DNA of 64,000 bases from Bacteroidia bacterium (GTDB lineage Bacteria; Bacteroidota; Bacteroidia; JADZBD01): contig JAGVMA010000074.1 in NCBI GenBank assembly GCA_020054095.1, forward strand, positions 1-64,000, in the 5' to 3' direction. How positions within the stretch are numbered: position 1 is the stretch's first letter; the number at the start of each line of letters is the position of its first letter. The notes below the pieces were generated by a model, which made no database searches, was not told where the DNA came from, and worked only from the letters and a program-made list of their open reading frames with translations. Of this stretch, positions 1-64,000 are shown piece by piece. The position numbers and the translations under genes were made by a program.

Positions 1-51
1 AATTAAGAGTAAATAAAAATAAGTAGAGATTAGTTACTATAAAATAGTTTT

Positions 52-99
52 ACAAAAAGCCCCGTGTTCCTTCCTAAAGTTATGGATGACACGGGGCTT
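52..99 (-). terminator. Intrinsic terminator after pntB
   Basis: An 11-bp perfect stem (AAGCCCCGTGT at 57-67 pairing with ACACGGGGCTT at 89-99) has a 21-nt loop. Read on the minus strand it is followed by a T-run. It lies just past the pntB stop codon and probably ends the transhydrogenase transcript. Confidence 0.8.
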
Positions 100-118
100 A
101 AAAAAAAATCTAAAAAAA

Positions 119-1555
119 TTATTCCATCGTTTTTAGTTCAGCAACTAATTCGGTGAGTGCTTTTTTAGCATCGCCAAAAAACATAGAGCATTTTGGGTCG
201 TAAAACAAAAGGTTATCAATACCGGCATAACCGGCATTCATGCTTCGCTTATTAACTACAATTGATTTTGCTTTATCCACATCTAAAATAGGCATACCAT
301 AAATAGGTGATGATGGATCGGTTTTGGCAGCAGGGTTCACCACATCGTTTGCGCCTACTACAAGCACCACATCTGTTTGTTCAAATTCAGGATTAATATC
401 TTCCATCTCCACTAATTTATCGTACGATACGTTTGACTCAGCAAGCAACACATTCATGTGGCCAGGCATACGGCCCGCAACAGGATGAATGGCGTATTTT
501 ACTTCCACGCCACGTTCTTCTAAAATATTTTCGAGTTCTTTAATAATGTGTTGTGCTTGTGCTACTGCTAATCCGTATCCGGGAACGATAACTACTTTTT
601 TGCTGTAATTCATTTGCACTGCAAGATCAGAAACTTGAATATCTTTTATACTTCCGCTCACTTCGGGGCCACCTGCTGCAGAAGCACCACCACCAAATGC
701 GCCAAAAATTACATTGCTAAGTGGGCGATTCATGGCCTTGCACATTACGAGTGTTAAAAGTGTTCCGGCTGAGCCAACTAAAATTCCGCCAGTTAGCATT
801 ACTTTATTGTCGTACAAAAATCCGCCAAATGCTGCTGCTAATCCGGTAAATGAATTGAGCAGCGAAATAACTACAGGCATATCCGCTCCGCCAATTGGTA
901 TGGTAAACAATACACCATATATTAATGCTGATGCAAATAATGAGTATGCTAACATCATGCTTCCGCCTGAGTAAACAATGTATCCGCCAAATGCAAACAC
1001 ACCAGTCATTACTATTGTATTTATAATATTATAGCTTGGCAAACGAATGGGTTGATTCATCGTTCCATTTAATTTTAAGAAAGCAATAATACTTCCAGAA
1101 AAAGATATAGAGCCAATAATTAATCCTGCGATTATTGCTATCATCATTCCATACATGCTTGATGGTGTAGCAACCATGATAATCACTCCGCTTGCGGGGT
1201 TGTGCATGGCATGGTAAAAATGATTTAATTCAATAATTGAAATTAATGCCGCACATGCTCCACCCATTCCGTTAAAAATGGAAACAAGCTCGGGCATTTT
1301 TGTCATCTGCACTTTTTTTGCAGTCATCCAGCCAATAATAGTTCCAAGAGCAATTGCCCCTAAAATCAATCCGTAAATCAATCCGGATACTCCACCATCG
1401 TGCAAAAATATTGTTCCTAATATGGCAATAGTCATGCCTACGGCACCAATTAAATTCCCATTACGCGCTGTTTTTGCGTTACCCATCATCTTTAGTCCAA
1501 TAATGAAAGTTACTGAGCCAATCAAATAGCAGATTTCTAATAAATTGTGTTTCAT
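119..1555 (-). CDS. pntB: NAD(P) transhydrogenase subunit beta
   Basis: Membrane subunit of the proton-translocating transhydrogenase, which transfers hydride from NADH to NADP+ using the proton gradient. The 478-residue product is of normal length. The first ~290 residues are hydrophobic with many Gly/Ala-rich helices. The last ~170 form the NADP(H)-binding domain, with the GYGLAVAQAQH motif, VVGANDVVNPAA and a C-terminal NKRSMNAGYAGIDN segment. It is the last gene of a three-gene minus-strand operon (18 nt after the alpha-2 gene) and is followed by a strong terminator. Identification is secure. Confidence 0.97.
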   Translation of the reverse strand: MKHNLLEICYLIGSVTFIIGLKMMGNAKTARNGNLIGAVGMTIAILGTIFLHDGGVSGLIYGLILGAIALGTIIGWMTAKKVQMTKMPELVSIFNGMGGACAALISIIELNHFYHAMHNPASGVIIMVATPSSMYGMMIAIIAGLIIGSISFSGSIIAFLKLNGTMNQPIRLPSYNIINTIVMTGVFAFGGYIVYSGGSMMLAYSLFASALIYGVLFTIPIGGADMPVVISLLNSFTGLAAAFGGFLYDNKVMLTGGILVGSAGTLLTLVMCKAMNRPLSNVIFGAFGGGASAAGGPEVSGSIKDIQVSDLAVQMNYSKKVVIVPGYGLAVAQAQHIIKELENILEERGVEVKYAIHPVAGRMPGHMNVLLAESNVSYDKLVEMEDINPEFEQTDVVLVVGANDVVNPAAKTDPSSPIYGMPILDVDKAKSIVVNKRSMNAGYAGIDNLLFYDPKCSMFFGDAKKALTELVAELKTME

Positions 1556-1573
1556 AATATAAATATGAGGATG

Positions 1574-1891
1574 TTATTTTTTCTTTTTGAACATTTCGAG
1601 CATACGGTCGGTAACTACAAATCCGCCTACTACATTGAGCGTACCCAGTAATACTGCCAAAAATCCTAATGCCAATGCTAAATAGTTTGTAGTATCTACA
1701 TTAAGCATAACATGAATAGCACCTACTATTACAACACCGTGTATAGCGTTTGCCCCGCTCATTAGTGGTGTGTGCAATACCGTTGGAACTCCTCCAATTA
1801 CTTCTATCCCAACAAAAATTGAAAGGATAACAAAATAAAGCATCTCTCTGTTATCACCAAAGAATGCAAAAATGTTTCTGATTATTTCCAT
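1574..1891 (-). CDS. pntAB: NAD(P) transhydrogenase subunit alpha, membrane part (alpha-2)
   Basis: A 105-residue hydrophobic protein with three predicted membrane helices. It corresponds to the C-terminal membrane section of E. coli PntA, which is a separate polypeptide in three-subunit transhydrogenases. The segment with GVPTVLHTPLMSGANAIHG is the family hallmark. It sits 20 nt after the alpha-1 gene and 18 nt before pntB, and assembles with PntB to form the proton channel. Split alpha subunits are common in bacteria, so this is not a truncation. Confidence 0.95.
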   Translation of the reverse strand: MEIIRNIFAFFGDNREMLYFVILSIFVGIEVIGGVPTVLHTPLMSGANAIHGVVIVGAIHVMLNVDTTNYLALALGFLAVLLGTLNVVGGFVVTDRMLEMFKKKK

Positions 1892-1911
1892 TGTGTTTTT
1901 CTATTTAATGA

Positions 1912-3042
1912 TTATGCTGTTGCAGTTTGTTTTTTTACTGATGGGTGAACGGCTTGTCCTTTGTGTACGATTAAACTGCCTTTTGTAATTTCTTCGTCCA
2001 TTTCCCATTTCATTTTGTCTTTGTCGGCAACATGAATTAAAAAAGTGGCAATATTTTTTGCATATAAATCACTTGCATTCATTGGTAGTAATGCCGGAAT
2101 ATTTCCTTCGCCAATTATGGTAACGCCATTTTTTACAACGGTTTTGTTTACTTCGCTGCCCACCACGTTTCCGCCTTGCTCCACTGCCATATCAACTATC
2201 ACCGAACCATAGCGCATGCTTTTTACCATCTCTTCAGTAACCAAGACAGGTGCTTTTCTTCCCGGAATTAGTGCAGTGGTTATTACTATATCGGCTTCTT
2301 TTACATGCTTTGCAACTAACTCTTGCTGCATTTTTAAAAATTCTTCTGACACCCCTTTTACGTAACCACCTTCTATTTTAATTGAAGCATCGCCTTTTAC
2401 TTCAATAAATTTTCCGCCAAGCGATTCTACTTGTTCTTTTGTTTCGGGGCGAATATCTGTTACTTCCACCACTGCACCTAAGCGCTTTGCAGTTGCAATT
2501 GCCTGAAGTCCGGCCACACCGGCACCAAAAATAACCACCTTACTTGGCTTTATAGTTCCGGCAGCGGTTGTCATCATTGGTAAAATTTTTCCAATTGTAT
2601 CTGCGGCAAGTAAAACTGCTTTATAACCCGCTAAGTTAGCTTGCGATGATAGTACATCCATTTTTTGTGCGCGTGATATGCGAGGCACAGCATCCATAGA
2701 AAAAGCAGAGATCCCTGCTTTTTCGCATGCCTCAACTAACTGCGGATTAGTAGCTGCCCACATGAGCGAAATAAGTATTGCTTCTTTTCGCATGAGCGTA
2801 ATTTCATCGGCAGCAGGGGCATTTACTTTTAGCACCACATCGCCTTGTGTGTAAACTGTGTTTTTATCGGTGATTGTAGCACCGGCAGCGGTATAAATGC
2901 TGTCGTTATAATTAGCGCCTGTTCCGGCACCCGATTCTATTATTACTTCAAAACCTTTTTTAACTAAATCCTTAACCACATCGGGCGTAAGTGCTACGCG
3001 GTTTTCTTTAAGTTTGGTTTCTTTTGGAACTGCAATTTTCAT
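1912..3042 (-). CDS. pntAA: NAD(P) transhydrogenase subunit alpha, NAD-binding part (alpha-1)
   Basis: Soluble NAD(H)-binding domain I of the three-subunit transhydrogenase (376 aa). It opens with the alanine-dehydrogenase/PntA-type N-terminus (MKIAVPKETKLKENRVALTP). A Rossmann motif VVIFGAGVAGLQAIATAKRLG lies near residue 170, followed by VTDIRPETKEQVESLGG, which is specific to transhydrogenases as opposed to alanine dehydrogenase. First gene of the minus-strand operon pntAA-pntAB-pntB. A weak -7-like box (TATTTTCG) lies about 22 nt upstream of the ATG. Confidence 0.96.
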   Translation of the reverse strand: MKIAVPKETKLKENRVALTPDVVKDLVKKGFEVIIESGAGTGANYNDSIYTAAGATITDKNTVYTQGDVVLKVNAPAADEITLMRKEAILISLMWAATNPQLVEACEKAGISAFSMDAVPRISRAQKMDVLSSQANLAGYKAVLLAADTIGKILPMMTTAAGTIKPSKVVIFGAGVAGLQAIATAKRLGAVVEVTDIRPETKEQVESLGGKFIEVKGDASIKIEGGYVKGVSEEFLKMQQELVAKHVKEADIVITTALIPGRKAPVLVTEEMVKSMRYGSVIVDMAVEQGGNVVGSEVNKTVVKNGVTIIGEGNIPALLPMNASDLYAKNIATFLIHVADKDKMKWEMDEEITKGSLIVHKGQAVHPSVKKQTATA

Positions 3043-3096
3043 TTTTCAGTTTTTTTAAGCAGCCCGAAAATACTAATTATTTATTAATAAAACCTA

Positions 3097-3843
3097 TTAC
3101 AAATTAGCGTTAAGTAATTTACCTGATTGCAGTAATTGATGCAACGATTTTTCGTAAACCACTTTGTTAAGTAAGCTAATGTGGCCTGCATGGTGGCAAT
3201 CGGTTCCGATAAATGAAACCATGCCTTTTTCAATCATTTTTTCGGCAGTTCGTTTGGTTTCAATAGAGTAGTAGCCAGTGAGTGAGTTAATGTTTAGCTG
3301 GAGCAAAACTCCTTTTTCAATCATCTCTTCGTACATATTAAACTTGGAGTGCCAAAAATTATACCGCTCAGGGTGTGCCATAACTGGCTTATAACCCTGC
3401 GTAATCATATTAAATATTACATGGTTTAAATTTTCAGGCGGATGCAGATACGATATTTCAAACAGCAAATAGTTTTTACCAAAAGTGAGTAGCTTCTCCT
3501 CTTTTAGTTTTCGTTCAAAATCAAAATCAACATAATACTCTGCGGCAGCGCTCAGTTCAAGATTAATTCCTTCAGCTGCTATGGCGGTTTTTACTTTTTC
3601 TAAAACGGGCAAAATAGTTTCGGGAGAGTTTTTAAAATAATCGCTCATGATGTGGGGCGTGCAAATTAATTTTTTGTAACCCATCTTTTCAATTTCGCGC
3701 ATCATGCTTATTGTCTCGTCCATGTTTTTTGAGCCATCATCAAGTGCGGGCAAAAAGTGTGAATGTATATCGGTTTTTAATGACGATAAATCTGCCGGTG
3801 TTTTGGTTTTTGATGATTGGAATATGCGGGAGAAAAAACTCAT
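3097..3843 (-). CDS. CpsB/YwqE-type PHP-domain tyrosine phosphatase
   Basis: Manganese-dependent PHP-fold phosphatase of the CpsB/CapC/YwqE family, which in other bacteria removes phosphate from bacterial tyrosine kinases that control polysaccharide export. At 248 aa it is of normal length. Metal-binding motifs are visible in order: DIHSHFLPALDDG near residue 25, CTPHIMSDYF near 61, AHPERYNFW near 157 and GTDCHHAGH near 214. It is transcribed behind pdxH with 9 nt between them. No kinase partner is in the window, although glycosyltransferases lie 20-27 kb away. The substrate is inferred only from the family. Confidence 0.9.
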   Translation of the reverse strand: MSFFSRIFQSSKTKTPADLSSLKTDIHSHFLPALDDGSKNMDETISMMREIEKMGYKKLICTPHIMSDYFKNSPETILPVLEKVKTAIAAEGINLELSAAAEYYVDFDFERKLKEEKLLTFGKNYLLFEISYLHPPENLNHVIFNMITQGYKPVMAHPERYNFWHSKFNMYEEMIEKGVLLQLNINSLTGYYSIETKRTAEKMIEKGMVSFIGTDCHHAGHISLLNKVVYEKSLHQLLQSGKLLNANL

Positions 3844-3852
3844 GTAAATTAA

Positions 3853-4500
3853 TTAAGGGTAAAGGCGGAATTTTTTCCACTCGTTATTTTTCAGCTCGTA
3901 GGCAATTCTATCGTGAAGGCGATTGCTACGCCCTTGCCAAAACTCAATATAATTCGCATTTAATGCATAACCTCCCCAATAAGGTGGACGCTTTATTTCT
4001 GCACCTTCAAGTTTTTTTGTGAGCGCAATTACTTTTTCTTCCAATTCTTCTCTGCTTTTCAATTCCGCACTTTGTACCGATGCCCATGCGCCTATTTGGC
4101 TATCGCGTGGGCGAGTTTTAAAATACGCATCCGATTCTGCTTCGTTCAATTTTTCTAACTCACCTTCAATTCTTATTTGTCTTTCTAATTCGGGCCAAAA
4201 AAAGTTGAGGCATGCATTTTTGTTATGTTCAATGTGTTCTGCCTTTTTGCTGTGATAATTTGTGAAAAATTTAAAATGCTTATCGGCAACACCGCGCAAT
4301 AAAACTACTCGCGATGATGGCTTGCCATGTGCAACGGTAGATAAAACCATCGCATTGGGTTCATTCACCTGTGCGTTCACAGCATCCGTCATCCAAGTTT
4401 CAAATTGCTTTATCGGATTGGCATCTATATCAGCTTCGCTCAATTTCATTTTACTGTAATCGAGTCGGAGTTTTTGCAGCTGTTCGGTTATGTTGGTCAT
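3853..4500 (-). CDS. pdxH: Pyridoxamine 5'-phosphate oxidase
   Basis: FMN enzyme that oxidises pyridoxamine or pyridoxine 5'-phosphate to pyridoxal 5'-phosphate, the last step of vitamin B6 synthesis and salvage. The 215-residue length and motif order fit: SSRVVLLRG, FFTNYHSKKAEHIEHN, NFFWPELERQIRIEG, RPRDSQIGAWAS, and a C-terminal EFWQGRSNRLHDR ending in RLYP. First gene of a probable pdxH-cpsB pair. Divergent from yqgE, with which it shares a 54-nt intergenic promoter region. Confidence 0.97.
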   Translation of the reverse strand: MTNITEQLQKLRLDYSKMKLSEADIDANPIKQFETWMTDAVNAQVNEPNAMVLSTVAHGKPSSRVVLLRGVADKHFKFFTNYHSKKAEHIEHNKNACLNFFWPELERQIRIEGELEKLNEAESDAYFKTRPRDSQIGAWASVQSAELKSREELEEKVIALTKKLEGAEIKRPPYWGGYALNANYIEFWQGRSNRLHDRIAYELKNNEWKKFRLYP

Positions 4501-4516
4501 TTGTGTAATTAAAGCA

Positions 4517-4524
4517 CAAATTTA
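4517..4524 (-). promoter_or_regulatory. -7 box upstream of pdxH
   Basis: The minus strand reads TAAATTTG, an exact match to the Bacteroidota -7 consensus TAnnTTTG, 16 nt before the pdxH ATG. No TTG is seen at the -33 position. The box overlaps the upstream region of the divergent yqgE promoter. Confidence 0.5.
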
Positions 4525-4541
4525 GTTTAAAAACTTTATCC

Positions 4542-4549
4542 TACTTTAG
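4542..4549 (+). promoter_or_regulatory. -7-like box directly before yqgE
   Basis: TACTTTAG differs from TAnnTTTG at one base and ends 5 nt before the GTG start of yqgE. This would place the transcription start at or next to the start codon (leaderless mRNA). Confidence 0.4.
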
Positions 4550-4554
4550 TAACT

Positions 4555-5121
4555 GTGTTTAACACCAATGTGAAAATAGAGAAAGGTACTCTTTTACTAT
4601 CGGAACCATTTATGAAAGACAGCTTTTTTAAGCGTACAGTGGTTCTTATTACCGAATATGGCGCTGAAGGTGCAGTTGGTTTTATTATGAACAAACCTAT
4701 AAATGTTCAGTTAAGTGAGGTGCTGCCCGATGCCGAAGGTACCGCAGATTTTCCTTTGTATTTTGGCGGCCCTGTGCAGCGCGATAATTTATTTTACGTG
4801 CACACTGCAGGTAGTAGTATTGATAATAGTATTGAAATAGCAGATGGATTGTATTGGGGTGGCGATTTTAATCAGGTAAAAGAACTTTTAAAACGAGGCG
4901 AAATAAAAAACACCGAAATAAAATTTTTTATTGGCTACAGCGGATGGAGTGAAGGTCAATTAGAAGATGAAATAAAAGAAAAATCGTGGATAGTGAGCAA
5001 AGTGATGAAAGAGCATTTCAAATATAAAACAGCGGCTTATTTGTGGCGAGCAGTTTTAAGAAGTATGGGAAAAAAATATGCCGAGCTTGCCAATTACCCC
5101 GAAGACCCGAGCTTGAATTAA
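4555..5121 (+). CDS. YqgE/AlgH family protein
   Basis: Small soluble protein of the UPF0301 (YqgE/AlgH) family; its biochemical role is unresolved. The 188 residues carry the family pattern: an early KGTLLLSEPFMKDSFFKRTVV, then GAVGFIMNKP, YFGGPVQRDNLFYVH, and a late FIGYSGWSEGQLEDEI. A GTG start is used: no ATG precedes the conserved N-terminus, and a -7-like box ends 5 nt before the GTG. AlgH was named for alginate regulation in Pseudomonas, but nothing here supports that role. Confidence 0.92.
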   Translation: MFNTNVKIEKGTLLLSEPFMKDSFFKRTVVLITEYGAEGAVGFIMNKPINVQLSEVLPDAEGTADFPLYFGGPVQRDNLFYVHTAGSSIDNSIEIADGLYWGGDFNQVKELLKRGEIKNTEIKFFIGYSGWSEGQLEDEIKEKSWIVSKVMKEHFKYKTAAYLWRAVLRSMGKKYAELANYPEDPSLN

Positions 5122-5130
5122 TTTATTGCA

Positions 5131-5775
5131 TTAGCTGCTTTTCTTAGCCACAAGTACAATATGTGTTTGCTCTGCTCTATTTTGTCTTGAGTATTTTTTA
5201 CGAAATACTTTTATTTCGTTTAATTCATTTTGACGAAGTGCATCCATCAAGAACGCCTCCTCATAGTAATAAACAAAAATTTTATGCTCACTATTGCTGC
5301 TTGTTTCGTAACCCGAATTTTTGTAATCACCCTCAATAGTACTGAAGTAAACTATCCCATTTTTATTTAATCTTTCTGCCGATTCTTTAATGAGTGCAGT
5401 ACATTCTTCTTTTGATAAATAAGGCATACAAAATCCACCAATTATTCCGTCATACTTTTTGGTAATGCTTGCTAAATTTCGGCAATCTAAAACACCAAAT
5501 GTGGCCGAAAGACAATTTTCGCTGGCAGCTTTTATCATATTTGCCGATGCATCTGTTGCATAGATCGTAGTGTCGGTTCTTTTTTCTGAAATATATTTTG
5601 TGATATTTCCGGGTCCGCAACCAATTTCTAAAACAGAAGCATTTATTTTTAATAGCGAACAGAAATAATCATACGTGTCGTTATACAAATCAAATTCCAT
5701 GAATTTGTTTTGGTATAATTGGGCAAGTTTATCCCATGTTTCAATTGATGATGGTGTATTTTTGTCAAGATTCAT
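5131..5775 (-). CDS. Class I SAM-dependent methyltransferase
   Basis: A 214-residue Rossmann-fold methyltransferase. Motif I VLEIGCGPGNITKYIS lies near residue 50, an acidic post-I strand (IYATDASANMIKAA) near 75, motif II GVLDCRNLAS near 100 and YDGIIGGFCMPYLS near 115. The N-terminal WDKLAQLYQNKFMEFDLYNDTYD resembles small-molecule methyltransferases. The substrate cannot be told. Monocistronic, and convergent with yqgE (9 nt between stop codons). A perfect -7 box 5 nt before the ATG suggests a leaderless message. Confidence 0.88.
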   Translation of the reverse strand: MNLDKNTPSSIETWDKLAQLYQNKFMEFDLYNDTYDYFCSLLKINASVLEIGCGPGNITKYISEKRTDTTIYATDASANMIKAASENCLSATFGVLDCRNLASITKKYDGIIGGFCMPYLSKEECTALIKESAERLNKNGIVYFSTIEGDYKNSGYETSSNSEHKIFVYYYEEAFLMDALRQNELNEIKVFRKKYSRQNRAEQTHIVLVAKKSS

Positions 5776-5780
5776 TGTTT

Positions 5781-5788
5781 CAAATCTA
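5781..5788 (-). promoter_or_regulatory. -7 box, leaderless methyltransferase promoter
   Basis: Minus-strand TAGATTTG matches TAnnTTTG exactly and ends 5 nt before the ATG at 5775. A clear -33 TTG is not seen. Confidence 0.5.
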
Positions 5789-5834
5789 TAAAAACTTAGT
5801 CATACAGCTTTGCTCTTGGGCATTTCCGAATTAA

Positions 5835-5842
5835 TATCTTTA
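5835..5842 (+). promoter_or_regulatory. -7-like box, leaderless FkbM gene promoter
   Basis: TATCTTTA (one mismatch to TAnnTTTG) is followed by 4 nt and then the GTG start. A TTTG lies upstream at 5809-5812, 22 nt from the box, slightly longer than the usual spacing. Confidence 0.4.
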
Positions 5843-5846
5843 CGTT

Positions 5847-6548
5847 GTGCTTAAATTAATTACAGCTCTAAAGCAACAAAAAAAACAATATGAATTGGTT
5901 CGGTTTTACAAACAGTTTGTAAAAAATGGCGATTTGTGTTTCGATATTGGAGCAAATATTGGAGAGCGCACACAAGGTTTCTTAAAAGCAGGAGCAAAAG
6001 TTTTGGCTGTGGAACCTCAAGCTAATTGTATTAAACTACTGGCTGAAAAATTTTCCGGAAACAAAAACGTGGTAATACTAAAAGCTGCTTTGGGAGCAAC
6101 TGAAGGTGTTGCTGAATTAATGCTATGTGATGAAACAACTGAATGTTCTACATTGTCAGCGGATTTTCAAAACCAATTTTCAGGTAACTTAAATTGGACA
6201 AAGAAGGAGATAGTAGATTTAACCACGCTTGATGATTTTTGCAGCCAATATGGAGTACCTCGTTTTTGCAAAATAGATGTGGAAGGATATGAATCAGAAG
6301 TTTTAAGTGGACTCTCCTGTAAAATTAATTACATCTGTTTTGAGTTTAACATGCCATTGATTGGCGATACGCTCTTGTGCTTATCTAAGATTGAAAAACT
6401 TGGAAATTACGAATGCAATTTTTTGTACTACGAAAAAATGAAACTTGTATTACATGAATGGATTCCGGTAGCTGGGTTTAAAAAAAGTATTCACTCTTTT
6501 TTAAATGCTGATGTGAAAACAGGTGAAATAATAGTGCGCTTGTGTTAA
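5847..6548 (+). CDS. FkbM family methyltransferase
   Basis: A 233-residue SAM-dependent methyltransferase of the FkbM family, whose members O-methylate sugars or secondary metabolites. Seen are motif I LCFDIGANIGERTQGFLKAG near residue 31, VLAVEPQANCIKLL near 54, and the FkbM signature CKIDVEGYESEVLSGL near 140. The start is GTG, 4 nt behind a -7-like box. It is not linked to a polysaccharide cluster here, so the acceptor is unknown. Convergent with the aminotransferase gene (3 nt gap). Confidence 0.88.
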   Translation: MLKLITALKQQKKQYELVRFYKQFVKNGDLCFDIGANIGERTQGFLKAGAKVLAVEPQANCIKLLAEKFSGNKNVVILKAALGATEGVAELMLCDETTECSTLSADFQNQFSGNLNWTKKEIVDLTTLDDFCSQYGVPRFCKIDVEGYESEVLSGLSCKINYICFEFNMPLIGDTLLCLSKIEKLGNYECNFLYYEKMKLVLHEWIPVAGFKKSIHSFLNADVKTGEIIVRLC

Positions 6549-6551
6549 CGC

Positions 6552-7403
6552 TTACTCCAAACTCTCATTTAGTTTATCAATAATTGCTTTTGCCATTTGG
6601 TTGCCGAATATTTTTGCGCGATAAGAGCCTACCCATCTAACTCCGCTTATGGCATTGGTTAAAAATATTTCATCAGAATGAAGAAGTACATTCATTTGTA
6701 AATTAACTTCATAAACCGATATGCGATTTGCTTTCGCTACTTCAATTACACGTTGGCGCATCACTCCTTCCACACAACCATCAATAATGGGTGGTGTATA
6801 TAGCACTCCGTTTTTTACTGCAAAAATGTTTGAACTTATTGATTCAATAATTTGCAAGTTCTGGTTTAGAATTATACAATCGTCTAAATCGTTTGCTTTT
6901 TTATATGCTGCAGCTAAAATGTAAATAAGCGCATTATTAGATTTAATGTTTGATAATCGGTTAATCGGTTTTTTATAGTCCTGAAAAATATCAATGGCAT
7001 ATCCTTTAGCATTTAAGTTATATACCGATTCGTCTATTGGTTCGCACTCAATTAAAAACAACGGCTCATCTACCAGCGATGTGTAGTAGCCGCCCTCTTT
7101 ACGATAAACAGTTAAACGAACACGCGCACCTTTTTCTACTTTGTTTTTTTGCGTGAGCTTCTCAATTTCTTTTCTGAAAAAATCGGCAGTGTAATTTTTC
7201 GGGATTTCTATTCGCAAAATCTCCATTGACTGATGCAAGCGCTCAATATGCCTGTTTAACAGTTGAGCTTTGCCATTTGCGTAGCGTATAGTTTCAAAAA
7301 TACCATCGCCATATCTAAAAGAGCGATTATCTGCAGTAATAACTGCATTGGCTGCGGCTGTTATTTCGCCATTATGGTTAATATATAAACCGGAAACCGA
7401 CAT
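6552..7403 (-). CDS. Aminotransferase class IV (PLP)
   Basis: A 283-residue fold-type IV PLP enzyme, the family holding branched-chain aminotransferases (IlvE), D-amino-acid aminotransferases and aminodeoxychorismate lyase (PabC). Visible are the N-terminal SFRYGDGIFETIRYANGK, the Arg-rich INRLSNIKSNNALIYILAA containing the PLP lysine (in NIKSNN), a SISSNIFAVKNGVLYTPP segment, and GCVEGVMRQRVIE. Which of the three activities it has cannot be decided from the sequence. Single gene, flanked by convergent and co-directional neighbours. Confidence 0.88.
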   Translation of the reverse strand: MSVSGLYINHNGEITAAANAVITADNRSFRYGDGIFETIRYANGKAQLLNRHIERLHQSMEILRIEIPKNYTADFFRKEIEKLTQKNKVEKGARVRLTVYRKEGGYYTSLVDEPLFLIECEPIDESVYNLNAKGYAIDIFQDYKKPINRLSNIKSNNALIYILAAAYKKANDLDDCIILNQNLQIIESISSNIFAVKNGVLYTPPIIDGCVEGVMRQRVIEVAKANRISVYEVNLQMNVLLHSDEIFLTNAISGVRWVGSYRAKIFGNQMAKAIIDKLNESLE

Positions 7404-7438
7404 AGTTTACAGAGGCACAAGTTAATCATTATAATTAA

Positions 7439-8071
7439 TCAATATAAATTGAAAAAAACTTTTATCTCACTTATAAATCGGTAAAGCAAGTTAATGTTAA
7501 CTGCAATGCAAAATAAAATGCCGTAAACCGAGCCCCAAAAGTGAGCATCGTGCCCAATATTATCAATTGCTTTTTTAGCCATGTACCACGAAAATGCAAG
7601 GTATAGTAAACCAAAAATAAATGCCGGAATCATAATGGGTATTAGTATAAGCCCCATACTCATGGTTGGGTGCATAAAAATGGCTCCAAATACTACTGCC
7701 GAAACTGCACCCGAAGCGCCTACAGCAGAATAGTAAGAATTGTTTTTATGTTTTTCAAAACTTGGATAGGATGACAAAACCACACCACCAACGTATAATA
7801 GTGTATAATAGAACTCGCCTAATGCTTTTCCAAATAGTGCCATAAAATTTCGTTCCACTATTTCGCCAAACATATAAAGTGCATACATGTTAAAAATAAG
7901 GTGCATATAATCTGCATGCAAAATGGCGTGTGTGAAAAATCGATGCCATTCTTTTTTGGTTCGTATTAAATAGGGGCTGAATAAATTACGATTAAAAAAC
8001 TGTCTATCGCTAAATGCAGATATGGAGAAAAAAACAGAAATACCAATTATAATGTAGGTGATGATAGGCAT
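7439..8071 (-). CDS. Rhomboid family intramembrane serine protease
   Basis: A 210-residue membrane protein with about six helices. The catalytic dyad is present: Ser120 in GASGAVSA and His177 in GHDAHFWGSVYG. The L1-loop WHRFFTHAILHADYMHLIFN region has the His and Asn residues conserved in rhomboids. It cleaves transmembrane segments of partner proteins within the inner membrane; its substrate is unknown. Divergent from the ABC permease gene, and its ATG lies 8 nt after a perfect -7 box. Confidence 0.93.
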   Translation of the reverse strand: MPIITYIIIGISVFFSISAFSDRQFFNRNLFSPYLIRTKKEWHRFFTHAILHADYMHLIFNMYALYMFGEIVERNFMALFGKALGEFYYTLLYVGGVVLSSYPSFEKHKNNSYYSAVGASGAVSAVVFGAIFMHPTMSMGLILIPIMIPAFIFGLLYLAFSWYMAKKAIDNIGHDAHFWGSVYGILFCIAVNINLLYRFISEIKVFFNLY

Positions 8072-8079
8072 AAGCGGAA

Positions 8080-8087
8080 CAAAGATA
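8080..8087 (-). promoter_or_regulatory. -7 box upstream of rhomboid gene
   Basis: Minus-strand TATCTTTG is an exact TAnnTTTG match ending 8 nt before the rhomboid ATG, so the 5' leader would be only a few bases long. Confidence 0.5.
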
Positions 8088-8127
8088 GGTACTTTGTTAA
8101 ATGTTACAGCTAATAGTTAATACTTCT

Positions 8128-8135
8128 TACTTTTG
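8128..8135 (+). promoter_or_regulatory. -7 box that decides the start of the ABC permease gene
   Basis: TACTTTTG is an exact TAnnTTTG match, 4 nt before the ATG at 8140. It lies inside the upstream extension of the reading frame (from 8101), so translation most likely starts at 8140 on a leaderless message. Confidence 0.55.
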
Positions 8136-8139
8136 CGGC

Positions 8140-9381
8140 ATGAACGGTTTGCTACGCGAAAATATTATAATTGCCTTGCGCGCAATAAAAAGTAATTTGC
8201 TGCGCACGGTACTTACCATTGTAATTATATCGGTTGGCATTTTATCATTAGTGGGCACACTCACTTGCATTGATGCAATAAAGACATCTATTAATAGCAA
8301 TTTCACGAGCATGGGTGCTAATACATTTACAATTCGCAACCGCGAAATGAGTTTACGCATAGGAAGGGGCGGGAAAAAACCTAAAAAATATCGCCCTATC
8401 TCTTATGATGAGGCAGTGCGATTTACAAACGAATTTAATTTTCCTGCAACAGCATCTGTCTCAACAATGGCAAGTATGATTGCATCATTAAAATTTGGGT
8501 CAGAAAAAAGTAACCCGAATATTCAGGTGATGGGAGGAGATGAAAATTATTTGCTGGCTGCCGGATATGAAGTAGAGAGGGGCAGAAATTTTTCTTTACA
8601 GGAAGCATCGAGCGGAGCGCATGTGGTTATAGTGGGTAAAGATATTGTTACAACACTATTTAAGAAAAGGGAAAAGCCGCTCGACCAAGTGATAACAATT
8701 GGCAGCGGAAAATATAAAATTATAGGTGTGCTTAAAGAGAAGGGCAGCAGTATGGCTTTTGGTGGCGATAAAATTTGCATCATCCCGTTGCAGAATGCAA
8801 AAACATATTTCAGCAGACCAAATATGTCGTTCACATTAAGTGTTATTGCTCAAAACAGTAATCAGCTCGAATCGGCATTAGGCGAGGCAACCGGCTTGTT
8901 CCGAAAAATCAGAAAGTTGCCTGTGGGCGAAGAAGATAATTTTGAAATAATGAAAAGCGATGGCTTGGCAAATATGCTTATTTCTAATTTGGCAAATGTA
9001 ACAATGGGTGCCACGCTTATTGCAATTATTACATTATTGGGTGCAGCTATTGGTTTGATGAATATTATGCTTGTGAGTGTTACCGAACGAACAAGAGAAA
9101 TAGGAATAAGGAAATCTATTGGCGCTACTCGCAAAACTATACGCAACCAGTTTTTAATTGAAGCCGTAGTAATTTGTCAGCTTGGTGGCTTGTTCGGTAT
9201 TTTGTTTGCAGTTCTCGCAGGTTTTTTTCTTTCACTTGCAATGAGTGTTTCGTTTTCAATACCATGGAACTGGATTTCTTTGGGTGTAAGCATTTGCTTT
9301 ATAGTTGGACTAATTTCCGGCATATATCCTGCCATTAAAGCATCTAAACTCGACCCAATAGAAGCACTCCGATTCGAATAA
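8140..9381 (+). CDS. MacB-type ABC transporter permease
   Basis: Permease of the MacB/FtsX superfamily: an N-terminal helix (LLRTVLTIVIISVGILSLVG), a large periplasmic MacB_PCD domain (roughly residues 50-255), then three C-terminal helices in the FtsX domain with the VTERTREIGIRKSIGATRKT coupling loop and a final ASKLDPIEALRFE. Such proteins act as mechanotransmitters for lipoprotein, peptide or drug export with a separate ATPase, which is not in this window. The frame is open from 8101, but I place the start at 8140 (MNGLLRENI...) because of the promoter box at 8128-8135 and family N-termini. Confidence 0.92.
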   Translation: MNGLLRENIIIALRAIKSNLLRTVLTIVIISVGILSLVGTLTCIDAIKTSINSNFTSMGANTFTIRNREMSLRIGRGGKKPKKYRPISYDEAVRFTNEFNFPATASVSTMASMIASLKFGSEKSNPNIQVMGGDENYLLAAGYEVERGRNFSLQEASSGAHVVIVGKDIVTTLFKKREKPLDQVITIGSGKYKIIGVLKEKGSSMAFGGDKICIIPLQNAKTYFSRPNMSFTLSVIAQNSNQLESALGEATGLFRKIRKLPVGEEDNFEIMKSDGLANMLISNLANVTMGATLIAIITLLGAAIGLMNIMLVSVTERTREIGIRKSIGATRKTIRNQFLIEAVVICQLGGLFGILFAVLAGFFLSLAMSVSFSIPWNWISLGVSICFIVGLISGIYPAIKASKLDPIEALRFE

Positions 9382-9384
9382 CAG

Positions 9385-9540
9385 TTAAGCGAGTTTTATT
9401 CCAAGCAGCAGCACATCATCAATTTGTTCGTTCAGTCCTTTCCACTTGTTGAAATGTTTTGAACAGATAAACTTCTGTGTAAACTAATATGCTCCATTAT
9501 CGAGTGTGCCAATCTATATGTAGCCATCTTATACTTTTGC
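9385..9540 (-). pseudogene. Decayed C-terminal end of a SpoIIE/PP2C phosphatase gene
   Basis: Translating the minus strand in one frame from about 9540 to a TAA at 9385-9387 gives a SpoIIE-like tail with internal stops: DGYI (as in DGYTDQFGG of the intact paralogues), stops at three codons, then FNKWKGLNEQIDDVLLLGIK. The intact genes in this window end in WKG-x-LEQVDDI-x-IGI. The frame is preserved but has TAA, TAG and TAG stops, and no start or phosphatase core lies upstream. It fills most of the gene-free gap 9382-9696 and ends 3 nt from the ABC permease stop. Beyond about 9540 I see no further similarity. Confidence 0.65.
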
Positions 9541-9640
9541 ATAATGTTTAGCTGTGTTAGATGTTAGCCCTGTTTTTAGGTAGTACTTAAAGTTTAACGA
9601 TCGTGAATATAATGGTCAATCGTTTTCAGTATAGCAACTT

Positions 9641-9672
9641 AAATAAAAATACCCCGAATGTGTGATCGGGGT
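9641..9672 (-). terminator. Intrinsic terminator after hppA
   Basis: Stem ACCCCGA (9651-9657) with TCGGGGT (9666-9672) and an 8-nt loop. On the minus strand it is followed by ATTTTTATTT. It lies 25 nt beyond the hppA stop. Confidence 0.8.
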
Positions 9673-9696
9673 TCAGAACTAAAATAAGGTGTGAAA

Positions 9697-12384
9697 TTAC
9701 TTTTTGGTAACTAATTTTATTTTAACAGTAAATTCATCATAGATAAATTTATTCGCAAACTCTGCAAAGAAAGATTTTGATTTATACTTGATGCCATATT
9801 TGGTTCGGTCAACAAGTATTTCGGCTGTTGCAACACAATTTTCTCCTTCGTTTTTCAATACAACCGGAAAAACAATTTCGTTAGTAACGCCTTTTAAAGT
9901 AAGAGTAGCTTTCACATTATATGAATTGCCCGAAAGTTTTTCAGACGAGATAATTTCGAGTTTAGCAGTTGGAAATGTGTCAACATTAAAGAAATCGGAG
10001 TTTTTTAAATGCTCCACTAATCCTTTATTGTCTTCTTCTTCTTTAATATCAGCAACCGACAGCGAGTTCATATCTAGTTCAAATAAGCCACCTGCAATTC
10101 CTGAAGAATCAATCGTGAAACTGCCCGAAGTAATTTTAACAAAGCCATCGTGCTGGCCTGTAGTTTTGCGAGCAATCCATTGCACAGTAGATGAATCTGC
10201 GTTGATTGCGTAGTTTCCACCAACAAGCGTAACGGTTTCCGTTAAGGTGTTATGGTTTTCGGTTGTACTGTGATGACCACCTTTTACAGCAATGTGTGGT
10301 GCAATGATTAGTGATACGATGCTCATTAGTTTTATTAAAATATTCATTGATGGGCCCGAAGTATCTTTAAATGGATCGCCTACAGTATCGCCTGTAACCG
10401 ATGCTTTGTGAGGTTCAGACTTTTTGTAAAAAGTTTCACCATTTATTAATACGCCTTTCTCAAAAGATTTTTTGGCGTTATCCCAAGCGCCACCGGCATT
10501 TGATTGGAACATTCCCATCAATACTCCGCTAACTGTTACACCGGCTAATAAACCTCCTAATACTTCGGGGCCAAATAAAAAGCCAACTAATACAGGAGTA
10601 TTTAATGCAATTGCACCCGGCAAAATCATTTCGCGAATAGATGCTTTGGTTGATATGGCAACGCATTTTTCGTATTCTGGTTTTGCTTTGTATTCCATTA
10701 TGCCCGGTATTTCGCGGAACTGTCTGCGTACTTCTTGTACCATGTCCATTGCTGCACGGCCTACTGCCGCTATTGCAAGTGATGAGAAAATAAATGGAAT
10801 CATACCGCCAACAAAAAGCCCTGCTAATACATCGGCTTTATAAATATCAATTGCGTTAATTCCGGCAACACCCACAAATGCTGCAAAAAGCGCTAGCGAT
10901 GTTAATGCTGCTGATGCAATTGCAAAACCTTTTCCGGTTGCTGCTGTTGTGTTTCCTACTGCATCTAAATTGTCTGTGCGGTGGCGAACTTCCTCAGGCA
11001 ATTGGCTCATTTCAGCAATACCGCCAGCATTATCGGCAATAGGCCCAAATGCATCAATGGCTAATTGCATTGCTGTAGTAGCCATCATTCCGGCTGCTGC
11101 AATGGCAACACCATATAATCCTGCAAAAGCATAAGAGCCATAAATGCCGGCTGCTAAAACTAAAATAGGTAATACAGTACTTTCCATACCTACCGACAAG
11201 CCGCCAATAATATTGGTAGCATGGCCAGTAGCCGATTGTTTGATAATTGAATTAACAGGGCGCTTGCCCATTGCGGTATAATATTCGGTAATGATACTCA
11301 TGAGTGCGCCTACAACTAAACCTAAAATAATGGCGTAAAATACTTGCATATTGGTAAAGTCAACTCCGCGTATGCTCATGTGTTCGGGCAGCAACCACAT
11401 TACAGCAAAATACGATGCCACTGCCGTGAAAATGATTGATGACCAGTTGCCCATGTTTAAAGCTGCCTGCACATCACCTTTTTCATCTTTTACACGCACA
11501 AACCACATTCCCATTATGGAGAAAACAATACCTAATCCGGCAATAAACATGGGAAGTAAAACCGGTGCAATGCCTCCAAATTTGTCGTCAGATACTATTT
11601 CGCGACCTAAAACCATAGTAGCTAAAATGGTGGCAACGTAAGAGCCAAATAAATCGGCACCCATGCCTGCTACATCGCCTACGTTATCACCCACGTTATC
11701 TGCAATGGTAGCCGGGTTACGCACATCGTCTTCCGGAATTCCGGCTTCTACTTTTCCCACTAAATCGGCACCCACATCGGCTGCTTTTGTATATATACCA
11801 CCGCCCACGCGTGCAAACAGTGCAATAGATTCAGCACCTAACGAAAAACCTGCCAATACTTCTAATGCTTTTTCCATTTCGGCACCGTTCACACTTGCGC
11901 CTGTACTTATCACATACATATTATAGAACAAAATAAACAACGAACCCAAGCCAATTACAGCAAGACCGGCAACGCCAAGCCCCATAACCGAACCGCCAGT
12001 GAACGAAACCTTTAATGCTTTTGCTAAGCTGGTGCGTGCTGCTTGTGTGGTGCGCACGTTTGCTTTTGTGGCAATGTTCATGCCTATATATCCGGCTACG
12101 GCCGAAAAAACTGCACCTATAATAAATGATATAGCTATTACGGGGCTCGAAGTTTCAACAGTAGTGCCGCTCCATGCTAATAATGCAGCTGCTATAACAA
12201 CGAAATAAGAAAGTATTTTCCATTCGGCTTTCAAAAAGGCCAAAGCGCCTTTTGCAATATAGCCCGATAGTTCTTGCATTTTAGCGTCTCCGGCTTCTTG
12301 TTTATTTACCCAAGCCGATTTTATTGCCATCACTAATAAGCCAAGTAATCCTAAAAACGGAACTGATAATAATAGTAAATCCAT
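9697..12384 (-). CDS. hppA: Membrane-bound pyrophosphatase with fused C-terminal YceI domain
   Basis: An ion pump that uses pyrophosphate hydrolysis to move H+ and/or Na+ across the membrane. Residues 1 to ~730 are a full mPPase with about 16 helices: [20 protein letters not shown] near 195, the acidic substrate loop [18 protein letters not shown] near 229, and [13 protein letters not shown] near 477. Ala481 and Gly484 are the residues typical of K+-dependent enzymes. Glu185 in GAES is at the position of the Glu linked to Na+ transport in Thermotoga PPase. Residues ~745-895 form a YceI lipid-binding-like domain ([15 protein letters not shown] ... [17 protein letters not shown]). At 895 aa it is longer than stand-alone mPPases by that domain. 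The mPPase C-terminus is extracytoplasmic, which fits a periplasmic YceI. Confidence 0.95.
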
Positions 12385-12449
12385 AGTGTTTTAATTAATG
12401 TAATTGGTTTTAAATCAAATGTTTATTTGTATTTTTTTAAAAATGGCTG

Positions 12450-12478
12450 CAAACTTAACAATTTAATTGCAATAACAA
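12450..12478 (-). promoter_or_regulatory. Promoter of hppA (-33 and -7 boxes)
   Basis: Minus-strand TTG (plus 12476-12478), 18-nt spacer, then TAAGTTTG (plus 12450-12457), an exact TTG/TAnnTTTG Bacteroidota sigma-A pair. The predicted start lies about 60 nt before the hppA ATG. Confidence 0.7.
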
Positions 12479-12560
12479 AAAGTGGCTAAGGCGCTAATTT
12501 AGGGGGCAGTAATATCTTTTGTGTTTTAGCAAAAACGTGTACCTTACAGCGTTAATTATT

Positions 12561-15554
12561 ATGTCGGTGCAAACCATAAATACTGCCACTACCGTTAGCA
12601 TTGATAAGCTAAACGCTGATGCATGGCTACTTAACAGAAAAGAGCCGCTTAAAGCAATTGAATTAGCTAAGCAGGCACTTGCCAAATCCGAAGCTGAGAA
12701 ATACCTGAAAGGAATAGCTGATGCCAACCGTATTTTGGGAGCATCTAATATTTGGATTTCGAAAAACGAAGAGGCTCTGAATTATAGTTTTACGGCAATC
12801 ACTGCGTTTAAAGATATAGGCGATAAAATAAACGAAGCGCAAACAAACTATAATATAGCTACCAATTTTTATTACTTATCGGATTACGATACTGCGCTGC
12901 GTTACTATACTACATCGCTTGATTTATATACTGCCGCAAATCACGAACCCGGCATGGCCGATGCGTTAAATGGTTTAGGCGCGGTGTATTACACCATTGA
13001 ACAAAACGAAAAAGCAATTGAACTGCTTTTGAACAGCAAACAACTTTGCGAAAAGCATAAAGCAACAGATGTGCTTGTTAAAGTTTTAGATGGATTGGGT
13101 GATGCGTATTATAACAAGCAAGATTATTTTTTAGCTCAAAAATATTACGAGCACGGTATAAAAATTACATCGGCCAATAATGATTTTAAACAAGTAGAAG
13201 CATTTTGCCTCGATGGATTAGGCAGAACTCTTGCTGCATTAAAAGAATACCAGCCGGCAAAACTTAACTATGAAAAGAGTTTATCAATTCGGAGAACAAT
13301 AGGTTTTAAAGTAGGCGAAGCACTTACGCTAACCAATATAGGAAAACTTTTTTTTGATAAAGGAGACACCCCTCAAGCTTTACAATACTTTGAAGAGTCG
13401 TATAAAATTTCACAAACTATATCTTCAAAAGAAGGCATTTACCAATCGAGTGAGCAGTTAGCGCTGCTTTACGAAAAAACAAACAAGTTTGATTTATCGT
13501 TGAAATACTACAAAATATTTCACAGCGCTAAAGAAGAGGTGCGTAACCAAAAATCTTCGCAGTTGCAAAAAAGCATGGAGCTGCAAAATAAAATGCTGCA
13601 ATCACAGGCCGAAAAATTAGTGCTGGAAGAAAAGGCAAAAGAGCTGCAAAATTTTTCTGATAACTTAGTTTTACTTAGCCAAATAGGCCAGCAAATTATT
13701 TCGCACCTTCATGTTCAGGATATTGTTGATACAGTTTATGCACACGTAAATAATCTGATGGATGCTACCGGTTTTGGAATAGGAATATTTCTTCCGGATA
13801 AAAACCAAATTGTGTATCCACTTTACATAGAAGATAACGAGCGATTTGAAAATATCATTTATGATTTAACGGATATTAACCGGCTCACCAATGTTTGCTT
13901 TCTTAACAAACAAGAAATTGTAATAAATAATTTTAAAAACGAAATTCATAATTACGTTAAAGATTACAAACCGCCACTTGCCGGAAAGCAGGTTACATCT
14001 ACCATTTACCTTCCGCTTTTAATAAGCAATAATGCAATTGGAGTTATTACGGTACAAAGCTTTAGTACTAATGCCTATAAAGATTATCATTTGAATGTGC
14101 TCCGAAATATGGCAGCTTACACAGCCATAGCATTAGAAAAAGCAGCGTTATATCAAGAGCAAGAAAAAATTGTAGCTGACAGAACCAGAGAACTTATAGT
14201 AAAAAACGAAGAAATTGGAAAAGCATATCAAAACAATAAATTGCTCAGCGAAATAGGTTTAAAAATTACCGCCACACTTAATTTCGATGAAATTTTTAAC
14301 ATGCTCCACTTTTATGTTGACCAATTGATGGACTCAGCATGTTTCGGTGTTCGCATTTATCATCCCGATAAAAATGCAGTAGAATATAAATTTGAAATTG
14401 AAAACGGAGTACGCGATTTTATACCGGTACTTATACCAATGGATAACGACAACAATTACTCTGTGTGGTGTATAAAAAACAAAAAAGAAATATTTATTAA
14501 TGATAACATTAATGAGCATAAAAAATATGTGAAAGAAATAAATGTGGTGGCAGGCGATATGCCCCACTCGCTTATTTTTTATCCAATTATGGCGGGCGAA
14601 AAAGTACTTGGCGTAATTACAATACAAAGTTTTAACAAATATGCCTATACCGAGTATCACCTCGATATTTTAAAAACACTTGCCACCTATATGTCAATAG
14701 CATTAGAAAATGCTAATATGTACGAACGACTTGAAGAAAAAGTAAAAGAACGCACAGCAGAAGTGATAGAACAAAAAGTAATTATTGAAGAAAGAAATAA
14801 AGACATCACCGATAGCATCAAGTACGCAAAAAAAATTCAGCAGGCAATAATTCCCCCTTCCGATTTACTAAAAAACAGTTTCCCTGAAAGTTTTATTTAC
14901 TACAAGCCAAAAGATATAGTGAGTGGTGATTTCTATTGGTTCCAGAATTTTAATGATGAAGTATTTGTTTTTGCTGTTGCAGATTGCACGGGGCACGGTG
15001 TGCCGGGCGCATTTATGTCACTTATATGTAATAACCTCATGAACCAAATTATCGGTGATGAAAAAATTACTTCGCCCGGGAAAGCATTAACCATATTGGA
15101 TAAAAAGCTGCACAGTTTGCTCAATAAAAGTGCCGACAGAACATCAAACGATGGAATGGACATAGCGCTTTGTGCCTATAATTTAAAAACAGGCACGTTG
15201 CAATTTTCCGGGGCACACCGTCCGCTATTAATTGTAAGCAATGGCGTGATGAAAGAAATTAAACCCTCAAAACACTCCATAGGCGGTTATTTTGATAACG
15301 ATAAAACTTTCGTTGACCATGATATTTCACTCCAAAAAGGCGACACTATTTATGTTTTAACCGATGGCTACACCGATCAGTTTGGAGGACCAAAGGGAAA
15401 GAAATTTAAGTTTAAGCAACTACAGTCAATATTAATCGCAAATGCCAACAAGCCCCTTAATGAACAGTGCGATGTTTTAAACCAAGCAATTGAAAACTGG
15501 AAAGGGAACTTAGAACAAGTAGATGATATCTGTGTTATCGGAATTAGAGTTTAA
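12561..15554 (+). CDS. Cytoplasmic TPR - double GAF - SpoIIE (PP2C) phosphatase
   Basis: Large signalling phosphatase of about 997 residues. Domains in order: TPR repeats (~10-340), a coiled coil, two GAF domains (~385-535 and ~575-710), a second coiled coil, then a SpoIIE/PP2C domain (~785-997). Catalytic metal residues are in ADCTGHGVPGAF, SNDGMDIAL, LTDGYTDQFGG and the terminal EQVDDICVIGI. No signal peptide or membrane helix is visible, so it should be cytosolic. The frame is open from TTG 12519; GTG 12537 is also possible, but ATG 12561 is preferred. It overlaps the next phosphatase gene by 1 nt (TAATG), so both are one transcript. The target is probably a phosphorylated anti-sigma-antagonist-like or SiaC-like protein (inference). 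Confidence 0.9.
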   Translation: MSVQTINTATTVSIDKLNADAWLLNRKEPLKAIELAKQALAKSEAEKYLKGIADANRILGASNIWISKNEEALNYSFTAITAFKDIGDKINEAQTNYNIATNFYYLSDYDTALRYYTTSLDLYTAANHEPGMADALNGLGAVYYTIEQNEKAIELLLNSKQLCEKHKATDVLVKVLDGLGDAYYNKQDYFLAQKYYEHGIKITSANNDFKQVEAFCLDGLGRTLAALKEYQPAKLNYEKSLSIRRTIGFKVGEALTLTNIGKLFFDKGDTPQALQYFEESYKISQTISSKEGIYQSSEQLALLYEKTNKFDLSLKYYKIFHSAKEEVRNQKSSQLQKSMELQNKMLQSQAEKLVLEEKAKELQNFSDNLVLLSQIGQQIISHLHVQDIVDTVYAHVNNLMDATGFGIGIFLPDKNQIVYPLYIEDNERFENIIYDLTDINRLTNVCFLNKQEIVINNFKNEIHNYVKDYKPPLAGKQVTSTIYLPLLISNNAIGVITVQSFSTNAYKDYHLNVLRNMAAYTAIALEKAALYQEQEKIVADRTRELIVKNEEIGKAYQNNKLLSEIGLKITATLNFDEIFNMLHFYVDQLMDSACFGVRIYHPDKNAVEYKFEIENGVRDFIPVLIPMDNDNNYSVWCIKNKKEIFINDNINEHKKYVKEINVVAGDMPHSLIFYPIMAGEKVLGVITIQSFNKYAYTEYHLDILKTLATYMSIALENANMYERLEEKVKERTAEVIEQKVIIEERNKDITDSIKYAKKIQQAIIPPSDLLKNSFPESFIYYKPKDIVSGDFYWFQNFNDEVFVFAVADCTGHGVPGAFMSLICNNLMNQIIGDEKITSPGKALTILDKKLHSLLNKSADRTSNDGMDIALCAYNLKTGTLQFSGAHRPLLIVSNGVMKEIKPSKHSIGGYFDNDKTFVDHDISLQKGDTIYVLTDGYTDQFGGPKGKKFKFKQLQSILIANANKPLNEQCDVLNQAIENWKGNLEQVDDICVIGIRV

Positions 15555-17674
15555 TGAACATGTTGAATTCGGGATTTATGCTGAGGGTTATAAAATTTAG
15601 TTTAGTATTTGTTTTTTTGTTTTATGCTGATTTGGCTAAGACACAATCGTACATCAAAATAGACTCGCTGAAATTGCTTTTGAAAAAAAACAATGCCGAC
15701 AGTACAATCTCTAAAATTTATTTTTCGCTTTTTAATTCCTACTATACTTTAAATAGTTACGATACAGCTATGACTTTTGCTTTGTTAATGAAAGACCACA
15801 CCCAAAAAACAAAAGATAAAAAGTGGATGCCGGATGCTTACAATTGTATAGGCACCATTTATGTGGAGCAAGGAAATTACGCAGCGGCTTACGATAAATT
15901 TTTTCAGATGATGCAGCTTGCGGCAGAAGCAGGCGACAAGGCAAAAACTTCAAAAGCGCTCAATAACATAGGCGTCATATACGATTATCAGGGAATGTAT
16001 AAAGAAGCGGTGGAATATTATTTTAAAGGACTAAAAATTAAAGAAGAACTTGATGATAAACATGGCATGGCAAGTTCGTATAATAACATTGGACTTATTT
16101 ATTGGAACCAAAAAAATTACGACCAAGCACTTAACTATTGTTTTTTGGCACTTAAGCTTTTTACCGAAGTTGATAGTAAAAAGAAAATTGGACTGGCATT
16201 AAATAACATAGGAAATATTTATTTCGAAAAAGGCGACTCAACAAATGCAATGAAATTTTACCAGCGTAGCTTAACCTTACGCGAAGAAATAAACGACAAG
16301 CAAGGCATAGCCATGTCACTCAATAATATTGGTAACTTATATAAAGATGGCGGTAAGTATAATTTTGCATTGGCCTATTACAATAGGAGCTTGGCGCTGA
16401 GGCAAGAACTTGGCGATAATTCAGGTATTGCATCCACAACCGGAAACATTGGCGTTACCTATACCGCTCAAGCAAACTTTGTACAAGCAGAGCAATATTT
16501 AAAAAAAGCATTACAGATGTCAATAGACATGAGCGAGTCGGAAGGCATTTTAAGTTGGTACGAGGCATTATATGATTTATATAAACGCATGGGTAAATAC
16601 GATGTTGCGATCAATTACCTCGAAATATTTGCGAAAGTAAAAGATAGTTTAGATATGCAAGAAGCAAGGCAGGAAACCGATAAATTAGAAATGCGTTACG
16701 AGTTCGACAAAGAAAAAATTGCTATCCAAAAAGAACAAGAAAAACAAAACGAAATAGCCAAAAACGAAAAACAACAGTTGCGCATTATAAGTTATATTGT
16801 TGGTGGTTCGCTTTTGATAGTGATGTATTTTGCTTTTAGCTTATACAAGCGAAATAAAATAACATCGCGCCAAAAAAATATTATTGAAGAGCAAAAGAAA
16901 TTAGTAGATGAAAAAAACAAAGATATTTTAGACAGCATAAATTATGCGCAGCGTATTCAATCAGCAATACTTCCTGAAGTGAATGAAATTGAACGATTGT
17001 TTGACGATAGTTTTGTTTTGTTTAAACCAAAAGATATAGTTTCAGGCGATTTTTACTGGCTCACTTTCATTAACAATCATTATTATTTTGCTGCTGCTGA
17101 CTGTACCGGACATGGTGTGCCTGGCGGATTTATGAGTATGCTCGGCATTAGTTTGCTGAATGAAATAGTGAACGAAAAAAAAATTACCGACCCTACAGAT
17201 ATTTTAGATATGATGCGCCTGAAACTAATTTTATCACTTAAGCAAAAAGGCGAAATGGGCGAAAACAAAGATGGAATGGATATGACACTGTGCCGAATGA
17301 ATGAAGAAAAAACCGAACTTACTTATGCTGCTGCAAATAACCCGCTTTGGATTATACGTGGTGGTGAATTAATGCAATTTGCAGCCGACAAGCAGCCCGT
17401 AGGTATTTCATCAACTAATGCCAAGCAATTTGCACAGCAAACTATTAAGCTACAAAAAGGCGATTCTGTTTACCTTTTTACCGATGGCTATGCCGACCAG
17501 TTTGGAGGCCATAGCGGTAAAAAACTGAAGTACAAAAAGTTGAAAGAAATCTTGCTCAGTGTATCATCACAGCCAATGCAATTGCAAAAAAACGAACTCG
17601 AAAATCAGTTTGAACACTGGAGAGGAAAACTAGAACAAGTGGATGATGTGTGTATTATTGGTATAAAAGTTTAA
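15554..17674 (+). CDS. Membrane TPR - SpoIIE (PP2C) phosphatase
   Basis: A 706-residue sensor phosphatase. A signal peptide (first ~30 residues, ending near AKTQS) is followed by about seven TPR units with regular NNIG-x-IY motifs every ~40 residues (~75-355), a coiled coil, one membrane helix (IISYIVGGSLLIVMYFAFSL, ~412-431), another coiled coil, and a cytoplasmic SpoIIE domain (~475-706) with DCTGHGVPGGFMS, NKDGMDMTL, FTDGYADQFGG and EQVDDVCIIGI. The TPRs would be periplasmic. The start overlaps the upstream phosphatase stop by one base (TAATG), which argues for translational coupling. No histidine kinase domain is present. Confidence 0.92.
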   Translation: MNMLNSGFMLRVIKFSLVFVFLFYADLAKTQSYIKIDSLKLLLKKNNADSTISKIYFSLFNSYYTLNSYDTAMTFALLMKDHTQKTKDKKWMPDAYNCIGTIYVEQGNYAAAYDKFFQMMQLAAEAGDKAKTSKALNNIGVIYDYQGMYKEAVEYYFKGLKIKEELDDKHGMASSYNNIGLIYWNQKNYDQALNYCFLALKLFTEVDSKKKIGLALNNIGNIYFEKGDSTNAMKFYQRSLTLREEINDKQGIAMSLNNIGNLYKDGGKYNFALAYYNRSLALRQELGDNSGIASTTGNIGVTYTAQANFVQAEQYLKKALQMSIDMSESEGILSWYEALYDLYKRMGKYDVAINYLEIFAKVKDSLDMQEARQETDKLEMRYEFDKEKIAIQKEQEKQNEIAKNEKQQLRIISYIVGGSLLIVMYFAFSLYKRNKITSRQKNIIEEQKKLVDEKNKDILDSINYAQRIQSAILPEVNEIERLFDDSFVLFKPKDIVSGDFYWLTFINNHYYFAAADCTGHGVPGGFMSMLGISLLNEIVNEKKITDPTDILDMMRLKLILSLKQKGEMGENKDGMDMTLCRMNEEKTELTYAAANNPLWIIRGGELMQFAADKQPVGISSTNAKQFAQQTIKLQKGDSVYLFTDGYADQFGGHSGKKLKYKKLKEILLSVSSQPMQLQKNELENQFEHWRGKLEQVDDVCIIGIKV

Positions 17675-17704
17675 ATTCTTTAATATTCTCAGTAGTAAAA
17701 TTGA

Positions 17705-17712
17705 TAAATTTG
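17705..17712 (+). promoter_or_regulatory. -7 box upstream of aconitase gene
   Basis: TAAATTTG matches TAnnTTTG exactly, about 50 nt before the aconitase ATG and 30 nt after the phosphatase stop. No convincing -33 TTG is seen. Confidence 0.4.
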
Positions 17713-17761
17713 TAATGTTCTTTTTAAGTAAACTATAACCCGAAAAAACCAAAACAAAAAA

Positions 17762-20029
17762 ATGGCATTCGACATTGAAATGATAAAAAAGCTGTACGCC
17801 TCTTTTCCTGAAAAAGTTGCAGCAGCACGTAAATTAGTTGGCAAACCATTAACACTTGCCGAAAAAATATTGTACGCTCATTTGGCTGATGCTTTGCCTG
17901 CCAAACCTTATGAAAGAGGTAAATCGTATGTAGATTTTAACCCCGATAGAGTGGCTATGCAAGATGCTACCGCACAAATGGCATTGTTGCAATTCATGCA
18001 AGCCGGCCGCAAATCAGTGGCCGTTCCATCCACCGTTCACTGTGACCATTTGATTACTGCAAAAGACAACTCGGCAAAAGATTTAGACATTGCAATAAAA
18101 AATAACAAAGAGGTTTACGACTTTTTATCATCTGTCTCTAACAAATATGGAATCGGTTTTTGGAAACCGGGAGCAGGCATCATTCACCAAGTAGTATTAG
18201 AAAATTATGCCTTCCCGGGAGGAATGATGATAGGAACCGATTCACACACAGTTAACGCTGGCGGATTAGGCATGATAGCTATAGGCGTGGGCGGTGCCGA
18301 TGCCTGCGATGTAATGGCCGGATTGCCTTGGGAATTAAAACAACCTAAATTAATAGGAATTAAACTTACCGGAAAAATGAACGGCTGGACATCGGCAAAA
18401 GATGTGATTTTAAAAGTTGCCGGCATGCTAACCGTGAAAGGCGGAACAGATAAAATTGTAGAATATTTTGGCGAAGGCGCACAATCACTTTCGTGTACAG
18501 GTAAAGGCACAATTTGTAACATGGGTGCCGAGATAGGCGCTACCACTTCTACTTTTGGTTACGATGCATCAATGGAAAGATACTTGCGTGCTACCAAACG
18601 TGCCGATATAGCTGAATTAGCTAACACTATTAAAGAACATTTAACAGGCGATGCAGAAGTGTATGCCGACCCGAAAAAATATTTTGACGAGTATTACGAA
18701 ATCAATTTATCTGAATTAGAGCCGCATTTGAATGGCCCATTCACACCCGATTTGGCAACTCCTATCAGCAAAATGAAAGAGATTGCTAAAGCTAACGGAT
18801 GGCCTACCAACGTGCAAGTAGGTTTAATTGGCTCGTGTACTAATTCTTCTTACGAAGATATTTCGCGTGCAGCATCACTTGCGCAACAAGCTGTAGATAA
18901 AAAACTAAAAGCTAAATCGCAATTCACCATAACACCAGGTTCTGAGCTTGTGAGATATACGATAGACAGAGATGGATTTATAAATACTTTCAACAATATT
19001 GGCGCTACTGTTTTTGCTAATGCTTGCGGTCCTTGTATCGGAATGTGGGACAGAGAAGGAGCGGAGAAGGGCGAAAAAAACACAATTGTACATTCATTTA
19101 ACCGCAATTTTTCTAAACGTGCCGATGGTAATCCAAATACGCTTGCCTTTGTTGCTTCACCCGAATTAGTTACTGCACTTGCCATTGCAGGTGATTTAAC
19201 TTTTAATCCCATTACTGATACGCTAACTAATACAGAAGGCAAAGTAGTAAAATTAGATGCTCCATCGGGCGATGAATTACCGAAACAAGGATTTGATGTG
19301 AAAGATGCCGGCTACCAAGCACCTGCTGCCGATGGTTCGCAAGTGCAAGTACTGGTTTCACCCACTTCATCGCGTTTGCAATTGCTCGATTCTTTTGCTG
19401 CTTGGGAAGGTGTGGACTTAAAAGGATTAAAACTTTTAATAAAAGCAAAAGGCAAATGTACTACCGATCATATTTCGATGGCAGGCCCTTGGCTAAAATA
19501 TCGCGGCCATTTAGATAATATATCTAACAATATGCTAATTGGAGCTACTAATTTCTTTAACGAGAAAACTAATAGCGTAAAAAATCAATTGACGAATACT
19601 TATGATGAGGTACCAAAAGTGCAACGCGCCTACAAAGCAGCAAAAATTGGTTCAATAGTAGTAGGTGATGAAAATTATGGCGAAGGCAGTTCACGCGAAC
19701 ACGCTGCTATGGAGCCACGCCATTTGGGAGTACGAGCAGTTTTAGTAAAATCGTTTGCACGCATACACGAAACAAATTTGAAAAAACAAGGCATGCTTGC
19801 ATTAACTTTTGCCAATACTGCCGATTACGAAAAAATAAAAGAAGACGATTTGATAGATATTGCCGGTTTAACTTCATTTGCTCCGGGTGTTCAACTAACA
19901 CTTGCGCTTAATCATTCCGATGGCAACAAAGAAGAAATAAAAGTTAATCACAGTTATAATGCTCAACAAATAGAATGGTTTAAAGCCGGTGGAGCACTAA
20001 ACATAATCAGAGCAACGGTAAAAGCATAA
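17762..20029 (+). CDS. acn: Aconitate hydratase
   Basis: 4Fe-4S TCA-cycle enzyme interconverting citrate and isocitrate. The 755-residue length fits the mitochondrial-type aconitases found in Bacteroidota. Seen are the substrate-binding HCDHLI near residue 95, [14 protein letters not shown] near 158, the cluster cysteines in [10 protein letters not shown] (~358) and ACGPCIGMW (~421), and the swivel-domain motif [10 protein letters not shown] near 642. It has its own -7 box and lies between SpoIIE phosphatase genes, a placement with no obvious functional reason. Confidence 0.97.
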
Positions 20030-20043
20030 ATAACAAACCTGAG

Positions 20044-20074
20044 AAATCCTTCCCCAAAATACGATGGATTTTTT
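20044..20074 (+). terminator. Weak terminator-like hairpin after aconitase
   Basis: A 6-bp stem (AAATCC 20044-20049 with GGATTT 20066-20071) ends in six Ts. The stem is short and the loop 16 nt, so it could be partial or non-functional. Confidence 0.3.
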
Positions 20075-20089
20075 ATAAACCTAAAAATC

Positions 20090-20242
20090 ATGAAAAAGAA
20101 AACAGCAAAAAAAACGGTAAAAAAAGTTGTATCAGTTCTGAATACTAAAATTAAAAAAACTAAAAGCAAAAATTCATTTGCAAGTACAACTACACCCAAA
20201 AGTCGTAATACAACTTCAACCGAATTTGGGAACATTGCATAA
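20090..20242 (+). CDS. Small Lys-rich peptide (50 aa), unknown
   Basis: An ATG-initiated frame of 50 codons encoding MKKKTAKKTVKK..., with a strongly basic first half (Lys-rich, histone-H1-like) and a Ser/Thr/Asn-rich second half ending in STEFGNIA. It fits exactly between aconitase and the next phosphatase gene, with 4 nt between its stop and the phosphatase ATG, as expected of a real co-transcribed gene. No signal peptide or membrane helix. The composition suggests a nucleic-acid-binding or highly charged accessory peptide, but low-complexity A-rich DNA can give such a frame by chance. Function unknown. Confidence 0.5.
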   Translation: MKKKTAKKTVKKVVSVLNTKIKKTKSKNSFASTTTPKSRNTTSTEFGNIA

Positions 20243-20246
20243 ATAA

Positions 20247-22220
20247 ATGCAAAAAATTCTTCTTTCAGTTTTAATTCTTTTTTTATTTCAATCAGTTTAC
20301 TGTCAGACAGGCGTAGATAAGTGCGTTAGTCAAAACATAGGCAAACCGGATTCCGTTATTGCCAAATTGCTTTGCGACTCATCAATGAAATACCGCAGAT
20401 TAGATTTTAATCTATGTTACGATTATGCTTCGATGGCGAATAAATTTGCGCTTAAATCTAATGTAGCGCACATTATTGCTCGTTCTTATAACTATTTAGG
20501 CGTTGGGTATCATCTTCTTAATAAGCACAGCGATGCGATTAAAAATTATATTCAAGCTGAAAAAATTTATTTCTCAATTAATGACATACGCGGTTATGCT
20601 TCTTCGCGAATGAATATTGGCATTTTAAATAGAAATATTAAAAGTCATATTGAATCTGAAAAAGACTTTAAAACAGCTATAAAGTTTGCGACCACCACTA
20701 CCGATACGTTACTTATTGCAAATTGCTATTCGAATTTATCAGGATTATTCTTTGAAAAAAACGAACTTGATAGCGCCCTGGTATATGGCTTGAAATCTTT
20801 AAAAATCAAACTCGCCTGTAAAACCCAAAAGCTTAACCTCAGTTCTTCATACACAAATTTATCAACTATTTATGCCGATAAACGTGAATATAAAAGTGCT
20901 GCTAAATACGAAAAACTTTCACTTAGTGAGGCAATAGCTAATAATGATGAATATGGCGCTGCAGTTTCGTATGCTAACTTAGGATCGAGTTACACAATGC
21001 TAGGCGAATTCAAAAATTCTAAAATTTATTTGGACAGTGCTTTATTTATTTGTTATAAAATAGGTTATTTAGACATCGTTCCCGCTATTCTCAGTCATTT
21101 TAGCGATTATCATAAATTGCAAGGCAACCATGAGATGGCACTGGAGTATTATTTTAAATCCGTAAAAATGCGCGATAGTATCACGCAAAAAACACATGAA
21201 GGTGAAATTGCTGAACTTCAAACAAAATACGAAACCGAAAAAAAGCAGAACGAGATAAATGATTTGAACTTTACCAATCAATCGCAAAAAACTCAATTAG
21301 ATAAAGATGCAAAACTGAAAACTTATCTTTATTTGATTATCGCACTTTCGGTTATTGCTGCCGGCATTATGCTTTACAGTTATAAGACTAAACAAAAAGC
21401 AAATAAGCAACTGCAAATTTTCAACCAAGAGATTACTTACAAAAATCATCAGATAGAAGAACAGCATAAGGAAATTAAAGATTCAATTAATTATGCAAAG
21501 CGTATTCAAGAAGCATTACTTATTCCTGAGAGTGAATTAAAAAAATATTTTTCAGATGCGTTTATTTTATTTAAACCAAAAGATGTGGTGAGTGGTGATT
21601 TTTATTGGTTCTCAGAAAGCAAAAAAAATAATATTATTGCCTTAGCGGATTGCACCGGGCATGGTGTGCCGGGAGGTTTTATGAGCATGCTCGGTTACGA
21701 AATGCTGCAAGATATTTTGCTGAAGGAAGAAGTGAAAACAACTTCGGTGGCATTATCCCAACTGGATATAAAACTCACAGAAACACTTAACAAAAACAAT
21801 CGTACCTATCGCGATAGTATGGATATGTCGTTGCTCGCTTTTAATAAAACAAAAAACACATTACAGTTTTCAGGAGCAAACCGTCCGTTGTTACATTTTT
21901 CTAACGGAGAATTGAAAATATACAACGGAGATAAAAACGCAATTGGTGGCGCAATAGATGATGTAACTAAAACATTTACACACACCGATATAGATTGCAA
22001 AAGTGGTGACGTGTTTTACATTTTCTCTGATGGTTATGCCGATCAGTTTGGTGGACCAAAAGGCAAAAAGTTTAAGTACAAGCAATTAGAAGAATTATTG
22101 AAAACAATTTATCTCTTGCCACTTGCCTCGCAACAAGAGATATTGAACAGTAAACTGCAAGAATGGAAAGGCAGCTTAGAACAAGTGGATGATATTACTA
22201 TTATAGGCATAAGAGCATAA
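20247..22220 (+). CDS. Membrane TPR - SpoIIE (PP2C) phosphatase
   Basis: Third intact phosphatase of the cluster (657 aa). Signal peptide MQKILLSVLILFLFQSVYCQ, TPR repeats with Asn/Tyr-rich helices (~55-330), a coiled coil, one membrane helix (TYLYLIIALSVIAAGIMLYS, ~359-378), a second coiled coil, and a cytoplasmic SpoIIE domain (~420-657) with DCTGHGVPGGFMS, YRDSMDMSL, FSDGYADQFGG and EQVDDITIIGI. SMDM replaces the DGMDM of the paralogues at the second motif. Its stop directly abuts the stop of the convergent glycosyltransferase. Same architecture as the 15554-17674 gene. Confidence 0.92.
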   Translation: MQKILLSVLILFLFQSVYCQTGVDKCVSQNIGKPDSVIAKLLCDSSMKYRRLDFNLCYDYASMANKFALKSNVAHIIARSYNYLGVGYHLLNKHSDAIKNYIQAEKIYFSINDIRGYASSRMNIGILNRNIKSHIESEKDFKTAIKFATTTTDTLLIANCYSNLSGLFFEKNELDSALVYGLKSLKIKLACKTQKLNLSSSYTNLSTIYADKREYKSAAKYEKLSLSEAIANNDEYGAAVSYANLGSSYTMLGEFKNSKIYLDSALFICYKIGYLDIVPAILSHFSDYHKLQGNHEMALEYYFKSVKMRDSITQKTHEGEIAELQTKYETEKKQNEINDLNFTNQSQKTQLDKDAKLKTYLYLIIALSVIAAGIMLYSYKTKQKANKQLQIFNQEITYKNHQIEEQHKEIKDSINYAKRIQEALLIPESELKKYFSDAFILFKPKDVVSGDFYWFSESKKNNIIALADCTGHGVPGGFMSMLGYEMLQDILLKEEVKTTSVALSQLDIKLTETLNKNNRTYRDSMDMSLLAFNKTKNTLQFSGANRPLLHFSNGELKIYNGDKNAIGGAIDDVTKTFTHTDIDCKSGDVFYIFSDGYADQFGGPKGKKFKYKQLEELLKTIYLLPLASQQEILNSKLQEWKGSLEQVDDITIIGIRA

Positions 22221-23516
22221 TTAGTAAATGTGCTTGGCCAATTCACCAGTAAGTTTTTGCCTCGAATAATTTTTGAAATTAGTATTGCCCGAACTATTGT
22301 ATTTATTTTCTGTTAAATAAATAAGATAGCCCAGCAGAATTTCTTTTTCATTTCGCTCAAATACTTTTCCTGCTTCACAGTAATTAATCATTTTAGCGGC
22401 ATCGCCATTCTTTGGACCAATAGTAATTATAGGTTTTTGTGCAGCAAGATATTCAAACAATTTTCCGGTTAAGATTCCATTTGAATTTGCTACATCAGGT
22501 ATAACTAAAAGTAAAGCATCGGCATTCAACATATAGTTTATGGCATCTGCATGCTTTACATAAGGAATGTAGGTGGTTACTCTGCTTAAGTTTAACTGCT
22601 CAATTTCCTTTTTTATTGCTGATGAGGTGCTGCCGACAAATTGCAACTTTATTTTTTTAGTTGTGATTTTTAAAAATTCGGCAACTGCTTCAAAAAAAAT
22701 TGCTGTCTTGTATGTTTCCGCTATGGTGCCGGTATAAGTGATTGTGAAATCACTTTCTGTTTTCTTTTCGTTTTTATTGATGAAGTCTTCTTCATCGTAT
22801 CCGTTTGGCAGTACAATAATTTTGGATGAATCAGAAATTTTTTCTGAAAACAATCGCTTAATGTCATCACTCACTACAATTACTTTATCCGCTCTTGTTA
22901 AAACTTCTTTTTCAAATGTTGCATCTTTTCGCGCAGAAGACTTCGTGTGCATTAAATCCTTATAGTAATATATATCCGTCCATGGGTCGCGCATATCGGC
23001 AATCCAGTTGATGTGCGGATATTTCTTTTTCAGTTTTATTCCAACTAATTGTGAGCTATGCGGAGGCGATGAAATTAAAACTGTTTTAATTTTTTCTTTT
23101 TCTATCAACTCACATGCTTTTGCGAAAGCATACTTTACCCATCCTTTGCGCGCATCGGGTATAAAAAAATTGCCGCGTATAAAACGTAATATTTTACTGC
23201 TTAATTTTTCTTTTTTATGATTTGCAAAACCTGCATGAGGTATTTTATCTTTTCCAAATAATCGCGAAATAATTGTAAGTGGCTCAAACGATTTTGTTTT
23301 ATGAACCAATACTGTATTTGGCACATCATTGATTAGTGATTGGTCAGTAACAGGATATGAGGCGATTTTCTCATCAACCGAAATTACATAAGGCGATACA
23401 TTAAACGATGGCAAATACTTGCAAAATTTTAAAATGCGTTGTACACCTGCACCGCCTGATGGTGGCCAATAGTAAGTAATTACAAGCAGTTTTTTATTTC
23501 CGCCAGTTGCGGACAT
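22221..23516 (-). CDS. Glycosyltransferase, GT4-like
   Basis: A 431-residue GT-B fold glycosyltransferase. The N-terminal domain opens with LLVITYYWPPSGGAGVQRILK, typical of family 4 enzymes with the Gly-rich acceptor loop. The C-terminal nucleotide-sugar-binding domain has ITYTGTIAETYK (~246) and a PDVANSNGILTGKLFEYLAA segment with the conserved Glu (~350). Donor and acceptor are unknown. It follows yfhO with no gap and is probably the last gene of the DUF4834-yfhO-GT operon, suggesting a role in membrane or cell-surface glycan assembly. Confidence 0.87.
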   Translation of the reverse strand: MSATGGNKKLLVITYYWPPSGGAGVQRILKFCKYLPSFNVSPYVISVDEKIASYPVTDQSLINDVPNTVLVHKTKSFEPLTIISRLFGKDKIPHAGFANHKKEKLSSKILRFIRGNFFIPDARKGWVKYAFAKACELIEKEKIKTVLISSPPHSSQLVGIKLKKKYPHINWIADMRDPWTDIYYYKDLMHTKSSARKDATFEKEVLTRADKVIVVSDDIKRLFSEKISDSSKIIVLPNGYDEEDFINKNEKKTESDFTITYTGTIAETYKTAIFFEAVAEFLKITTKKIKLQFVGSTSSAIKKEIEQLNLSRVTTYIPYVKHADAINYMLNADALLLVIPDVANSNGILTGKLFEYLAAQKPIITIGPKNGDAAKMINYCEAGKVFERNEKEILLGYLIYLTENKYNSSGNTNFKNYSRQKLTGELAKHIY

Positions 23517-26090
23517 TTATGAGGTTTTTGCTTTGTTTTTTTTCCATTCTAAAAATCCTGCTCCGGCAACTCCGAGTAACAATAAGATGGAACTTGCCAA
23601 TGATATTTTTTCGGATTTATAATAAACATCGGGTTCAAACTTAAATTCAACTGTGTGTTTTCCGGCCGGTACTTTCATGGCACGTAAAACAAAGTTTGCA
23701 TTAAAATGATCAGTAAGTTTTCCATCTATGTATGCATTCCATCCGGTAGGGAAATAAATTTCTGAAAATACTGCTAATTGCTCCGATGCAGTATTTGATT
23801 CATAAATTAAATGATTGGCTTTGTATTGTGTCATTTTTATAGTTGCAGATGAATCTGATTTGAAATTTCCTGACGCCATTTCTTTGTATTTATTATTTAC
23901 CACTGCCGTGTAGCGTAATTCAGTAACATCTAATGCTGTAATTTCTGAGTCGGCATTGGTTACAAATTTGCAATTGTTTACAAACCAGGCATTGCCATAC
24001 GCATTGCGATTTACAATTGGCGGTGCTTCAGGATTATAAATTAAATATTTAGTGTTGAGCATATTTAAAACGTGCATGCGTGCGAGCAAGCCATTAACAA
24101 GTGAGTCGGTTGCTTTTTGTTTTAAAACATTGTTCAGCATCATGAAATTTTGGCCAATGTGAAAATCTACCAACTCTTGGTAGCGCTTTAGTTTTGCACC
24201 GTGGTAGCCACCAAGCGATTTGTGAAAGTAAGATGTTCCTGCATCTTGGTCGGGGCGTTTTAATAAGTTAAATACGCGATAGCTTGGCGATTTATCTTCT
24301 AATATTTGCTGGTCAGCAAGCCATGGTCTTCCTTCTTTAGCAAACGGATTTTCGTTTTTTGTTCTTGGCTTGTTTTCAAAATTATCGTTGTTTAAGTAGC
24401 GTCTGTCAACCGTCCACAAATCAAAAACGAGTAATGGAATTATAATAGAGAATAAAATAGTAGATGATATTTTCTTTTGTGTGAAAAAATAAATAGCAAG
24501 CGCAACTATTGTTATAAAAAAGAAACTGCGAACAGAATCGGATTTAACAATTGCCGTGCGAGCTGTGGTAAGTGCATCCATGTATGCTGCAATTTGGTCG
24601 CTGTATTTCGGTTGCTCGGTCATTTGTTTCGTGAGCGCCACATTTTCTTCGTCAGATATTAGCGTGTTAAACATGGTAGGTGAAAGATAGCACAGCAAAC
24701 AAAATCCGCCTGTGAGCGCAAATGCAACTATCATCACACGCATTTTTGAAAAACTGCTGTCCATAAATTTTTCTTTAAAAATATCGGGGTTCTTTACAAT
24801 TTTATCGAGCATGAGTGCAGCCAATAATGGCACCGTGAGTTCTACAATAACAAGTATAAATGATACCGACCGGAATTTGTTATAGCCCGGCACATTATCA
24901 AAAAAGAAATTGCTGAACGACATAAAGTTATTGCCCCAGGCGAGCATCACAGCTATAGCCGAAACAATAAGCATTGACCATTTTAATGGCCCTTCAAATA
25001 ACATTAATGCCAGCACAAATAAAAACACAAGCGCAGCGCCCACATAAACCGGCCCCGATGTAAATGGCTGGTCGCCAAAATATGCCGATGCGCTTTTGGA
25101 AATATAATCGCGCATTTGCGGATCGCTAACTGCTTCTACAGCATCTTTATGATTAACACCAATAGGTTCGGAGGCACCACCTTTATAATTAGGTATTAGC
25201 AGTGTAAATGTTTCATCTATACCGTAGCTCCAAGCTGTTGCATAACTTCTGTCGAGGCCTGAGGTTACGTCCGATTTGTTTGAATTGCCATCTGCATTAA
25301 TCGTTAATTCTGATTTTCCGCGTGTGGTATATTTTCCGTAATCGTAAGTAGCCATTATGTTAGAAAAATTTGCGCCCACCGCCAATAAAACTCCTGCTAA
25401 TAATGCTCCTGATGTAATTATGTATTTTTTCAATTCTTTTTTCAGAACAGCAGTTATCATTTCAGCAATTACATATATTCCTAAAATCATCATCAAGTAA
25501 TAGGTCATTTGCAAGTGATTCGCAAAAATTTGCAAACCAAGTAATAATGCTGTGAGTGCAGCACCCAGCAATATTTTTCCGCGATATGCCAAAACAAAAC
25601 CGGCTAAAACTCCAGGCATATAAGCAATAGCAATTGCTTGCGGATTATGCCCTGCCTCAATAACGACAAACAAAAAAGAGGTTAATCCAAAGCCAAGCGA
25701 ACCAAAAATGCCAATCCATGGATTAACATTGAGAACAAGCATAAGTAAATAAAAGCAAAGCATGGCAAGCACAATGGCATAAGTAGGGTGGGGCAAACCA
25801 AAGGTTAATACTTTTCTTACGAAACTTAATTGGTTAGCCGGATAGTAAGTAGAGATTTGGTAAGCCGGCATTCCTGAAAACATTCCGTTGGTCCAGAGTG
25901 GTTCTTCGTTATATTTTTCACGGTGGTCAATTATTTCTTTTGCTCCGCCCAAAAAGTTGGTAACATCGCTTTGAGCTATTTTTTTGCCGCCCATTATTAC
26001 CGGGCTAAAATAACCAACGGTAACAGCCATAAAAATTAGAAATGCGGCAATGTGTGGCAAAAATTTTTGAAAGGTAGTTTGTTGTTGCAT
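23517..26090 (-). CDS. YfhO family membrane protein
   Basis: An 857-residue polytopic protein of the YfhO family (GT-C-like integral membrane proteins; Bacillus YfhO is implicated in glycosylating lipoteichoic acid). About 12 or more helices. The extracytoplasmic loop NGMFSGMPAYQISTYYPANQ near residue 63 follows a conserved acidic segment. After ~560 there is a large soluble extracytoplasmic domain ending in VPAGKHTVEFKFEPDVYYKS, and a last membrane helix. Starts 3 nt after the DUF4834 gene and abuts the downstream glycosyltransferase. Substrate unknown. Confidence 0.88.
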   Translation of the reverse strand: MQQQTTFQKFLPHIAAFLIFMAVTVGYFSPVIMGGKKIAQSDVTNFLGGAKEIIDHREKYNEEPLWTNGMFSGMPAYQISTYYPANQLSFVRKVLTFGLPHPTYAIVLAMLCFYLLMLVLNVNPWIGIFGSLGFGLTSFLFVVIEAGHNPQAIAIAYMPGVLAGFVLAYRGKILLGAALTALLLGLQIFANHLQMTYYLMMILGIYVIAEMITAVLKKELKKYIITSGALLAGVLLAVGANFSNIMATYDYGKYTTRGKSELTINADGNSNKSDVTSGLDRSYATAWSYGIDETFTLLIPNYKGGASEPIGVNHKDAVEAVSDPQMRDYISKSASAYFGDQPFTSGPVYVGAALVFLFVLALMLFEGPLKWSMLIVSAIAVMLAWGNNFMSFSNFFFDNVPGYNKFRSVSFILVIVELTVPLLAALMLDKIVKNPDIFKEKFMDSSFSKMRVMIVAFALTGGFCLLCYLSPTMFNTLISDEENVALTKQMTEQPKYSDQIAAYMDALTTARTAIVKSDSVRSFFFITIVALAIYFFTQKKISSTILFSIIIPLLVFDLWTVDRRYLNNDNFENKPRTKNENPFAKEGRPWLADQQILEDKSPSYRVFNLLKRPDQDAGTSYFHKSLGGYHGAKLKRYQELVDFHIGQNFMMLNNVLKQKATDSLVNGLLARMHVLNMLNTKYLIYNPEAPPIVNRNAYGNAWFVNNCKFVTNADSEITALDVTELRYTAVVNNKYKEMASGNFKSDSSATIKMTQYKANHLIYESNTASEQLAVFSEIYFPTGWNAYIDGKLTDHFNANFVLRAMKVPAGKHTVEFKFEPDVYYKSEKISLASSILLLLGVAGAGFLEWKKNKAKTS

Positions 26091-26093
26091 AGT

Positions 26094-26312
26094 TTATTTT
26101 ATTTCTTCAAAATCTACATACTCGTCATCATGCGAGCTGTTTTTATTGTTCTTTTTTTCAGATGATTTAACGGTAATAGTGGTTTCGTCTTTCTTTTTTT
26201 CGTAGTGATGGTGTTGGTTAAAAACAGTGGTTCGGCCACCGGTAATTTTATCCGAATTTAAAATTCGGAAAAGAACCCAAACCACTAAAATGGTGAAAAA
26301 TATTTCTTGCAT
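26094..26312 (-). CDS. DUF4834-like small membrane protein
   Basis: A 72-residue protein: an N-terminal membrane helix (IFFTILVVWVLFRIL), a charged linker rich in Lys, His, Ser and Asn, and a C-terminal DDEYVDFEEIK. That end is the typical signature of the Bacteroidota DUF4834 family. Its place directly before yfhO fits. Function unknown. It may help membrane assembly of the neighbouring YfhO/glycosyltransferase pair (inference from gene order only). Confidence 0.75.
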   Translation of the reverse strand: MQEIFFTILVVWVLFRILNSDKITGGRTTVFNQHHHYEKKKDETTITVKSSEKKNNKNSSHDDEYVDFEEIK

Positions 26313-26373
26313 TGCTAAGGGCGAATTTACAAATAAGCCATTAACGGATGGTTTTTTATTTTCTTAAAAAATG

Positions 26374-29202
26374 TTATTTACTCAAATACAAATTTCGCTC
26401 GCCATACACTTGCTGAAAAAATTCATCTTCTAAGTTTTCGATAAAGTAAATGGCTTCGCCCGTTGATTTCATTTCGGGGCCAAGTTCTTTATTCACATCC
26501 TGAAATTTATTGAACGAGAAAACGGGTACTTTAATTGCATAACCGTTTTTCTTTGGGCTGAATTTAAAATCTTTCACTTTCTTTTCGCCCAGCATAAGTT
26601 TGGTGGCATAGTTTACATACGGTTCGTCATAAGCTTTGGCTATAAAAGGCACTGTGCGCGATGCGCGTGGGTTTGCTTCTATTACATACACCACTTCATC
26701 TTTTATGGCAAATTGAATGTTTATTAATCCTTTTACTTGCATTGCCTTGGCGATTTTTTTAGTGATATCTTCAATTTGTTTTATCACGTTATCGCTCAAG
26801 TCGAATGGCGGTAAAACTGCATTGCTATCGCCACTGTGTATGCCGGCAGGTTCAATGTGTTCCATAATTCCTATTATGTAGCTGTCATCGCCATCGCAAA
26901 TTGCATCGGCTTCGACTTCTATTGCTTTATCAAGGAAATGGTCTAACAAAACTTTATTGCCCGGAATATCTTTAAGCATATTCACCACATGGGTTTCTAA
27001 TTCTTGTTCGTTAATCACAATTTTCATTCCTTGTCCGCCAAGCACATAAGATGGGCGAACCAAAAGCGGAAAACCTAATTCGCGCGAAAGTTTTACGGCT
27101 TGTTCGGCATCCTCTATTACACCAAATTTTGGGTACGGAATTTTTAAATCGCGAAGCAGTGTTGAAAAACTGCCGCGGTCTTCGGCCAAATCGAGCGACT
27201 TAAAACTTGTGCCAATAATTTTAATACCGTACTTATCCATTTTTTCGGCAAGTTTTAAAGCCGTTTGCCCACCGAGCTGAACAATTACACCTTCGGGTTT
27301 TTCGTGTAAAATAATATCATAGATGTGCTCCCAGAAAACGGGTTCGAAATAAAGTTTATCCGAAATATCAAAATCGGTAGAAACCGTTTCGGGGTTACAG
27401 TTTATCATAATTGTTTCATAACCACATTCTTTTGCGGCAAGCACACCGTGCACACAACTGTAATCAAACTCGATGCCTTGCCCAATGCGATTGGGACCCG
27501 AGCCAAGCACTACAATTTTCTTTTTATTTGATGGTGTGCTTTCGTTTTCATCTTCAAAAGTAGAGTAATAGTAAGGCGTTTTTGCAGCGAATTCGGCAGC
27601 ACAGGTATCTACTAATTTAAACACACGCTTAATGCCCATTTCGTTTCGCTTCGTAAATACTTGGCTTTCCAGGCAGCGGAGTAAATGCGCTATTTGCCTG
27701 TCGGCAAATCCTTTTCGCTTTGCTTCGCGCAATAATTCTTTTGGAATAGTATCGAGTGTGTGTTTTTCAATTTCGTTTTCGAGCACTACTAATTCTTCTA
27801 ATTGATTTAAAAACCACGAATCAATTTTTGTTAATTTTTTTATGGTGCTGAAGGGTATGCCTAATTTAAAAGCATCGTAAATATGGAATAGGCGATTCCA
27901 TGATGGGCGTTCCAAACTATCTAAAATTTGTTTTTGGTCGGCTAATCCTTTCCCATCGGCTCCTAAGCCGTTGCGTTTTATTTCTAAACTCTGACAAGCT
28001 TTTTGCAACGCCTCCTGAAAGCTGCGGCCTATGCCCATCGCTTCGCCCACCGATTTCATTTGCAAGCCCAAGTGCCTGTCTGTTCCTTTAAATTTATCGA
28101 AATTCCAGCGTGGTACTTTTACTATCACATAATCAATAGATGGTTCAAAATAAGCCGATGTAGATTTTGTGATTTGATTTTTTATCTCATCTAAATGATA
28201 ACCAATGGCAAGTTTGGCTGCAATTTTTGCAATGGGATAACCGGTGGCTTTACTTGCTAATGCAGAAGAACGCGACACGCGCGGATTAATTTCTATAACA
28301 ATGATTTGGTTTTCGTCATTTGGGTTAACCGAAAACTGGATGTTACATCCTCCGGCAAACTGCCCAATTCCATTCATACATTTAATGGCGAGGTCGCGCA
28401 TTTTTTGGTAGCAGGTGTCGCTCAGTGTCATGGCGGGTGCTACGGTTATACTATCGCCCGTGTGTATTCCCATCGGGTCGAAGTTTTCGATAGAGCAAAT
28501 TATTATTACGTTACCGCCAGCATCGCGCAAAAGTTCAAGTTCATATTCTTTCCAGCCAACTATGCTTTGCTCTACCAGCACTTCGTGCACGGGCGATGCA
28601 TGTAAGCCGCGTGTGAGCAGGGCATCAAATTCTTCTTTTGTATTTACAAAACCACCGCCTGTGCCACCCAATGTAAATGATGGGCGAATTACGAGCGGGA
28701 AGCCAATTTCTTGAGCAATTTCTTTTCCTTCTAAAAAACTGGTGGCGGTGCGGCCTTTACAAACTCCTGCTCCCAAGCCAATCATGCAAAGGCGAAATTT
28801 TTCACGGTCTTCGGTAGTGTGAATAGCATCTGTATTTACGCCCACCATTTTCACATTGTACTTTTTCCAAATTCCGGCTTTTTCACATTCAATAGCAAGG
28901 TTAAGTGCGGTTTGTCCGCCCATTGTTGGCAGTACCGCATCTATGCGATGTTCTCCTTTGTGATTTTCTAATATTTCAATTATTGATTTTTTTGTAATCG
29001 GTTTCAGGTAAATATTATCGGCAGTAACTTTATCAGTCATAATAGTTGCCGGATTGCTATTGATGAGCGAAACGGTAATGCCTTCTTCTTTTAGAGATCG
29101 GCTGGCTTGCGAGCCTGAATAATCAAATTCACAAGCTTGACCAATTACAATGGGGCCGCTACCTATTATTAATATGTGTTTTATACTGTTGTCTTTTGGC
29201 AT
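26374..29202 (-). CDS. carB: Carbamoyl-phosphate synthase large subunit, lacking the allosteric domain
   Basis: Makes carbamoyl phosphate for arginine and pyrimidine synthesis, together with CarA (not in the window). Two ATP-grasp halves are clear: the first begins at [20 protein letters not shown] (residue ~10), the second at [20 protein letters not shown] (~563), each with its ATP- and Mg-binding motifs (for example [20 protein letters not shown] and [20 protein letters not shown]). At 942 aa it stops just after [10 protein letters not shown], whereas E. coli CarB (1073 aa) continues with a ~130-residue allosteric (MGS-like) domain. The ending is clean, so this is a lineage form rather than damage. 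A candidate attenuator lies upstream. Confidence 0.96.
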
Positions 29203-29232
29203 TTTTTGTTTTTTTTTGTTTGAGTATGGTCA

Positions 29233-29266
29233 AAAAAAATCCTCCATTTGTGGTGGAGGATTTTTT
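29233..29266 (-). terminator. Terminator hairpin between carB and the upstream glycosyltransferase
   Basis: Stem ATCCTCCA (29239-29246) with TGGAGGAT (29254-29261) and a 7-nt loop, flanked by A-runs and T-runs on both sides, so it can work in either direction. On the minus strand 8 Ts follow. It lies 30 nt before the carB ATG and downstream of a candidate carB promoter, so it may be an attenuator as well as the end of the glycosyltransferase transcript. Confidence 0.85.
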
Positions 29267-29288
29267 AGCGGACGATTATTTTCTTCAT
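29265..29288 (-). CDS. Candidate leader peptide of carB (MKKIIVR)
   Basis: A 7-codon frame with ATG at 29286-29288 and TAA at 29265-29267. It begins 9 nt after a perfect -7 box and stops exactly at the base of the terminator hairpin. The last sense codon is CGC (Arg), arginine being an end product of the pathway; two Ile codons and a Val codon precede it. The layout promoter - short ORF - terminator - carB is that of a transcription attenuator. One Arg codon is weak evidence, and no alternative antiterminator pairing was found by eye. Confidence 0.35.
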   Translation of the reverse strand: MKKIIVR

Positions 29289-29297
29289 TTCAAGGTG

Positions 29298-29305
29298 CAA
29301 ATATA
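29298..29305 (-). promoter_or_regulatory. -7 box upstream of the carB leader
   Basis: Minus-strand TATATTTG matches TAnnTTTG exactly, 95 nt before the carB ATG. It is the only exact match found in the 29203-29364 interval. No TTG at the expected -33 distance (one lies 10 nt upstream, too close). Confidence 0.4.
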
Positions 29306-29364
29306 TAGTATAGTGCAAAACGTGCTAATTAAAGTATTAACAAGTTTTCAATAAGTGCAGAAAG

Positions 29365-30570
29365 CTATTTGTTGTTGATTAATTGACTGTAAAATTGGCT
29401 AAGCCGATTACAGATATCGGCATTGCTATACTTTGTGGCTGCAAGTTCTCGGGCATTTTTGCCCACTGTTTTACAATGCTCGTTATCATTTAATAGTTGA
29501 GTAACAGCATCGGCAAATTGCTGAGGTGTATCTGCAATTAAAATATCGTGGTTATTGGTGTACTCAATTCCTTCGGCAGCTATAGTGGTAGCAATTATAG
29601 TTTTGCCCATAGCCATGCCTTCTATAATTTTTATGCGCATACCGCCACCCGAAAGCAACGGAACTATCATCAAATTTTTGGAATGTATGTATCCATGTGC
29701 ATCTGCTACTTCACCGTCAATAATAATATTTGTGGCGTTTAAGTTTTTTAGCCAAGCGGGCATGTGGCGGCCTGCAAGGTGTAGTTTTAAATTTGTGTTT
29801 TGTTTCTGCACAACGGGCCACACATCGTTTATCAGCCATTTAACGCCTTCTTCGTTAGGCATCCAGTTCATGGCGCCTAAATGAAAAACGGTATTTACTT
29901 CCGGAGAATTAGTTGCGGTTCTGTAATCATTTATGTTAATACCAAACGGAAAACTGAGTGTCGGCACATTACAACCCATGCTTTTGAAAACATTGGCATC
30001 GGCTTGTGTAATGCATATAATAGCATCGTAACGGTTAAGCATTTGCAACTCGTAATTTTTTAAGCGCAATGCAAGCAAGTTAAAATACCATCGTTTTAAT
30101 GGATTACTAACCGCTTTAGCCATTCGTTTCCAAATCATAAACTCTACATTTTGCGAACGCAAAACTATTTTTGCATTGCTATGTTTTCTTATTGTGGCCA
30201 AATACGGGGTGGCGTAAAGCGTTTCTAAATGAACAATATCAAACTTGTTTGCTTTTAGCAGTTTTTTTAATTCTCCCTCAAAACTTGCAGAAAAAAAACG
30301 GCTTATGTTGTACGATTTTGATGAGAATAAATTGGCAAAAGCTTGCAATGGCTTTACTCTTGTGTCAATAAAAACCGATTGATAATTTGTTTTTTTTCGA
30401 TAATCTGCATCTATTTCTTCGGTGGGTGTATTGTGTTTATGTGTTTTAATTGCCATCACGGTTACATCGTTTTCGGCCTTAATAAGGCCTTCGGTTAAAA
30501 CGTGCATGGCTTGTGTACCGCCATCGGTTGGCGGAAACGGAATTTTACTACAGAGTTGTAAAATTTTCAT
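29365..30570 (-). CDS. Glycosyltransferase, GT4 family
   Basis: A 401-residue GT-B glycosyltransferase. N-terminus MKILQLCSKIPFPPTDGGTQ with a Gly-rich loop; FDIVHLETLYATPYL near residue 112. The donor-binding half has VFHLGAMNWMPNEEGVKWL (~227), LHLAGRHMP (~262) and the family Glu region LLSGGGMRIKIIEGMAMGK (~307). The motif FHLGAMNWMPN is typical of cell-surface polysaccharide GT4 enzymes. Monocistronic between a terminator and a divergent sugar-nucleotide reductase, which points to surface glycan synthesis. Specificity unknown. Confidence 0.88.
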   Translation of the reverse strand: MKILQLCSKIPFPPTDGGTQAMHVLTEGLIKAENDVTVMAIKTHKHNTPTEEIDADYRKKTNYQSVFIDTRVKPLQAFANLFSSKSYNISRFFSASFEGELKKLLKANKFDIVHLETLYATPYLATIRKHSNAKIVLRSQNVEFMIWKRMAKAVSNPLKRWYFNLLALRLKNYELQMLNRYDAIICITQADANVFKSMGCNVPTLSFPFGININDYRTATNSPEVNTVFHLGAMNWMPNEEGVKWLINDVWPVVQKQNTNLKLHLAGRHMPAWLKNLNATNIIIDGEVADAHGYIHSKNLMIVPLLSGGGMRIKIIEGMAMGKTIIATTIAAEGIEYTNNHDILIADTPQQFADAVTQLLNDNEHCKTVGKNARELAATKYSNADICNRLSQFYSQLINNK

Positions 30571-30631
30571 AGCAGAGAACGAAGGTAAAATTTTATCTGT
30601 TTAATTCTGATTATGTATTTTAGCGCACGCA

Positions 30632-31600
30632 ATGGCAGAACTAAAAAAATATTTGATAACCGGCTTTTCGGGTTTTGTAAGTCATCATTTTTTAGATTAT
30701 TTGGAGCAAAACAAAATGCAAGCCGAAATAGTGGGTGTGGATACAAATGCGCCCGACTTTGATTTTAATGTTTACAATCATTTAAACTGCAGTTTCAAGA
30801 AAATTGATTTACTCGATAAAACACAGGTAGAAAATATTTTTGCAGATTTTGCTCCTGATTATGTTTTGCACTTGGCATCATATAGCAGTGTGGCTTTTAG
30901 CTGGCAACATCCGGTTGAGAGTTTTGCGAACAATACCAATATTTTTCTCAACCTGATTGAAACTATTCGCCTGAAAAAAATAAACTGCCGCGTTCTTTCG
31001 GTTGGTTCATCAGAAGAGTATGGTAATGTGGCAGCAGCCGATTTGCCTTTGAAAGAAAACATGCATCCCAAGCCGCTTAGTCCTTATGCTGTAGCTCGCG
31101 TGTCGCAGGAAATGTTATCTAAAATTTATGTTGATGGATATGGAATGGATATTGTGTTAACACGCTCTTTTAACCACATTGGTCCGCGCCAAAAACCGGT
31201 TTTTGTTATTCCATCGTTTGCAAAGCAATTGGTGGAGATGAAAAAAAACAATGCCGCAGAAAATATTTTAACCACAGGCGATACTTCAATTGTTCGCGAT
31301 TTTGTGGACGTGCGAGATGTGGTGCACGCATATCATTTGCTTTTTAATAAAGGCATAAAAGGCGAAGTTTATAATATTTGCTCCGGAACAGGTACATCGC
31401 TTAATGGTATAATTGATGCCATGTCGGCAATGCTAGAAATTAAAGTTGAGAAGCAATTAAATTCCTCGCTCGTTAGGCCAAACGATAATAAGATTATTAT
31501 TGGCGATAGCTCTAAAATTAAAAGCCACACTTTGTGGCAGCCATCTTATAATTTGCAAAATAGTTTGGCTGATATTATTTCTTGCTTCGTAAAAAGATAA
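30632..31600 (+). CDS. NAD-dependent epimerase/dehydratase, GDP-6-deoxy-mannose reductase-like
   Basis: A 322-residue extended short-chain dehydrogenase closest in pattern to GDP-mannose 4,6-dehydratase / GDP-6-deoxy-D-mannose reductase (RMD): SVGSSEEYG (~124), SPYAVARVSQEML (~150), RSFNHIGPRQKP (~179) and IVRDFVDVRDVV (~224). Two features depart from the textbook: the nucleotide loop reads GFSGFVS (last Gly is Ser17) and the catalytic YxxxK reads Tyr152-AVA-Arg156. The rest is intact. It probably makes a deoxy-hexose nucleotide for the neighbouring glycosyltransferase. A -7-like box (TATTTTAG) lies 8 nt before the ATG. Confidence 0.82.
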   Translation: MAELKKYLITGFSGFVSHHFLDYLEQNKMQAEIVGVDTNAPDFDFNVYNHLNCSFKKIDLLDKTQVENIFADFAPDYVLHLASYSSVAFSWQHPVESFANNTNIFLNLIETIRLKKINCRVLSVGSSEEYGNVAAADLPLKENMHPKPLSPYAVARVSQEMLSKIYVDGYGMDIVLTRSFNHIGPRQKPVFVIPSFAKQLVEMKKNNAAENILTTGDTSIVRDFVDVRDVVHAYHLLFNKGIKGEVYNICSGTGTSLNGIIDAMSAMLEIKVEKQLNSSLVRPNDNKIIIGDSSKIKSHTLWQPSYNLQNSLADIISCFVKR

Positions 31601-31695
31601 ACAAAGTTTATCAATTGTTATGTTTTTGAGATTTCATTAACATTTTTCGACTAAATCCACCAAAAATCCGACAAAAAGTCTTTTTCGTAAATCTT

Positions 31696-31721
31696 AATTA
31701 TTTCTGTATACAGAAATAATT
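31696..31721. promoter_or_regulatory. Perfect 26-bp palindrome upstream of the T9SS protein gene
   Basis: Each 13-nt half (AATTATTTCTGTA) is the exact reverse complement of the other, with no spacer, centred between 31708 and 31709. It lies 34 nt before the ATG of the giant surface protein and overlaps its expected -33 to -7 region. It may be an operator for a dimeric regulator; a terminator is less likely because the stem has no loop. Confidence 0.55.
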
Positions 31722-31754
31722 TTAATTTAGCAGCCATTATCCAACCCCTTGATT

Positions 31755-34700
31755 ATGAGAAAAATAATTACTCATTTTTTTGTTTTTTCGTCTTTAATTT
31801 CTTGTCAATTATTTGCACAAGCGAACTTCAATAGCAATACCGCTGCGGGTAATTGGAGTCTGAATACCAGTTGGACTTTAGTATCTGGAACAGATGCTGA
31901 TGGTGTGCCTGATGCAAATGATAATGTTACCATTTTAACCGGTCATCAGGTAAATATAAACATAAACGCAGCGTGTAATAACTTAATTCAAAACGGAACC
32001 GGACTTATTAATTTTAACACTAACAGTTGTACACTTGCAGTGGGGGGGAATTATACCCTTAATGGAAGCGATGGAACTTCGGGTGGTGGTGCAACGAGGG
32101 TAATGACAGTTGCCGGTAATTTGATAGTATCAGCTACAGCAACAGCAGCCGATATAATAGGCATAGATTTTACAGTATCGGGAACGAGCGCCATTGACGG
32201 AGCTTTTATTATTGCGGGTGTAAACGGAGTAAAAACATTTACAGGCGATGTTACTATTGGAAGCTCTGGATCATTTACTATTTCTGTTGTCGAAACGGTA
32301 ACAATGTCAAGTAATTTAACTATTAACTCTACCACAGCAGCTTTAACATACAGTGCGGCAGGCACAATTAACCTTGCCGGAAATTTTAATAATACAGGAA
32401 CAGTTAATTTTAATGCTGTCGGAGCTACTCTTGCCGTTACGGGCACACTTACTACAAACAGCGGAAGTGTGATTACAGGAACAGCCACAGGGATTTTAAC
32501 TGTTGGTGGCACTGCTACCGTTTCTGCAGGAGGAACAAGCACTTGGGGTAGAGGCACGTTTACAATTACAGGTACAACTACCGTTAACGGAACACTTTTA
32601 TTCAACAACGCAACAGGAGCTAAAACATTTACAGGAAACGTAACATTCAATGGAGGAAGTGCATTAACTTACAATGCAAGCCCTACGCTTACTTTATCAA
32701 ATAATTTAATAATTAATGGAGCAGTAACAATTAGCGGAACCACCACAGGAGTAATGAATGTGAATGGAACTATGACCGTTTCGGCCGGTGCGACTTTAAC
32801 TTATAGCGACCAAACCATTTCGGTTACAGGTTTAACTTCTATTAACGGAACCATTGCATTCACTAACAACCAGGGTGGAAAAACATTTTCTTCTGTAACA
32901 ATTGCTGCAACAGGCAATTGGAATTGTGGTGCTGCCGATGAAGCATTTTCATTTTCGGGTACATTAACTAATAATGGAACTTTCACGGCAAGTGCTACAT
33001 CGGCAGCAGCCAGTAATTATTCTTTTACAGGAACAACTTCATCAATAGTTGGTACATACACTATTCCTAACCTTTCGGTTACAGGCGGTGCAGCAGTGCT
33101 TACCAATAACGGAACATTAAATATTACAAACAACCTTTCTGGCTCGGGCACATTTGTGCAGGCGGCAAATATGGTTTTAAACTATTCGTCAACTGTTAAC
33201 AACATTAGCACAGCATTAACTTTCACTGCAACGGCAACCGGTAATACTGTAAACTATAATGGTGCAGGAGCGCAAACTATCCGCGGTGTTACTTATCATC
33301 ACCTGCGTGTAACCACAAGTGGAACGAAATTAATGGGTGGAGACATCATCATAAACGGAAACCTTACGGTAGAAAACACCGCAGTGTTGGATGCAGATGT
33401 AACCAATAATCGAAGAATTACATTACTTGGCAACTGGACAATAACAAGTACCAACTCCGATCCATTTCTTGAACAACAAGGCCGTGTAACATTTGCTGCC
33501 ACAAGCGGGACTCAAACTATTAGCAATCCGCTTGTTGCCGGAGAAACATTTTACGATGTTTATTTTCAGTCATCATCGGTAACAAACCCTGCTTACAGTA
33601 CAAGCGTTAATATTAATACATCGGCTATTACCTATGCTACGGGCGTATTGCAGATGAATAACAATGACCTTGCCTTAACCATGTCTGGTGTTAATTCTAC
33701 ATTCACAGCCGGAAGCATTTTAACCACAGGTAATAATACAGCTTTTACTGTTACTGATGCATCTGTATTACGAAGAGTAGATTTTGATGGAACCCAGTTT
33801 GGCGATGCCACATTTGGCTTTACTACCAATGTAACAGCCAATGATATTTATTTCGATGGCTCGGATTTTTACGGTACCGAAAATTTTACAAAAACAGGTA
33901 CTGGAATTAACGATTGTGCAGGAGGATGTGTGTTTAATGGCACTTGCTCATTTACAACTATACCCGGTGGTGACAGATGGAGAATGGGACATGTCAACCC
34001 CGATATATTTTACAATGCTTCTTTTATCCATGATGGGATCGGCAATTTTATTATTGGCAGACAAACAAACGGAAACGAATTTTATGGCACAACAACTATA
34101 ACGTCTACTACTGCCGGTGGTTTTTTTATTACCCGTAACAATGGCACGGCAGGAGCTTCTGCAACTTTTTACGGACCTCTAATAATTAATGTGAGCTTAA
34201 GCGGAAACGTAAACTTTTCTGAAGGTGGCAGTGCGTTTAACTATAACGTAACTTTTGATAACACCATTCAGTGTAATTCAACAGCAACATCTACCGGTGA
34301 TATCCGGTTCGGGAATGGCGCATTGGGAACTATTACGCTTACAACTAATGCTCAGTTTATTGCAGGTTCTGTTTTAGGACAAACACTTATTTTGATGCGT
34401 AACGTAACTCAAAACGGGACTAACACTCAAACAATTACCACAACAGGAGCTAACTCCTATGTTGATATTTCATCGGCCACATTGCCATGCACTTTTGCCG
34501 GCCCGTTCACAGTTACTACAAAACGATTGATATCTACATCAGCAACTTACAATAACAATTGCTCATTTATCATCAGCGATACTATGCAGGTGCGTAACAA
34601 TACTTTTGCCGGATTAACCAATACAATTAATTTTTCGGGTACTGTAAACAGCATCGGAAATGGAGGAAACACCTTTACCAATTCATCGGGCAATACAACA

Positions 34701-36167
34701 ATCACTAATTCTAATACAGCCATTTTAAGTTTCGGCCAATTTGCTACCGATAATTTTGATGGTAATGTAACATTTGTGCAAACGGGCACCGGAGCTTTGC
34801 AGCCGGCTAATAATGCAACAACTCCAAGCACTTTTGCACGTAATGTATCCACCACCGGCAGCACAGCAACTATCACATTTGCCCGAGCACGTTTTGATGG
34901 AAGCACCACTCAAACACTGTCTGGTCCTGCAGCATTTCCACCGGCATTTACCAATGTTCAAATTTCAAATACGAATACCGGAACGGGAATAAGCGTTACC
35001 GTTAACAATGTGAATTTTACAACCGGAACTGTAACCATGACCAGCGGAACTATAAATTTGAATGGTAACACATTATCAATTGGCACTGCTACTGCTACTG
35101 CCGGAACGCTTACGTACACTGCCGGCTATTTCTTTAACGGAACATTACGCAGATGGTTTGCTGCTGCAAGTATGACAATAGCCAGTGCTCGCGGACATTT
35201 CCCTATGGGAACCAGCAATAATCACTATCGCCCGGTGTGGCTTGCTTATACTGCTAATTTATCTAACGGTGGTACTATAAGTGTAACTCATAACCCAACT
35301 TACCCGGCATGGTACAATGGCATTACTGCATATAACGATGCAAGCTGGGGAAATACGGTGATTGCAGTTTCAAACTCTAACTGGACAATTGCTACCGGAA
35401 ACAGTTTGGCATTTAATGGCTCCACTGCCCAGTTGCGCTTTGGCGGACAAGGTTTTGATGCATTTGTTTTAACCGATATTAATGCATCCCTTTTAACTTC
35501 TACTGTTGGTACCTTTAGCGCTTCTACAAGTGTAAACACACCGCTTGAAGTAAACCGCACAGGTTTATCAAGTGCCAATGTAAATAACACATGGACAATA
35601 GGAACGCGCAACATAGTAGCATCACCGCTGCCAATTTCGCTGCTTAGTTTTAATGCAGTGCCGCAAGGCGATATAGTGAATGTAACTTGGAGCACTGCCA
35701 CCGAAACTAATAACGACTTTTTTACCGTAGAGCGTAGTGCCGATGGAATAAACTTTTCTGCTCTAACAAAAGTTGATGGTGCCGGTAACAGCAATCAGAT
35801 TTTAAATTATAACGTGAATGATGAATTACCGCTTTCAGGTACATCTTATTATCGCTTAAAGCAAACCGATTTTGACGGAAATTTCACCTACTCGCAAATT
35901 GTTGCCGTTAATTTTAATGTATCAGCTAATCTGCTTGTTATTTTTCCTAACCCAGTTAGTGATGATTTAATTTTCGTCAATAACATTGATGCGAATGATG
36001 TGTTAATCGTTACTATTTACGATGCGTCTGGCAAGGAAATACTTGCTGAAACTAACTTTGCTGCAAAACCATACTTAAACATAGCAAGCTGCAGCGAAGG
36101 TTTTTATTTAGTAAAACTAGTACTTGTTAATGGTAAAGTGCTAAATGGCAAATTTGTAAAAAACTAA
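31755..36167 (+). CDS. Giant repetitive surface protein with T9SS type A sorting domain
   Basis: About 1470 residues. Signal peptide (MRKIITHFFVFSSLISCQLFAQ), then ~1200 residues of Thr/Ser/Asn/Gly-rich beta-solenoid-like sequence with loose repeats such as KTFTGDVTIG, KTFTGNVTFN and KTFSSVTIAA. Near residue 1300 is a fibronectin-like module (LPISLLSFNAV ... TNNDFFTVERSADG ... YYRLKQTDFDG), typical of T9SS cargo. The last ~80 residues are a type A sorting domain (IFPNPVSDDL ... GFYLVKLVLVNGKVLNGKFV). It is exported by the Por secretion system and anchored on or released from the surface, probably as an adhesin. ATG 31755 is chosen over TTG 31749 because the signal peptide starts there. Confidence 0.9.
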   Translation: MRKIITHFFVFSSLISCQLFAQANFNSNTAAGNWSLNTSWTLVSGTDADGVPDANDNVTILTGHQVNININAACNNLIQNGTGLINFNTNSCTLAVGGNYTLNGSDGTSGGGATRVMTVAGNLIVSATATAADIIGIDFTVSGTSAIDGAFIIAGVNGVKTFTGDVTIGSSGSFTISVVETVTMSSNLTINSTTAALTYSAAGTINLAGNFNNTGTVNFNAVGATLAVTGTLTTNSGSVITGTATGILTVGGTATVSAGGTSTWGRGTFTITGTTTVNGTLLFNNATGAKTFTGNVTFNGGSALTYNASPTLTLSNNLIINGAVTISGTTTGVMNVNGTMTVSAGATLTYSDQTISVTGLTSINGTIAFTNNQGGKTFSSVTIAATGNWNCGAADEAFSFSGTLTNNGTFTASATSAAASNYSFTGTTSSIVGTYTIPNLSVTGGAAVLTNNGTLNITNNLSGSGTFVQAANMVLNYSSTVNNISTALTFTATATGNTVNYNGAGAQTIRGVTYHHLRVTTSGTKLMGGDIIINGNLTVENTAVLDADVTNNRRITLLGNWTITSTNSDPFLEQQGRVTFAATSGTQTISNPLVAGETFYDVYFQSSSVTNPAYSTSVNINTSAITYATGVLQMNNNDLALTMSGVNSTFTAGSILTTGNNTAFTVTDASVLRRVDFDGTQFGDATFGFTTNVTANDIYFDGSDFYGTENFTKTGTGINDCAGGCVFNGTCSFTTIPGGDRWRMGHVNPDIFYNASFIHDGIGNFIIGRQTNGNEFYGTTTITSTTAGGFFITRNNGTAGASATFYGPLIINVSLSGNVNFSEGGSAFNYNVTFDNTIQCNSTATSTGDIRFGNGALGTITLTTNAQFIAGSVLGQTLILMRNVTQNGTNTQTITTTGANSYVDISSATLPCTFAGPFTVTTKRLISTSATYNNNCSFIISDTMQVRNNTFAGLTNTINFSGTVNSIGNGGNTFTNSSGNTTITNSNTAILSFGQFATDNFDGNVTFVQTGTGALQPANNATTPSTFARNVSTTGSTATITFARARFDGSTTQTLSGPAAFPPAFTNVQISNTNTGTGISVTVNNVNFTTGTVTMTSGTINLNGNTLSIGTATATAGTLTYTAGYFFNGTLRRWFAAASMTIASARGHFPMGTSNNHYRPVWLAYTANLSNGGTISVTHNPTYPAWYNGITAYNDASWGNTVIAVSNSNWTIATGNSLAFNGSTAQLRFGGQGFDAFVLTDINASLLTSTVGTFSASTSVNTPLEVNRTGLSSANVNNTWTIGTRNIVASPLPISLLSFNAVPQGDIVNVTWSTATETNNDFFTVERSADGINFSALTKVDGAGNSNQILNYNVNDELPLSGTSYYRLKQTDFDGNFTYSQIVAVNFNVSANLLVIFPNPVSDDLIFVNNIDANDVLIVTIYDASGKEILAETNFAAKPYLNIASCSEGFYLVKLVLVNGKVLNGKFVKN

Positions 36168-36171
36168 AAAA

Positions 36172-36681
36172 TCAGTTTTTTAATTTTTGATAATGGCGTA
36201 TCATTTCGCCATAATTTAGTCCAAGAGCCAAGCCATTCACCGTCATCGCAATTCGCTTTGCTTTTGTTTCTTCGGTCTTTGCACTTTCTATCCATTTGCT
36301 GAAATAGTTCTGATTGCTTCGGCTCATTTTTTTAAATGTTTCCATTGCTTGTGGCTCTTGTGCAATGCAATCAAGCATATCAAGCGATTGCTTGTACTCT
36401 CTTTTGTCGAGTTCAAATTTTAAGGTAACTGCTGCGCCCTTCGTTTTTCCAATGGCTTTTCGTATTTCGGCATTTAGCGGAAAAATAAAAACGCCACCGC
36501 CTGCCGGCATTACCTCTTTCATTTCAATAGGATGCTCGTCAATGCTTCCCTTTACTTTAAACGATTGTCGGTTACCTGGTTTTAATTTTTGTGCAATGTC
36601 GGTAGGCACATCAATATAAGTCCATCCTGTTTTTTCACCATTTTTTGAAAAGCGCTGAATAATTGCCGTAAACTTTACCAT
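36172..36681 (-). CDS. YdeI/OmpD-associated protein with DUF1905
   Basis: A 169-residue soluble protein: an N-terminal DUF1905 barrel (TGWTYIDVPTDIAQKLKPGN ... GVFIFPLNAEIRKAIGKTKG) and a C-terminal YdeI/OmdA region (FKKMSRSNQNYFSKWIESAK ... TKAKRIAMTVNGLALG). No enzymatic role is established. The start overlaps the dapF stop by one base (TAATG), so it is the last gene of a three-gene minus-strand operon. Convergent with the giant surface protein gene, 4 nt between stops. Confidence 0.85.
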   Translation of the reverse strand: MVKFTAIIQRFSKNGEKTGWTYIDVPTDIAQKLKPGNRQSFKVKGSIDEHPIEMKEVMPAGGGVFIFPLNAEIRKAIGKTKGAAVTLKFELDKREYKQSLDMLDCIAQEPQAMETFKKMSRSNQNYFSKWIESAKTEETKAKRIAMTVNGLALGLNYGEMIRHYQKLKN

Positions 36682-37463
36682 TAAATTGTTACTTCGCCTT
36701 TATAAACAAATTCGGCCGGACCTTCCAAATAAATATCAGTAAACGTATGCGCACCTGTTTTTTTAAACCGCACATTTAGCTCACCGCCTTTTGCTTTTAT
36801 TTTGCAATAGTTTTCGCTTGTTGCGATGGATAATAGCGATGCAACTATAGCGGCCGCAGTAACCCCTGTGCCGCAGGCAAGCGTTTCGTTTTCTACTCCG
36901 CGCTCATAGGTTCGGATGCGTACATAGTCGCCAGCTTCTTCTATAAAGTTTACGTTAGTACCACCGGGTAAATATTTTTTATCGTACCTCATTTTTTTTC
37001 CTTCTTCATACACATTGTATGAATCTAACGCGCTTACTTTTTTCACAACGTGTGGCGAACCGGTGTTTAAAAAAAGCGAATCACGGTTTTGTTCCACAGT
37101 CAATACATCATTCATTTTCAAACTAATGATTCCATTGTTTAAAACAGAGGCAGTATGCGCACCATCAAATGTTACAAAACTTGCTTTGTCTTTAATTATG
37201 TTTAGGTGTCTTGCAAATTCCACAATACATCGGCTGCCATTACCACATAAGCTTTGCGAACCATCTGGATTATAAAAAATCATTTCAAAATCGTATCCTG
37301 CTTTGTTTTGTAATAGCATTAGTCCATCTGAACCGATGCCAAATTTTCTGTCACAAAGTTCAGTTACAAGTTTTAAATTACCGATTTCAAAAATATTTTT
37401 TCGGTTATCAATTAAAATAAAATCGTTGCCGGCACCTTGGTATTTATAAAAAGGAATTGTCAT
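36681..37463 (-). CDS. dapF: Diaminopimelate epimerase
   Basis: Cofactor-independent racemase converting LL- to meso-diaminopimelate for lysine and peptidoglycan. 260 aa, normal length. The two catalytic cysteines are in SLCGNGSRC (~72) and ETLACGTGVTAAA (~197). Also seen: KYQGAGNDFILID at the N-terminus and GSPHVV in the middle. It overlaps the upstream unknown gene by 4 nt (ATGA) and the downstream ydeI-like gene by 1 nt, so the three are translationally coupled. Confidence 0.97.
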   Translation of the reverse strand: MTIPFYKYQGAGNDFILIDNRKNIFEIGNLKLVTELCDRKFGIGSDGLMLLQNKAGYDFEMIFYNPDGSQSLCGNGSRCIVEFARHLNIIKDKASFVTFDGAHTASVLNNGIISLKMNDVLTVEQNRDSLFLNTGSPHVVKKVSALDSYNVYEEGKKMRYDKKYLPGGTNVNFIEEAGDYVRIRTYERGVENETLACGTGVTAAAIVASLLSIATSENYCKIKAKGGELNVRFKKTGAHTFTDIYLEGPAEFVYKGEVTI

Positions 37464-38155
37464 TTTATTTTGGCTAACAGATTTTGGTCTTTCACAATTT
37501 CAAATTGCTTAAAATTATTTGTTTTATCTAATCGGTAAACTACTTGTTTTAGTTTTAGATAAATCACATCATCCAATTTGAAAACTTGTGGGGTTTCTTC
37601 TTTGGCAATACCAAACAACACAATTTTATTGTTTATCAGTTTGTATCCTTTGTAGTTTATTGGCGATTGCCAAAATTCTACGCTGTAACTCCCGAGCAGC
37701 TTTTTACTATCGTCCCTAACTCCGCTTTCTTTTTGCAGCAAAGAGTCTTTTGTGTTTTTTATTTCACTATTTGGGTTAGCTACTTCAATGATTTTTACTG
37801 CCAAAAGTTCGTCTTTCATTACCACAATGTCATCGGTATTTACAATGGTGGCAGTTGAGGTGCTATCAAAAATAATGGAGTCCGAAAAGTAGTTTTTCCC
37901 ATTTATAGAAGTAGAATCCGTAGCAGATTTTATTGAGTCTGCGTTTTGTTTAGTGTCAGTTTTATTTGATGACACATATTTAATTATCTCTGTCGGCTTT
38001 GTTTCTGATATGGAATAAATAGTATCCGAACTGCCTTTAAAAAGTTCCATTTTACTAATGTATTCATCAATTTTAAAAATAAAAAAACCAGATCCAATTA
38101 ATAGACCGGTGGCGATGCCAAGCAGGTAAATAATTATTTTGTTTGAGAAATTCAC
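37460..38155 (-). CDS. Membrane-anchored protein of unknown function (dapF operon)
   Basis: 231 residues: a short cytoplasmic start, one membrane helix (IIIYLLGIATGLLIGSGFFI, ~7-26), a Ser/Thr/Asp-rich low-complexity stretch (~40-150), and a compact C-terminal part (~150-231) with EFWQSPINYKGYKLINNKIV and IYLKLKQVVYRLD, which reads like a small beta domain. I do not recognise a named family. The 4-nt ATGA overlap with dapF suggests a role near the cell wall (inference from gene order only). Confidence 0.7.
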   Translation of the reverse strand: MNFSNKIIIYLLGIATGLLIGSGFFIFKIDEYISKMELFKGSSDTIYSISETKPTEIIKYVSSNKTDTKQNADSIKSATDSTSINGKNYFSDSIIFDSTSTATIVNTDDIVVMKDELLAVKIIEVANPNSEIKNTKDSLLQKESGVRDDSKKLLGSYSVEFWQSPINYKGYKLINNKIVLFGIAKEETPQVFKLDDVIYLKLKQVVYRLDKTNNFKQFEIVKDQNLLAKIK

Positions 38156-38239
38156 AGCTATTGAATTGTAAAATTAGTTAATTGGCATTAGAGCAGACTT
38201 ATACTTGTTAAAAAAAGTTAAAACAGCCGTTTGTTTACA

Positions 38240-38281
38240 ACAATGGCAAATGTTTTGCGTTTAACCATTGTAATTTTATAA
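38240..38281. repeat. Nested inverted repeat upstream of htrA
   Basis: ACAATGG (38240-38246) and CCATTGT (38275-38281) enclose GCAAA-TGT-TTTGC (38246-38258). The repeats sit within 60 nt of the htrA ATG. The arms are short, so this may be chance in AT-rich DNA. Confidence 0.25.
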
Positions 38282-38299
38282 CTCTAAAATCATAACGCT

Positions 38300-39760
38300 A
38301 TGAAAAAGTACATCGGAATTTTTGCAACAGCCACCCTTGGAGGGGCAATTGCCTTAGGGCTCAATCATTTTTTTACATCGGCTACGCCAGCAGCGACTAA
38401 TTCACTTGTTATTAGCCAGCAGCCGGTAAAGTACACAGGATTTAGTGGCACAGTACCTGAAAGCGGAATTAGCTTTGTGCAAGCTGCCGATGTTTCGGTA
38501 CATGCTGTGGTACACGTAAAAACAAGTTATGGCAGTCAGCCCACAAGCAATCACCAGTCATACGATCCATTTCGCGATTTTTTTTGGGGCAACCCACATC
38601 AGCAGCCGCAAGAATCGAGCGGTTCGGGCGTAATTATATCAGGCGATGGATACATTGTTACCAACAATCACGTGATTGAAAACGGTGAAAAAATAGAAAT
38701 TACGCTTAACGATAAGCGCATTTATGATGCAACAGTTGTAGGGCGCGACCCATCTACCGATTTAGCTTTGCTTAAAATTACGGAGAAAGATTTGCCGTAT
38801 CTCATGTATGGTAATTCGGATGATGTGAAAGTGGGCGAATGGGTTTTGGCAGTGGGTAATCCGTTTAATTTAACATCTACGGTTACAGCCGGAATTGTAA
38901 GCGCCAAAGGGCGCAACATAAATATTATTAACGATAATAACGGAAACGGACAAGCACCTATTGAATCGTTTATACAAACGGATGCTGCTGTAAACCCCGG
39001 AAATAGCGGAGGGGCGCTCGTTAATACAAAAGGCGAATTGGTAGGGATTAATACTGCCATTGCATCTAACACGGGTTCGTATTCAGGTTATTCGTTTGCA
39101 ATACCTGTAAACATTACTAAAAAAGTAGTTAACGATTTATTGGAATTTGGCAATGTGCAGCGTGCATTTTTGGGTGTAAGCATCCGCGACATAGACGCAA
39201 ACTTTGCCAAGAAAAATAATATCAATACCCTTAACGGAGTATATGTGAATGGAACAACAGAAGGCGGAGCCGCTGAATTAGCAGGAATAAAAGATGGTGA
39301 TGTGATTGTAAAAGTTGCCAATATGAAAGTGAGTAACACATCGGCATTGCTCGAACAAATTGGCAAATTTCGCCCTGGCGATAAAATTACCTTAACCGTT
39401 AAACGCAATGGTAAAGAGATGGTCTTGCCCGTAACACTAAAAAACAAAAACGGAGATACCAAGTTGGTAAACAAGCCCGATATTGAAAACTCAAAAATGC
39501 TGGGCGCTATTTTCGATAACGTGAGTGCCGATGACATGAAAAAATTGGGCATAACAGGTGGAGCGCAAATAACCGATTTAGAAGGTGGCAAGCTCAGAAG
39601 TGCCGGTATTAATCAAGGATTTATCATCACCGCTGTAGATAAAAAGAAAATTAACAATGTAAAAGATTTAGAAACCGCTTTGCAAAATAAAAAAGGCGGA
39701 GTGCTTATAGAGGGCATTTACCCTAACGGAATGAAAGCATATTATGCCTTTGGCTTGTAA
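38300..39760 (+). CDS. htrA: Do/DegQ-type periplasmic serine protease (HtrA)
   Basis: Envelope quality-control protease and chaperone, 486 aa. The N-terminal hydrophobic segment (~4-25) is a signal or anchor. The trypsin-like triad is His124 in VTNNHVI, Asp154 in STDLALLKI and Ser236 in NPGNSGGAL. Two PDZ domains follow (~275-375, with FLGVSIRDIDANFAKK, and ~395-486). Such proteins are commonly induced by envelope stress. A nested inverted repeat lies upstream, but no exact -7 box. A hairpin terminator follows the stop. Confidence 0.95.
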   Translation: MKKYIGIFATATLGGAIALGLNHFFTSATPAATNSLVISQQPVKYTGFSGTVPESGISFVQAADVSVHAVVHVKTSYGSQPTSNHQSYDPFRDFFWGNPHQQPQESSGSGVIISGDGYIVTNNHVIENGEKIEITLNDKRIYDATVVGRDPSTDLALLKITEKDLPYLMYGNSDDVKVGEWVLAVGNPFNLTSTVTAGIVSAKGRNINIINDNNGNGQAPIESFIQTDAAVNPGNSGGALVNTKGELVGINTAIASNTGSYSGYSFAIPVNITKKVVNDLLEFGNVQRAFLGVSIRDIDANFAKKNNINTLNGVYVNGTTEGGAAELAGIKDGDVIVKVANMKVSNTSALLEQIGKFRPGDKITLTVKRNGKEMVLPVTLKNKNGDTKLVNKPDIENSKMLGAIFDNVSADDMKKLGITGGAQITDLEGGKLRSAGINQGFIITAVDKKKINNVKDLETALQNKKGGVLIEGIYPNGMKAYYAFGL

Positions 39761-39789
39761 AATAATGAACAACATCCCGTTGTTTGGTC

Positions 39790-39824
39790 GAATAGAAGGC
39801 GCAATTCGTATGCGCCTTCTATTC
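39790..39824 (+). terminator. Hairpin after htrA
   Basis: A 14-bp perfect stem (GAATAGAAGGCGCA 39790-39803 with its complement 39811-39824) and a 7-nt loop. A T-run is lacking, so it may act as an mRNA 3'-end stabiliser as well as a terminator. Confidence 0.65.
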
Positions 39825-39904
39825 ACTCACCGACTGTTGTTGTTAAGTGCTGACAATCAGAAATCTAAATGATTAACAAAACCGTAAAATGTAGTTAACA
39901 AAAC

Positions 39905-39934
39905 TTGCGCTATATCTAAAAAAAGATACATTTG
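39905..39934 (+). promoter_or_regulatory. Promoter of the sigma factor gene
   Basis: TTG (39905-39907), 19-nt spacer, TACATTTG (39927-39934): an ideal Bacteroidota sigma-A promoter. The predicted start lies about 50 nt before the ATG. The primary sigma factor thus appears to transcribe its own gene. Confidence 0.75.
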
Positions 39935-39986
39935 CACAAAATTTCTGACCGGGAATTACGTTTTATATAAGAAAAGAAATTAACCA

Positions 39987-40850
39987 ATGAGACAGCTAAA
40001 AATTACCAAATCAATAACCAACCGCGAGAGTGCATCTCTCGACAAATATCTCCAAGAAATTGGCAGGGAAGAGTTGATTACAGCCGAAGAGGAAGTGGCA
40101 TTGGCCAAACGCATACGCGATGGTGACCAATGGGCACTCGAAAAATTAACCAAAGCTAACTTGCGTTTCGTGGTGTCGGTATCAAAACAATACCAAAACC
40201 AAGGATTGAGTTTACCCGATTTAATTAATGAAGGTAACTTGGGTTTGATTAAAGCTGCTAAGCGTTTTGATGAAACGCGCGGATTTAAATTTATTTCTTA
40301 CGCAGTTTGGTGGATTCGTCAATCTATTTTACAAGCTTTGGCCGAGCAATCCCGTATTGTTCGCTTGCCACTTAACCAAGTGGGCTCGTTAAATAAAATT
40401 AACAAAGCGTTTTCTAAACTTGAGCAAGAATTTGAGCGCGAACCCACTCCGGAAGAATTATCAAAAATTTTAGATTTACCTGAAGATAAAGTAGCTGATA
40501 CTATGCGTGTTTCCGGCAGGCACGTTTCTATGGACGCGCCATTTGCAAATGGAGAAGACAGTACTTTGATGGATGTGATGGTTAACCCCGATTCGCCAAA
40601 AGCAGATACAAGTTTGATGAACGAATCGTTACAAAAAGAAATAGAACGCTCACTTTCTACATTAACAGAAAGAGAAAGAGATGTAGTGAAATTATTTTTT
40701 GGAATAGGCCAAAACCATGGCTACACGTTAGAAGAAATAGGAGCTAAATTTGATTTAACACGCGAGCGTGTTCGTCAAATTAAAGAAAAAGCTGTTCGCA
40801 GATTACGCCACAGTTCGCGCAGCAAACTTCTAAAAGCATATTTGGGTTAA
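39987..40850 (+). CDS. rpoD: Primary RNA polymerase sigma factor (RpoD/SigA type)
   Basis: A 287-residue group 1-like sigma factor in the short Bacteroidota form: no region 1.1. It begins with region 1.2 ([20 protein letters not shown]), then region 2 ([39 protein letters not shown]), region 3 and region 4 with the helix-turn-helix [20 protein letters not shown]. It directs RNA polymerase to TTG/TAnnTTTG promoters, and such a promoter lies directly upstream. The gene is single, closed by a 13-bp hairpin. Confidence 0.95.
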
Positions 40851-40872
40851 GCTATAAATGAAACCAACTAAC

Positions 40873-40918
40873 CGAAACCGCACAGCAAGGAAAAATTAAA
40901 ACCTACTGTGCGGTTTCG
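40873..40918 (+). terminator. Hairpin after rpoD
   Basis: A 13-bp perfect stem (CGAAACCGCACAG 40873-40885 with CTGTGCGGTTTCG 40906-40918) and a 20-nt loop, followed by a weak T-rich stretch. It ends 27 nt before the GAPDH gene. Confidence 0.65.
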
Positions 40919-40945
40919 CATTTATTACAAAACATAAAACACACT

Positions 40946-42406
40946 ATGGAAGCAGTAAAAGAAAAATCAAAAGCGAGTTACGAAAATCAGTTGAACGGCT
41001 GGATACAGCAAGAAAAAGCGGCCATCGAATTAATAGGTATAATAGGGAAATTGTGGTTTGACAAATCAGTAGAGCTCGTAATTTTTCGTAATCAATTAAT
41101 TGACAGAAGCGCTACTGAACTAATGCAACTGCATCAGTACGCCAATGATGTGGTGAAAAAACCAATTGACGTGAACGATACCTTGCAACTTGCTCGTGAA
41201 ATACAAAATTTAGAAATCGTACCATCACGTATTGATATTGGTAAATTATCTGCCGAGTGGAATCAGGAAAAAAATAAATCGGTAGCGGAGTTTTTGAAAT
41301 CCAAATTAGGCGGGTTTATTGGCAACGAAAAATTTTCACTCGAACCAAAAGATGTGGTGTTATATGGCTTCGGCAGGATAGGTCGCTTAGCTGCTCGCGA
41401 ACTTATTTCGCAGGCAGGCAAAGGTGAGCAGTTACGTTTGCGTGCAATTGTTACCCGCGACAAATCAGATAACGATATTGTAAAGCGTGCCGAATTACTA
41501 CGTACCGATTCGGTTCACGGACCTTTCCCGGGAACAGTGATAGCTGATGTGCCTAACCGTTCTCTGATTGTAAATGGGCACACTATTCACATGATTTCGG
41601 CTTCCGACCCAACTAATATTGATTATTCGTCATACGGAATTAATAATGCTTTATTGATTGATAATACCGGTGTTGCACGCGACAGAGAAGGATTGTCAAA
41701 ACATTTAAAATCAAAAGGGATTGCAAAAGTGCTTTTAACAGCACCGGGCAAAGGCGATATTCCAAATGTGGTGCATGGTGTAAACCACACACAATATAAA
41801 GCCGATGAAACTGTTTTTTCTGCTGCATCGTGTACTACCAATGCAATTGTTCCTGTTTTAGCAGTAGTTCATAAAATATTTGCAATCGAAAAAGGTCATA
41901 TTGAGACCATTCACTCATACACTAACGACCAAAATTTATTGGATAATTATCATGATAAATTTCGCAGAGGCCGTTCGGCAGCAATAAACATGGTGATTAC
42001 CGAAACCGGTGCCGATAAAGCAGTTGCAAAGGTGATTCCTGAATTAGGCGGCAAATTAACAGGAAATGCAGTGCGTGTTCCCACCCCTGATGTTTCGTTA
42101 GCGATTTTAAATTTAACGCTCGGAAAACCTACTAACAAAGATGAAATAAACGAAGCTATGCGCGATGCAGCGTTAAATGGCGATTTAGTAGAACAAATTC
42201 AGTATTCGTTTTCAAACGAATTAGTATCGAGTGATTGTGTAGGAAACCCTTGCGCAAGTATTTTTGATAGCCCAGCCACCATCATCAGTAAAGATGGAAA
42301 AAATGTGGTGCTCTATGTTTGGTACGATAATGAATATGGTTACACGCGCCAGGTAATAAGATTTGCAAAGCATTTGGCCGAAGTTAGAAGATTAACCTAC
42401 TATTAG
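40946..42406 (+). CDS. gap: Glyceraldehyde-3-phosphate dehydrogenase, long form
   Basis: Glycolytic/gluconeogenic NAD(P) enzyme. At 486 aa it is about 150 longer than classic GAPDH owing to an N-terminal helical extension (~1-130), as seen in the long Bacteroidota/proteobacterial type. The Rossmann motif VVLYGFGRIGRLAARELI begins near 137. Catalytic Cys296 is in AASCTTNAIVP; also IETIHSYTNDQNLLDNYHDK and the C-terminal WYDNEYGYTRQVIRFA. Coenzyme preference and direction cannot be told. No exact promoter box was found between the rpoD hairpin and the ATG. Confidence 0.94.
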   Translation: MEAVKEKSKASYENQLNGWIQQEKAAIELIGIIGKLWFDKSVELVIFRNQLIDRSATELMQLHQYANDVVKKPIDVNDTLQLAREIQNLEIVPSRIDIGKLSAEWNQEKNKSVAEFLKSKLGGFIGNEKFSLEPKDVVLYGFGRIGRLAARELISQAGKGEQLRLRAIVTRDKSDNDIVKRAELLRTDSVHGPFPGTVIADVPNRSLIVNGHTIHMISASDPTNIDYSSYGINNALLIDNTGVARDREGLSKHLKSKGIAKVLLTAPGKGDIPNVVHGVNHTQYKADETVFSAASCTTNAIVPVLAVVHKIFAIEKGHIETIHSYTNDQNLLDNYHDKFRRGRSAAINMVITETGADKAVAKVIPELGGKLTGNAVRVPTPDVSLAILNLTLGKPTNKDEINEAMRDAALNGDLVEQIQYSFSNELVSSDCVGNPCASIFDSPATIISKDGKNVVLYVWYDNEYGYTRQVIRFAKHLAEVRRLTYY

Positions 42407-42420
42407 TAATAAAGTAAAGG

Positions 42421-42443
42421 CCCGCCACAGGCGGGGGTTTTTT
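42421..42443 (+). terminator. Intrinsic terminator after gap
   Basis: CCCGCC (42421-42426) and GGCGGG (42430-42435) with a 3-nt loop, followed by GG and six Ts. Strong canonical terminator. Confidence 0.88.
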
Positions 42444-42444
42444 G

Positions 42445-42452
42445 TAATTTTA
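42445..42452 (+). promoter_or_regulatory. -7-like box, leaderless ispH promoter
   Basis: TAATTTTA (one mismatch to TAnnTTTG) lies 4 nt before the GTG start of ispH. The gap terminator occupies the -33 region. Confidence 0.35.
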
Positions 42453-42456
42453 AATT

Positions 42457-43674
42457 GTGAAAACATTTCAGATACCCGATTTTTATCGTAGCCCCATTAT
42501 TTCGAGAATAAAAAACAAGCGAAAATTATTAGACCCAAAGAAGAAAGATTTATCGCCTACGATTTTAGATTTTGGAGATGTGGTTTTTTACATTGCGCGC
42601 CATTTCGGTTTCTGTTATGGTGTGGAAAACGCAATTGAAATTTCTTTTAAAGCTGTGGACGAAAATCCAGGTAAGCGAATTTATTTGCTTAGCCAGATGA
42701 TTCATAATCCTACAGTGAATAAAGATTTGCAGGAGCGAGGCGTGAATTTTTTAATGGATACTGAAGGCAATACTATTACACCTTTTAACAAACTTACAGC
42801 TAACGATGTGGTAATTATACCGGCATTTGGCACAACTTTAAACATAGAAAAACAATTAAGTGAAATTGGTCTCGACATAAAAAAATACAATACCACTTGC
42901 CCGTTTGTGGAACGTGTATGGAATAAATCAGAAAAATTAGGGGAAGAAAAATACACGATTATAATTCACGGTAAGCATAGCCACGAAGAAACTCGTGCCA
43001 CCTTTTCGCGCAGCGAAACGCATGCCCCTTCAATAGTTGTAAAAAATATAGATGATGCCATATTTTTGGGCGAATATATTTTAGGGAATAAAACAGATCG
43101 TGATTTTGATGAAAAGTTTAGCGGTAAAATTTCTAAAAATTTTGATAAGCAAAACGACTTGAATAGAATAGGAGTTATTAATCAAACTACCATGCTTGCT
43201 ACCGAAACACAAGCCATTGCCGATTATTTAAAACAAATAATGGAGAAAAAATACGGAGCAGAGAATATTAAACATCATTTTGCTGATACGCGCGACACGC
43301 TTTGTTATGCCACCAACGAAAATCAAGATTCTACTTATGAATTACTTAAGCAGGATGCCGACCTTGCTTTTGTGGTGGGTGGATATAACAGTTCTAACAC
43401 ATCGCATTTAGTGGAGCTATGCGAAGAAAAGTTACCTACTTATTTTATATCGTCTGCTGATGAAATAAAATCAAGCACAAAAATTTCGCATTTTATTTAC
43501 AGCGAAAAAATGAAAAGAGAGACGATAAATTATCTGCGGGGAAGCAAACCGTTGAAAATAATTTTAACAAGTGGAGCTTCATGCCCCGATTCGATGGTGG
43601 ATGAGGTGCTAAAGAAAATTCTTTCTTATTTTCCTCAATGCAAAAAGATTGATGATGTGCTTTCGGATTTTTAA
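42457..43674 (+). CDS. ispH: 4-Hydroxy-3-methylbut-2-enyl diphosphate reductase
   Basis: Last enzyme of the MEP isoprenoid pathway, a 4Fe-4S protein giving IPP and DMAPP. 405 aa, the longer form found in Bacteroidota and cyanobacteria/plants. The three cluster cysteines are in RHFGFCYGVENAIE (~50), TTCPFVERVWNK (~147) and TSGASCPDSMVDEVL (~371). Starts with GTG 14 nt after the gap terminator, next to a -7-like box. The stop codon overlaps that of wecB on the other strand. Confidence 0.93.
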   Translation: MKTFQIPDFYRSPIISRIKNKRKLLDPKKKDLSPTILDFGDVVFYIARHFGFCYGVENAIEISFKAVDENPGKRIYLLSQMIHNPTVNKDLQERGVNFLMDTEGNTITPFNKLTANDVVIIPAFGTTLNIEKQLSEIGLDIKKYNTTCPFVERVWNKSEKLGEEKYTIIIHGKHSHEETRATFSRSETHAPSIVVKNIDDAIFLGEYILGNKTDRDFDEKFSGKISKNFDKQNDLNRIGVINQTTMLATETQAIADYLKQIMEKKYGAENIKHHFADTRDTLCYATNENQDSTYELLKQDADLAFVVGGYNSSNTSHLVELCEEKLPTYFISSADEIKSSTKISHFIYSEKMKRETINYLRGSKPLKIILTSGASCPDSMVDEVLKKILSYFPQCKKIDDVLSDF

Positions 43675-44819
43675 CAGATATTTTTCAAGATTTCCTCACA
43701 TATGAATTTAGCCGATTGACCATCTCCAAAAAGTGTAGGGAATTTTAATTCGACATTATTCAAAAAGGAGTTAAAACCGTTTGTTATTTTTTTGGCATCG
43801 GCATCGCATATTTTAGCGCAGCCGCAGTTTACTAATTCTACCCATTCGGTTTGCGCTCTTAATATTAGGCATGGTTTTTTAAAAAAGAATGCTTCTTTTT
43901 GTACACCACCCGAATCAGTTAAAACTATTCGGCAGTTTTTTTCTAAAACCACCATTTCTAAAAAAGATGCAGGTGCAATAATTTTAAATCGGCTATTTTC
44001 TTGTACTGATTTTAAGTTTTCCGCAGTAAGATTTTTTTCAATCATTTTGGCGGTGCGCGGATGTAACGGGAGCACCACATCTAACTCGTGCTTTATGCTT
44101 AATGCATTTAGTGTACTAAAAAGGGTATTAAGTCGCTCAGCAATATCGGTGTTATTATCGCGATGAATGGTTGCTAAAATAAATTTATTTGACTTTAAAT
44201 TATTTTTTGCGAGTACATCGGTTTTTTTCTCTGCTATCTCAGAAAAGTATAAACTGTTATCGTACATCACATCTCCGCAATGGTAAATTTTAGGATTGTC
44301 GTTGTTGTGAGGTGCACTGTTATTTTCTTTAAATCCTTCGTTCAATAAATTTTTATATCCGGCAAGGGTAGGAGAGAAGAGCAACGTGGAAACATGATCG
44401 CACATAATTCGGTTTACTTCTTCGGGCATTGTTTTATTAAAAGAGCGTAAGCCGGCTTCAATATGCACAACCGGAATGTGAATTTTTGATGCTGCCACGG
44501 CTCCTGCCAATGTTGAATTGGTATCGCCATATAGTACTATTGCATTTGGCTTTTCTTTTTGTAAAATTTCTTCTATTCCGGTTATCATTGCTGCAGTTTG
44601 CTTTCCGTGCGAACCGCTGCCTACATTCAAATTATAATCGGGTGCAGGTATGCCAAGTTCATCAAAAAAAACCTGCGACATGTTCTCGTCATAGTGTTGT
44701 CCGGTGTGTACAATTAGTTCTTTTATCTTGTCCGAGAAATTATTTTTTATCGCTCTGCTAATTGCAGCAGCTTTTATAATTTGTGGTCTTGCGCCTATTA
44801 CGGTTAGTATTTTTATCAT
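43671..44819 (-). CDS. wecB: UDP-N-acetylglucosamine 2-epimerase (non-hydrolysing)
   Basis: Converts UDP-GlcNAc to UDP-ManNAc for surface polysaccharides. 382 aa, normal length. Seen: ILTVIGARPQIIKAAAIS at the start, HTGQHYDENMSQVFFDELG (~42), LYGDTNSTLAGA (~95), HIEAGLRSFNKTMPEEVNR (~120), and LTDSGGVQKEAFFFKKPCL (~297). It follows radC by 12 nt, probably in one transcript, although the functions are unrelated. Convergent with ispH. Confidence 0.95.
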   Translation of the reverse strand: MIKILTVIGARPQIIKAAAISRAIKNNFSDKIKELIVHTGQHYDENMSQVFFDELGIPAPDYNLNVGSGSHGKQTAAMITGIEEILQKEKPNAIVLYGDTNSTLAGAVAASKIHIPVVHIEAGLRSFNKTMPEEVNRIMCDHVSTLLFSPTLAGYKNLLNEGFKENNSAPHNNDNPKIYHCGDVMYDNSLYFSEIAEKKTDVLAKNNLKSNKFILATIHRDNNTDIAERLNTLFSTLNALSIKHELDVVLPLHPRTAKMIEKNLTAENLKSVQENSRFKIIAPASFLEMVVLEKNCRIVLTDSGGVQKEAFFFKKPCLILRAQTEWVELVNCGCAKICDADAKKITNGFNSFLNNVELKFPTLFGDGQSAKFICEEILKNIC

Positions 44820-44831
44820 CGTCTTCTTTTT

Positions 44832-45530
44832 TTAAATCATTCCTTCATCAGCAAAACTATAATAAGCATGATTGGTTACTATAATATGATCGGCAACAGG
44901 TATTTTAAGTATTGCACCAGCTTCTTTTAAATTTTTAGTGAGCTTTATATCAGCATCGCTTGGTTTTAAATTTCCGGATGGATGATTGTGAAACAAAATT
45001 ATAGAGGACGCCAACTGCTCGATTGCTTTTTTGAAAATGATTTTTGTGTCAACTACAGTACCGCTAACACCTCCCGTACTTATTTGTTCGCTCTTTATAA
45101 CTGCATTGGCTCGGTTCAAATATAAAACATGAAATTCTTCGTGAGGCAAATCAAGCATATAGCTTTTTATGTATACATAGGCATCGCGGCTGGTTGTGAT
45201 TTTTATTTGCTTTTGCGGTTCAGCATCTTTTCTTCTTCTGCCTAATTCAAGTGCAGCTATTATTGTTATTGCTTTAGCTTCGCCTATTCCTTTAAATTGC
45301 GTTAAATCTGTTACGTTTAGTTTTGCTAATTCATGCAAATTGTTTTTGTACTCGCTAAGTATCCTTTTAGATAAATCAACTGCCGTTTCGTTTTTATTGC
45401 CAGAACTAATTAATATCGCAATTAGCTCAGCATCTGTTAATGTAAGGCGGCCTTTTTCTAATAGCTTTTCCCTTGGTCGGTCTTCTTCTGCCCAAGCTTT
45501 TATGGTAAGTAATTTAGTTTCTTCGCTCAC
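44832..45530 (-). CDS. radC: RadC family protein (JAMM domain)
   Basis: A 232-residue protein: an N-terminal helix-hairpin-helix-like part (LTQFKGIGEAKAITIIAALE, ~75) and a C-terminal JAB/MPN metalloprotease-like domain with HNHPSGNLKPSDAD (~180), the zinc motif. RadC was named for DNA repair, but the true role is disputed. The GTG start lies 4 nt behind a promoter box that overlaps the terminator of the upstream gene. Confidence 0.92.
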   Translation of the reverse strand: MSEETKLLTIKAWAEEDRPREKLLEKGRLTLTDAELIAILISSGNKNETAVDLSKRILSEYKNNLHELAKLNVTDLTQFKGIGEAKAITIIAALELGRRRKDAEPQKQIKITTSRDAYVYIKSYMLDLPHEEFHVLYLNRANAVIKSEQISTGGVSGTVVDTKIIFKKAIEQLASSIILFHNHPSGNLKPSDADIKLTKNLKEAGAILKIPVADHIIVTNHAYYSFADEGMI

Positions 45531-45534
45531 GTTT

Positions 45535-45564
45535 TAAAAATAAAAAAATCCCGTTGCTTAACAA
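45535..45564 (-). promoter_or_regulatory. radC promoter overlapping the upstream terminator
   Basis: Minus-strand TTG (plus 45562-45564, the inner end of the terminator stem), 19-nt spacer, TATTTTTA (plus 45535-45542; one mismatch), then 4 nt and the GTG start of radC. Confidence 0.45.
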
Positions 45565-45575
45565 CGGGATTTTTT
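45542..45575 (-). terminator. Intrinsic terminator after the PorE-like gene
   Basis: Stem AATCCCGTTG / CAACGGGATT (45547-45556 and 45562-45571) with a 5-nt loop, flanked by A and T runs. On the minus strand 7 Ts follow. It ends the 45591-48380 transcript and can also act in the other direction. Confidence 0.88.
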
Positions 45576-45590
45576 AAATAATAATTACAG

Positions 45591-48380
45591 CTATTGTTTA
45601 TCAATTAACCAAGCGCGCACATACTGCCATTTTTCGTATTCGGTTCTGTTCTCTAAGTAATCTTTTTGGTATTCAGGGCCGCCTACTTTATAGTTTGATG
45701 TAAACACCACTTTCTTGTAATCAAAACCACGTTTCTTTAATGCGGCAATAATTTTTGATTCAGTTTCTGCAGCACGAGCTTTTGCGAGCAGGCCATTATT
45801 GGCATATACCTTTGCATTAACAGGTACTTTTGATGCACATGAAGAGACGTATACTTTTACATAACCGGTAGAATTATATCGTTCAATAATTGCATCAATC
45901 AGTTTAGTAAACTGCTCTTCTTCCACATCAATTGTTGTTTTAGCATACGTAAAATGGAACTCGTAAAGCGCATCACCAAACGAATTAGGAGATGGGTTGT
46001 AACCCGATGGCAATGTGGTATTTCCTTGCTTTAAGTATTTAATTGTGATTGATTGTTTTATGTCAACAATTTTAAATTTATTACCACTATCGCTCACTTT
46101 TAATGTTTGAATTGGCATCCCTGTAGTTTCATCGGTTACATTTATTTCAAGCATTTTTGTAAGCACATCATCGTACTCTGATACTTGTACTAAGTAACTT
46201 CTGTCTGATGGTAATCCGCAAAACTTGAATACTCCATTTTTGGTTGTAACTGTTTGTGTTATTTTTCCGTTGTTGTCAGTTAATTTAACTGTTACGTCTT
46301 TGGTGATAGGCGCTCCGGTTGTTTTGTCTTTTAATGTTCCTTCAACGCATATTGTTTCAATTTTTGTTTTAGGATTATTCACCACCACATCTTTACCACG
46401 TTTTTTAATATTGAGTATAACGGTGTAGTTATTGGCACTCATCAGGTACTTAATAATATTCGGTTTATTGGTTACACGCACTGTTTGAATTTCTTCGCCA
46501 CTCATTTTTTGAATATTGGCAACAGTGCTCGCTTTTAGCACATCATCAAATTCATTAATATCAATTATGTAATTGCGGTCGTTAGGTAAATTGGTAAATT
46601 TGAAATAACCATTCGCATCGGTTTTAATGCTCATGTTTTTATCATTCTTTGAATCTGTAAGTGTAACATCCACATCTTTGAGCGGAGCAGATTTTTTATC
46701 TACTAAAGTTCCGCTAATAGCAATTAAATCTCCGCTGCCTGTTCCGCCTTGTGGTCCGCCAATGTAAATTGTTTTGTAAACCGATTCTTTTTGCGACTCG
46801 TAATAATCATCAAATACAGATTTGAAATTTTCGGTGTGTGCAATATTGCCATCAATTTCTACTTCCAATTTAAATTGCTTTCCGGGAGGCAGGGCGGTAA
46901 TCATTTTTCCGGTTAGTTTATTCGGAATATAATCTTTGTATTCCCCTGTTTCGCTATTGGTTATTCTTACTGCTGTTCCTGGAGGCAATGCTGAGCCATC
47001 GTACATTTTCACAAACCATATCATAAGCGCCACCGGCTCAACGGGTGGTGCAGGAACGGTTACCATGTAAATATCTTTTTCACCTTGTCCGCCTTCGCGA
47101 GTAGATGAAAAATACGCTCGTTTACCATCAGTAGATGTTACATAAAACACATCATCCTCAGTGGTGTTTAGCGGAAAGCCCACATTTTCAGGAGAGCTCC
47201 AGCCGGTATCGTTTTTGGATGTAAAAAAAATATCGAAACCACCCATGGATTGGTGCCCTTTTGAACTGAAAAACATAGTAACACCATCGGGGTGAATAAA
47301 TGGAGCTTCTTCATCATAAGGCGTATTTATTTTTGCGCCCATGTTAATCGCTTTTCCCCATTTACCATTCGGTAACTTACGGCACATGTAAATGTCTCGG
47401 CCACCATAGCCGCCTTTGCGCTCACTCACAAAATAAAGTGTGTTCCCATCGGCAGTAACGCAGGCGTGTGTTTCCCATGCAGTAGTATTTATGTCGGTTA
47501 CTTCGCCTTCGCCCACTCCCATTTTTTCTGGCACTGACCATACATCACCATTCAATTCGCTCACATAAATATTTCCATCGCCATTATCATCTTTGTAAAT
47601 AAATAGTTGCTGTCCATCTGCCGAAAGGCCAATGGTAGCTTCGTGATCAAATGTATTGATGGTAGAGCCAATTGTTTTTGCGCCTTCCCATTTTCCATTC
47701 ACACGTCTGCTTACCCATATATCTTCAAAATATTCGCCCTGCAGTGTTTTGTTGTCTTCTCCACCTGTTCCTTTTCTGCGCGAGGTGAAAAATAAATATT
47801 CTTCATCGGCCGAAATCACAGGACTATATTCAGGCAATGGGCTGTTTATACTATCGCCCATGCTTGTGATTACGTAATTTACAGGAGCATTTACATACGT
47901 TTTCCCGTTTTTACACCAATCTATTCGGTGGTTAATATCATCAATCACATCGCTGTTTTTTTTTCCTACCAATGCTTTGTATTTTTCAAATGTTGAAATT
48001 GCATCATTAAATCGGTAATCTAAATGGAAAGCAATGGCAAGGTAATAAAGGGCAATGTTTGGCGCACCTTTTTCGGATGATTCAAACTCAATATACTTAG
48101 GGTTTAGCTTGGTGCATGCTTTTTCTAAATATTTTACCGATTTTATTTTTTGGGTTGTAGATTGTAAATACAAATAGCCAACCTTGTAGTTAACATTTGC
48201 ATTATTGCTATCCATTTTATGCAATTGCATAAAGGTGGATAAAGCCGTATCGTAAAACTGCTCGAGCATCATTAAATTTCCTTGCTCAAATAGTTTCCTG
48301 AACTCGCCTTTATTGGGCTGAGCAAAACAAATACCTGAAATAAAAACTGATAGAATTATGGATTTAAGTTTCAAATTCAT
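45591..48380 (-). CDS. PorE-like envelope protein: TPR, beta-propeller, carboxypeptidase-regulatory repeats, OmpA-like end
   Basis: 929 aa. Signal peptide (to ~FAQ, residue 21), TPR region (~25-150), a PD40/WD40-like propeller (~175-440, with repeated YFSS/FFTS blades such as VTMFFSSKGHQSMGGFDIFF), two carboxypeptidase-regulatory-like beta domains (~555-640 and ~680-760) and an OmpA-like C-terminus (~790-929). This domain order matches PorE, the T9SS component that binds peptidoglycan. No lipobox is evident. In the OmpA-like part the Arg of LLAKARA is kept, but the Asp of the GHTD-type motif is missing. Monocistronic, closed by a strong terminator. Confidence 0.85.
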   Translation of the reverse strand: MNLKLKSIILSVFISGICFAQPNKGEFRKLFEQGNLMMLEQFYDTALSTFMQLHKMDSNNANVNYKVGYLYLQSTTQKIKSVKYLEKACTKLNPKYIEFESSEKGAPNIALYYLAIAFHLDYRFNDAISTFEKYKALVGKKNSDVIDDINHRIDWCKNGKTYVNAPVNYVITSMGDSINSPLPEYSPVISADEEYLFFTSRRKGTGGEDNKTLQGEYFEDIWVSRRVNGKWEGAKTIGSTINTFDHEATIGLSADGQQLFIYKDDNGDGNIYVSELNGDVWSVPEKMGVGEGEVTDINTTAWETHACVTADGNTLYFVSERKGGYGGRDIYMCRKLPNGKWGKAINMGAKINTPYDEEAPFIHPDGVTMFFSSKGHQSMGGFDIFFTSKNDTGWSSPENVGFPLNTTEDDVFYVTSTDGKRAYFSSTREGGQGEKDIYMVTVPAPPVEPVALMIWFVKMYDGSALPPGTAVRITNSETGEYKDYIPNKLTGKMITALPPGKQFKLEVEIDGNIAHTENFKSVFDDYYESQKESVYKTIYIGGPQGGTGSGDLIAISGTLVDKKSAPLKDVDVTLTDSKNDKNMSIKTDANGYFKFTNLPNDRNYIIDINEFDDVLKASTVANIQKMSGEEIQTVRVTNKPNIIKYLMSANNYTVILNIKKRGKDVVVNNPKTKIETICVEGTLKDKTTGAPITKDVTVKLTDNNGKITQTVTTKNGVFKFCGLPSDRSYLVQVSEYDDVLTKMLEINVTDETTGMPIQTLKVSDSGNKFKIVDIKQSITIKYLKQGNTTLPSGYNPSPNSFGDALYEFHFTYAKTTIDVEEEQFTKLIDAIIERYNSTGYVKVYVSSCASKVPVNAKVYANNGLLAKARAAETESKIIAALKKRGFDYKKVVFTSNYKVGGPEYQKDYLENRTEYEKWQYVRAWLIDKQ

Positions 48381-48412
48381 TGTTGTGAGTGTGTATTTTA
48401 TCGTTTAAGTAG

Positions 48413-48420
48413 CAAAATTA
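48413..48420 (-). promoter_or_regulatory. -7 box upstream of the PorE-like gene
   Basis: Minus-strand TAATTTTG, an exact TAnnTTTG match, 32 nt before the ATG. It lies at the end of the left arm of an inverted repeat. Confidence 0.5.
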
Positions 48421-48461
48421 GCGTTTTAGGCATGGTTACGGGTTTAAAACGCTTTAATTTG
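48413..48461. repeat. Inverted repeat between divergent envelope genes
   Basis: AGCGTTTTA (48420-48428) and TAAAACGCT (48445-48453) pair perfectly, and similarity continues outward (CAAAATTA at the left end, TTTAATTTG at the right end) with a small insertion. Each outer end is a -7-like box pointing outward, so the repeat is centred on a divergent promoter pair and may be a shared operator. Confidence 0.5.
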
Positions 48462-48503
48462 TTAACAATAAACTGCTGAAATTAACAGCCGAATTGAGTA
48501 TTT

Positions 48504-49181
48504 TTGAAGATAAACAATTACAGTTTGGCTAAGCGAGTAGCGATATTTTTAGTTTTTCAGATTTCAGTTGCAATTAATTTGCTCCAATCACAATCATTTC
48601 CGGATGTAAAAAAAGGAATGGTAGAAGCTGGTCTTAACTTGTCGCTATCATCAATTAATCTTTATCGCAACGATTTTATACGGCCGCATTTGGGTTATGG
48701 CGCAAGGATTACCTATCATTTTAATCAAACTTTTGCCATCATGGGCGAGTATAGTATTGCAAAGCCATTCGATGCAAAACCTACTTGGCAAAATATAAAA
48801 TCGTCAAATGGAGGCGCAAATTTTTTAATTTATGGCGATGTGATAAATCAAGAAACTGAAATTTATATTTTGATGGGACTGAACTACCATTATCTGTCGG
48901 GCTTTTTTACGGGCAGTGGCGATAATTATGGCTTGACCAATTTTTTTGAGCCAAAAACGCGTGTGAGAGAAGAAAGAATAGGCGTAAACATTGGTTTCGG
49001 TATACAGCGGTCAATAAACCGTGTTACTTTTTTTGCCGATTTCAGGTACCGCTTTTCAACTACCGAGTTAGGAACGGGCATTAACGATGTGGGCTATTAT
49101 GCAGGCTTTAGTTACAAACTTTTTAAAATGAAAAAGCGCTTGCGTGGAATTTATAAGAATGTGATAAAAACAAACGAATAG
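48504..49181 (+). CDS. Outer-membrane beta-barrel-like protein, unknown
   Basis: About 220 residues. Signal peptide with hydrophobic core VAIFLVFQISVAINLL, cleaved near QSQS. Then alternating amphipathic strands with aromatic ends: GYGARITYHFNQTFAIMGEY, EIYILMGLNYHYLSGFF, RIGVNIGFGIQRS, VTFFADFRYRFST, GYYAGFSYKLF. This is the pattern of a small porin-like barrel. The last ~20 residues are basic. No ATG exists near the start: TTG 48504 or TTG 48525 are candidates. A TATTTTTG box at 48499-48506 would favour 48525. Divergent from the PorE-like gene. Confidence 0.7.
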   Translation: MKINNYSLAKRVAIFLVFQISVAINLLQSQSFPDVKKGMVEAGLNLSLSSINLYRNDFIRPHLGYGARITYHFNQTFAIMGEYSIAKPFDAKPTWQNIKSSNGGANFLIYGDVINQETEIYILMGLNYHYLSGFFTGSGDNYGLTNFFEPKTRVREERIGVNIGFGIQRSINRVTFFADFRYRFSTTELGTGINDVGYYAGFSYKLFKMKKRLRGIYKNVIKTNE

Positions 49182-49184
49182 CTG

Positions 49185-50786
49185 TTACGCTTCGTTTAAT
49201 ACAGTTACTCTGAAATCAAATGAGCTTAATTCAGAAACTGTGTTTATAAAACCACTCCCATAATTAAGGTACAGAGATGAAAAATTATTAGTTCGCTCTT
49301 GCATAGCACCACCAGGAAATAGATTTTCTTTGATTTTAGAAATCTGACTAATTGAATTTTCGTATTGCAATTTTAACGATTTATTTACTTTCGACTCGAT
49401 GTTTTTAAGGCCACTGATTGACTTCTGGTGTTCGGCTTCAATAGCAGCTTTTAGCGTTTTATCAATGCTACTTATTTTCTCTACTAAAGAATTATATACT
49501 ATTTTCAATTCATCATTATACTTCTCTAAACTGATTGTTGCATCCGATTTTTTAGCCAAGTATTTTTTATTGATAGCTGATTGTTCTTCAAAAAAATCAG
49601 ACCACACTAAGTCGAGCTTAGCAATTTTTTCAGCCCATTTTTTTTCAATCATCATTAATGATTTGCGTGGAAAAAGTATGGGAAACAAAGTTTGGTTTAA
49701 ATCAAATGCTGATTTTAGCTGCAACCAATAACTTATTTCGGCAGCTCCGCCAATGTAAACAAGGTTGGGTAAAACTGTTTGTTGGTAAACAGGGCGTAGT
49801 GCTACATTAGGACTGAATTTTTCGGGCGAACTTTCAATTAACCCTGATAATTCGGTTTCAGTAAAACTAAGAGTGGAATTTAAAACATCATATTTTTTTG
49901 TTTCATCATTGTATATTATGCGCTCGCGCAAGTTGTTGTCTAAATAAAAAAAATTGATTTCGCGGGCGCTTATTTGTTTTTCGTATCCCAGTTTTTCGAG
50001 CGCTAAAGTAGTGGCGGCTATTTGCTTTTCGTTTTGTCTTTGTAAAATGTCGTTTTTCATTTCGGTAACAAAAAGCGATTTTAATTTTCTGTTGTCAGCG
50101 TCTATAATCACTAAATCACTATCAGGAAAAAGGCTGTAAACAAATTGCCGAGTGGCTTCTGAAAGATTCTTCCCTGCTAAATAGGCATCAGCAAAATATT
50201 TTTTTAAATCCTCTGCATTGGCATTTCCTTTTATCAACTCACAAAAATCAGCAAATATTTTTTCTAATCCATCAGTACTCATTCGCCCCACGGCTCCCTT
50301 TGCGGCTGTGTTCCATTTTAGTGATCTTCCAAAAAGATGAAAATGATTTACTTCTTCAAAATCGTGATCTTCAGTAGCCATCCAAAATACCGGAACGAAA
50401 TTGTAATCGGTGTATTTATGCTTCAACTCTTTTGCCAAGCTAATGGCAGTAGCTATTTTGTAAATAAAATAGAGTGGCCCGCCAAAGAGGCAAAGTTGGT
50501 GGCCGGTGCAAATTGTAAATGTGTTTTTATCTTTAAGTGACTTAATTGCCGCTTGCAGCTTGGGCTGCATATCAAAATGGTTTTTGTTTCGTGCAATTAA
50601 TTCCTCCGTTACAATATCTCTGTTAAAATTATACTTAGCGGCTTCTGCAATTATTTTGTTGAAATTTTCAATTGATGGGTATTGATTATAAAACGGAGCG
50701 AGACTTTTCTCGCCATCAATATAATCAGTAAACAGCTTTGGAAATCTGGCTTTTTTATAATTGATATATTCCTTTGTAAATGACAT
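49185..50786 (-). CDS. bshC: Putative cysteine ligase BshC (bacillithiol synthesis)
   Basis: 533 residues, normal for BshC, which is thought to add cysteine to glucosaminyl-malate in bacillithiol synthesis. Characteristic segments: TICTGHQLCLFGGPLYFIYK (~91), FVPVFWMATEDHDFEEVNHF (~130), KGAVGRMST (~162), ALRPVYQQTVLPNLVYIGGA (~332), YWLQLK, and a coiled coil at ~420-500. Bacillithiol is the low-molecular-weight thiol of Firmicutes and many Bacteroidota. Single gene, convergent with the barrel gene (3 nt apart). A -7-like box (TAACTTTA) lies 8 nt before the ATG. Confidence 0.93.
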   Translation of the reverse strand: MSFTKEYINYKKARFPKLFTDYIDGEKSLAPFYNQYPSIENFNKIIAEAAKYNFNRDIVTEELIARNKNHFDMQPKLQAAIKSLKDKNTFTICTGHQLCLFGGPLYFIYKIATAISLAKELKHKYTDYNFVPVFWMATEDHDFEEVNHFHLFGRSLKWNTAAKGAVGRMSTDGLEKIFADFCELIKGNANAEDLKKYFADAYLAGKNLSEATRQFVYSLFPDSDLVIIDADNRKLKSLFVTEMKNDILQRQNEKQIAATTLALEKLGYEKQISAREINFFYLDNNLRERIIYNDETKKYDVLNSTLSFTETELSGLIESSPEKFSPNVALRPVYQQTVLPNLVYIGGAAEISYWLQLKSAFDLNQTLFPILFPRKSLMMIEKKWAEKIAKLDLVWSDFFEEQSAINKKYLAKKSDATISLEKYNDELKIVYNSLVEKISSIDKTLKAAIEAEHQKSISGLKNIESKVNKSLKLQYENSISQISKIKENLFPGGAMQERTNNFSSLYLNYGSGFINTVSELSSFDFRVTVLNEA

Positions 50787-50825
50787 ACAAAGGTTAAAGT
50801 TAAAAAATAATGCGAACAGAAATTA

Positions 50826-51230
50826 TTAAGCAGCTACGTCCTTTTCAACTTTTTCTTTCTTGATAGTTTTCTTGAACTCAAAAGGTAGTTTTAGCATGTA
50901 CGCATAATCTCTGCCGGCTCCTAAAATATATGCATCGTTATAGCACCAAGTTATTTTTACATCGTTTCCGGCTTGCTTTAATTCAAGCAACTTGTAAAGT
51001 ATAAATAGTATTGCCTTTGAGGATGATATATTAAAAAAATCGAGTTCGAAAACAAACTCAGTAGCAGTATTTGGCTGCTTGTTGTATTCACTTATCCAGT
51101 TAAGTATGGGTTCAAAAAATTCTTTACCGTTATCGGGAGTTGAGTTGCCTCTGATGCAAAAAACATTATCTTTTTTGTTCAAGACAATGGTGGGGTACAT
51201 CGTGTCGCCTTCAAAAATAAAGCCTTGCAT
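50826..51230 (-). CDS. SiaC-family (DUF1987) regulatory protein, phospho-site changed
   Basis: 134 aa, DUF1987/SiaC family. In Pseudomonas SiaC is phosphorylated at Thr68 by kinase SiaB and dephosphorylated by the SpoIIE-type phosphatase SiaA, and when unphosphorylated it activates a diguanylate cyclase. Here the matching segment reads LDFFNISSSKAILFIL: the position of Thr68 in NTSS is Ile68, followed by Ser69-71. Other family features (FFEPILNWI, VKITWCYND) are kept. ATG at codon 11 (MYPTIV) is an alternative start. Monocistronic. A -7-like box TACTTTAG lies about 20 nt upstream. A link with the SpoIIE phosphatases of this window is inference. Confidence 0.8.
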   Translation of the reverse strand: MQGFIFEGDTMYPTIVLNKKDNVFCIRGNSTPDNGKEFFEPILNWISEYNKQPNTATEFVFELDFFNISSSKAILFILYKLLELKQAGNDVKITWCYNDAYILGAGRDYAYMLKLPFEFKKTIKKEKVEKDVAA

Positions 51231-51342
51231 TTTTTTATTTTGTTCTAAAGTAAATTAATAAATACTTGGTTTTCAAAAATTTCGCTTCGTTTTGATTTTT
51301 GTTCGCTGAAACATTCATATTTTTCGGTAAATATTAAATTGT

Positions 51343-51903
51343 ATGATAAACGAAACTGAAAATCCTTGGAAAACTACCAATACAGAATGTGTTTATGAAT
51401 CGGCATGGATTAAAGTTGTTAAGAACGATATAATTCACCCATCGGGTAATCCCGGAATATACTCGGTAGTTCATTTTAAGAATATTGCAATAGGCATCTT
51501 GCCTTTGGATGATGATTATAATACTTGGATTGTTGGTCAGTATCGTTATCCGTTAGATGCATATTCTTGGGAAATACCTGAAGGTGGTGGCAAAAAAAAT
51601 ATTGACACAATTGAATCGGCAAAGCGTGAGCTATTAGAAGAAACAGGAATTAAAGCAACTACTTGGATTAAAATTCAGGAAATGCATTTGAGTAACTCGG
51701 CAACAGATGAGTTTGCGGTAATTTATATTGTGCGTAATTTATCTTTCCACGAAAGTTCACCTGAAGAATCGGAGCAATTAGTGGTGAAAAAAATCTGTTT
51801 CGATGATTTGTATCAAATGGTTAAAAAAGGGGAAATTACTGATTCGCTTACTGTAGCTGCTGTGTTAAAGGCAAAATTGATGATGGCAGAAGGTGAGCTT
51901 TAA
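51343..51903 (+). CDS. Nudix hydrolase (ADP-ribose pyrophosphatase-like)
   Basis: A 186-residue Nudix enzyme of the ADP-sugar pyrophosphatase type. The core is IPEGGGKKNIDTIESAKREL then LEETG, with the two catalytic glutamates of the EExG segment intact. The first Glu of the classic box is replaced by Ile, as is tolerated in this IPEGGG subfamily. VGQYRYPLDAYSWEIPEGGG precedes it. Substrate probably ADP-ribose or another nucleoside diphosphate derivative (family inference). The stop overlaps the batE stop on the opposite strand. Confidence 0.9.
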   Translation: MINETENPWKTTNTECVYESAWIKVVKNDIIHPSGNPGIYSVVHFKNIAIGILPLDDDYNTWIVGQYRYPLDAYSWEIPEGGGKKNIDTIESAKRELLEETGIKATTWIKIQEMHLSNSATDEFAVIYIVRNLSFHESSPEESEQLVVKKICFDDLYQMVKKGEITDSLTVAAVLKAKLMMAEGEL

Positions 51904-52652
51904 ATTTCGGCTATCTCTTTTGCTTGCACCCATCCCACATGATTGTCAGATAATTTTAGTTCAAACCAATCGCCTGCTTTATTTAATATTTCACCTTTTA
52001 TTCCGGCATGAATGATAAATAAATTTTTGCCGTTTTCTTCGGGCGAACTTTTTATTTCAACTGAACTGCCTAAAATAATAGCTTCGTTTTTGCTGCTTAT
52101 TAAATTATAATTACGTGCAGCCATTGTGTACGATACAATTGCCGCTATAACTGAAATGGCTGATGTCCAAAATGAAATACGTTTTGTGATTGATTTTTCG
52201 CTCAATAAAAAAATGGCAAAGAGCATAAAAGATGTAATTAACATAATAATGCAATTTGCCGCCCAGCCATCAGTGCTTTTGGATTGTGCCACTGAATTAA
52301 GCAGTTGCGTAATCACGGGCTTTGGCGGTTGCTCTATTTTATCTGTCAGGTATTTTTTTGATACCTCGATGTTGAAATTTATTTCAGCATCATTTGGCAA
52401 AAACTTTTTCGCTTTTTCGTAATACAATATTGCCCATGCTATGCTGTCGGTTTTAAAATAACAATTACCTAAATTGTAATAGATGTGAGCGTGTGTGAAC
52501 CCATCTGCAATCAGTTTTTTGAAAACTTGTTTGGCTTCGCTATATTTTTGTTTGGCATATAGATTATTGGCTTTTGCAAACTCGGAATTTGACCGACCAT
52601 AATTATAAGCCAGTAACAAAAGTAAAAGAGCTATAGGTTTTAAATTTCTCAT
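51900..52652 (-). CDS. batE: BatE: TPR and SH3-like protein
   Basis: Last gene of the Bat operon (250 aa). Signal peptide (LKPIALLLLLLAYNYG), TPRs (~25-105, with IYYNLGNCYFKTDSIAWAIL), two membrane helices (~130-185) and a bacterial SH3-like domain at the end (IILGSSVEIKSSPEENGKN ... GDWFELKLSDNHVGWV). Matches BatE of the Bacteroides aerotolerance operon. Overlaps batD by 4 nt (ATGA). Confidence 0.88.
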   Translation of the reverse strand: MRNLKPIALLLLLLAYNYGRSNSEFAKANNLYAKQKYSEAKQVFKKLIADGFTHAHIYYNLGNCYFKTDSIAWAILYYEKAKKFLPNDAEINFNIEVSKKYLTDKIEQPPKPVITQLLNSVAQSKSTDGWAANCIIMLITSFMLFAIFLLSEKSITKRISFWTSAISVIAAIVSYTMAARNYNLISSKNEAIILGSSVEIKSSPEENGKNLFIIHAGIKGEILNKAGDWFELKLSDNHVGWVQAKEIAEI

Positions 52653-54439
52653 TTTTTTAATTCCTCAATTTGTGTTATACAGTTAATAGCACTATCATAA
52701 ATTTCTTTTTTGGGGCTTGCTAAACTTGGCGCATATCTTGCAAATTCACAGTCGTTCAATAATTTAATAAATGACACAGACAACTCATCTGCAATTCCTT
52801 TTTCGGATAAAATATGTTTTATTTTCTCTTTGTTAGTCTCTGACAGCGCTATAGTATAAGTGTCGGAAAAATAACCGTACATTGCTTTTAGTATTTCATC
52901 GTAAAACTTATCACTGTTGTTTTCAGTCAAATATTTTTCGGCAGTTTTTAAATGTTTTTTTGCCACCGCAGCAGCTTTCTTTCTTTTGTTGCCAATTGTA
53001 TCAGCATTTTGTAAGTTGTATTTTTTTCTGAAAACAATAAGAGCCGGAAACAGGAGGACAATCAAACCAATTAATGAGTAAAAAAGAATTGAGCCGTGAA
53101 ACAAATCTTGTTTCTTACTTAGTTCTAAATGGCCTGTTTTTATATAGCGTATATCGTTATTTAGCGTTGTTATATCTTGTTTTTCAGTCGGACTAAGCAC
53201 AAGGTTTTTTTCATCATTAGCTCCTTTCTCAATGTTTAATTCGTATTCAGGAGACGGAATAGTTATGTATTGCTTTTTATCATAATCGTAAAAAATAAGT
53301 GGTTCTATTTTCACGTTGTGCTTTCCGGATGCGCGTGGTATTAATGTGTATTCGAATGTTTTACTTCCACTCATCCCCGATGAGTTGATTGTAATTCGTT
53401 CGTTTACTTTAGGGTCGTATTTTTCAACTTCGGCAGGTAAATTTATTTCAGGTGCTTCAATCATTTTTAAATTTCCTTTGCCGGATATTGTAATTGATAG
53501 TGTTACTGCTTCATTAGTTTTAGCGTTTTCTTTATTCAATTTAGTGGAGCAGCTAAAATTGCCTATGTAATTTTTATAGTTTAAGGGCTTGTTGTTTTCA
53601 GGTAGGGTAACTACTTCAATCGTTATTGGCTTACCTTTTACTTTTAGTTCTACCTCTTTGTAGGAAGTTCCAAAAAATTGCTCGAAGATGGTAGTTGGTT
53701 TTTTGTTTGAGGGTTGTTTCACCACCATGTCCACATTCACGGGCAAAATTTCAATCTTTCCTGTTTTTTGTGGAAATAAAACCGCCTGCCTCATCTCTGC
53801 ACAGTAGTATTCTACACCTTCAATTACTTCAATAGAAAGTTGAATGTTTTGTCGCTTGTTATCAATCACCTGCGACCAAAAACTTTCGTAGTTCGGAAAT
53901 TCGATATCCTTAAATCCCACAATTTGGTCGCGAGAATATACTTTGTGAGTTACTGTAAATTGTTGGCCCAAATATATTTTTGATTGCGATACAACCGTGC
54001 TTACGAATGAATTTGATGATTGACTGTTATTTCCGTTTTGTTTCCCATCGTTAATCGGATTTTTCGTTACTTCAATTTTTAACGGGTTTGATTCTATTCG
54101 CTTTCCATTAATGATAACCGATGCAGATGAAATAGAACAAACACCTTCTTTTTCTGCAACTACTATATATGTAATTGCAATTTGCTGCGACATGTTTCCG
54201 TTTATTATTTGCACGCTGCTCGATGTGCTTGGGCCCATTAACACTGTTAGTCCCGATACATTTGGCGCTTTGTACGAATTCAAATTCGCATTTCCGCTTG
54301 CAGTAAACGAAAGCTGAAATTGCTCGCCTACTGCAACTTTTGTTTTACTTGCCGATGCCACAAATTTTCCATCCTGTGCAAATGAAAAAAAAGTACAGGT
54401 GATGAGCGTAAATAGTAATATGTGTTTTTTGCCTTTCAA
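52649..54439 (-). CDS. batD: BatD: large beta-sandwich membrane protein
   Basis: 596 aa. TTG start with a good signal peptide (MKGKKHILLFTLITCTFFSFAQ). Extended beta domains follow (KVAVGEQFQLSFTASGNANL ... YKAPNVSGLTVLMGPSTSSS), with the BatD-typical SVQIINGNMSQ and LYLGQQF-like YLGQQFTVTHKVYS. One membrane helix lies at ~450 (LFYSLIGLIVLLFPALIVF), then a cytoplasmic helical tail (KKAAAVAKKHLKTAEKYLTE). Part of the Bat complex for oxidative or envelope stress tolerance. 3 nt from batC, 4-nt overlap with batE. Confidence 0.9.
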   Translation of the reverse strand: MKGKKHILLFTLITCTFFSFAQDGKFVASASKTKVAVGEQFQLSFTASGNANLNSYKAPNVSGLTVLMGPSTSSSVQIINGNMSQQIAITYIVVAEKEGVCSISSASVIINGKRIESNPLKIEVTKNPINDGKQNGNNSQSSNSFVSTVVSQSKIYLGQQFTVTHKVYSRDQIVGFKDIEFPNYESFWSQVIDNKRQNIQLSIEVIEGVEYYCAEMRQAVLFPQKTGKIEILPVNVDMVVKQPSNKKPTTIFEQFFGTSYKEVELKVKGKPITIEVVTLPENNKPLNYKNYIGNFSCSTKLNKENAKTNEAVTLSITISGKGNLKMIEAPEINLPAEVEKYDPKVNERITINSSGMSGSKTFEYTLIPRASGKHNVKIEPLIFYDYDKKQYITIPSPEYELNIEKGANDEKNLVLSPTEKQDITTLNNDIRYIKTGHLELSKKQDLFHGSILFYSLIGLIVLLFPALIVFRKKYNLQNADTIGNKRKKAAAVAKKHLKTAEKYLTENNSDKFYDEILKAMYGYFSDTYTIALSETNKEKIKHILSEKGIADELSVSFIKLLNDCEFARYAPSLASPKKEIYDSAINCITQIEELKK

Positions 54440-54442
54440 GTT

Positions 54443-55168
54443 TTACCAGTCTTTTTCAGTTTGTACTTTTTGTTGCTTGGCATTTTTTTGTTTTAGTTTT
54501 TGCTGTACTTTTTTCTCGTCATTTTTTAGCGCATCTAATATTCGTAGTGCGTCTTCTTTTGATATTTCGGGCTTTTGTTCTTGTTGCTTATTTTCATTTT
54601 CTTTTGAATCTTTTTTGTCTTTATTCTCATTATTTTCTTTGTTTTTCTTATCATCTTTTTTCTGGTCATTATCCTTTTTATCCTTGTCGTCTTTGTTTTC
54701 ATCTTTCTTCTTATTGTCATTTTTCTTTTGCTCTTCTTGTTGTTTTTTCAACATCTTCTGTGCGTATGCCAGGTTGTATCTTGCATCCTCATCTTGCGGG
54801 TTTGTTCGCAATGTTTTTTTAAATGCATCAATACTCTCCTGATATTTTTTTTGTTCCAGATAGCAATTACCAATATTATAATTTGCAGCAGCGTGCAAGT
54901 TCTTGTCTTTTGTTTTTAGTATCACACTTTCAAATTGTTTCACAGCCTCATCATGTTTTGCTTGTTTGTATAGTGCATCGCCTAAATTAAATTGTGCTTT
55001 AAAAGAACTGCTGTCAGTTTTTAATGCTTTGCGGTATAACGAGTCCGAATCTTTATATCTTTTTTCTTTGTAAAGCTTATTTCCATCACGAATATTTTTA
55101 TTTCCGCTTTGCGAAAAAAGCATATTGGTAAACAAAACAACTAATATGTGTGCAAAGTATTTAAGCAT
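54443..55168 (-). CDS. batC: BatC: TPR protein with charged tail
   Basis: About 241 aa. Signal peptide (MLKYFAHILVVLFTNMLFSQ), then TPR units (~30-140: FKAQFNLGDALYKQAKHDEA, YNIGNCYLEQKKYQESIDAF), then ~60 residues almost only of Lys, Asp, Glu, Asn and Gln. This low-complexity tail is typical of BatC. The start is ATG 55168: the frame is open from TTG 55180, but ATGCTTAA overlaps the batB stop in the same manner as at batA, and the signal peptide starts there. Confidence 0.88.
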   Translation of the reverse strand: MLKYFAHILVVLFTNMLFSQSGNKNIRDGNKLYKEKRYKDSDSLYRKALKTDSSSFKAQFNLGDALYKQAKHDEAVKQFESVILKTKDKNLHAAANYNIGNCYLEQKKYQESIDAFKKTLRTNPQDEDARYNLAYAQKMLKKQQEEQKKNDNKKKDENKDDKDKKDNDQKKDDKKNKENNENKDKKDSKENENKQQEQKPEISKEDALRILDALKNDEKKVQQKLKQKNAKQQKVQTEKDW

Positions 55169-56201
55169 TTTTTTGTCCAAATAGATTTAACCGTTTCCAC
55201 CATTCCGATTTTTTGTCGCTTACGAAAAATGAGGTGGTTAATAATAGTAATGAGATTAAAATAAACGGCTGAAAACGATCTTCATAATCAGTAAATACTT
55301 TAGTACCAAATTTGTTTTGCTCCATTTTCCTTAGTTGATTAAATATGGTATTTAATCCGGTTTCAGCATTCGTTGCTCTTACATATGTTCCTTTGCCGGT
55401 AGCTGCAATTTCTATTAAAATGTTTTCGTTCAGTTTTGTAACGATGGTGTTACCTTCTCTGTCTTTTCTATACCCTGCCGGTTCGCCATTATAATATATA
55501 GGAATAGGGCTACCGTCTGGTGATCCCATGCCAATGCAATGCACAATTATATTATTATCGGCAGCATTTTTAGTTGATTCGATGGCGCTATCTTCATGAT
55601 CCTCTCCGTCTGTAATTACAATTATTGATTTACTATTTGCGTTATTTTTTCCAAATGATTGTAACGCTAAATCAATAGCATTACTGATAGAAGTCCCTTG
55701 CACGGGAGCGATATCAGTATCAATGTTATCTAAAAATAGTTTTGCAGCTCCGTAATCGGATGTGATTGGTAATTGCACATAAGCATTTCCTGCAAATACA
55801 ATTATTCCAATTCTGTCGCCATTTAGTTTTTCTATCAGTTTTGAAATGGACTGCTTAGCTCGAACCAAACGATTGGGTGCAATATCTTCCGCTTTCATGC
55901 TATTAGAAACATCCAGGCATATCATTATATCTATTCCTTTTTGCTCTGCTTCGGCTGTTTTGCTTCCCATTTGCGGATTCATTAATCCAATAATGAGCAT
56001 AAAGAAAATAAAGAGTGTAAGTGTAAATTTTACAATTTGCTTTTGTTTTGAGTAATCGGGAACTATTATTTCGTGCAAATTTTTGTCGGCAAATTTTTTT
56101 AATGCTTTACTTTTCCATCGCATATAAAGCAAAAATATAATCAGCATAAGCGGAATGATACCGAGCGCAAATAAATATTCTATGTTTTCGTAGCGTATCA
56201 A
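55161..56201 (-). CDS. batB: BatB: von Willebrand factor A membrane protein
   Basis: 346 aa. TTG start (MIRYENIEYLFALGIIPLML; family members begin likewise). Two N-terminal helices, a VWA domain with a full MIDAS (DVSNS at ~93, Thr in GTSISNAID at ~163, ITDGEDHED at ~188), and a C-terminal helix (FQPFILISLLLLTTSFFV). It binds a divalent metal and probably works with BatA and MoxR. 1 nt from the batA stop; overlaps batC by 8 nt. Confidence 0.93.
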   Translation of the reverse strand: MIRYENIEYLFALGIIPLMLIIFLLYMRWKSKALKKFADKNLHEIIVPDYSKQKQIVKFTLTLFIFFMLIIGLMNPQMGSKTAEAEQKGIDIMICLDVSNSMKAEDIAPNRLVRAKQSISKLIEKLNGDRIGIIVFAGNAYVQLPITSDYGAAKLFLDNIDTDIAPVQGTSISNAIDLALQSFGKNNANSKSIIVITDGEDHEDSAIESTKNAADNNIIVHCIGMGSPDGSPIPIYYNGEPAGYRKDREGNTIVTKLNENILIEIAATGKGTYVRATNAETGLNTIFNQLRKMEQNKFGTKVFTDYEDRFQPFILISLLLLTTSFFVSDKKSEWWKRLNLFGQKNA

Positions 56202-56202
56202 A

Positions 56203-57212
56203 TTAGTGAGCTATTCTTAGTATTGTTGTTTTCAATAAAAACTCTGATAGAAGCAATATTCCGGCAGCTAATGCGTAAAGTAAATACTCTTCTGCTTTTT
56301 GAGTGTAACTGTTTTCATCAAAAATTGTTTTTTCTAATTTGTCTATCTCGGCATATATCGCTTTTAACGATTTATTATCCGTTGCCCTAAAATATTTTCC
56401 ACCGGTCATGTCTGCAATTTGTTTCATCAGTGTCTCATCAATTTTAACATCCACGTAATCAAATTCAAATTCACCAAGTTGATTAATTGCCACAGGAGAT
56501 AATGCTTTACCCGTGCTTCCTACGCCAATTGTGTAAACACGAACTCCAAAAGTTTTTGCAATTTCGGCAGCTGTAATTGGTGCCACCGTTCCCGCATTGT
56601 TCACTCCATCTGTTAAAAGTATAACTACTTTACTTTTTGCTTTACTTTCTTTTATGCGCGAAACAGCGTTAGCCAAGCCCATGCCAATTGCAGTTCCATC
56701 TTCAATCATTCCTGTTTGTATATTATCGAACATGCTGTTTATCACTTGATGGTCGCTTGTGAGCGGACATTGAGTGAAACTTTCGCCACTGAAAATTACC
56801 AAGCCAATTCTGTCATCAGGTCGCTGGTAAATAAAATCGCCCGATATTTTTTTGCAGCTTCTAATCTGTTTGGATTAAAATCTTGTGCAAGCATACTTGC
56901 TGATATGTCGAGCGAAAGAACGATGTCAATCCCTTTGGTGTTTATAGTTTTGAAATTTGTGCTCGATTGCGGACGAGCTAAAGCGAACACTAAAAGTATA
57001 AATGCAGATAGTTTTAGAAGTATTGGTAAATGAACAATATAGTTTTTATATGATTTCACATTCAATGCCGCAATTGATGAAACCCTGATACTCGAAATAT
57101 TATTTTTGCTTTTGAAAATATAATGCGTAACAATTACTGGTGCCAATAACAGCAACCAAAAGTACCATGGCTCAGCAAAGCATGAGAAATATGTTTTAAT
57201 GGCGCTAAGCAT
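56203..57212 (-). pseudogene. batA: batA (VWA membrane protein), split by a -1 shift at an A7 heptamer
   Basis: Two frames together make one complete BatA. The first (57212 down to a TAA at 56796) has two helices and MIDAS LSLDISASMLAQ, and reads LEAAKK before leaving the family pattern. The second (from ~56853 to 56203) has DDRIGLVIFSGESFTQCP, DGTAIGMGLANAV, LLTDGVNNAGT and a final helix. The break falls exactly at an A7 run (plus 56847-56853), in frame as A AAA AAA. Reading one base back restores AAKKISGDFIYQRPDDRIGL, the expected sequence. It could be a true mutation, a sequence error, or programmed or transcriptional slippage. ATG 57212 overlaps the upstream stop by 8 nt (ATGCTTAG). MIDAS residues are intact in the joined product. 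Confidence 0.85.
56847..56853 (-). other. A AAA AAA slippery heptamer in batA
   Basis: On the coding (minus) strand the codons are GCA AAA AAA TAT. The seven As form the canonical X XXY YYZ -1 slippery site, and the -1 frame continues the conserved BatA sequence. I see no strong downstream stem-loop or upstream Shine-Dalgarno-like stimulator by eye. Confidence 0.6.
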
Positions 57213-58200
57213 TGTCGTCAGTTTTTTCGAGCTCTTCACTAATCACCGTTTCGTTTACAAATTCTATTGCATTTTTAATTGCTAATTCATTTTCATCAGC
57301 AAGCGGAATTTCTTTTGCAAACTTTACCATATCGGAAAGCAGTAATGTTTGTTTTAGTTTCTCTTTTGTTGTGCGGCTGATATTTATTTTTCTGAATCTG
57401 TAAATTATTTCATCAGTAGTTAGTTCCATGGCATTCACCGGAAATCTTTTTTCGATATAATTTCTAAGGACATCAGTAATTGATGAGTAATATTCTTTGT
57501 ATTTGTTTTCTTGCCATAATTTTTTTTGTTGTATTACTTCCAGTTCATTTAATGCTAAAACGTGTGGAGGAATTTCTGGCTGTTTTGGTTTAATGATGAT
57601 GGGTCGCTTTTTATTTTTATCGTATAAGTAGTATGCTACCAATGCAATGGCAATTACGCCTGCAATACTTAATATATATGGCACCGCCTCCTCAAACGAA
57701 AATGGGGCATCCATTGGTTGCTTAATATCTTTTATTGGTTTGGTGGTGTCGGCATCCACCGTTTGCACTTGCAGCAAAAGCGCTTCAGTCTCTATTCGTT
57801 GAGCGGTATCATTATTTACCATAAAAATAAAGGGTGGTATTGCGTAGTAACCCGAATCGAAGCAGGTGATAATTAATTTTTGTTCTTGCTCAATTGCCGA
57901 TGGGTTACTCTTATCGGGCGTGTTTTTTACCACTTCTGATTTAGAAATTATTTCTATTCCTTTTATAATAGTATCGTTGATGATTGGGAAAGTAACTTTG
58001 CTGACGCTTTTTGAATTGTAATTTACTTTTAATACAAGTTCGGTTTGCTCGCCTATTCGCATACTGTTTTTTTGCAAGATGGCAATTGCGCTAGGTGCTT
58101 GCCCAAATAATTTTACCGATAACAATATGTAAATCAGCAAAAGAATAATCAATTGACTAACGCCCGGCTTAAACCATTTGTTTTTTTGAAAAGCTATCAT
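57205..58200 (-). CDS. Bat-operon membrane protein of unknown function (BatD-like N-terminus)
   Basis: 331 aa. N-terminal hydrophobic signal/anchor (~14-30), a beta-rich extracytoplasmic region with KNSMRIGEQTELVLKVNYNS (~44-150) reminiscent of BatD domains, one membrane helix (VPYILSIAGVIAIALVAYYLY, ~174-194), and a cytoplasmic helical part with YYSSITDVLRNYIEKRFP (~236) as in DUF4381-type proteins of Bat operons. This gene regularly sits between the DUF58 and batA genes. ATGA overlap with DUF58 upstream, 8-nt overlap with batA downstream. Confidence 0.75.
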   Translation of the reverse strand: MIAFQKNKWFKPGVSQLIILLLIYILLSVKLFGQAPSAIAILQKNSMRIGEQTELVLKVNYNSKSVSKVTFPIINDTIIKGIEIISKSEVVKNTPDKSNPSAIEQEQKLIITCFDSGYYAIPPFIFMVNNDTAQRIETEALLLQVQTVDADTTKPIKDIKQPMDAPFSFEEAVPYILSIAGVIAIALVAYYLYDKNKKRPIIIKPKQPEIPPHVLALNELEVIQQKKLWQENKYKEYYSSITDVLRNYIEKRFPVNAMELTTDEIIYRFRKINISRTTKEKLKQTLLLSDMVKFAKEIPLADENELAIKNAIEFVNETVISEELEKTDDNA

Positions 58201-59069
58201 CTCGCTTCGCGCATTTTAAATAAATTCATGAGTGGAATGATATACGGTTCTCCGGTTTTTATGCTTACTGCATCTATTCCGCATCTGTTAAATGTTTCGT
58301 TAATCCATGCTTCAAATTTTTTGTGTTCGTTTGCAAATTTTTTCTGAACTAAGCTACTCGATGTGTCTATCCATTTTATTTCACCTGTTTCGTTATCCTT
58401 CATCTGCGCCAAGCCAATATTAGGTAAACTTTGTTCGTGCTTGTCGCTCGTCCGTATAGCAACTATATCGTGTTTTTTGTTTGCAATTTTCATTGCATCA
58501 GTAAAATCTTTATCCAAGAAATCGGAAATAACAAATGCAATGCTGCGTTTTTTTATAACATTTGAAAAGTAACGCATGGCTTGCGATATATCTGTTTTTT
58601 TGCTTTCGGGTTTATAAGTGATTAGTTCGCGAATTATTCTCAGAATGTGCGACTTGCCTTTTTTAGGTGGAATGAATTTTTCAATTTTATCTGAAAATAG
58701 TATCACTCCTGTTTTATCATTGTTTTGTATTGCCGAAAATGCAAGCACAGCGCAAATTTCAGTTATCAATTCTTTTTTTAACTGTTTGTTAGTTCCGAAA
58801 TTTTCGGATGCGCTAACATCTACTATCAGCATCACATTCAACTCGCGCTCTTCTTCAAAAACTTTTATGAACGGATGGTTAAAACGTGCAGTTACATTCC
58901 AGTCAATGGTTCGTATATCATCCCCTGCATTGTATTCTCTTACTTCAGAAAATGCCATGCCACGCCCTTTAAATGCCGAATGGTATTCGCCAGAAAAAAC
59001 CTGGCTGGAAAGGCCTCGGGTTTTTATTTCAATCTTCCGTATTTTTTTTAATAGTTCTGCCGTATCCAT
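58197..59069 (-). CDS. DUF58 domain protein (VWA-like)
   Basis: 290 aa, cytoplasmic. The DUF58 signature GRGMAFSEVREYNAGDDIRT followed by IDWNVTARF lies near residue 31-58, then a VWA-like fold with LIVDVSASENFGT (~80) and IAFVISDFLDKDF (~172). DUF58 proteins travel with MoxR ATPases and VWA proteins in Bat operons. Starts directly after the MoxR stop (TAAATG) and overlaps the next gene by 4 nt. Confidence 0.92.
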   Translation of the reverse strand: MDTAELLKKIRKIEIKTRGLSSQVFSGEYHSAFKGRGMAFSEVREYNAGDDIRTIDWNVTARFNHPFIKVFEEERELNVMLIVDVSASENFGTNKQLKKELITEICAVLAFSAIQNNDKTGVILFSDKIEKFIPPKKGKSHILRIIRELITYKPESKKTDISQAMRYFSNVIKKRSIAFVISDFLDKDFTDAMKIANKKHDIVAIRTSDKHEQSLPNIGLAQMKDNETGEIKWIDTSSSLVQKKFANEHKKFEAWINETFNRCGIDAVSIKTGEPYIIPLMNLFKMREAR

Positions 59070-60053
59070 TTATGGAACTTCTACTGCATTTAATATTTCG
59101 TTAATAATATTTTCGGTCGTGATGTTTTCTGCTTCTGCCTCGTAAGTGAGGCCAATGCGGTGTCGTAATACATCGTGGCAAACTGCGCGCACATCTTCGG
59201 GTATCACATATCCTCTGCGTTTTATAAATGCATAAGCTTTTGATGCTAATGCTATGTTAATACTTGCACGTGGCGAACCACCAAAACCAATAAGTGGTTT
59301 TAGTTTTTCTAGTTTGTATTCTTCCGGATTTCTGGTCGCAAAAACAATGTCAACAATGTAACGCTCAATTTTTTCGTCCATGTAAACTTCTTTTACAATA
59401 TTGCGCGCATTAATTATTTCGGCTTGGCCAATTACTTTATTAAGCTGTGGCGGTTGAGTTAAATTTTGCCGAATAATTTTTTTTTCATCTTCTTTAGTAG
59501 GATAACCGATTACAACTTTTAGCATAAAGCGGTCAACTTGCGCTTCGGGTAGTGGGTAAGTTCCTTCTTGCTCCACCGGATTTTGTGTAGCCAAAACTAA
59601 AAAAGGTTCGGCAAGTTTAAATGTTTCTTCGCCAATGGTAACTTGCCGTTCTTGCATTGCTTCGAGCAATGCACTTTGCACTTTTGCCGGTGCACGATTT
59701 ATTTCATCAGCCAAAACAAAATTTGCAAAAACAGGTCCTTTTCTTACAGCAAATTCCTCTTTCTTTTGATTGTAAATCATTGTACCAACCAAATCTGCCG
59801 GAAGCAAATCGGGGGTAAACTGTATGCGACTGAATTTTGCATCAATTACCGATGCGAGTGATTTAATTGCCAAGGTTTTTGCAAGGCCGGGAACTCCTTC
59901 AAGTAAAATGTGCCCGTTAGAAAGCAGGCCTATCAGCAATCGTTCGGTCATGTGTTTTTGTCCGATTATACTTTTGCTCATTTCATTTTCAATAATTTCA
60001 ATGAAAGAACTTTCGCGCTGGATGCGCTCATTAATTTCTCGTATATCTGTCAT
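59070..60053 (-). CDS. moxR: MoxR family AAA+ ATPase
   Basis: 327 aa, first gene of the Bat operon. Walker A GVPGLAKTLAIKSL (~54), Walker B VLADEINRAPAKVQSALLEA (~112), sensor 1 ATQNPVEQEGTYPLPEAQ (~153), sensor 2 region GGSPRASINIALASK (~258). A chaperone-like ATPase thought to act with VWA proteins on partner complexes. It has a perfect TTG-N18-TAAATTTG promoter, so the whole operon moxR-DUF58-unknown-batA-E is probably transcribed from here. Confidence 0.95.
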   Translation of the reverse strand: MTDIREINERIQRESSFIEIIENEMSKSIIGQKHMTERLLIGLLSNGHILLEGVPGLAKTLAIKSLASVIDAKFSRIQFTPDLLPADLVGTMIYNQKKEEFAVRKGPVFANFVLADEINRAPAKVQSALLEAMQERQVTIGEETFKLAEPFLVLATQNPVEQEGTYPLPEAQVDRFMLKVVIGYPTKEDEKKIIRQNLTQPPQLNKVIGQAEIINARNIVKEVYMDEKIERYIVDIVFATRNPEEYKLEKLKPLIGFGGSPRASINIALASKAYAFIKRRGYVIPEDVRAVCHDVLRHRIGLTYEAEAENITTENIINEILNAVEVP

Positions 60054-60072
60054 AGTATATTTATTAGCACTA

Positions 60073-60101
60073 CAAATTTATTTCCTATCTCATTTTTACA
60101 A
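60073..60101 (-). promoter_or_regulatory. Promoter of the moxR-bat operon
   Basis: Minus-strand TTG (plus 60099-60101), 18-nt spacer, TAAATTTG (plus 60073-60080); 19 nt before the moxR ATG. Exact match to the Bacteroidota consensus. Confidence 0.7.
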
Positions 60102-60129
60102 GGTTTAATACTGTTAATATTTGTTAAAA

Positions 60130-60137
60130 TATTTTTG
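60130..60137 (+). promoter_or_regulatory. -7 box candidate for truA
   Basis: TATTTTTG matches TAnnTTTG exactly, 47 nt before the truA ATG, without a clear -33 TTG. In this AT-rich interval it may be chance. Confidence 0.3.
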
Positions 60138-60184
60138 TGGCAAGTGCCTTTGCAGTTATGGTTATCTTAGCAAACTAATTACGT

Positions 60185-60976
60185 ATGCCTCGCTATTTTA
60201 TAAAATTATCTTACAACGGTGGCCGATATAACGGATGGCAAATTCAGAAAAACACGGCCGTTACTATTCAGCAGGTGCTAAACGAAAGCGTGAGCAAAGT
60301 TTTAGCCGAACAAATTGAATTTACCGGTTGTGGTAGAACCGATACAGGCGTGCACGCATCTTGTTTTTATGCTCATTTTGATTCTGCAAAAGAAAGTTTA
60401 CACACTTGCCAAACCGATTGGGTTTATAAGTTTAATAGCATATTGCCTAATGATATAATTGTGAGCGATATTTTTAAAGTGATGCCTACAGCCAATTCGC
60501 GCTTTGATGCTGTGCAACGCACTTATCAGTATTGGATCACAACTGAGCGTAATCCTTTTTTGGCAAACACAGCTTTTTATGTTCACGAAAATTTAGATAT
60601 AGATTTAATGAACGAAGCGTGTAAGAAATTATTGTTGACCAAAGATTTTAATTGTTTTTGCAAATCGGGTGCAAATTCCGCAACAACCTTTTGCAATGTT
60701 ACAGATGCAAAGTGGGTGAAAAAAGAAATCACTAATCAGCCGTTTGCATCGGGCCATTTTTTGGTTTTTGAAATTACTGCCGATCGTTTTTTAAGAAACA
60801 TGGTAAGAGCCATTGTGGGCACATTATTAGATGTGGGCAAAAGAAAAACCAGCGTAGAGCAGTTTGAAAAAATTTTAAAAAGCAAAAACCGTTCAAATGC
60901 CGGAGTATCTGTTCCTGCTCATGCGCTTTATTTATCATCTGTTATTTACCCCGAAAATATTTTTGTGAATGAGTGA
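60185..60976 (+). CDS. truA: tRNA pseudouridine(38-40) synthase TruA
   Basis: Converts uridines 38-40 of the tRNA anticodon arm to pseudouridine. 263 aa. The catalytic Asp53 is in TGCGRTDTGVHA; also seen are KLSYNGGRYNGWQIQKN at the N-terminus, FDAVQRTYQYWI (~107), FCKSGANSATTFCNV (~157) and FLRNMVRAIVGTLLDVG (~203). The end overlaps the start of the ABC exporter gene by 8 nt, so the two are coupled. Confidence 0.96.
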   Translation: MPRYFIKLSYNGGRYNGWQIQKNTAVTIQQVLNESVSKVLAEQIEFTGCGRTDTGVHASCFYAHFDSAKESLHTCQTDWVYKFNSILPNDIIVSDIFKVMPTANSRFDAVQRTYQYWITTERNPFLANTAFYVHENLDIDLMNEACKKLLLTKDFNCFCKSGANSATTFCNVTDAKWVKKEITNQPFASGHFLVFEITADRFLRNMVRAIVGTLLDVGKRKTSVEQFEKILKSKNRSNAGVSVPAHALYLSSVIYPENIFVNE

Positions 60977-62732
60977 TAAGCAGCAGTCGGTAACGGGCAA
61001 GGCATTTGATTTTAAATTATTCGGGCGCATATTCACATATGTAAATCCGTACAAAAAGCGTTTTTATTTTGCCGTTTTTACTACGGTTTTTATTACCGTG
61101 TTTTCTATTTCGCGCTTTATTGTTATAAGATATGCAGTGGATAATTACATAGCCGAAAAAAACAGTGTGATGCTTGGTTATGCTATTCTGCTTCTTGTTT
61201 TTTTACTTGTCACCGAAGGTCTGTTAAATTATTTTAACTCTTATAACACAAGCTGGCTGGGGCAGTCCATTGTTCGCGATATGCGTGTGCAACTATATAA
61301 TCATGTTATTCGGCTGCGCTCAAAATATTTCGATAACACGCCCATAGGCACTTTAGTAACCCGTGTTATTTCGGATATAGAATCAATTGCCGATATTTTT
61401 TCGCAAGGATTTATAGTGATAATGGGCGATATTTTAATTTTAATTGCATTTGTAGTTGCCATGTTTCTGGTTAACTGGCAATTGGCATTGATGGTGATGA
61501 TAACCGTTCCGTTGTTATTGTTCGCAACTTATATTTTTAAAAATTCAGTTAAATCTGCATTTCAAGATGTACGCACGCAAATTGCACGGCTAAATGCATT
61601 TGTTCAGGAGCACATAACGGGAATGAAAATTGTTCAGGTTTTTAATCGCGAAGAGGATGAGTATAAAAGTTTTGAAGCGATAAATGCAAAGCACCGCGAT
61701 GCTAATATACGTTCGGTTTTCAGCTATTCGGTTTTTTTTCCGGTGGTAGAAATTTTGCAATCGCTTGCAATTGCATTGGTAATTTGGAAAGCGGGCAACC
61801 AACTTTTTCATTTACAGATAAAAGAAGGCGATGTTATTTTTTTCGCGATGGTTGTAAATTCTTTTTTTCGTCCAATACGTATGTTGGCCGACAGGGTAAA
61901 TACATTGCAAATGGGTATGGTTTCATCTGAGCGGGTATTTAAGGTTTTAGATACAAATGAATACATAGCCGATGATGGAAAAGCAATTGCCGATGATATA
62001 AAAGGAAATGTAAGTTTTAATAATGTTTGGTTTGCCTACATTGACGAAAATTGGGTACTAAAAAATATTTCTTTCAAAGTAAAGAGCGGAGAAACTATTG
62101 CTGTGGTGGGTGCTACAGGTTCCGGTAAAACATCCATCATTAATTTATTGGGCAGGTTTTACGAACACAATAAAGGCGAAATTACGATTGACGATACAGA
62201 TGTGAGATCATATCAACTATCATCACTCCGAAAAAATATAGGCGTGGTATTGCAAGATGTTTTTTTGTTTTCGGATACTATATTAAACAACATAACACTT
62301 GGCTATAAAAATATTTCGCGCGAAACAGTTATAGCCGCGGCAAAAGCAATAGGCGCACACGATTTTATAATGCAGCTTCCGGCTAACTATGATTATAATG
62401 TGATGGAGCGCGGTGCAATGCTGTCGGTGGGGCAGCGGCAGCTAATTGCATTTATTAGAGCTTATGTTTATAACCCTTCTCTTTTGGTTTTAGATGAAGC
62501 CACATCTTCAATTGATACCGAATCGGAATTGCTGATACAAGCAGCAACAAAAAAAATAACCGAAAGCAGAACATCAATTGTTATTGCTCATCGTTTAGCA
62601 ACCATACAAAACGCAACACGCATTTTAGTGATTGATAAAGGTGAGATTATAGAAGAGGGTTCACATACCGAACTTTTGAAGCTAAACGGACATTACAAAA
62701 AATTATTTGAGTTGCAGTTTAAGCAGCATTAG
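60969..62732 (+). CDS. ABC exporter, MsbA-like (fused membrane and ATPase domains)
   Basis: 587 aa. Six membrane helices (~25-300) followed by a nucleotide-binding domain (~340-587): Walker A VVGATGSGKTSIINLLG, Q-loop VVLQDVFLF, signature MLSVGQRQLIAF (Val in place of the second Gly of LSGGQ), Walker B LLVLDEATSSID, H-loop IVIAHRLATI. Half-transporter that should dimerise. Family roles include lipid A/LPS flipping and drug export; the substrate is not known here. It overlaps truA by 8 nt. Confidence 0.93.
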   Translation: MSDKQQSVTGKAFDFKLFGRIFTYVNPYKKRFYFAVFTTVFITVFSISRFIVIRYAVDNYIAEKNSVMLGYAILLLVFLLVTEGLLNYFNSYNTSWLGQSIVRDMRVQLYNHVIRLRSKYFDNTPIGTLVTRVISDIESIADIFSQGFIVIMGDILILIAFVVAMFLVNWQLALMVMITVPLLLFATYIFKNSVKSAFQDVRTQIARLNAFVQEHITGMKIVQVFNREEDEYKSFEAINAKHRDANIRSVFSYSVFFPVVEILQSLAIALVIWKAGNQLFHLQIKEGDVIFFAMVVNSFFRPIRMLADRVNTLQMGMVSSERVFKVLDTNEYIADDGKAIADDIKGNVSFNNVWFAYIDENWVLKNISFKVKSGETIAVVGATGSGKTSIINLLGRFYEHNKGEITIDDTDVRSYQLSSLRKNIGVVLQDVFLFSDTILNNITLGYKNISRETVIAAAKAIGAHDFIMQLPANYDYNVMERGAMLSVGQRQLIAFIRAYVYNPSLLVLDEATSSIDTESELLIQAATKKITESRTSIVIAHRLATIQNATRILVIDKGEIIEEGSHTELLKLNGHYKKLFELQFKQH

Positions 62733-62739
62733 TTTGAGT

Positions 62740-64000
62740 TTATATTCTAGCGCCAATGCTAATAAAAATTGTTCGTCCATTTCCGGGCATCAATCCTGGT
62801 CCAGGGTATCCACCGGATCTTCTTGTAAAGTAGCGGGTATCTGCAATGTTATTCACACCTGCTTTTAGGTTGTAAATTTTTCCGAATAAAAACGTAACAG
62901 AGCCATCCATTATGCTGTAAGCAGGAATCTTGCCCGTAGTTGCAGTTGCATTTGGTTTATCTGTGTTAGCAGCATCGGCATAAACTTCGCCTACTTGGTT
63001 TATTTGAAATGTAGCAGATAATTTTTTGTACACATAAGTTATACCATATCTGCCAATTGTGTTAGGTGCATTTTCAACTCTTTTATTTAAAATTGATTTT
63101 GTGGGGTCGTTTGCAATTGCAGGATTGTCCCAGCGAGTATATTTTGCATCAATATATCCGAATGAAGTGAACAGAGTTATTCTGCCAAATTTTTCTTCAC
63201 CGTTTTTTATAAATTTTAACGGATTTACTTCAACAAAAACTTCCGCTCCTTGACTGACAGAGGTGCCAATATTTGTACGAAACGGAGCATTATTCTGAGT
63301 TATAGTGCCGATTCTGTTGTTATAATGTAAGTAAAACAAACCTACGTCCCAGTTAACAATGTTTTTATAATTACCTCTATAGCCAAAATCTATGTTATAG
63401 CCGGTCGCATCTTTAATATTGGGGTCAACTATTTCGCTTGTGCTTGAAGGCGTTAACTCCGAATACAAAACAGGCCTGAACGATTGACTGAAATTTGCAT
63501 AAACATTGCTAGCTTTATTTACTTTAAATTCTGCGCCTGAGCCCATAAGTAATACCGATCGGCTTTGTGTGTTATCCGGTAGTGTGCCTGTTGAACTTGT
63601 GTTTATATATCCCGAAACACCTGAATTAATTATTTCATACCTAATCCCCGGCACAATTGATAACTTGTTACCTATCTTGAAAATGTTTTCAAGATAAAAT
63701 GCAATGTTTTGGGTTTTAAAATTCAAATCGCGCCCCCAAGTATTTTGTGTTAATGATAAATCAAAATCAAAATCTGTTGTTCCAACTCCTAATTGCTTTC
63801 TTTCAACTGTACCATTGTAATATCTAACGCCTAAAGCCAAGCTACTTTGCTGTTTTAACAAATTATAGCTTTTTAAAAATCTAATTTCAGCGCCACTATT
63901 GTTGTACCAATCTCTATCCACTTGCCTTAGATTGTAGGAGCCAATAGCAGTATTAAATGTATCTGCCACATTTAGTGCTTTTGTAAATCCTACACTGTTT
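62740..64000 (-). CDS. TonB-dependent receptor, 3' part (continues beyond the window)
   Basis: The frame is open to the window edge: a GTG at 63969 is not the start, since the frame continues with NSVGFTKALN upstream without a stop. The visible ~420 residues are the C-terminal beta-barrel with alternating strands, for example FAFYLENIFK-like (NIAFYLENIFKIGNKLSIVPG), VYANFSQSFRPVLYSELTPS, INPLKF-type loops, GRITLFTSFGYIDAKY and the end GRTIFISIGARI. This is a siderophore/FecA-type barrel. The plug domain and TonB box lie outside. It takes up a metal complex or other nutrient, identity unknown. Convergent with the ABC exporter, 7 nt apart. Confidence 0.9.
   Translation of the reverse strand, partial: NSVGFTKALNVADTFNTAIGSYNLRQVDRDWYNNSGAEIRFLKSYNLLKQQSSLALGVRYYNGTVERKQLGVGTTDFDFDLSLTQNTWGRDLNFKTQNIAFYLENIFKIGNKLSIVPGIRYEIINSGVSGYINTSSTGTLPDNTQSRSVLLMGSGAEFKVNKASNVYANFSQSFRPVLYSELTPSSTSEIVDPNIKDATGYNIDFGYRGNYKNIVNWDVGLFYLHYNNRIGTITQNNAPFRTNIGTSVSQGAEVFVEVNPLKFIKNGEEKFGRITLFTSFGYIDAKYTRWDNPAIANDPTKSILNKRVENAPNTIGRYGITYVYKKLSATFQINQVGEVYADAANTDKPNATATTGKIPAYSIMDGSVTFLFGKIYNLKAGVNNIADTRYFTRRSGGYPGPGLMPGNGRTIFISIGARI

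What the first reader, a model, noticed from the sequence alone, without database searches (positions are those of the whole stretch)
29233..29305. carB may be controlled by a leader-peptide attenuator
Between the upstream glycosyltransferase and carB lie, in order on the minus strand, an exact -7 box, a 7-codon ORF (MKKIIVR, last codon Arg), a strong terminator beginning at its stop codon, and carB 30 nt later. No other -7 box exists between terminator and carB, so carB transcripts either read through the terminator or start inside it. CarB here has lost its allosteric domain, which makes transcriptional control by an end product more plausible.
Basis: partly seen in the sequence, partly recalled or inferred. 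Interest (0 to 1): 0.55.

Follow-up and report, generated by a model that had tools for sequence, protein, structure and literature searches.

The report
Terminator hairpin in the carB leader
Between the likely promoter and the start of a carbamoyl-phosphate synthase gene this bacterium has a strong transcription stop signal, laid out as in its own trp, thr and phe attenuators, but the proposed arginine-sensing mini-peptide is not convincing and no examined relative clearly shares the hairpin.

Summary
The described parts are real: exact -7 box (29305-29298, minus strand), 7-codon ORF MKKIIVR (29288-29265), a 13-bp hairpin with a U8 tail (29266-29232), carB at 29202. The box is very likely carB's own promoter: a 15-base element 38-39 nt upstream is shared with three other carB promoters of the class. 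The hairpin is unlikely to be the upstream glycosyltransferase's terminator: it lies 98 nt past that stop, while 43 of 49 hairpins after genes here lie within 26 nt. In 1.23 Mb of the genome only five hairpins sit between a -7 box and a nearby gene start with no further box: carB, trpE, thrB, pheA and a hypothetical gene; the trpE, thrB and pheA ones have textbook leader peptides. A leader terminator that makes carB depend on read-through is the best reading. The arginine part is not supported: one Arg codon, an ORF that shuffled or random leaders give in 4-15% of cases, no room for an antiterminator, no such layout at the arginine operon. Of 128 other carB upstreams none has a comparable hairpin there (one weak candidate). 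The short CarB appears class-wide, so it explains nothing here.

The parts
29337..29351 (-). Conserved upstream element TTGAAAACTTGTTAA, 31 nt before the -7 box
   Evidence: The exact 15-mer is in 4 of 109 carB upstreams: the window, L016, L041, L045. TTGTTAA is in 15 of the 109; in 7 of these 15 (window, L005, L010, L016, L031, L041, L045) the box follows at 38-40 nt, in 5 at 48-60 nt, in 3 there is none. The loose TTGTTAA-gap-box pattern is not enriched in the genome: 16 hits against 15 for the reversed control.
29298..29305 (-). -7 box TATATTTG of the carB promoter
   Evidence: Exact TAnnTTTG; highest-scoring site in the 200 nt before carB (7.9 against 3.2 for the next), though its flanks score poorly (-1.46; 10th percentile of 92 relatives -1.37). 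111 of 129 carB upstreams have such a box.
29265..29288 (-). Mini-ORF MKKIIVR*, AUG 9 nt after the box (near-leaderless if the start site is as inferred); translation not shown
   Evidence: near chance expectation.
29232..29266 (-). Intrinsic-terminator hairpin: 13-bp stem (7-bp core TCCTCCA/TGGAGGA), 7-nt loop, U8 tail
   Evidence: the core and loop occur once in the genome at up to 3 mismatches; no Rfam family at gathering score.
26374..29202 (-). carB, carbamoyl-phosphate synthase large subunit without the C-terminal domain (942 aa)
29365..30570 (-). Upstream gene: glycosyltransferase (Glyco_trans_1_4/Glyco_transf_4 domains); its stop codon is 98 nt before the hairpin

Best explanation
The hairpin is a promoter-proximal intrinsic terminator in carB's own 5' leader. 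Transcripts start just after the box at 29305-29298 (inferred, not mapped), some 50-60 nt are made, and RNA polymerase either stops at the U-run (about 29232) or reads through into carB, so carB output depends on read-through. What sets the read-through is unknown. The arrangement would allow a ribosome on the mini-ORF to do it directly: by footprint arithmetic a ribosome waiting at codon 7 (Arg) or at the stop would cover part or most of the core left arm and hinder the hairpin, whereas one waiting at codons 2-6 would not. Shown by sequence: promoter element, hairpin, layout and its company in the genome. Inferred: start site, termination, read-through and any ribosome involvement.
For: (1) Orthologous promoter: TTGAAAACTTGTTAA with the box 38-39 nt on recurs before carB in L016, L041 and L045. 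(2) Position: in 885,115 b, with the first detector, 43 of 49 genes with a hairpin downstream have it within 26 nt of their stop and one at 42; of the five further out, two looked spurious on reading and the others are carB (98), the thrB leader (128) and the trpE leader (133). (3) Company: in 1,231,611 b, with a second detector, 35 hairpins have a gene start within 150 nt; 27 lie within 45 nt of a stop; of the other eight, three have a box after the hairpin and five do not: carB, trpE (MRIILNNNWWWLNS*), thrB (MRTHNSIINITITTITTIRL*), pheA (MTNKNRYYFFFYPTPTKGLRKEIYFCN*) and one hypothetical gene. (4) The class uses such attenuators: of 16 trpE loci of other genomes, one is cut by its contig end; 13 of the other 15 have a leader ORF with two or more Trp codons, the same-family G001 included; the detector flagged a U-tailed hairpin after it in 9 of the 13. 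(5) Strong fold with a U8 tail. (6) Footprint arithmetic with a recalled 16-nt edge: 0 of 7 core nt covered for stalls at codons 2-6, 3 of 7 at Arg7, 6 of 7 at the stop.
Against: No comparable hairpin in 128 other carB upstreams; the same-family G001 has none, and no congener is held. Distance from a stop is a weaker argument with the second detector: 26 of 99 hairpins lie more than 45 nt from the nearest upstream frame end on their strand, most of them not before a gene start. One of the five leader hairpins belongs to a hypothetical gene without a convincing leader peptide, so the layout alone does not prove regulation. The stretches scanned were not a random sample. The box's flanks score poorly. 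The core stem is weaker (-9.2 kcal/mol) than those of trp and thr (-16.3, -16.2). No start site, terminated RNA or response was measured.
Confidence: 0.6

Rival explanations
1. Arginine-sensing leader-peptide attenuator: low charged tRNA-Arg stalls the ribosome at codon 7, which masks the hairpin and lets polymerase into carB.
For: The Arg codon is the only sense codon at which a stalled ribosome would reach the core stem. The AUG lies 9 nt after the box, near the 11, 13 and 16 nt of the genome's thr, trp and phe leaders. Carbamoyl phosphate feeds arginine synthesis (established knowledge); the arginine operon here has an acetylornithine carbamoyltransferase.
Against: One Arg codon; ORF near chance; no conservation; no box-hairpin-gene layout at the arginine operon. 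mRNAs with very short 5' UTRs are a minority in the phylum: about 3.7% under 10 nt in Bacteroides thetaiotaomicron (PMC7366714, passages), 5.5% leaderless in Flavobacterium psychrophilum (PMC9723704, passages). In Salmonella orf34 the Arg codon next to the stop had no part in arginine control (PMC6386406, passages).
Confidence: 0.15
2. Insulating or leftover terminator: the hairpin ends stray transcripts from the glycosyltransferase side and carB uses a weak non-consensus promoter at the hairpin's 3' edge (TTTTTTTG, 29238-29231, 28 nt from the ATG), or constitutive leak, with no regulation.
For: The T-run plus G has five of the six fixed letters of TAnnTTTG at a usual distance from the ATG. 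In the same genome the only exact box before carA lies at the top of a terminator-like hairpin. The hairpin is seen in this genome only among those examined. 26 of 99 hairpins lie more than 45 nt from an upstream frame end.
Against: 98 nt from the upstream stop is outside the usual range of the first detector's count. The exact box with the conserved upstream element is kept. No site between hairpin and ATG is among the six best-scoring sites, though that matrix was built from exact boxes.
Confidence: 0.25
3. An approximately 60-nt small RNA gene (promoter, short transcript, terminator) lying in front of carB, with carB transcribed by leak.
For: Promoter, about 60 nt and terminator make a complete small-RNA unit.
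Against: The hairpin has no similar copy in the genome, no Rfam family matches at gathering score, and the promoter looks like the orthologous carB promoter.
Confidence: 0.05

Closest known systems
trp, thr and phe leader-peptide attenuators, including those of this same genome
   Same: Promoter box, ORF starting 9-16 nt after it, U-tailed hairpin, gene 12-31 nt after the hairpin.
   Different: Those have 14, 20 and 27 codon leaders with repeated regulatory codons and about 95-120 nt between box and hairpin; here 7 codons, one Arg codon, 31 nt.
Pseudomonas carAB leader (leader peptide reported; pyrimidine control possibly by attenuation)
   Same: A carbamoyl-phosphate synthase operon with a reported leader peptide and suspected attenuation (PMC4997734, passages seen).
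   Different: Precedes carA of a carAB operon in another phylum; here carA (C40) and carB (C66) are on different contigs. No sequence comparison made.
Salmonella speF leader orf34 (arginine codons sensed by ribosome pausing)
   Same: A short upstream ORF whose translation affects transcription termination; arginine-codon pausing (PMC6386406, passages seen).
   Different: Two consecutive Arg codons, Rho-dependent termination, and the Arg codon next to the stop was dispensable there.
PyrR- and pyrBI-type pyrimidine attenuators
   Same: Terminator before a pyrimidine-pathway gene; a PyrR gene precedes pyrB in this genome.
   Different: No PyrR binding-loop consensus (recalled, by eye) in the hairpin; the ORF ends at the hairpin and there is no U-rich stretch before it, unlike pyrBI (recalled).

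Membership tests
Leader-peptide transcription attenuator (trp type) | Promoter, then leader, then intrinsic terminator, then gene | tested here: met
   promoter orthology. By sequence only; start site and termination not measured.
Leader-peptide transcription attenuator (trp type) | Leader ORF rich in codons of the end-product amino acid | tested here: not met
   MKKIIVR has one Arg codon of seven, against WWW, Thr/Ile and FFF/YY in the same genome.
Leader-peptide transcription attenuator (trp type) | Leader ORF is translated | not testable with these tools
   Presence alone is near chance: 4-15% of random or shuffled leaders.
Leader-peptide transcription attenuator (trp type) | Alternative antiterminator hairpin | tested here: not met
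   31 nt between box and hairpin; the folds show the terminator and 3-bp helices only.
Leader-peptide transcription attenuator (trp type) | Conserved in relatives | tested here: not met
   0 of 128 other carB upstreams with a comparable hairpin (one weak, mismatched candidate, L025); control: trp leader with 2 or more Trp codons in 13 of 15 loci of other genomes. No congener held.
Premature-terminator (generic) attenuator | Intrinsic terminator in the gene's own leader, not the upstream gene's terminator | tested here: met
   98 nt from the upstream stop against a median of 20 (43 of 49 within 26); but 26 of 99 lie beyond 45 nt by the second detector. By sequence only.
Premature-terminator (generic) attenuator | Regulated read-through | not testable with these tools
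   Needs RNA measurements.
Rfam leader or riboswitch families | Match at gathering score | tested here: not met
   None in the window; best below threshold is Phe_leader at 24.7 bits (cut-off 55), which also matches the opposite strand.
PyrR-regulated attenuator | PyrR binding-loop consensus in the leader | tested here: inconclusive
   By eye against the recalled consensus only: not seen; no profile search of the consensus.

The most novel reading that the evidence does not exclude
A minimal ribosome-operated attenuator: a near-leaderless 7-codon ORF whose stop codon is the foot of the terminator, so that the ribosome itself, at the last Arg codon or the stop, is the antiterminator and no alternative RNA structure is needed.
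Probability: 0.2. Interest if true: 0.6.

Novelty: new member of a known kind. Interest (0 to 1): 0.35.

Why it matters
If confirmed it adds carB to the leader terminators of Bacteroidota and would be an unusually short case, useful for asking how small a ribosome-controlled terminator can be in a phylum with little Shine-Dalgarno use. As it stands it is one lineage-specific element without a known signal. The more general result is the side observation that trp leader peptides in this class often start only a few nt after the -7 box.

Tried and rejected
Upstream gene's own terminator: set aside as the main reading because of the 98-nt distance, with the caveat (26 of 99 hairpins beyond 45 nt). 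Repeat or mobile hairpin: single copy in the genome at up to 3 mismatches. Known RNA family: no Rfam match at gathering score. TTGTTAA plus box as a general promoter element: not enriched (16 against 15 in the control). Loss of the allosteric domain as motive: short frames are class-wide. Co-regulation with arginine or pyrimidine genes: no box-hairpin-gene layout at the argG operon, pyrR-pyrB or carA; a weak hairpin without a box does lie 134-165 nt before the first called gene of the argG operon, a 231-aa ORF without an NCBIfam match. The first hairpin detector missed some hairpins, for instance in L173, so relatives and genome were redone with a second one; the 49-gene distance list rests on the first detector only. 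Two outliers looked spurious on reading (a nearer hairpin missed, an ORF miscalled). Seven literature searches listed no paper on a carB leader in Bacteroidota; only 10 of 39 papers were listed. PMC9723704 (passages) reports clues of leader-peptide attenuation before amino-acid operons in Flavobacterium psychrophilum; the main text of PMC2965389, a survey of premature terminators (passages), does not contain the word carB.

Full report
What is there. On the minus strand, in order: the stop of a glycosyltransferase gene (29365), a 15-base element TTGAAAACTTGTTAA (29351-29337), an exact -7 box TATATTTG (29305-29298), the ORF MKKIIVR* (29288-29265), a 13-bp hairpin with a U8 tail (29266-29232) and carB (29202-26374). 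The stretch folds far better than its shuffles, and the hairpin has no second copy in the genome at up to 3 mismatches.

Is the box carB's promoter? Of 129 carB upstreams (the window's and 128 others, two of them identical), 111 have a TAnnTT[TC]G box within 200 nt of the start. The exact 15-base element is in 4 of the first 109: the window, L016, L041 and L045, with its TTGTTAA 38-39 nt before the box. TTGTTAA alone is in 15 of the 109; in 7 of these (window, L005 of the same family, L010, L016, L031, L041, L045) the box follows at 38-40 nt, in 5 at 48-60 nt and in 3 there is no box after it. The loose TTGTTAA-gap-box pattern is not enriched in the genome (16 against 15), so this looks specific to carB. 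The box is the best-scoring site in the 200 nt before carB, although its flanking letters fit poorly. I take it as carB's promoter; the start site is inferred.

Whose hairpin is it? In 885,115 b of this genome, 49 of 342 genes with at least 40 nt downstream have a U-tailed hairpin within 200 nt after their stop; the median distance is 20 nt, 43 lie within 26 nt and one at 42. Of the five further out, two looked spurious on reading, and the rest are carB (98), thrB (128) and trpE (133). With a second, more sensitive detector on 1,231,611 b there are 115 hairpins; 99 have an upstream frame end within 500 nt on their strand, 73 of them within 45 nt and 26 further off, so distance alone is not decisive. 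Of the 35 with a gene start within 150 nt, 27 lie within 45 nt of a stop; of the other eight, three have a box after the hairpin and five do not: carB, trpE, thrB, pheA and a hypothetical gene. By profile, thrB is above its family cut-off; trpE and pheA match best to anthranilate synthase I and prephenate dehydratase but below the cut-offs. The leader peptides are MRIILNNNWWWLNS*, MRTHNSIINITITTITTIRL* and MTNKNRYYFFFYPTPTKGLRKEIYFCN*, starting 13, 11 and 16 nt after the box. So carB's hairpin keeps the company of attenuators, with one case (L134) that is not obviously one.

Is it a leader peptide for arginine? The evidence is thin. ORFs like this arise in 15% of shuffled leaders (11% with the ATG close to the box) and in 6% (4%) of random ones. 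Of 77 carB leaders of at least 27 nt, 6 (the window's among them) have an ATG 3-14 nt after the box, and only the window's combines it with a hairpin. There is one Arg codon, and 31 nt before the hairpin leave no room for an antiterminator. What can be said for it: among sense codons only a stall at codon 7 would reach the core of the left arm, as would a ribosome at the stop. The arginine operon (argininosuccinate synthase, below cut-off, and acetylornithine carbamoyltransferase), pyrR-pyrB and carA do not share the layout; a weak hairpin without a box lies 134-165 nt before the first called gene of the arginine operon.

Conservation. Of the 129 upstreams, 26 have a U-tailed hairpin; in 20 it lies before the box, in one between two boxes, in three there is no box clear of it, and in two it follows the box: the window and L025, whose hairpin has a mismatch, a T5 tail and an uncertain TTG start. 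As a control for detectability, trpE upstreams were read in the window's genome and at 16 loci of other genomes; one of the 16 (L198) is cut by a contig end, and 13 of the other 15 have a leader ORF with two or more Trp codons, G001 included; two have one Trp codon. The carB hairpin is therefore special to this lineage as far as sampled, but only two species of the order are held.

The short CarB. CarB's matches end at positions 926 of 1058 and 929 of 1052 of full-length models. In one search the 29 loci L005-L033 have open frames of 931-999 aa, while G022, G033 and G058 (41-51% identity) have 1072-1105 aa; that the relatives lack the domain is inferred from these lengths, no domain search was made on them. 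As those relatives lack the hairpin, the shorter CarB cannot be its cause.

Conclusion. A leader terminator through which carB must be read is the best account (0.6); regulation and its signal are open; the arginine peptide is possible but weak (0.15).

Noticed in passing
L194-L210 (trpE upstreams; own genome L138:9947-11356 and upstream): trp leader peptides with two or more Trp codons at 13 of 15 readable loci of other genomes and in this genome; in the nine (own included) with an exact -7 box the start codon (TTG in one) lies 4, 4, 5, 5, 7, 7, 8, 13 and 18 nt after the box, at or near the likely transcript start: near-leaderless attenuator peptides.
   Followed up: partly
L153:5529-5689 and L216:3734-3921: Attenuator leaders for thrB (Thr/Ile-rich peptide) and pheA (FFF/YY peptide) in this genome.
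   Followed up: partly
29337-29351; L016, L041, L045: A 15-base element shared 38-39 nt upstream of the carB -7 box by four genomes; its TTGTTAA-box pattern is not a general promoter element here; possible regulator site.
   Followed up: partly
L217 about 2660-2710 (C40, before carA): The only exact -7 box in the 360 nt before carA, TATTTTTG, lies at the top of a terminator-like hairpin following what reads by eye as the ribosomal protein L17 gene.
   Followed up: no
L134:1480-1670 (minus strand): A leader hairpin before a hypothetical gene (no NCBIfam match), with a box followed at once by ATGATG and a 28-codon ORF; no Rfam match near a gathering score in L134:1-3000.
   Followed up: partly
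26374-29202: Short CarB frames, without room for the C-terminal domain, are the rule among class relatives.
   Followed up: partly
L026, L028 carB leaders: An ORF MFPVWCII* starting 4 nt after the -7 box, in two genomes of one genus, without a hairpin.
   Followed up: no
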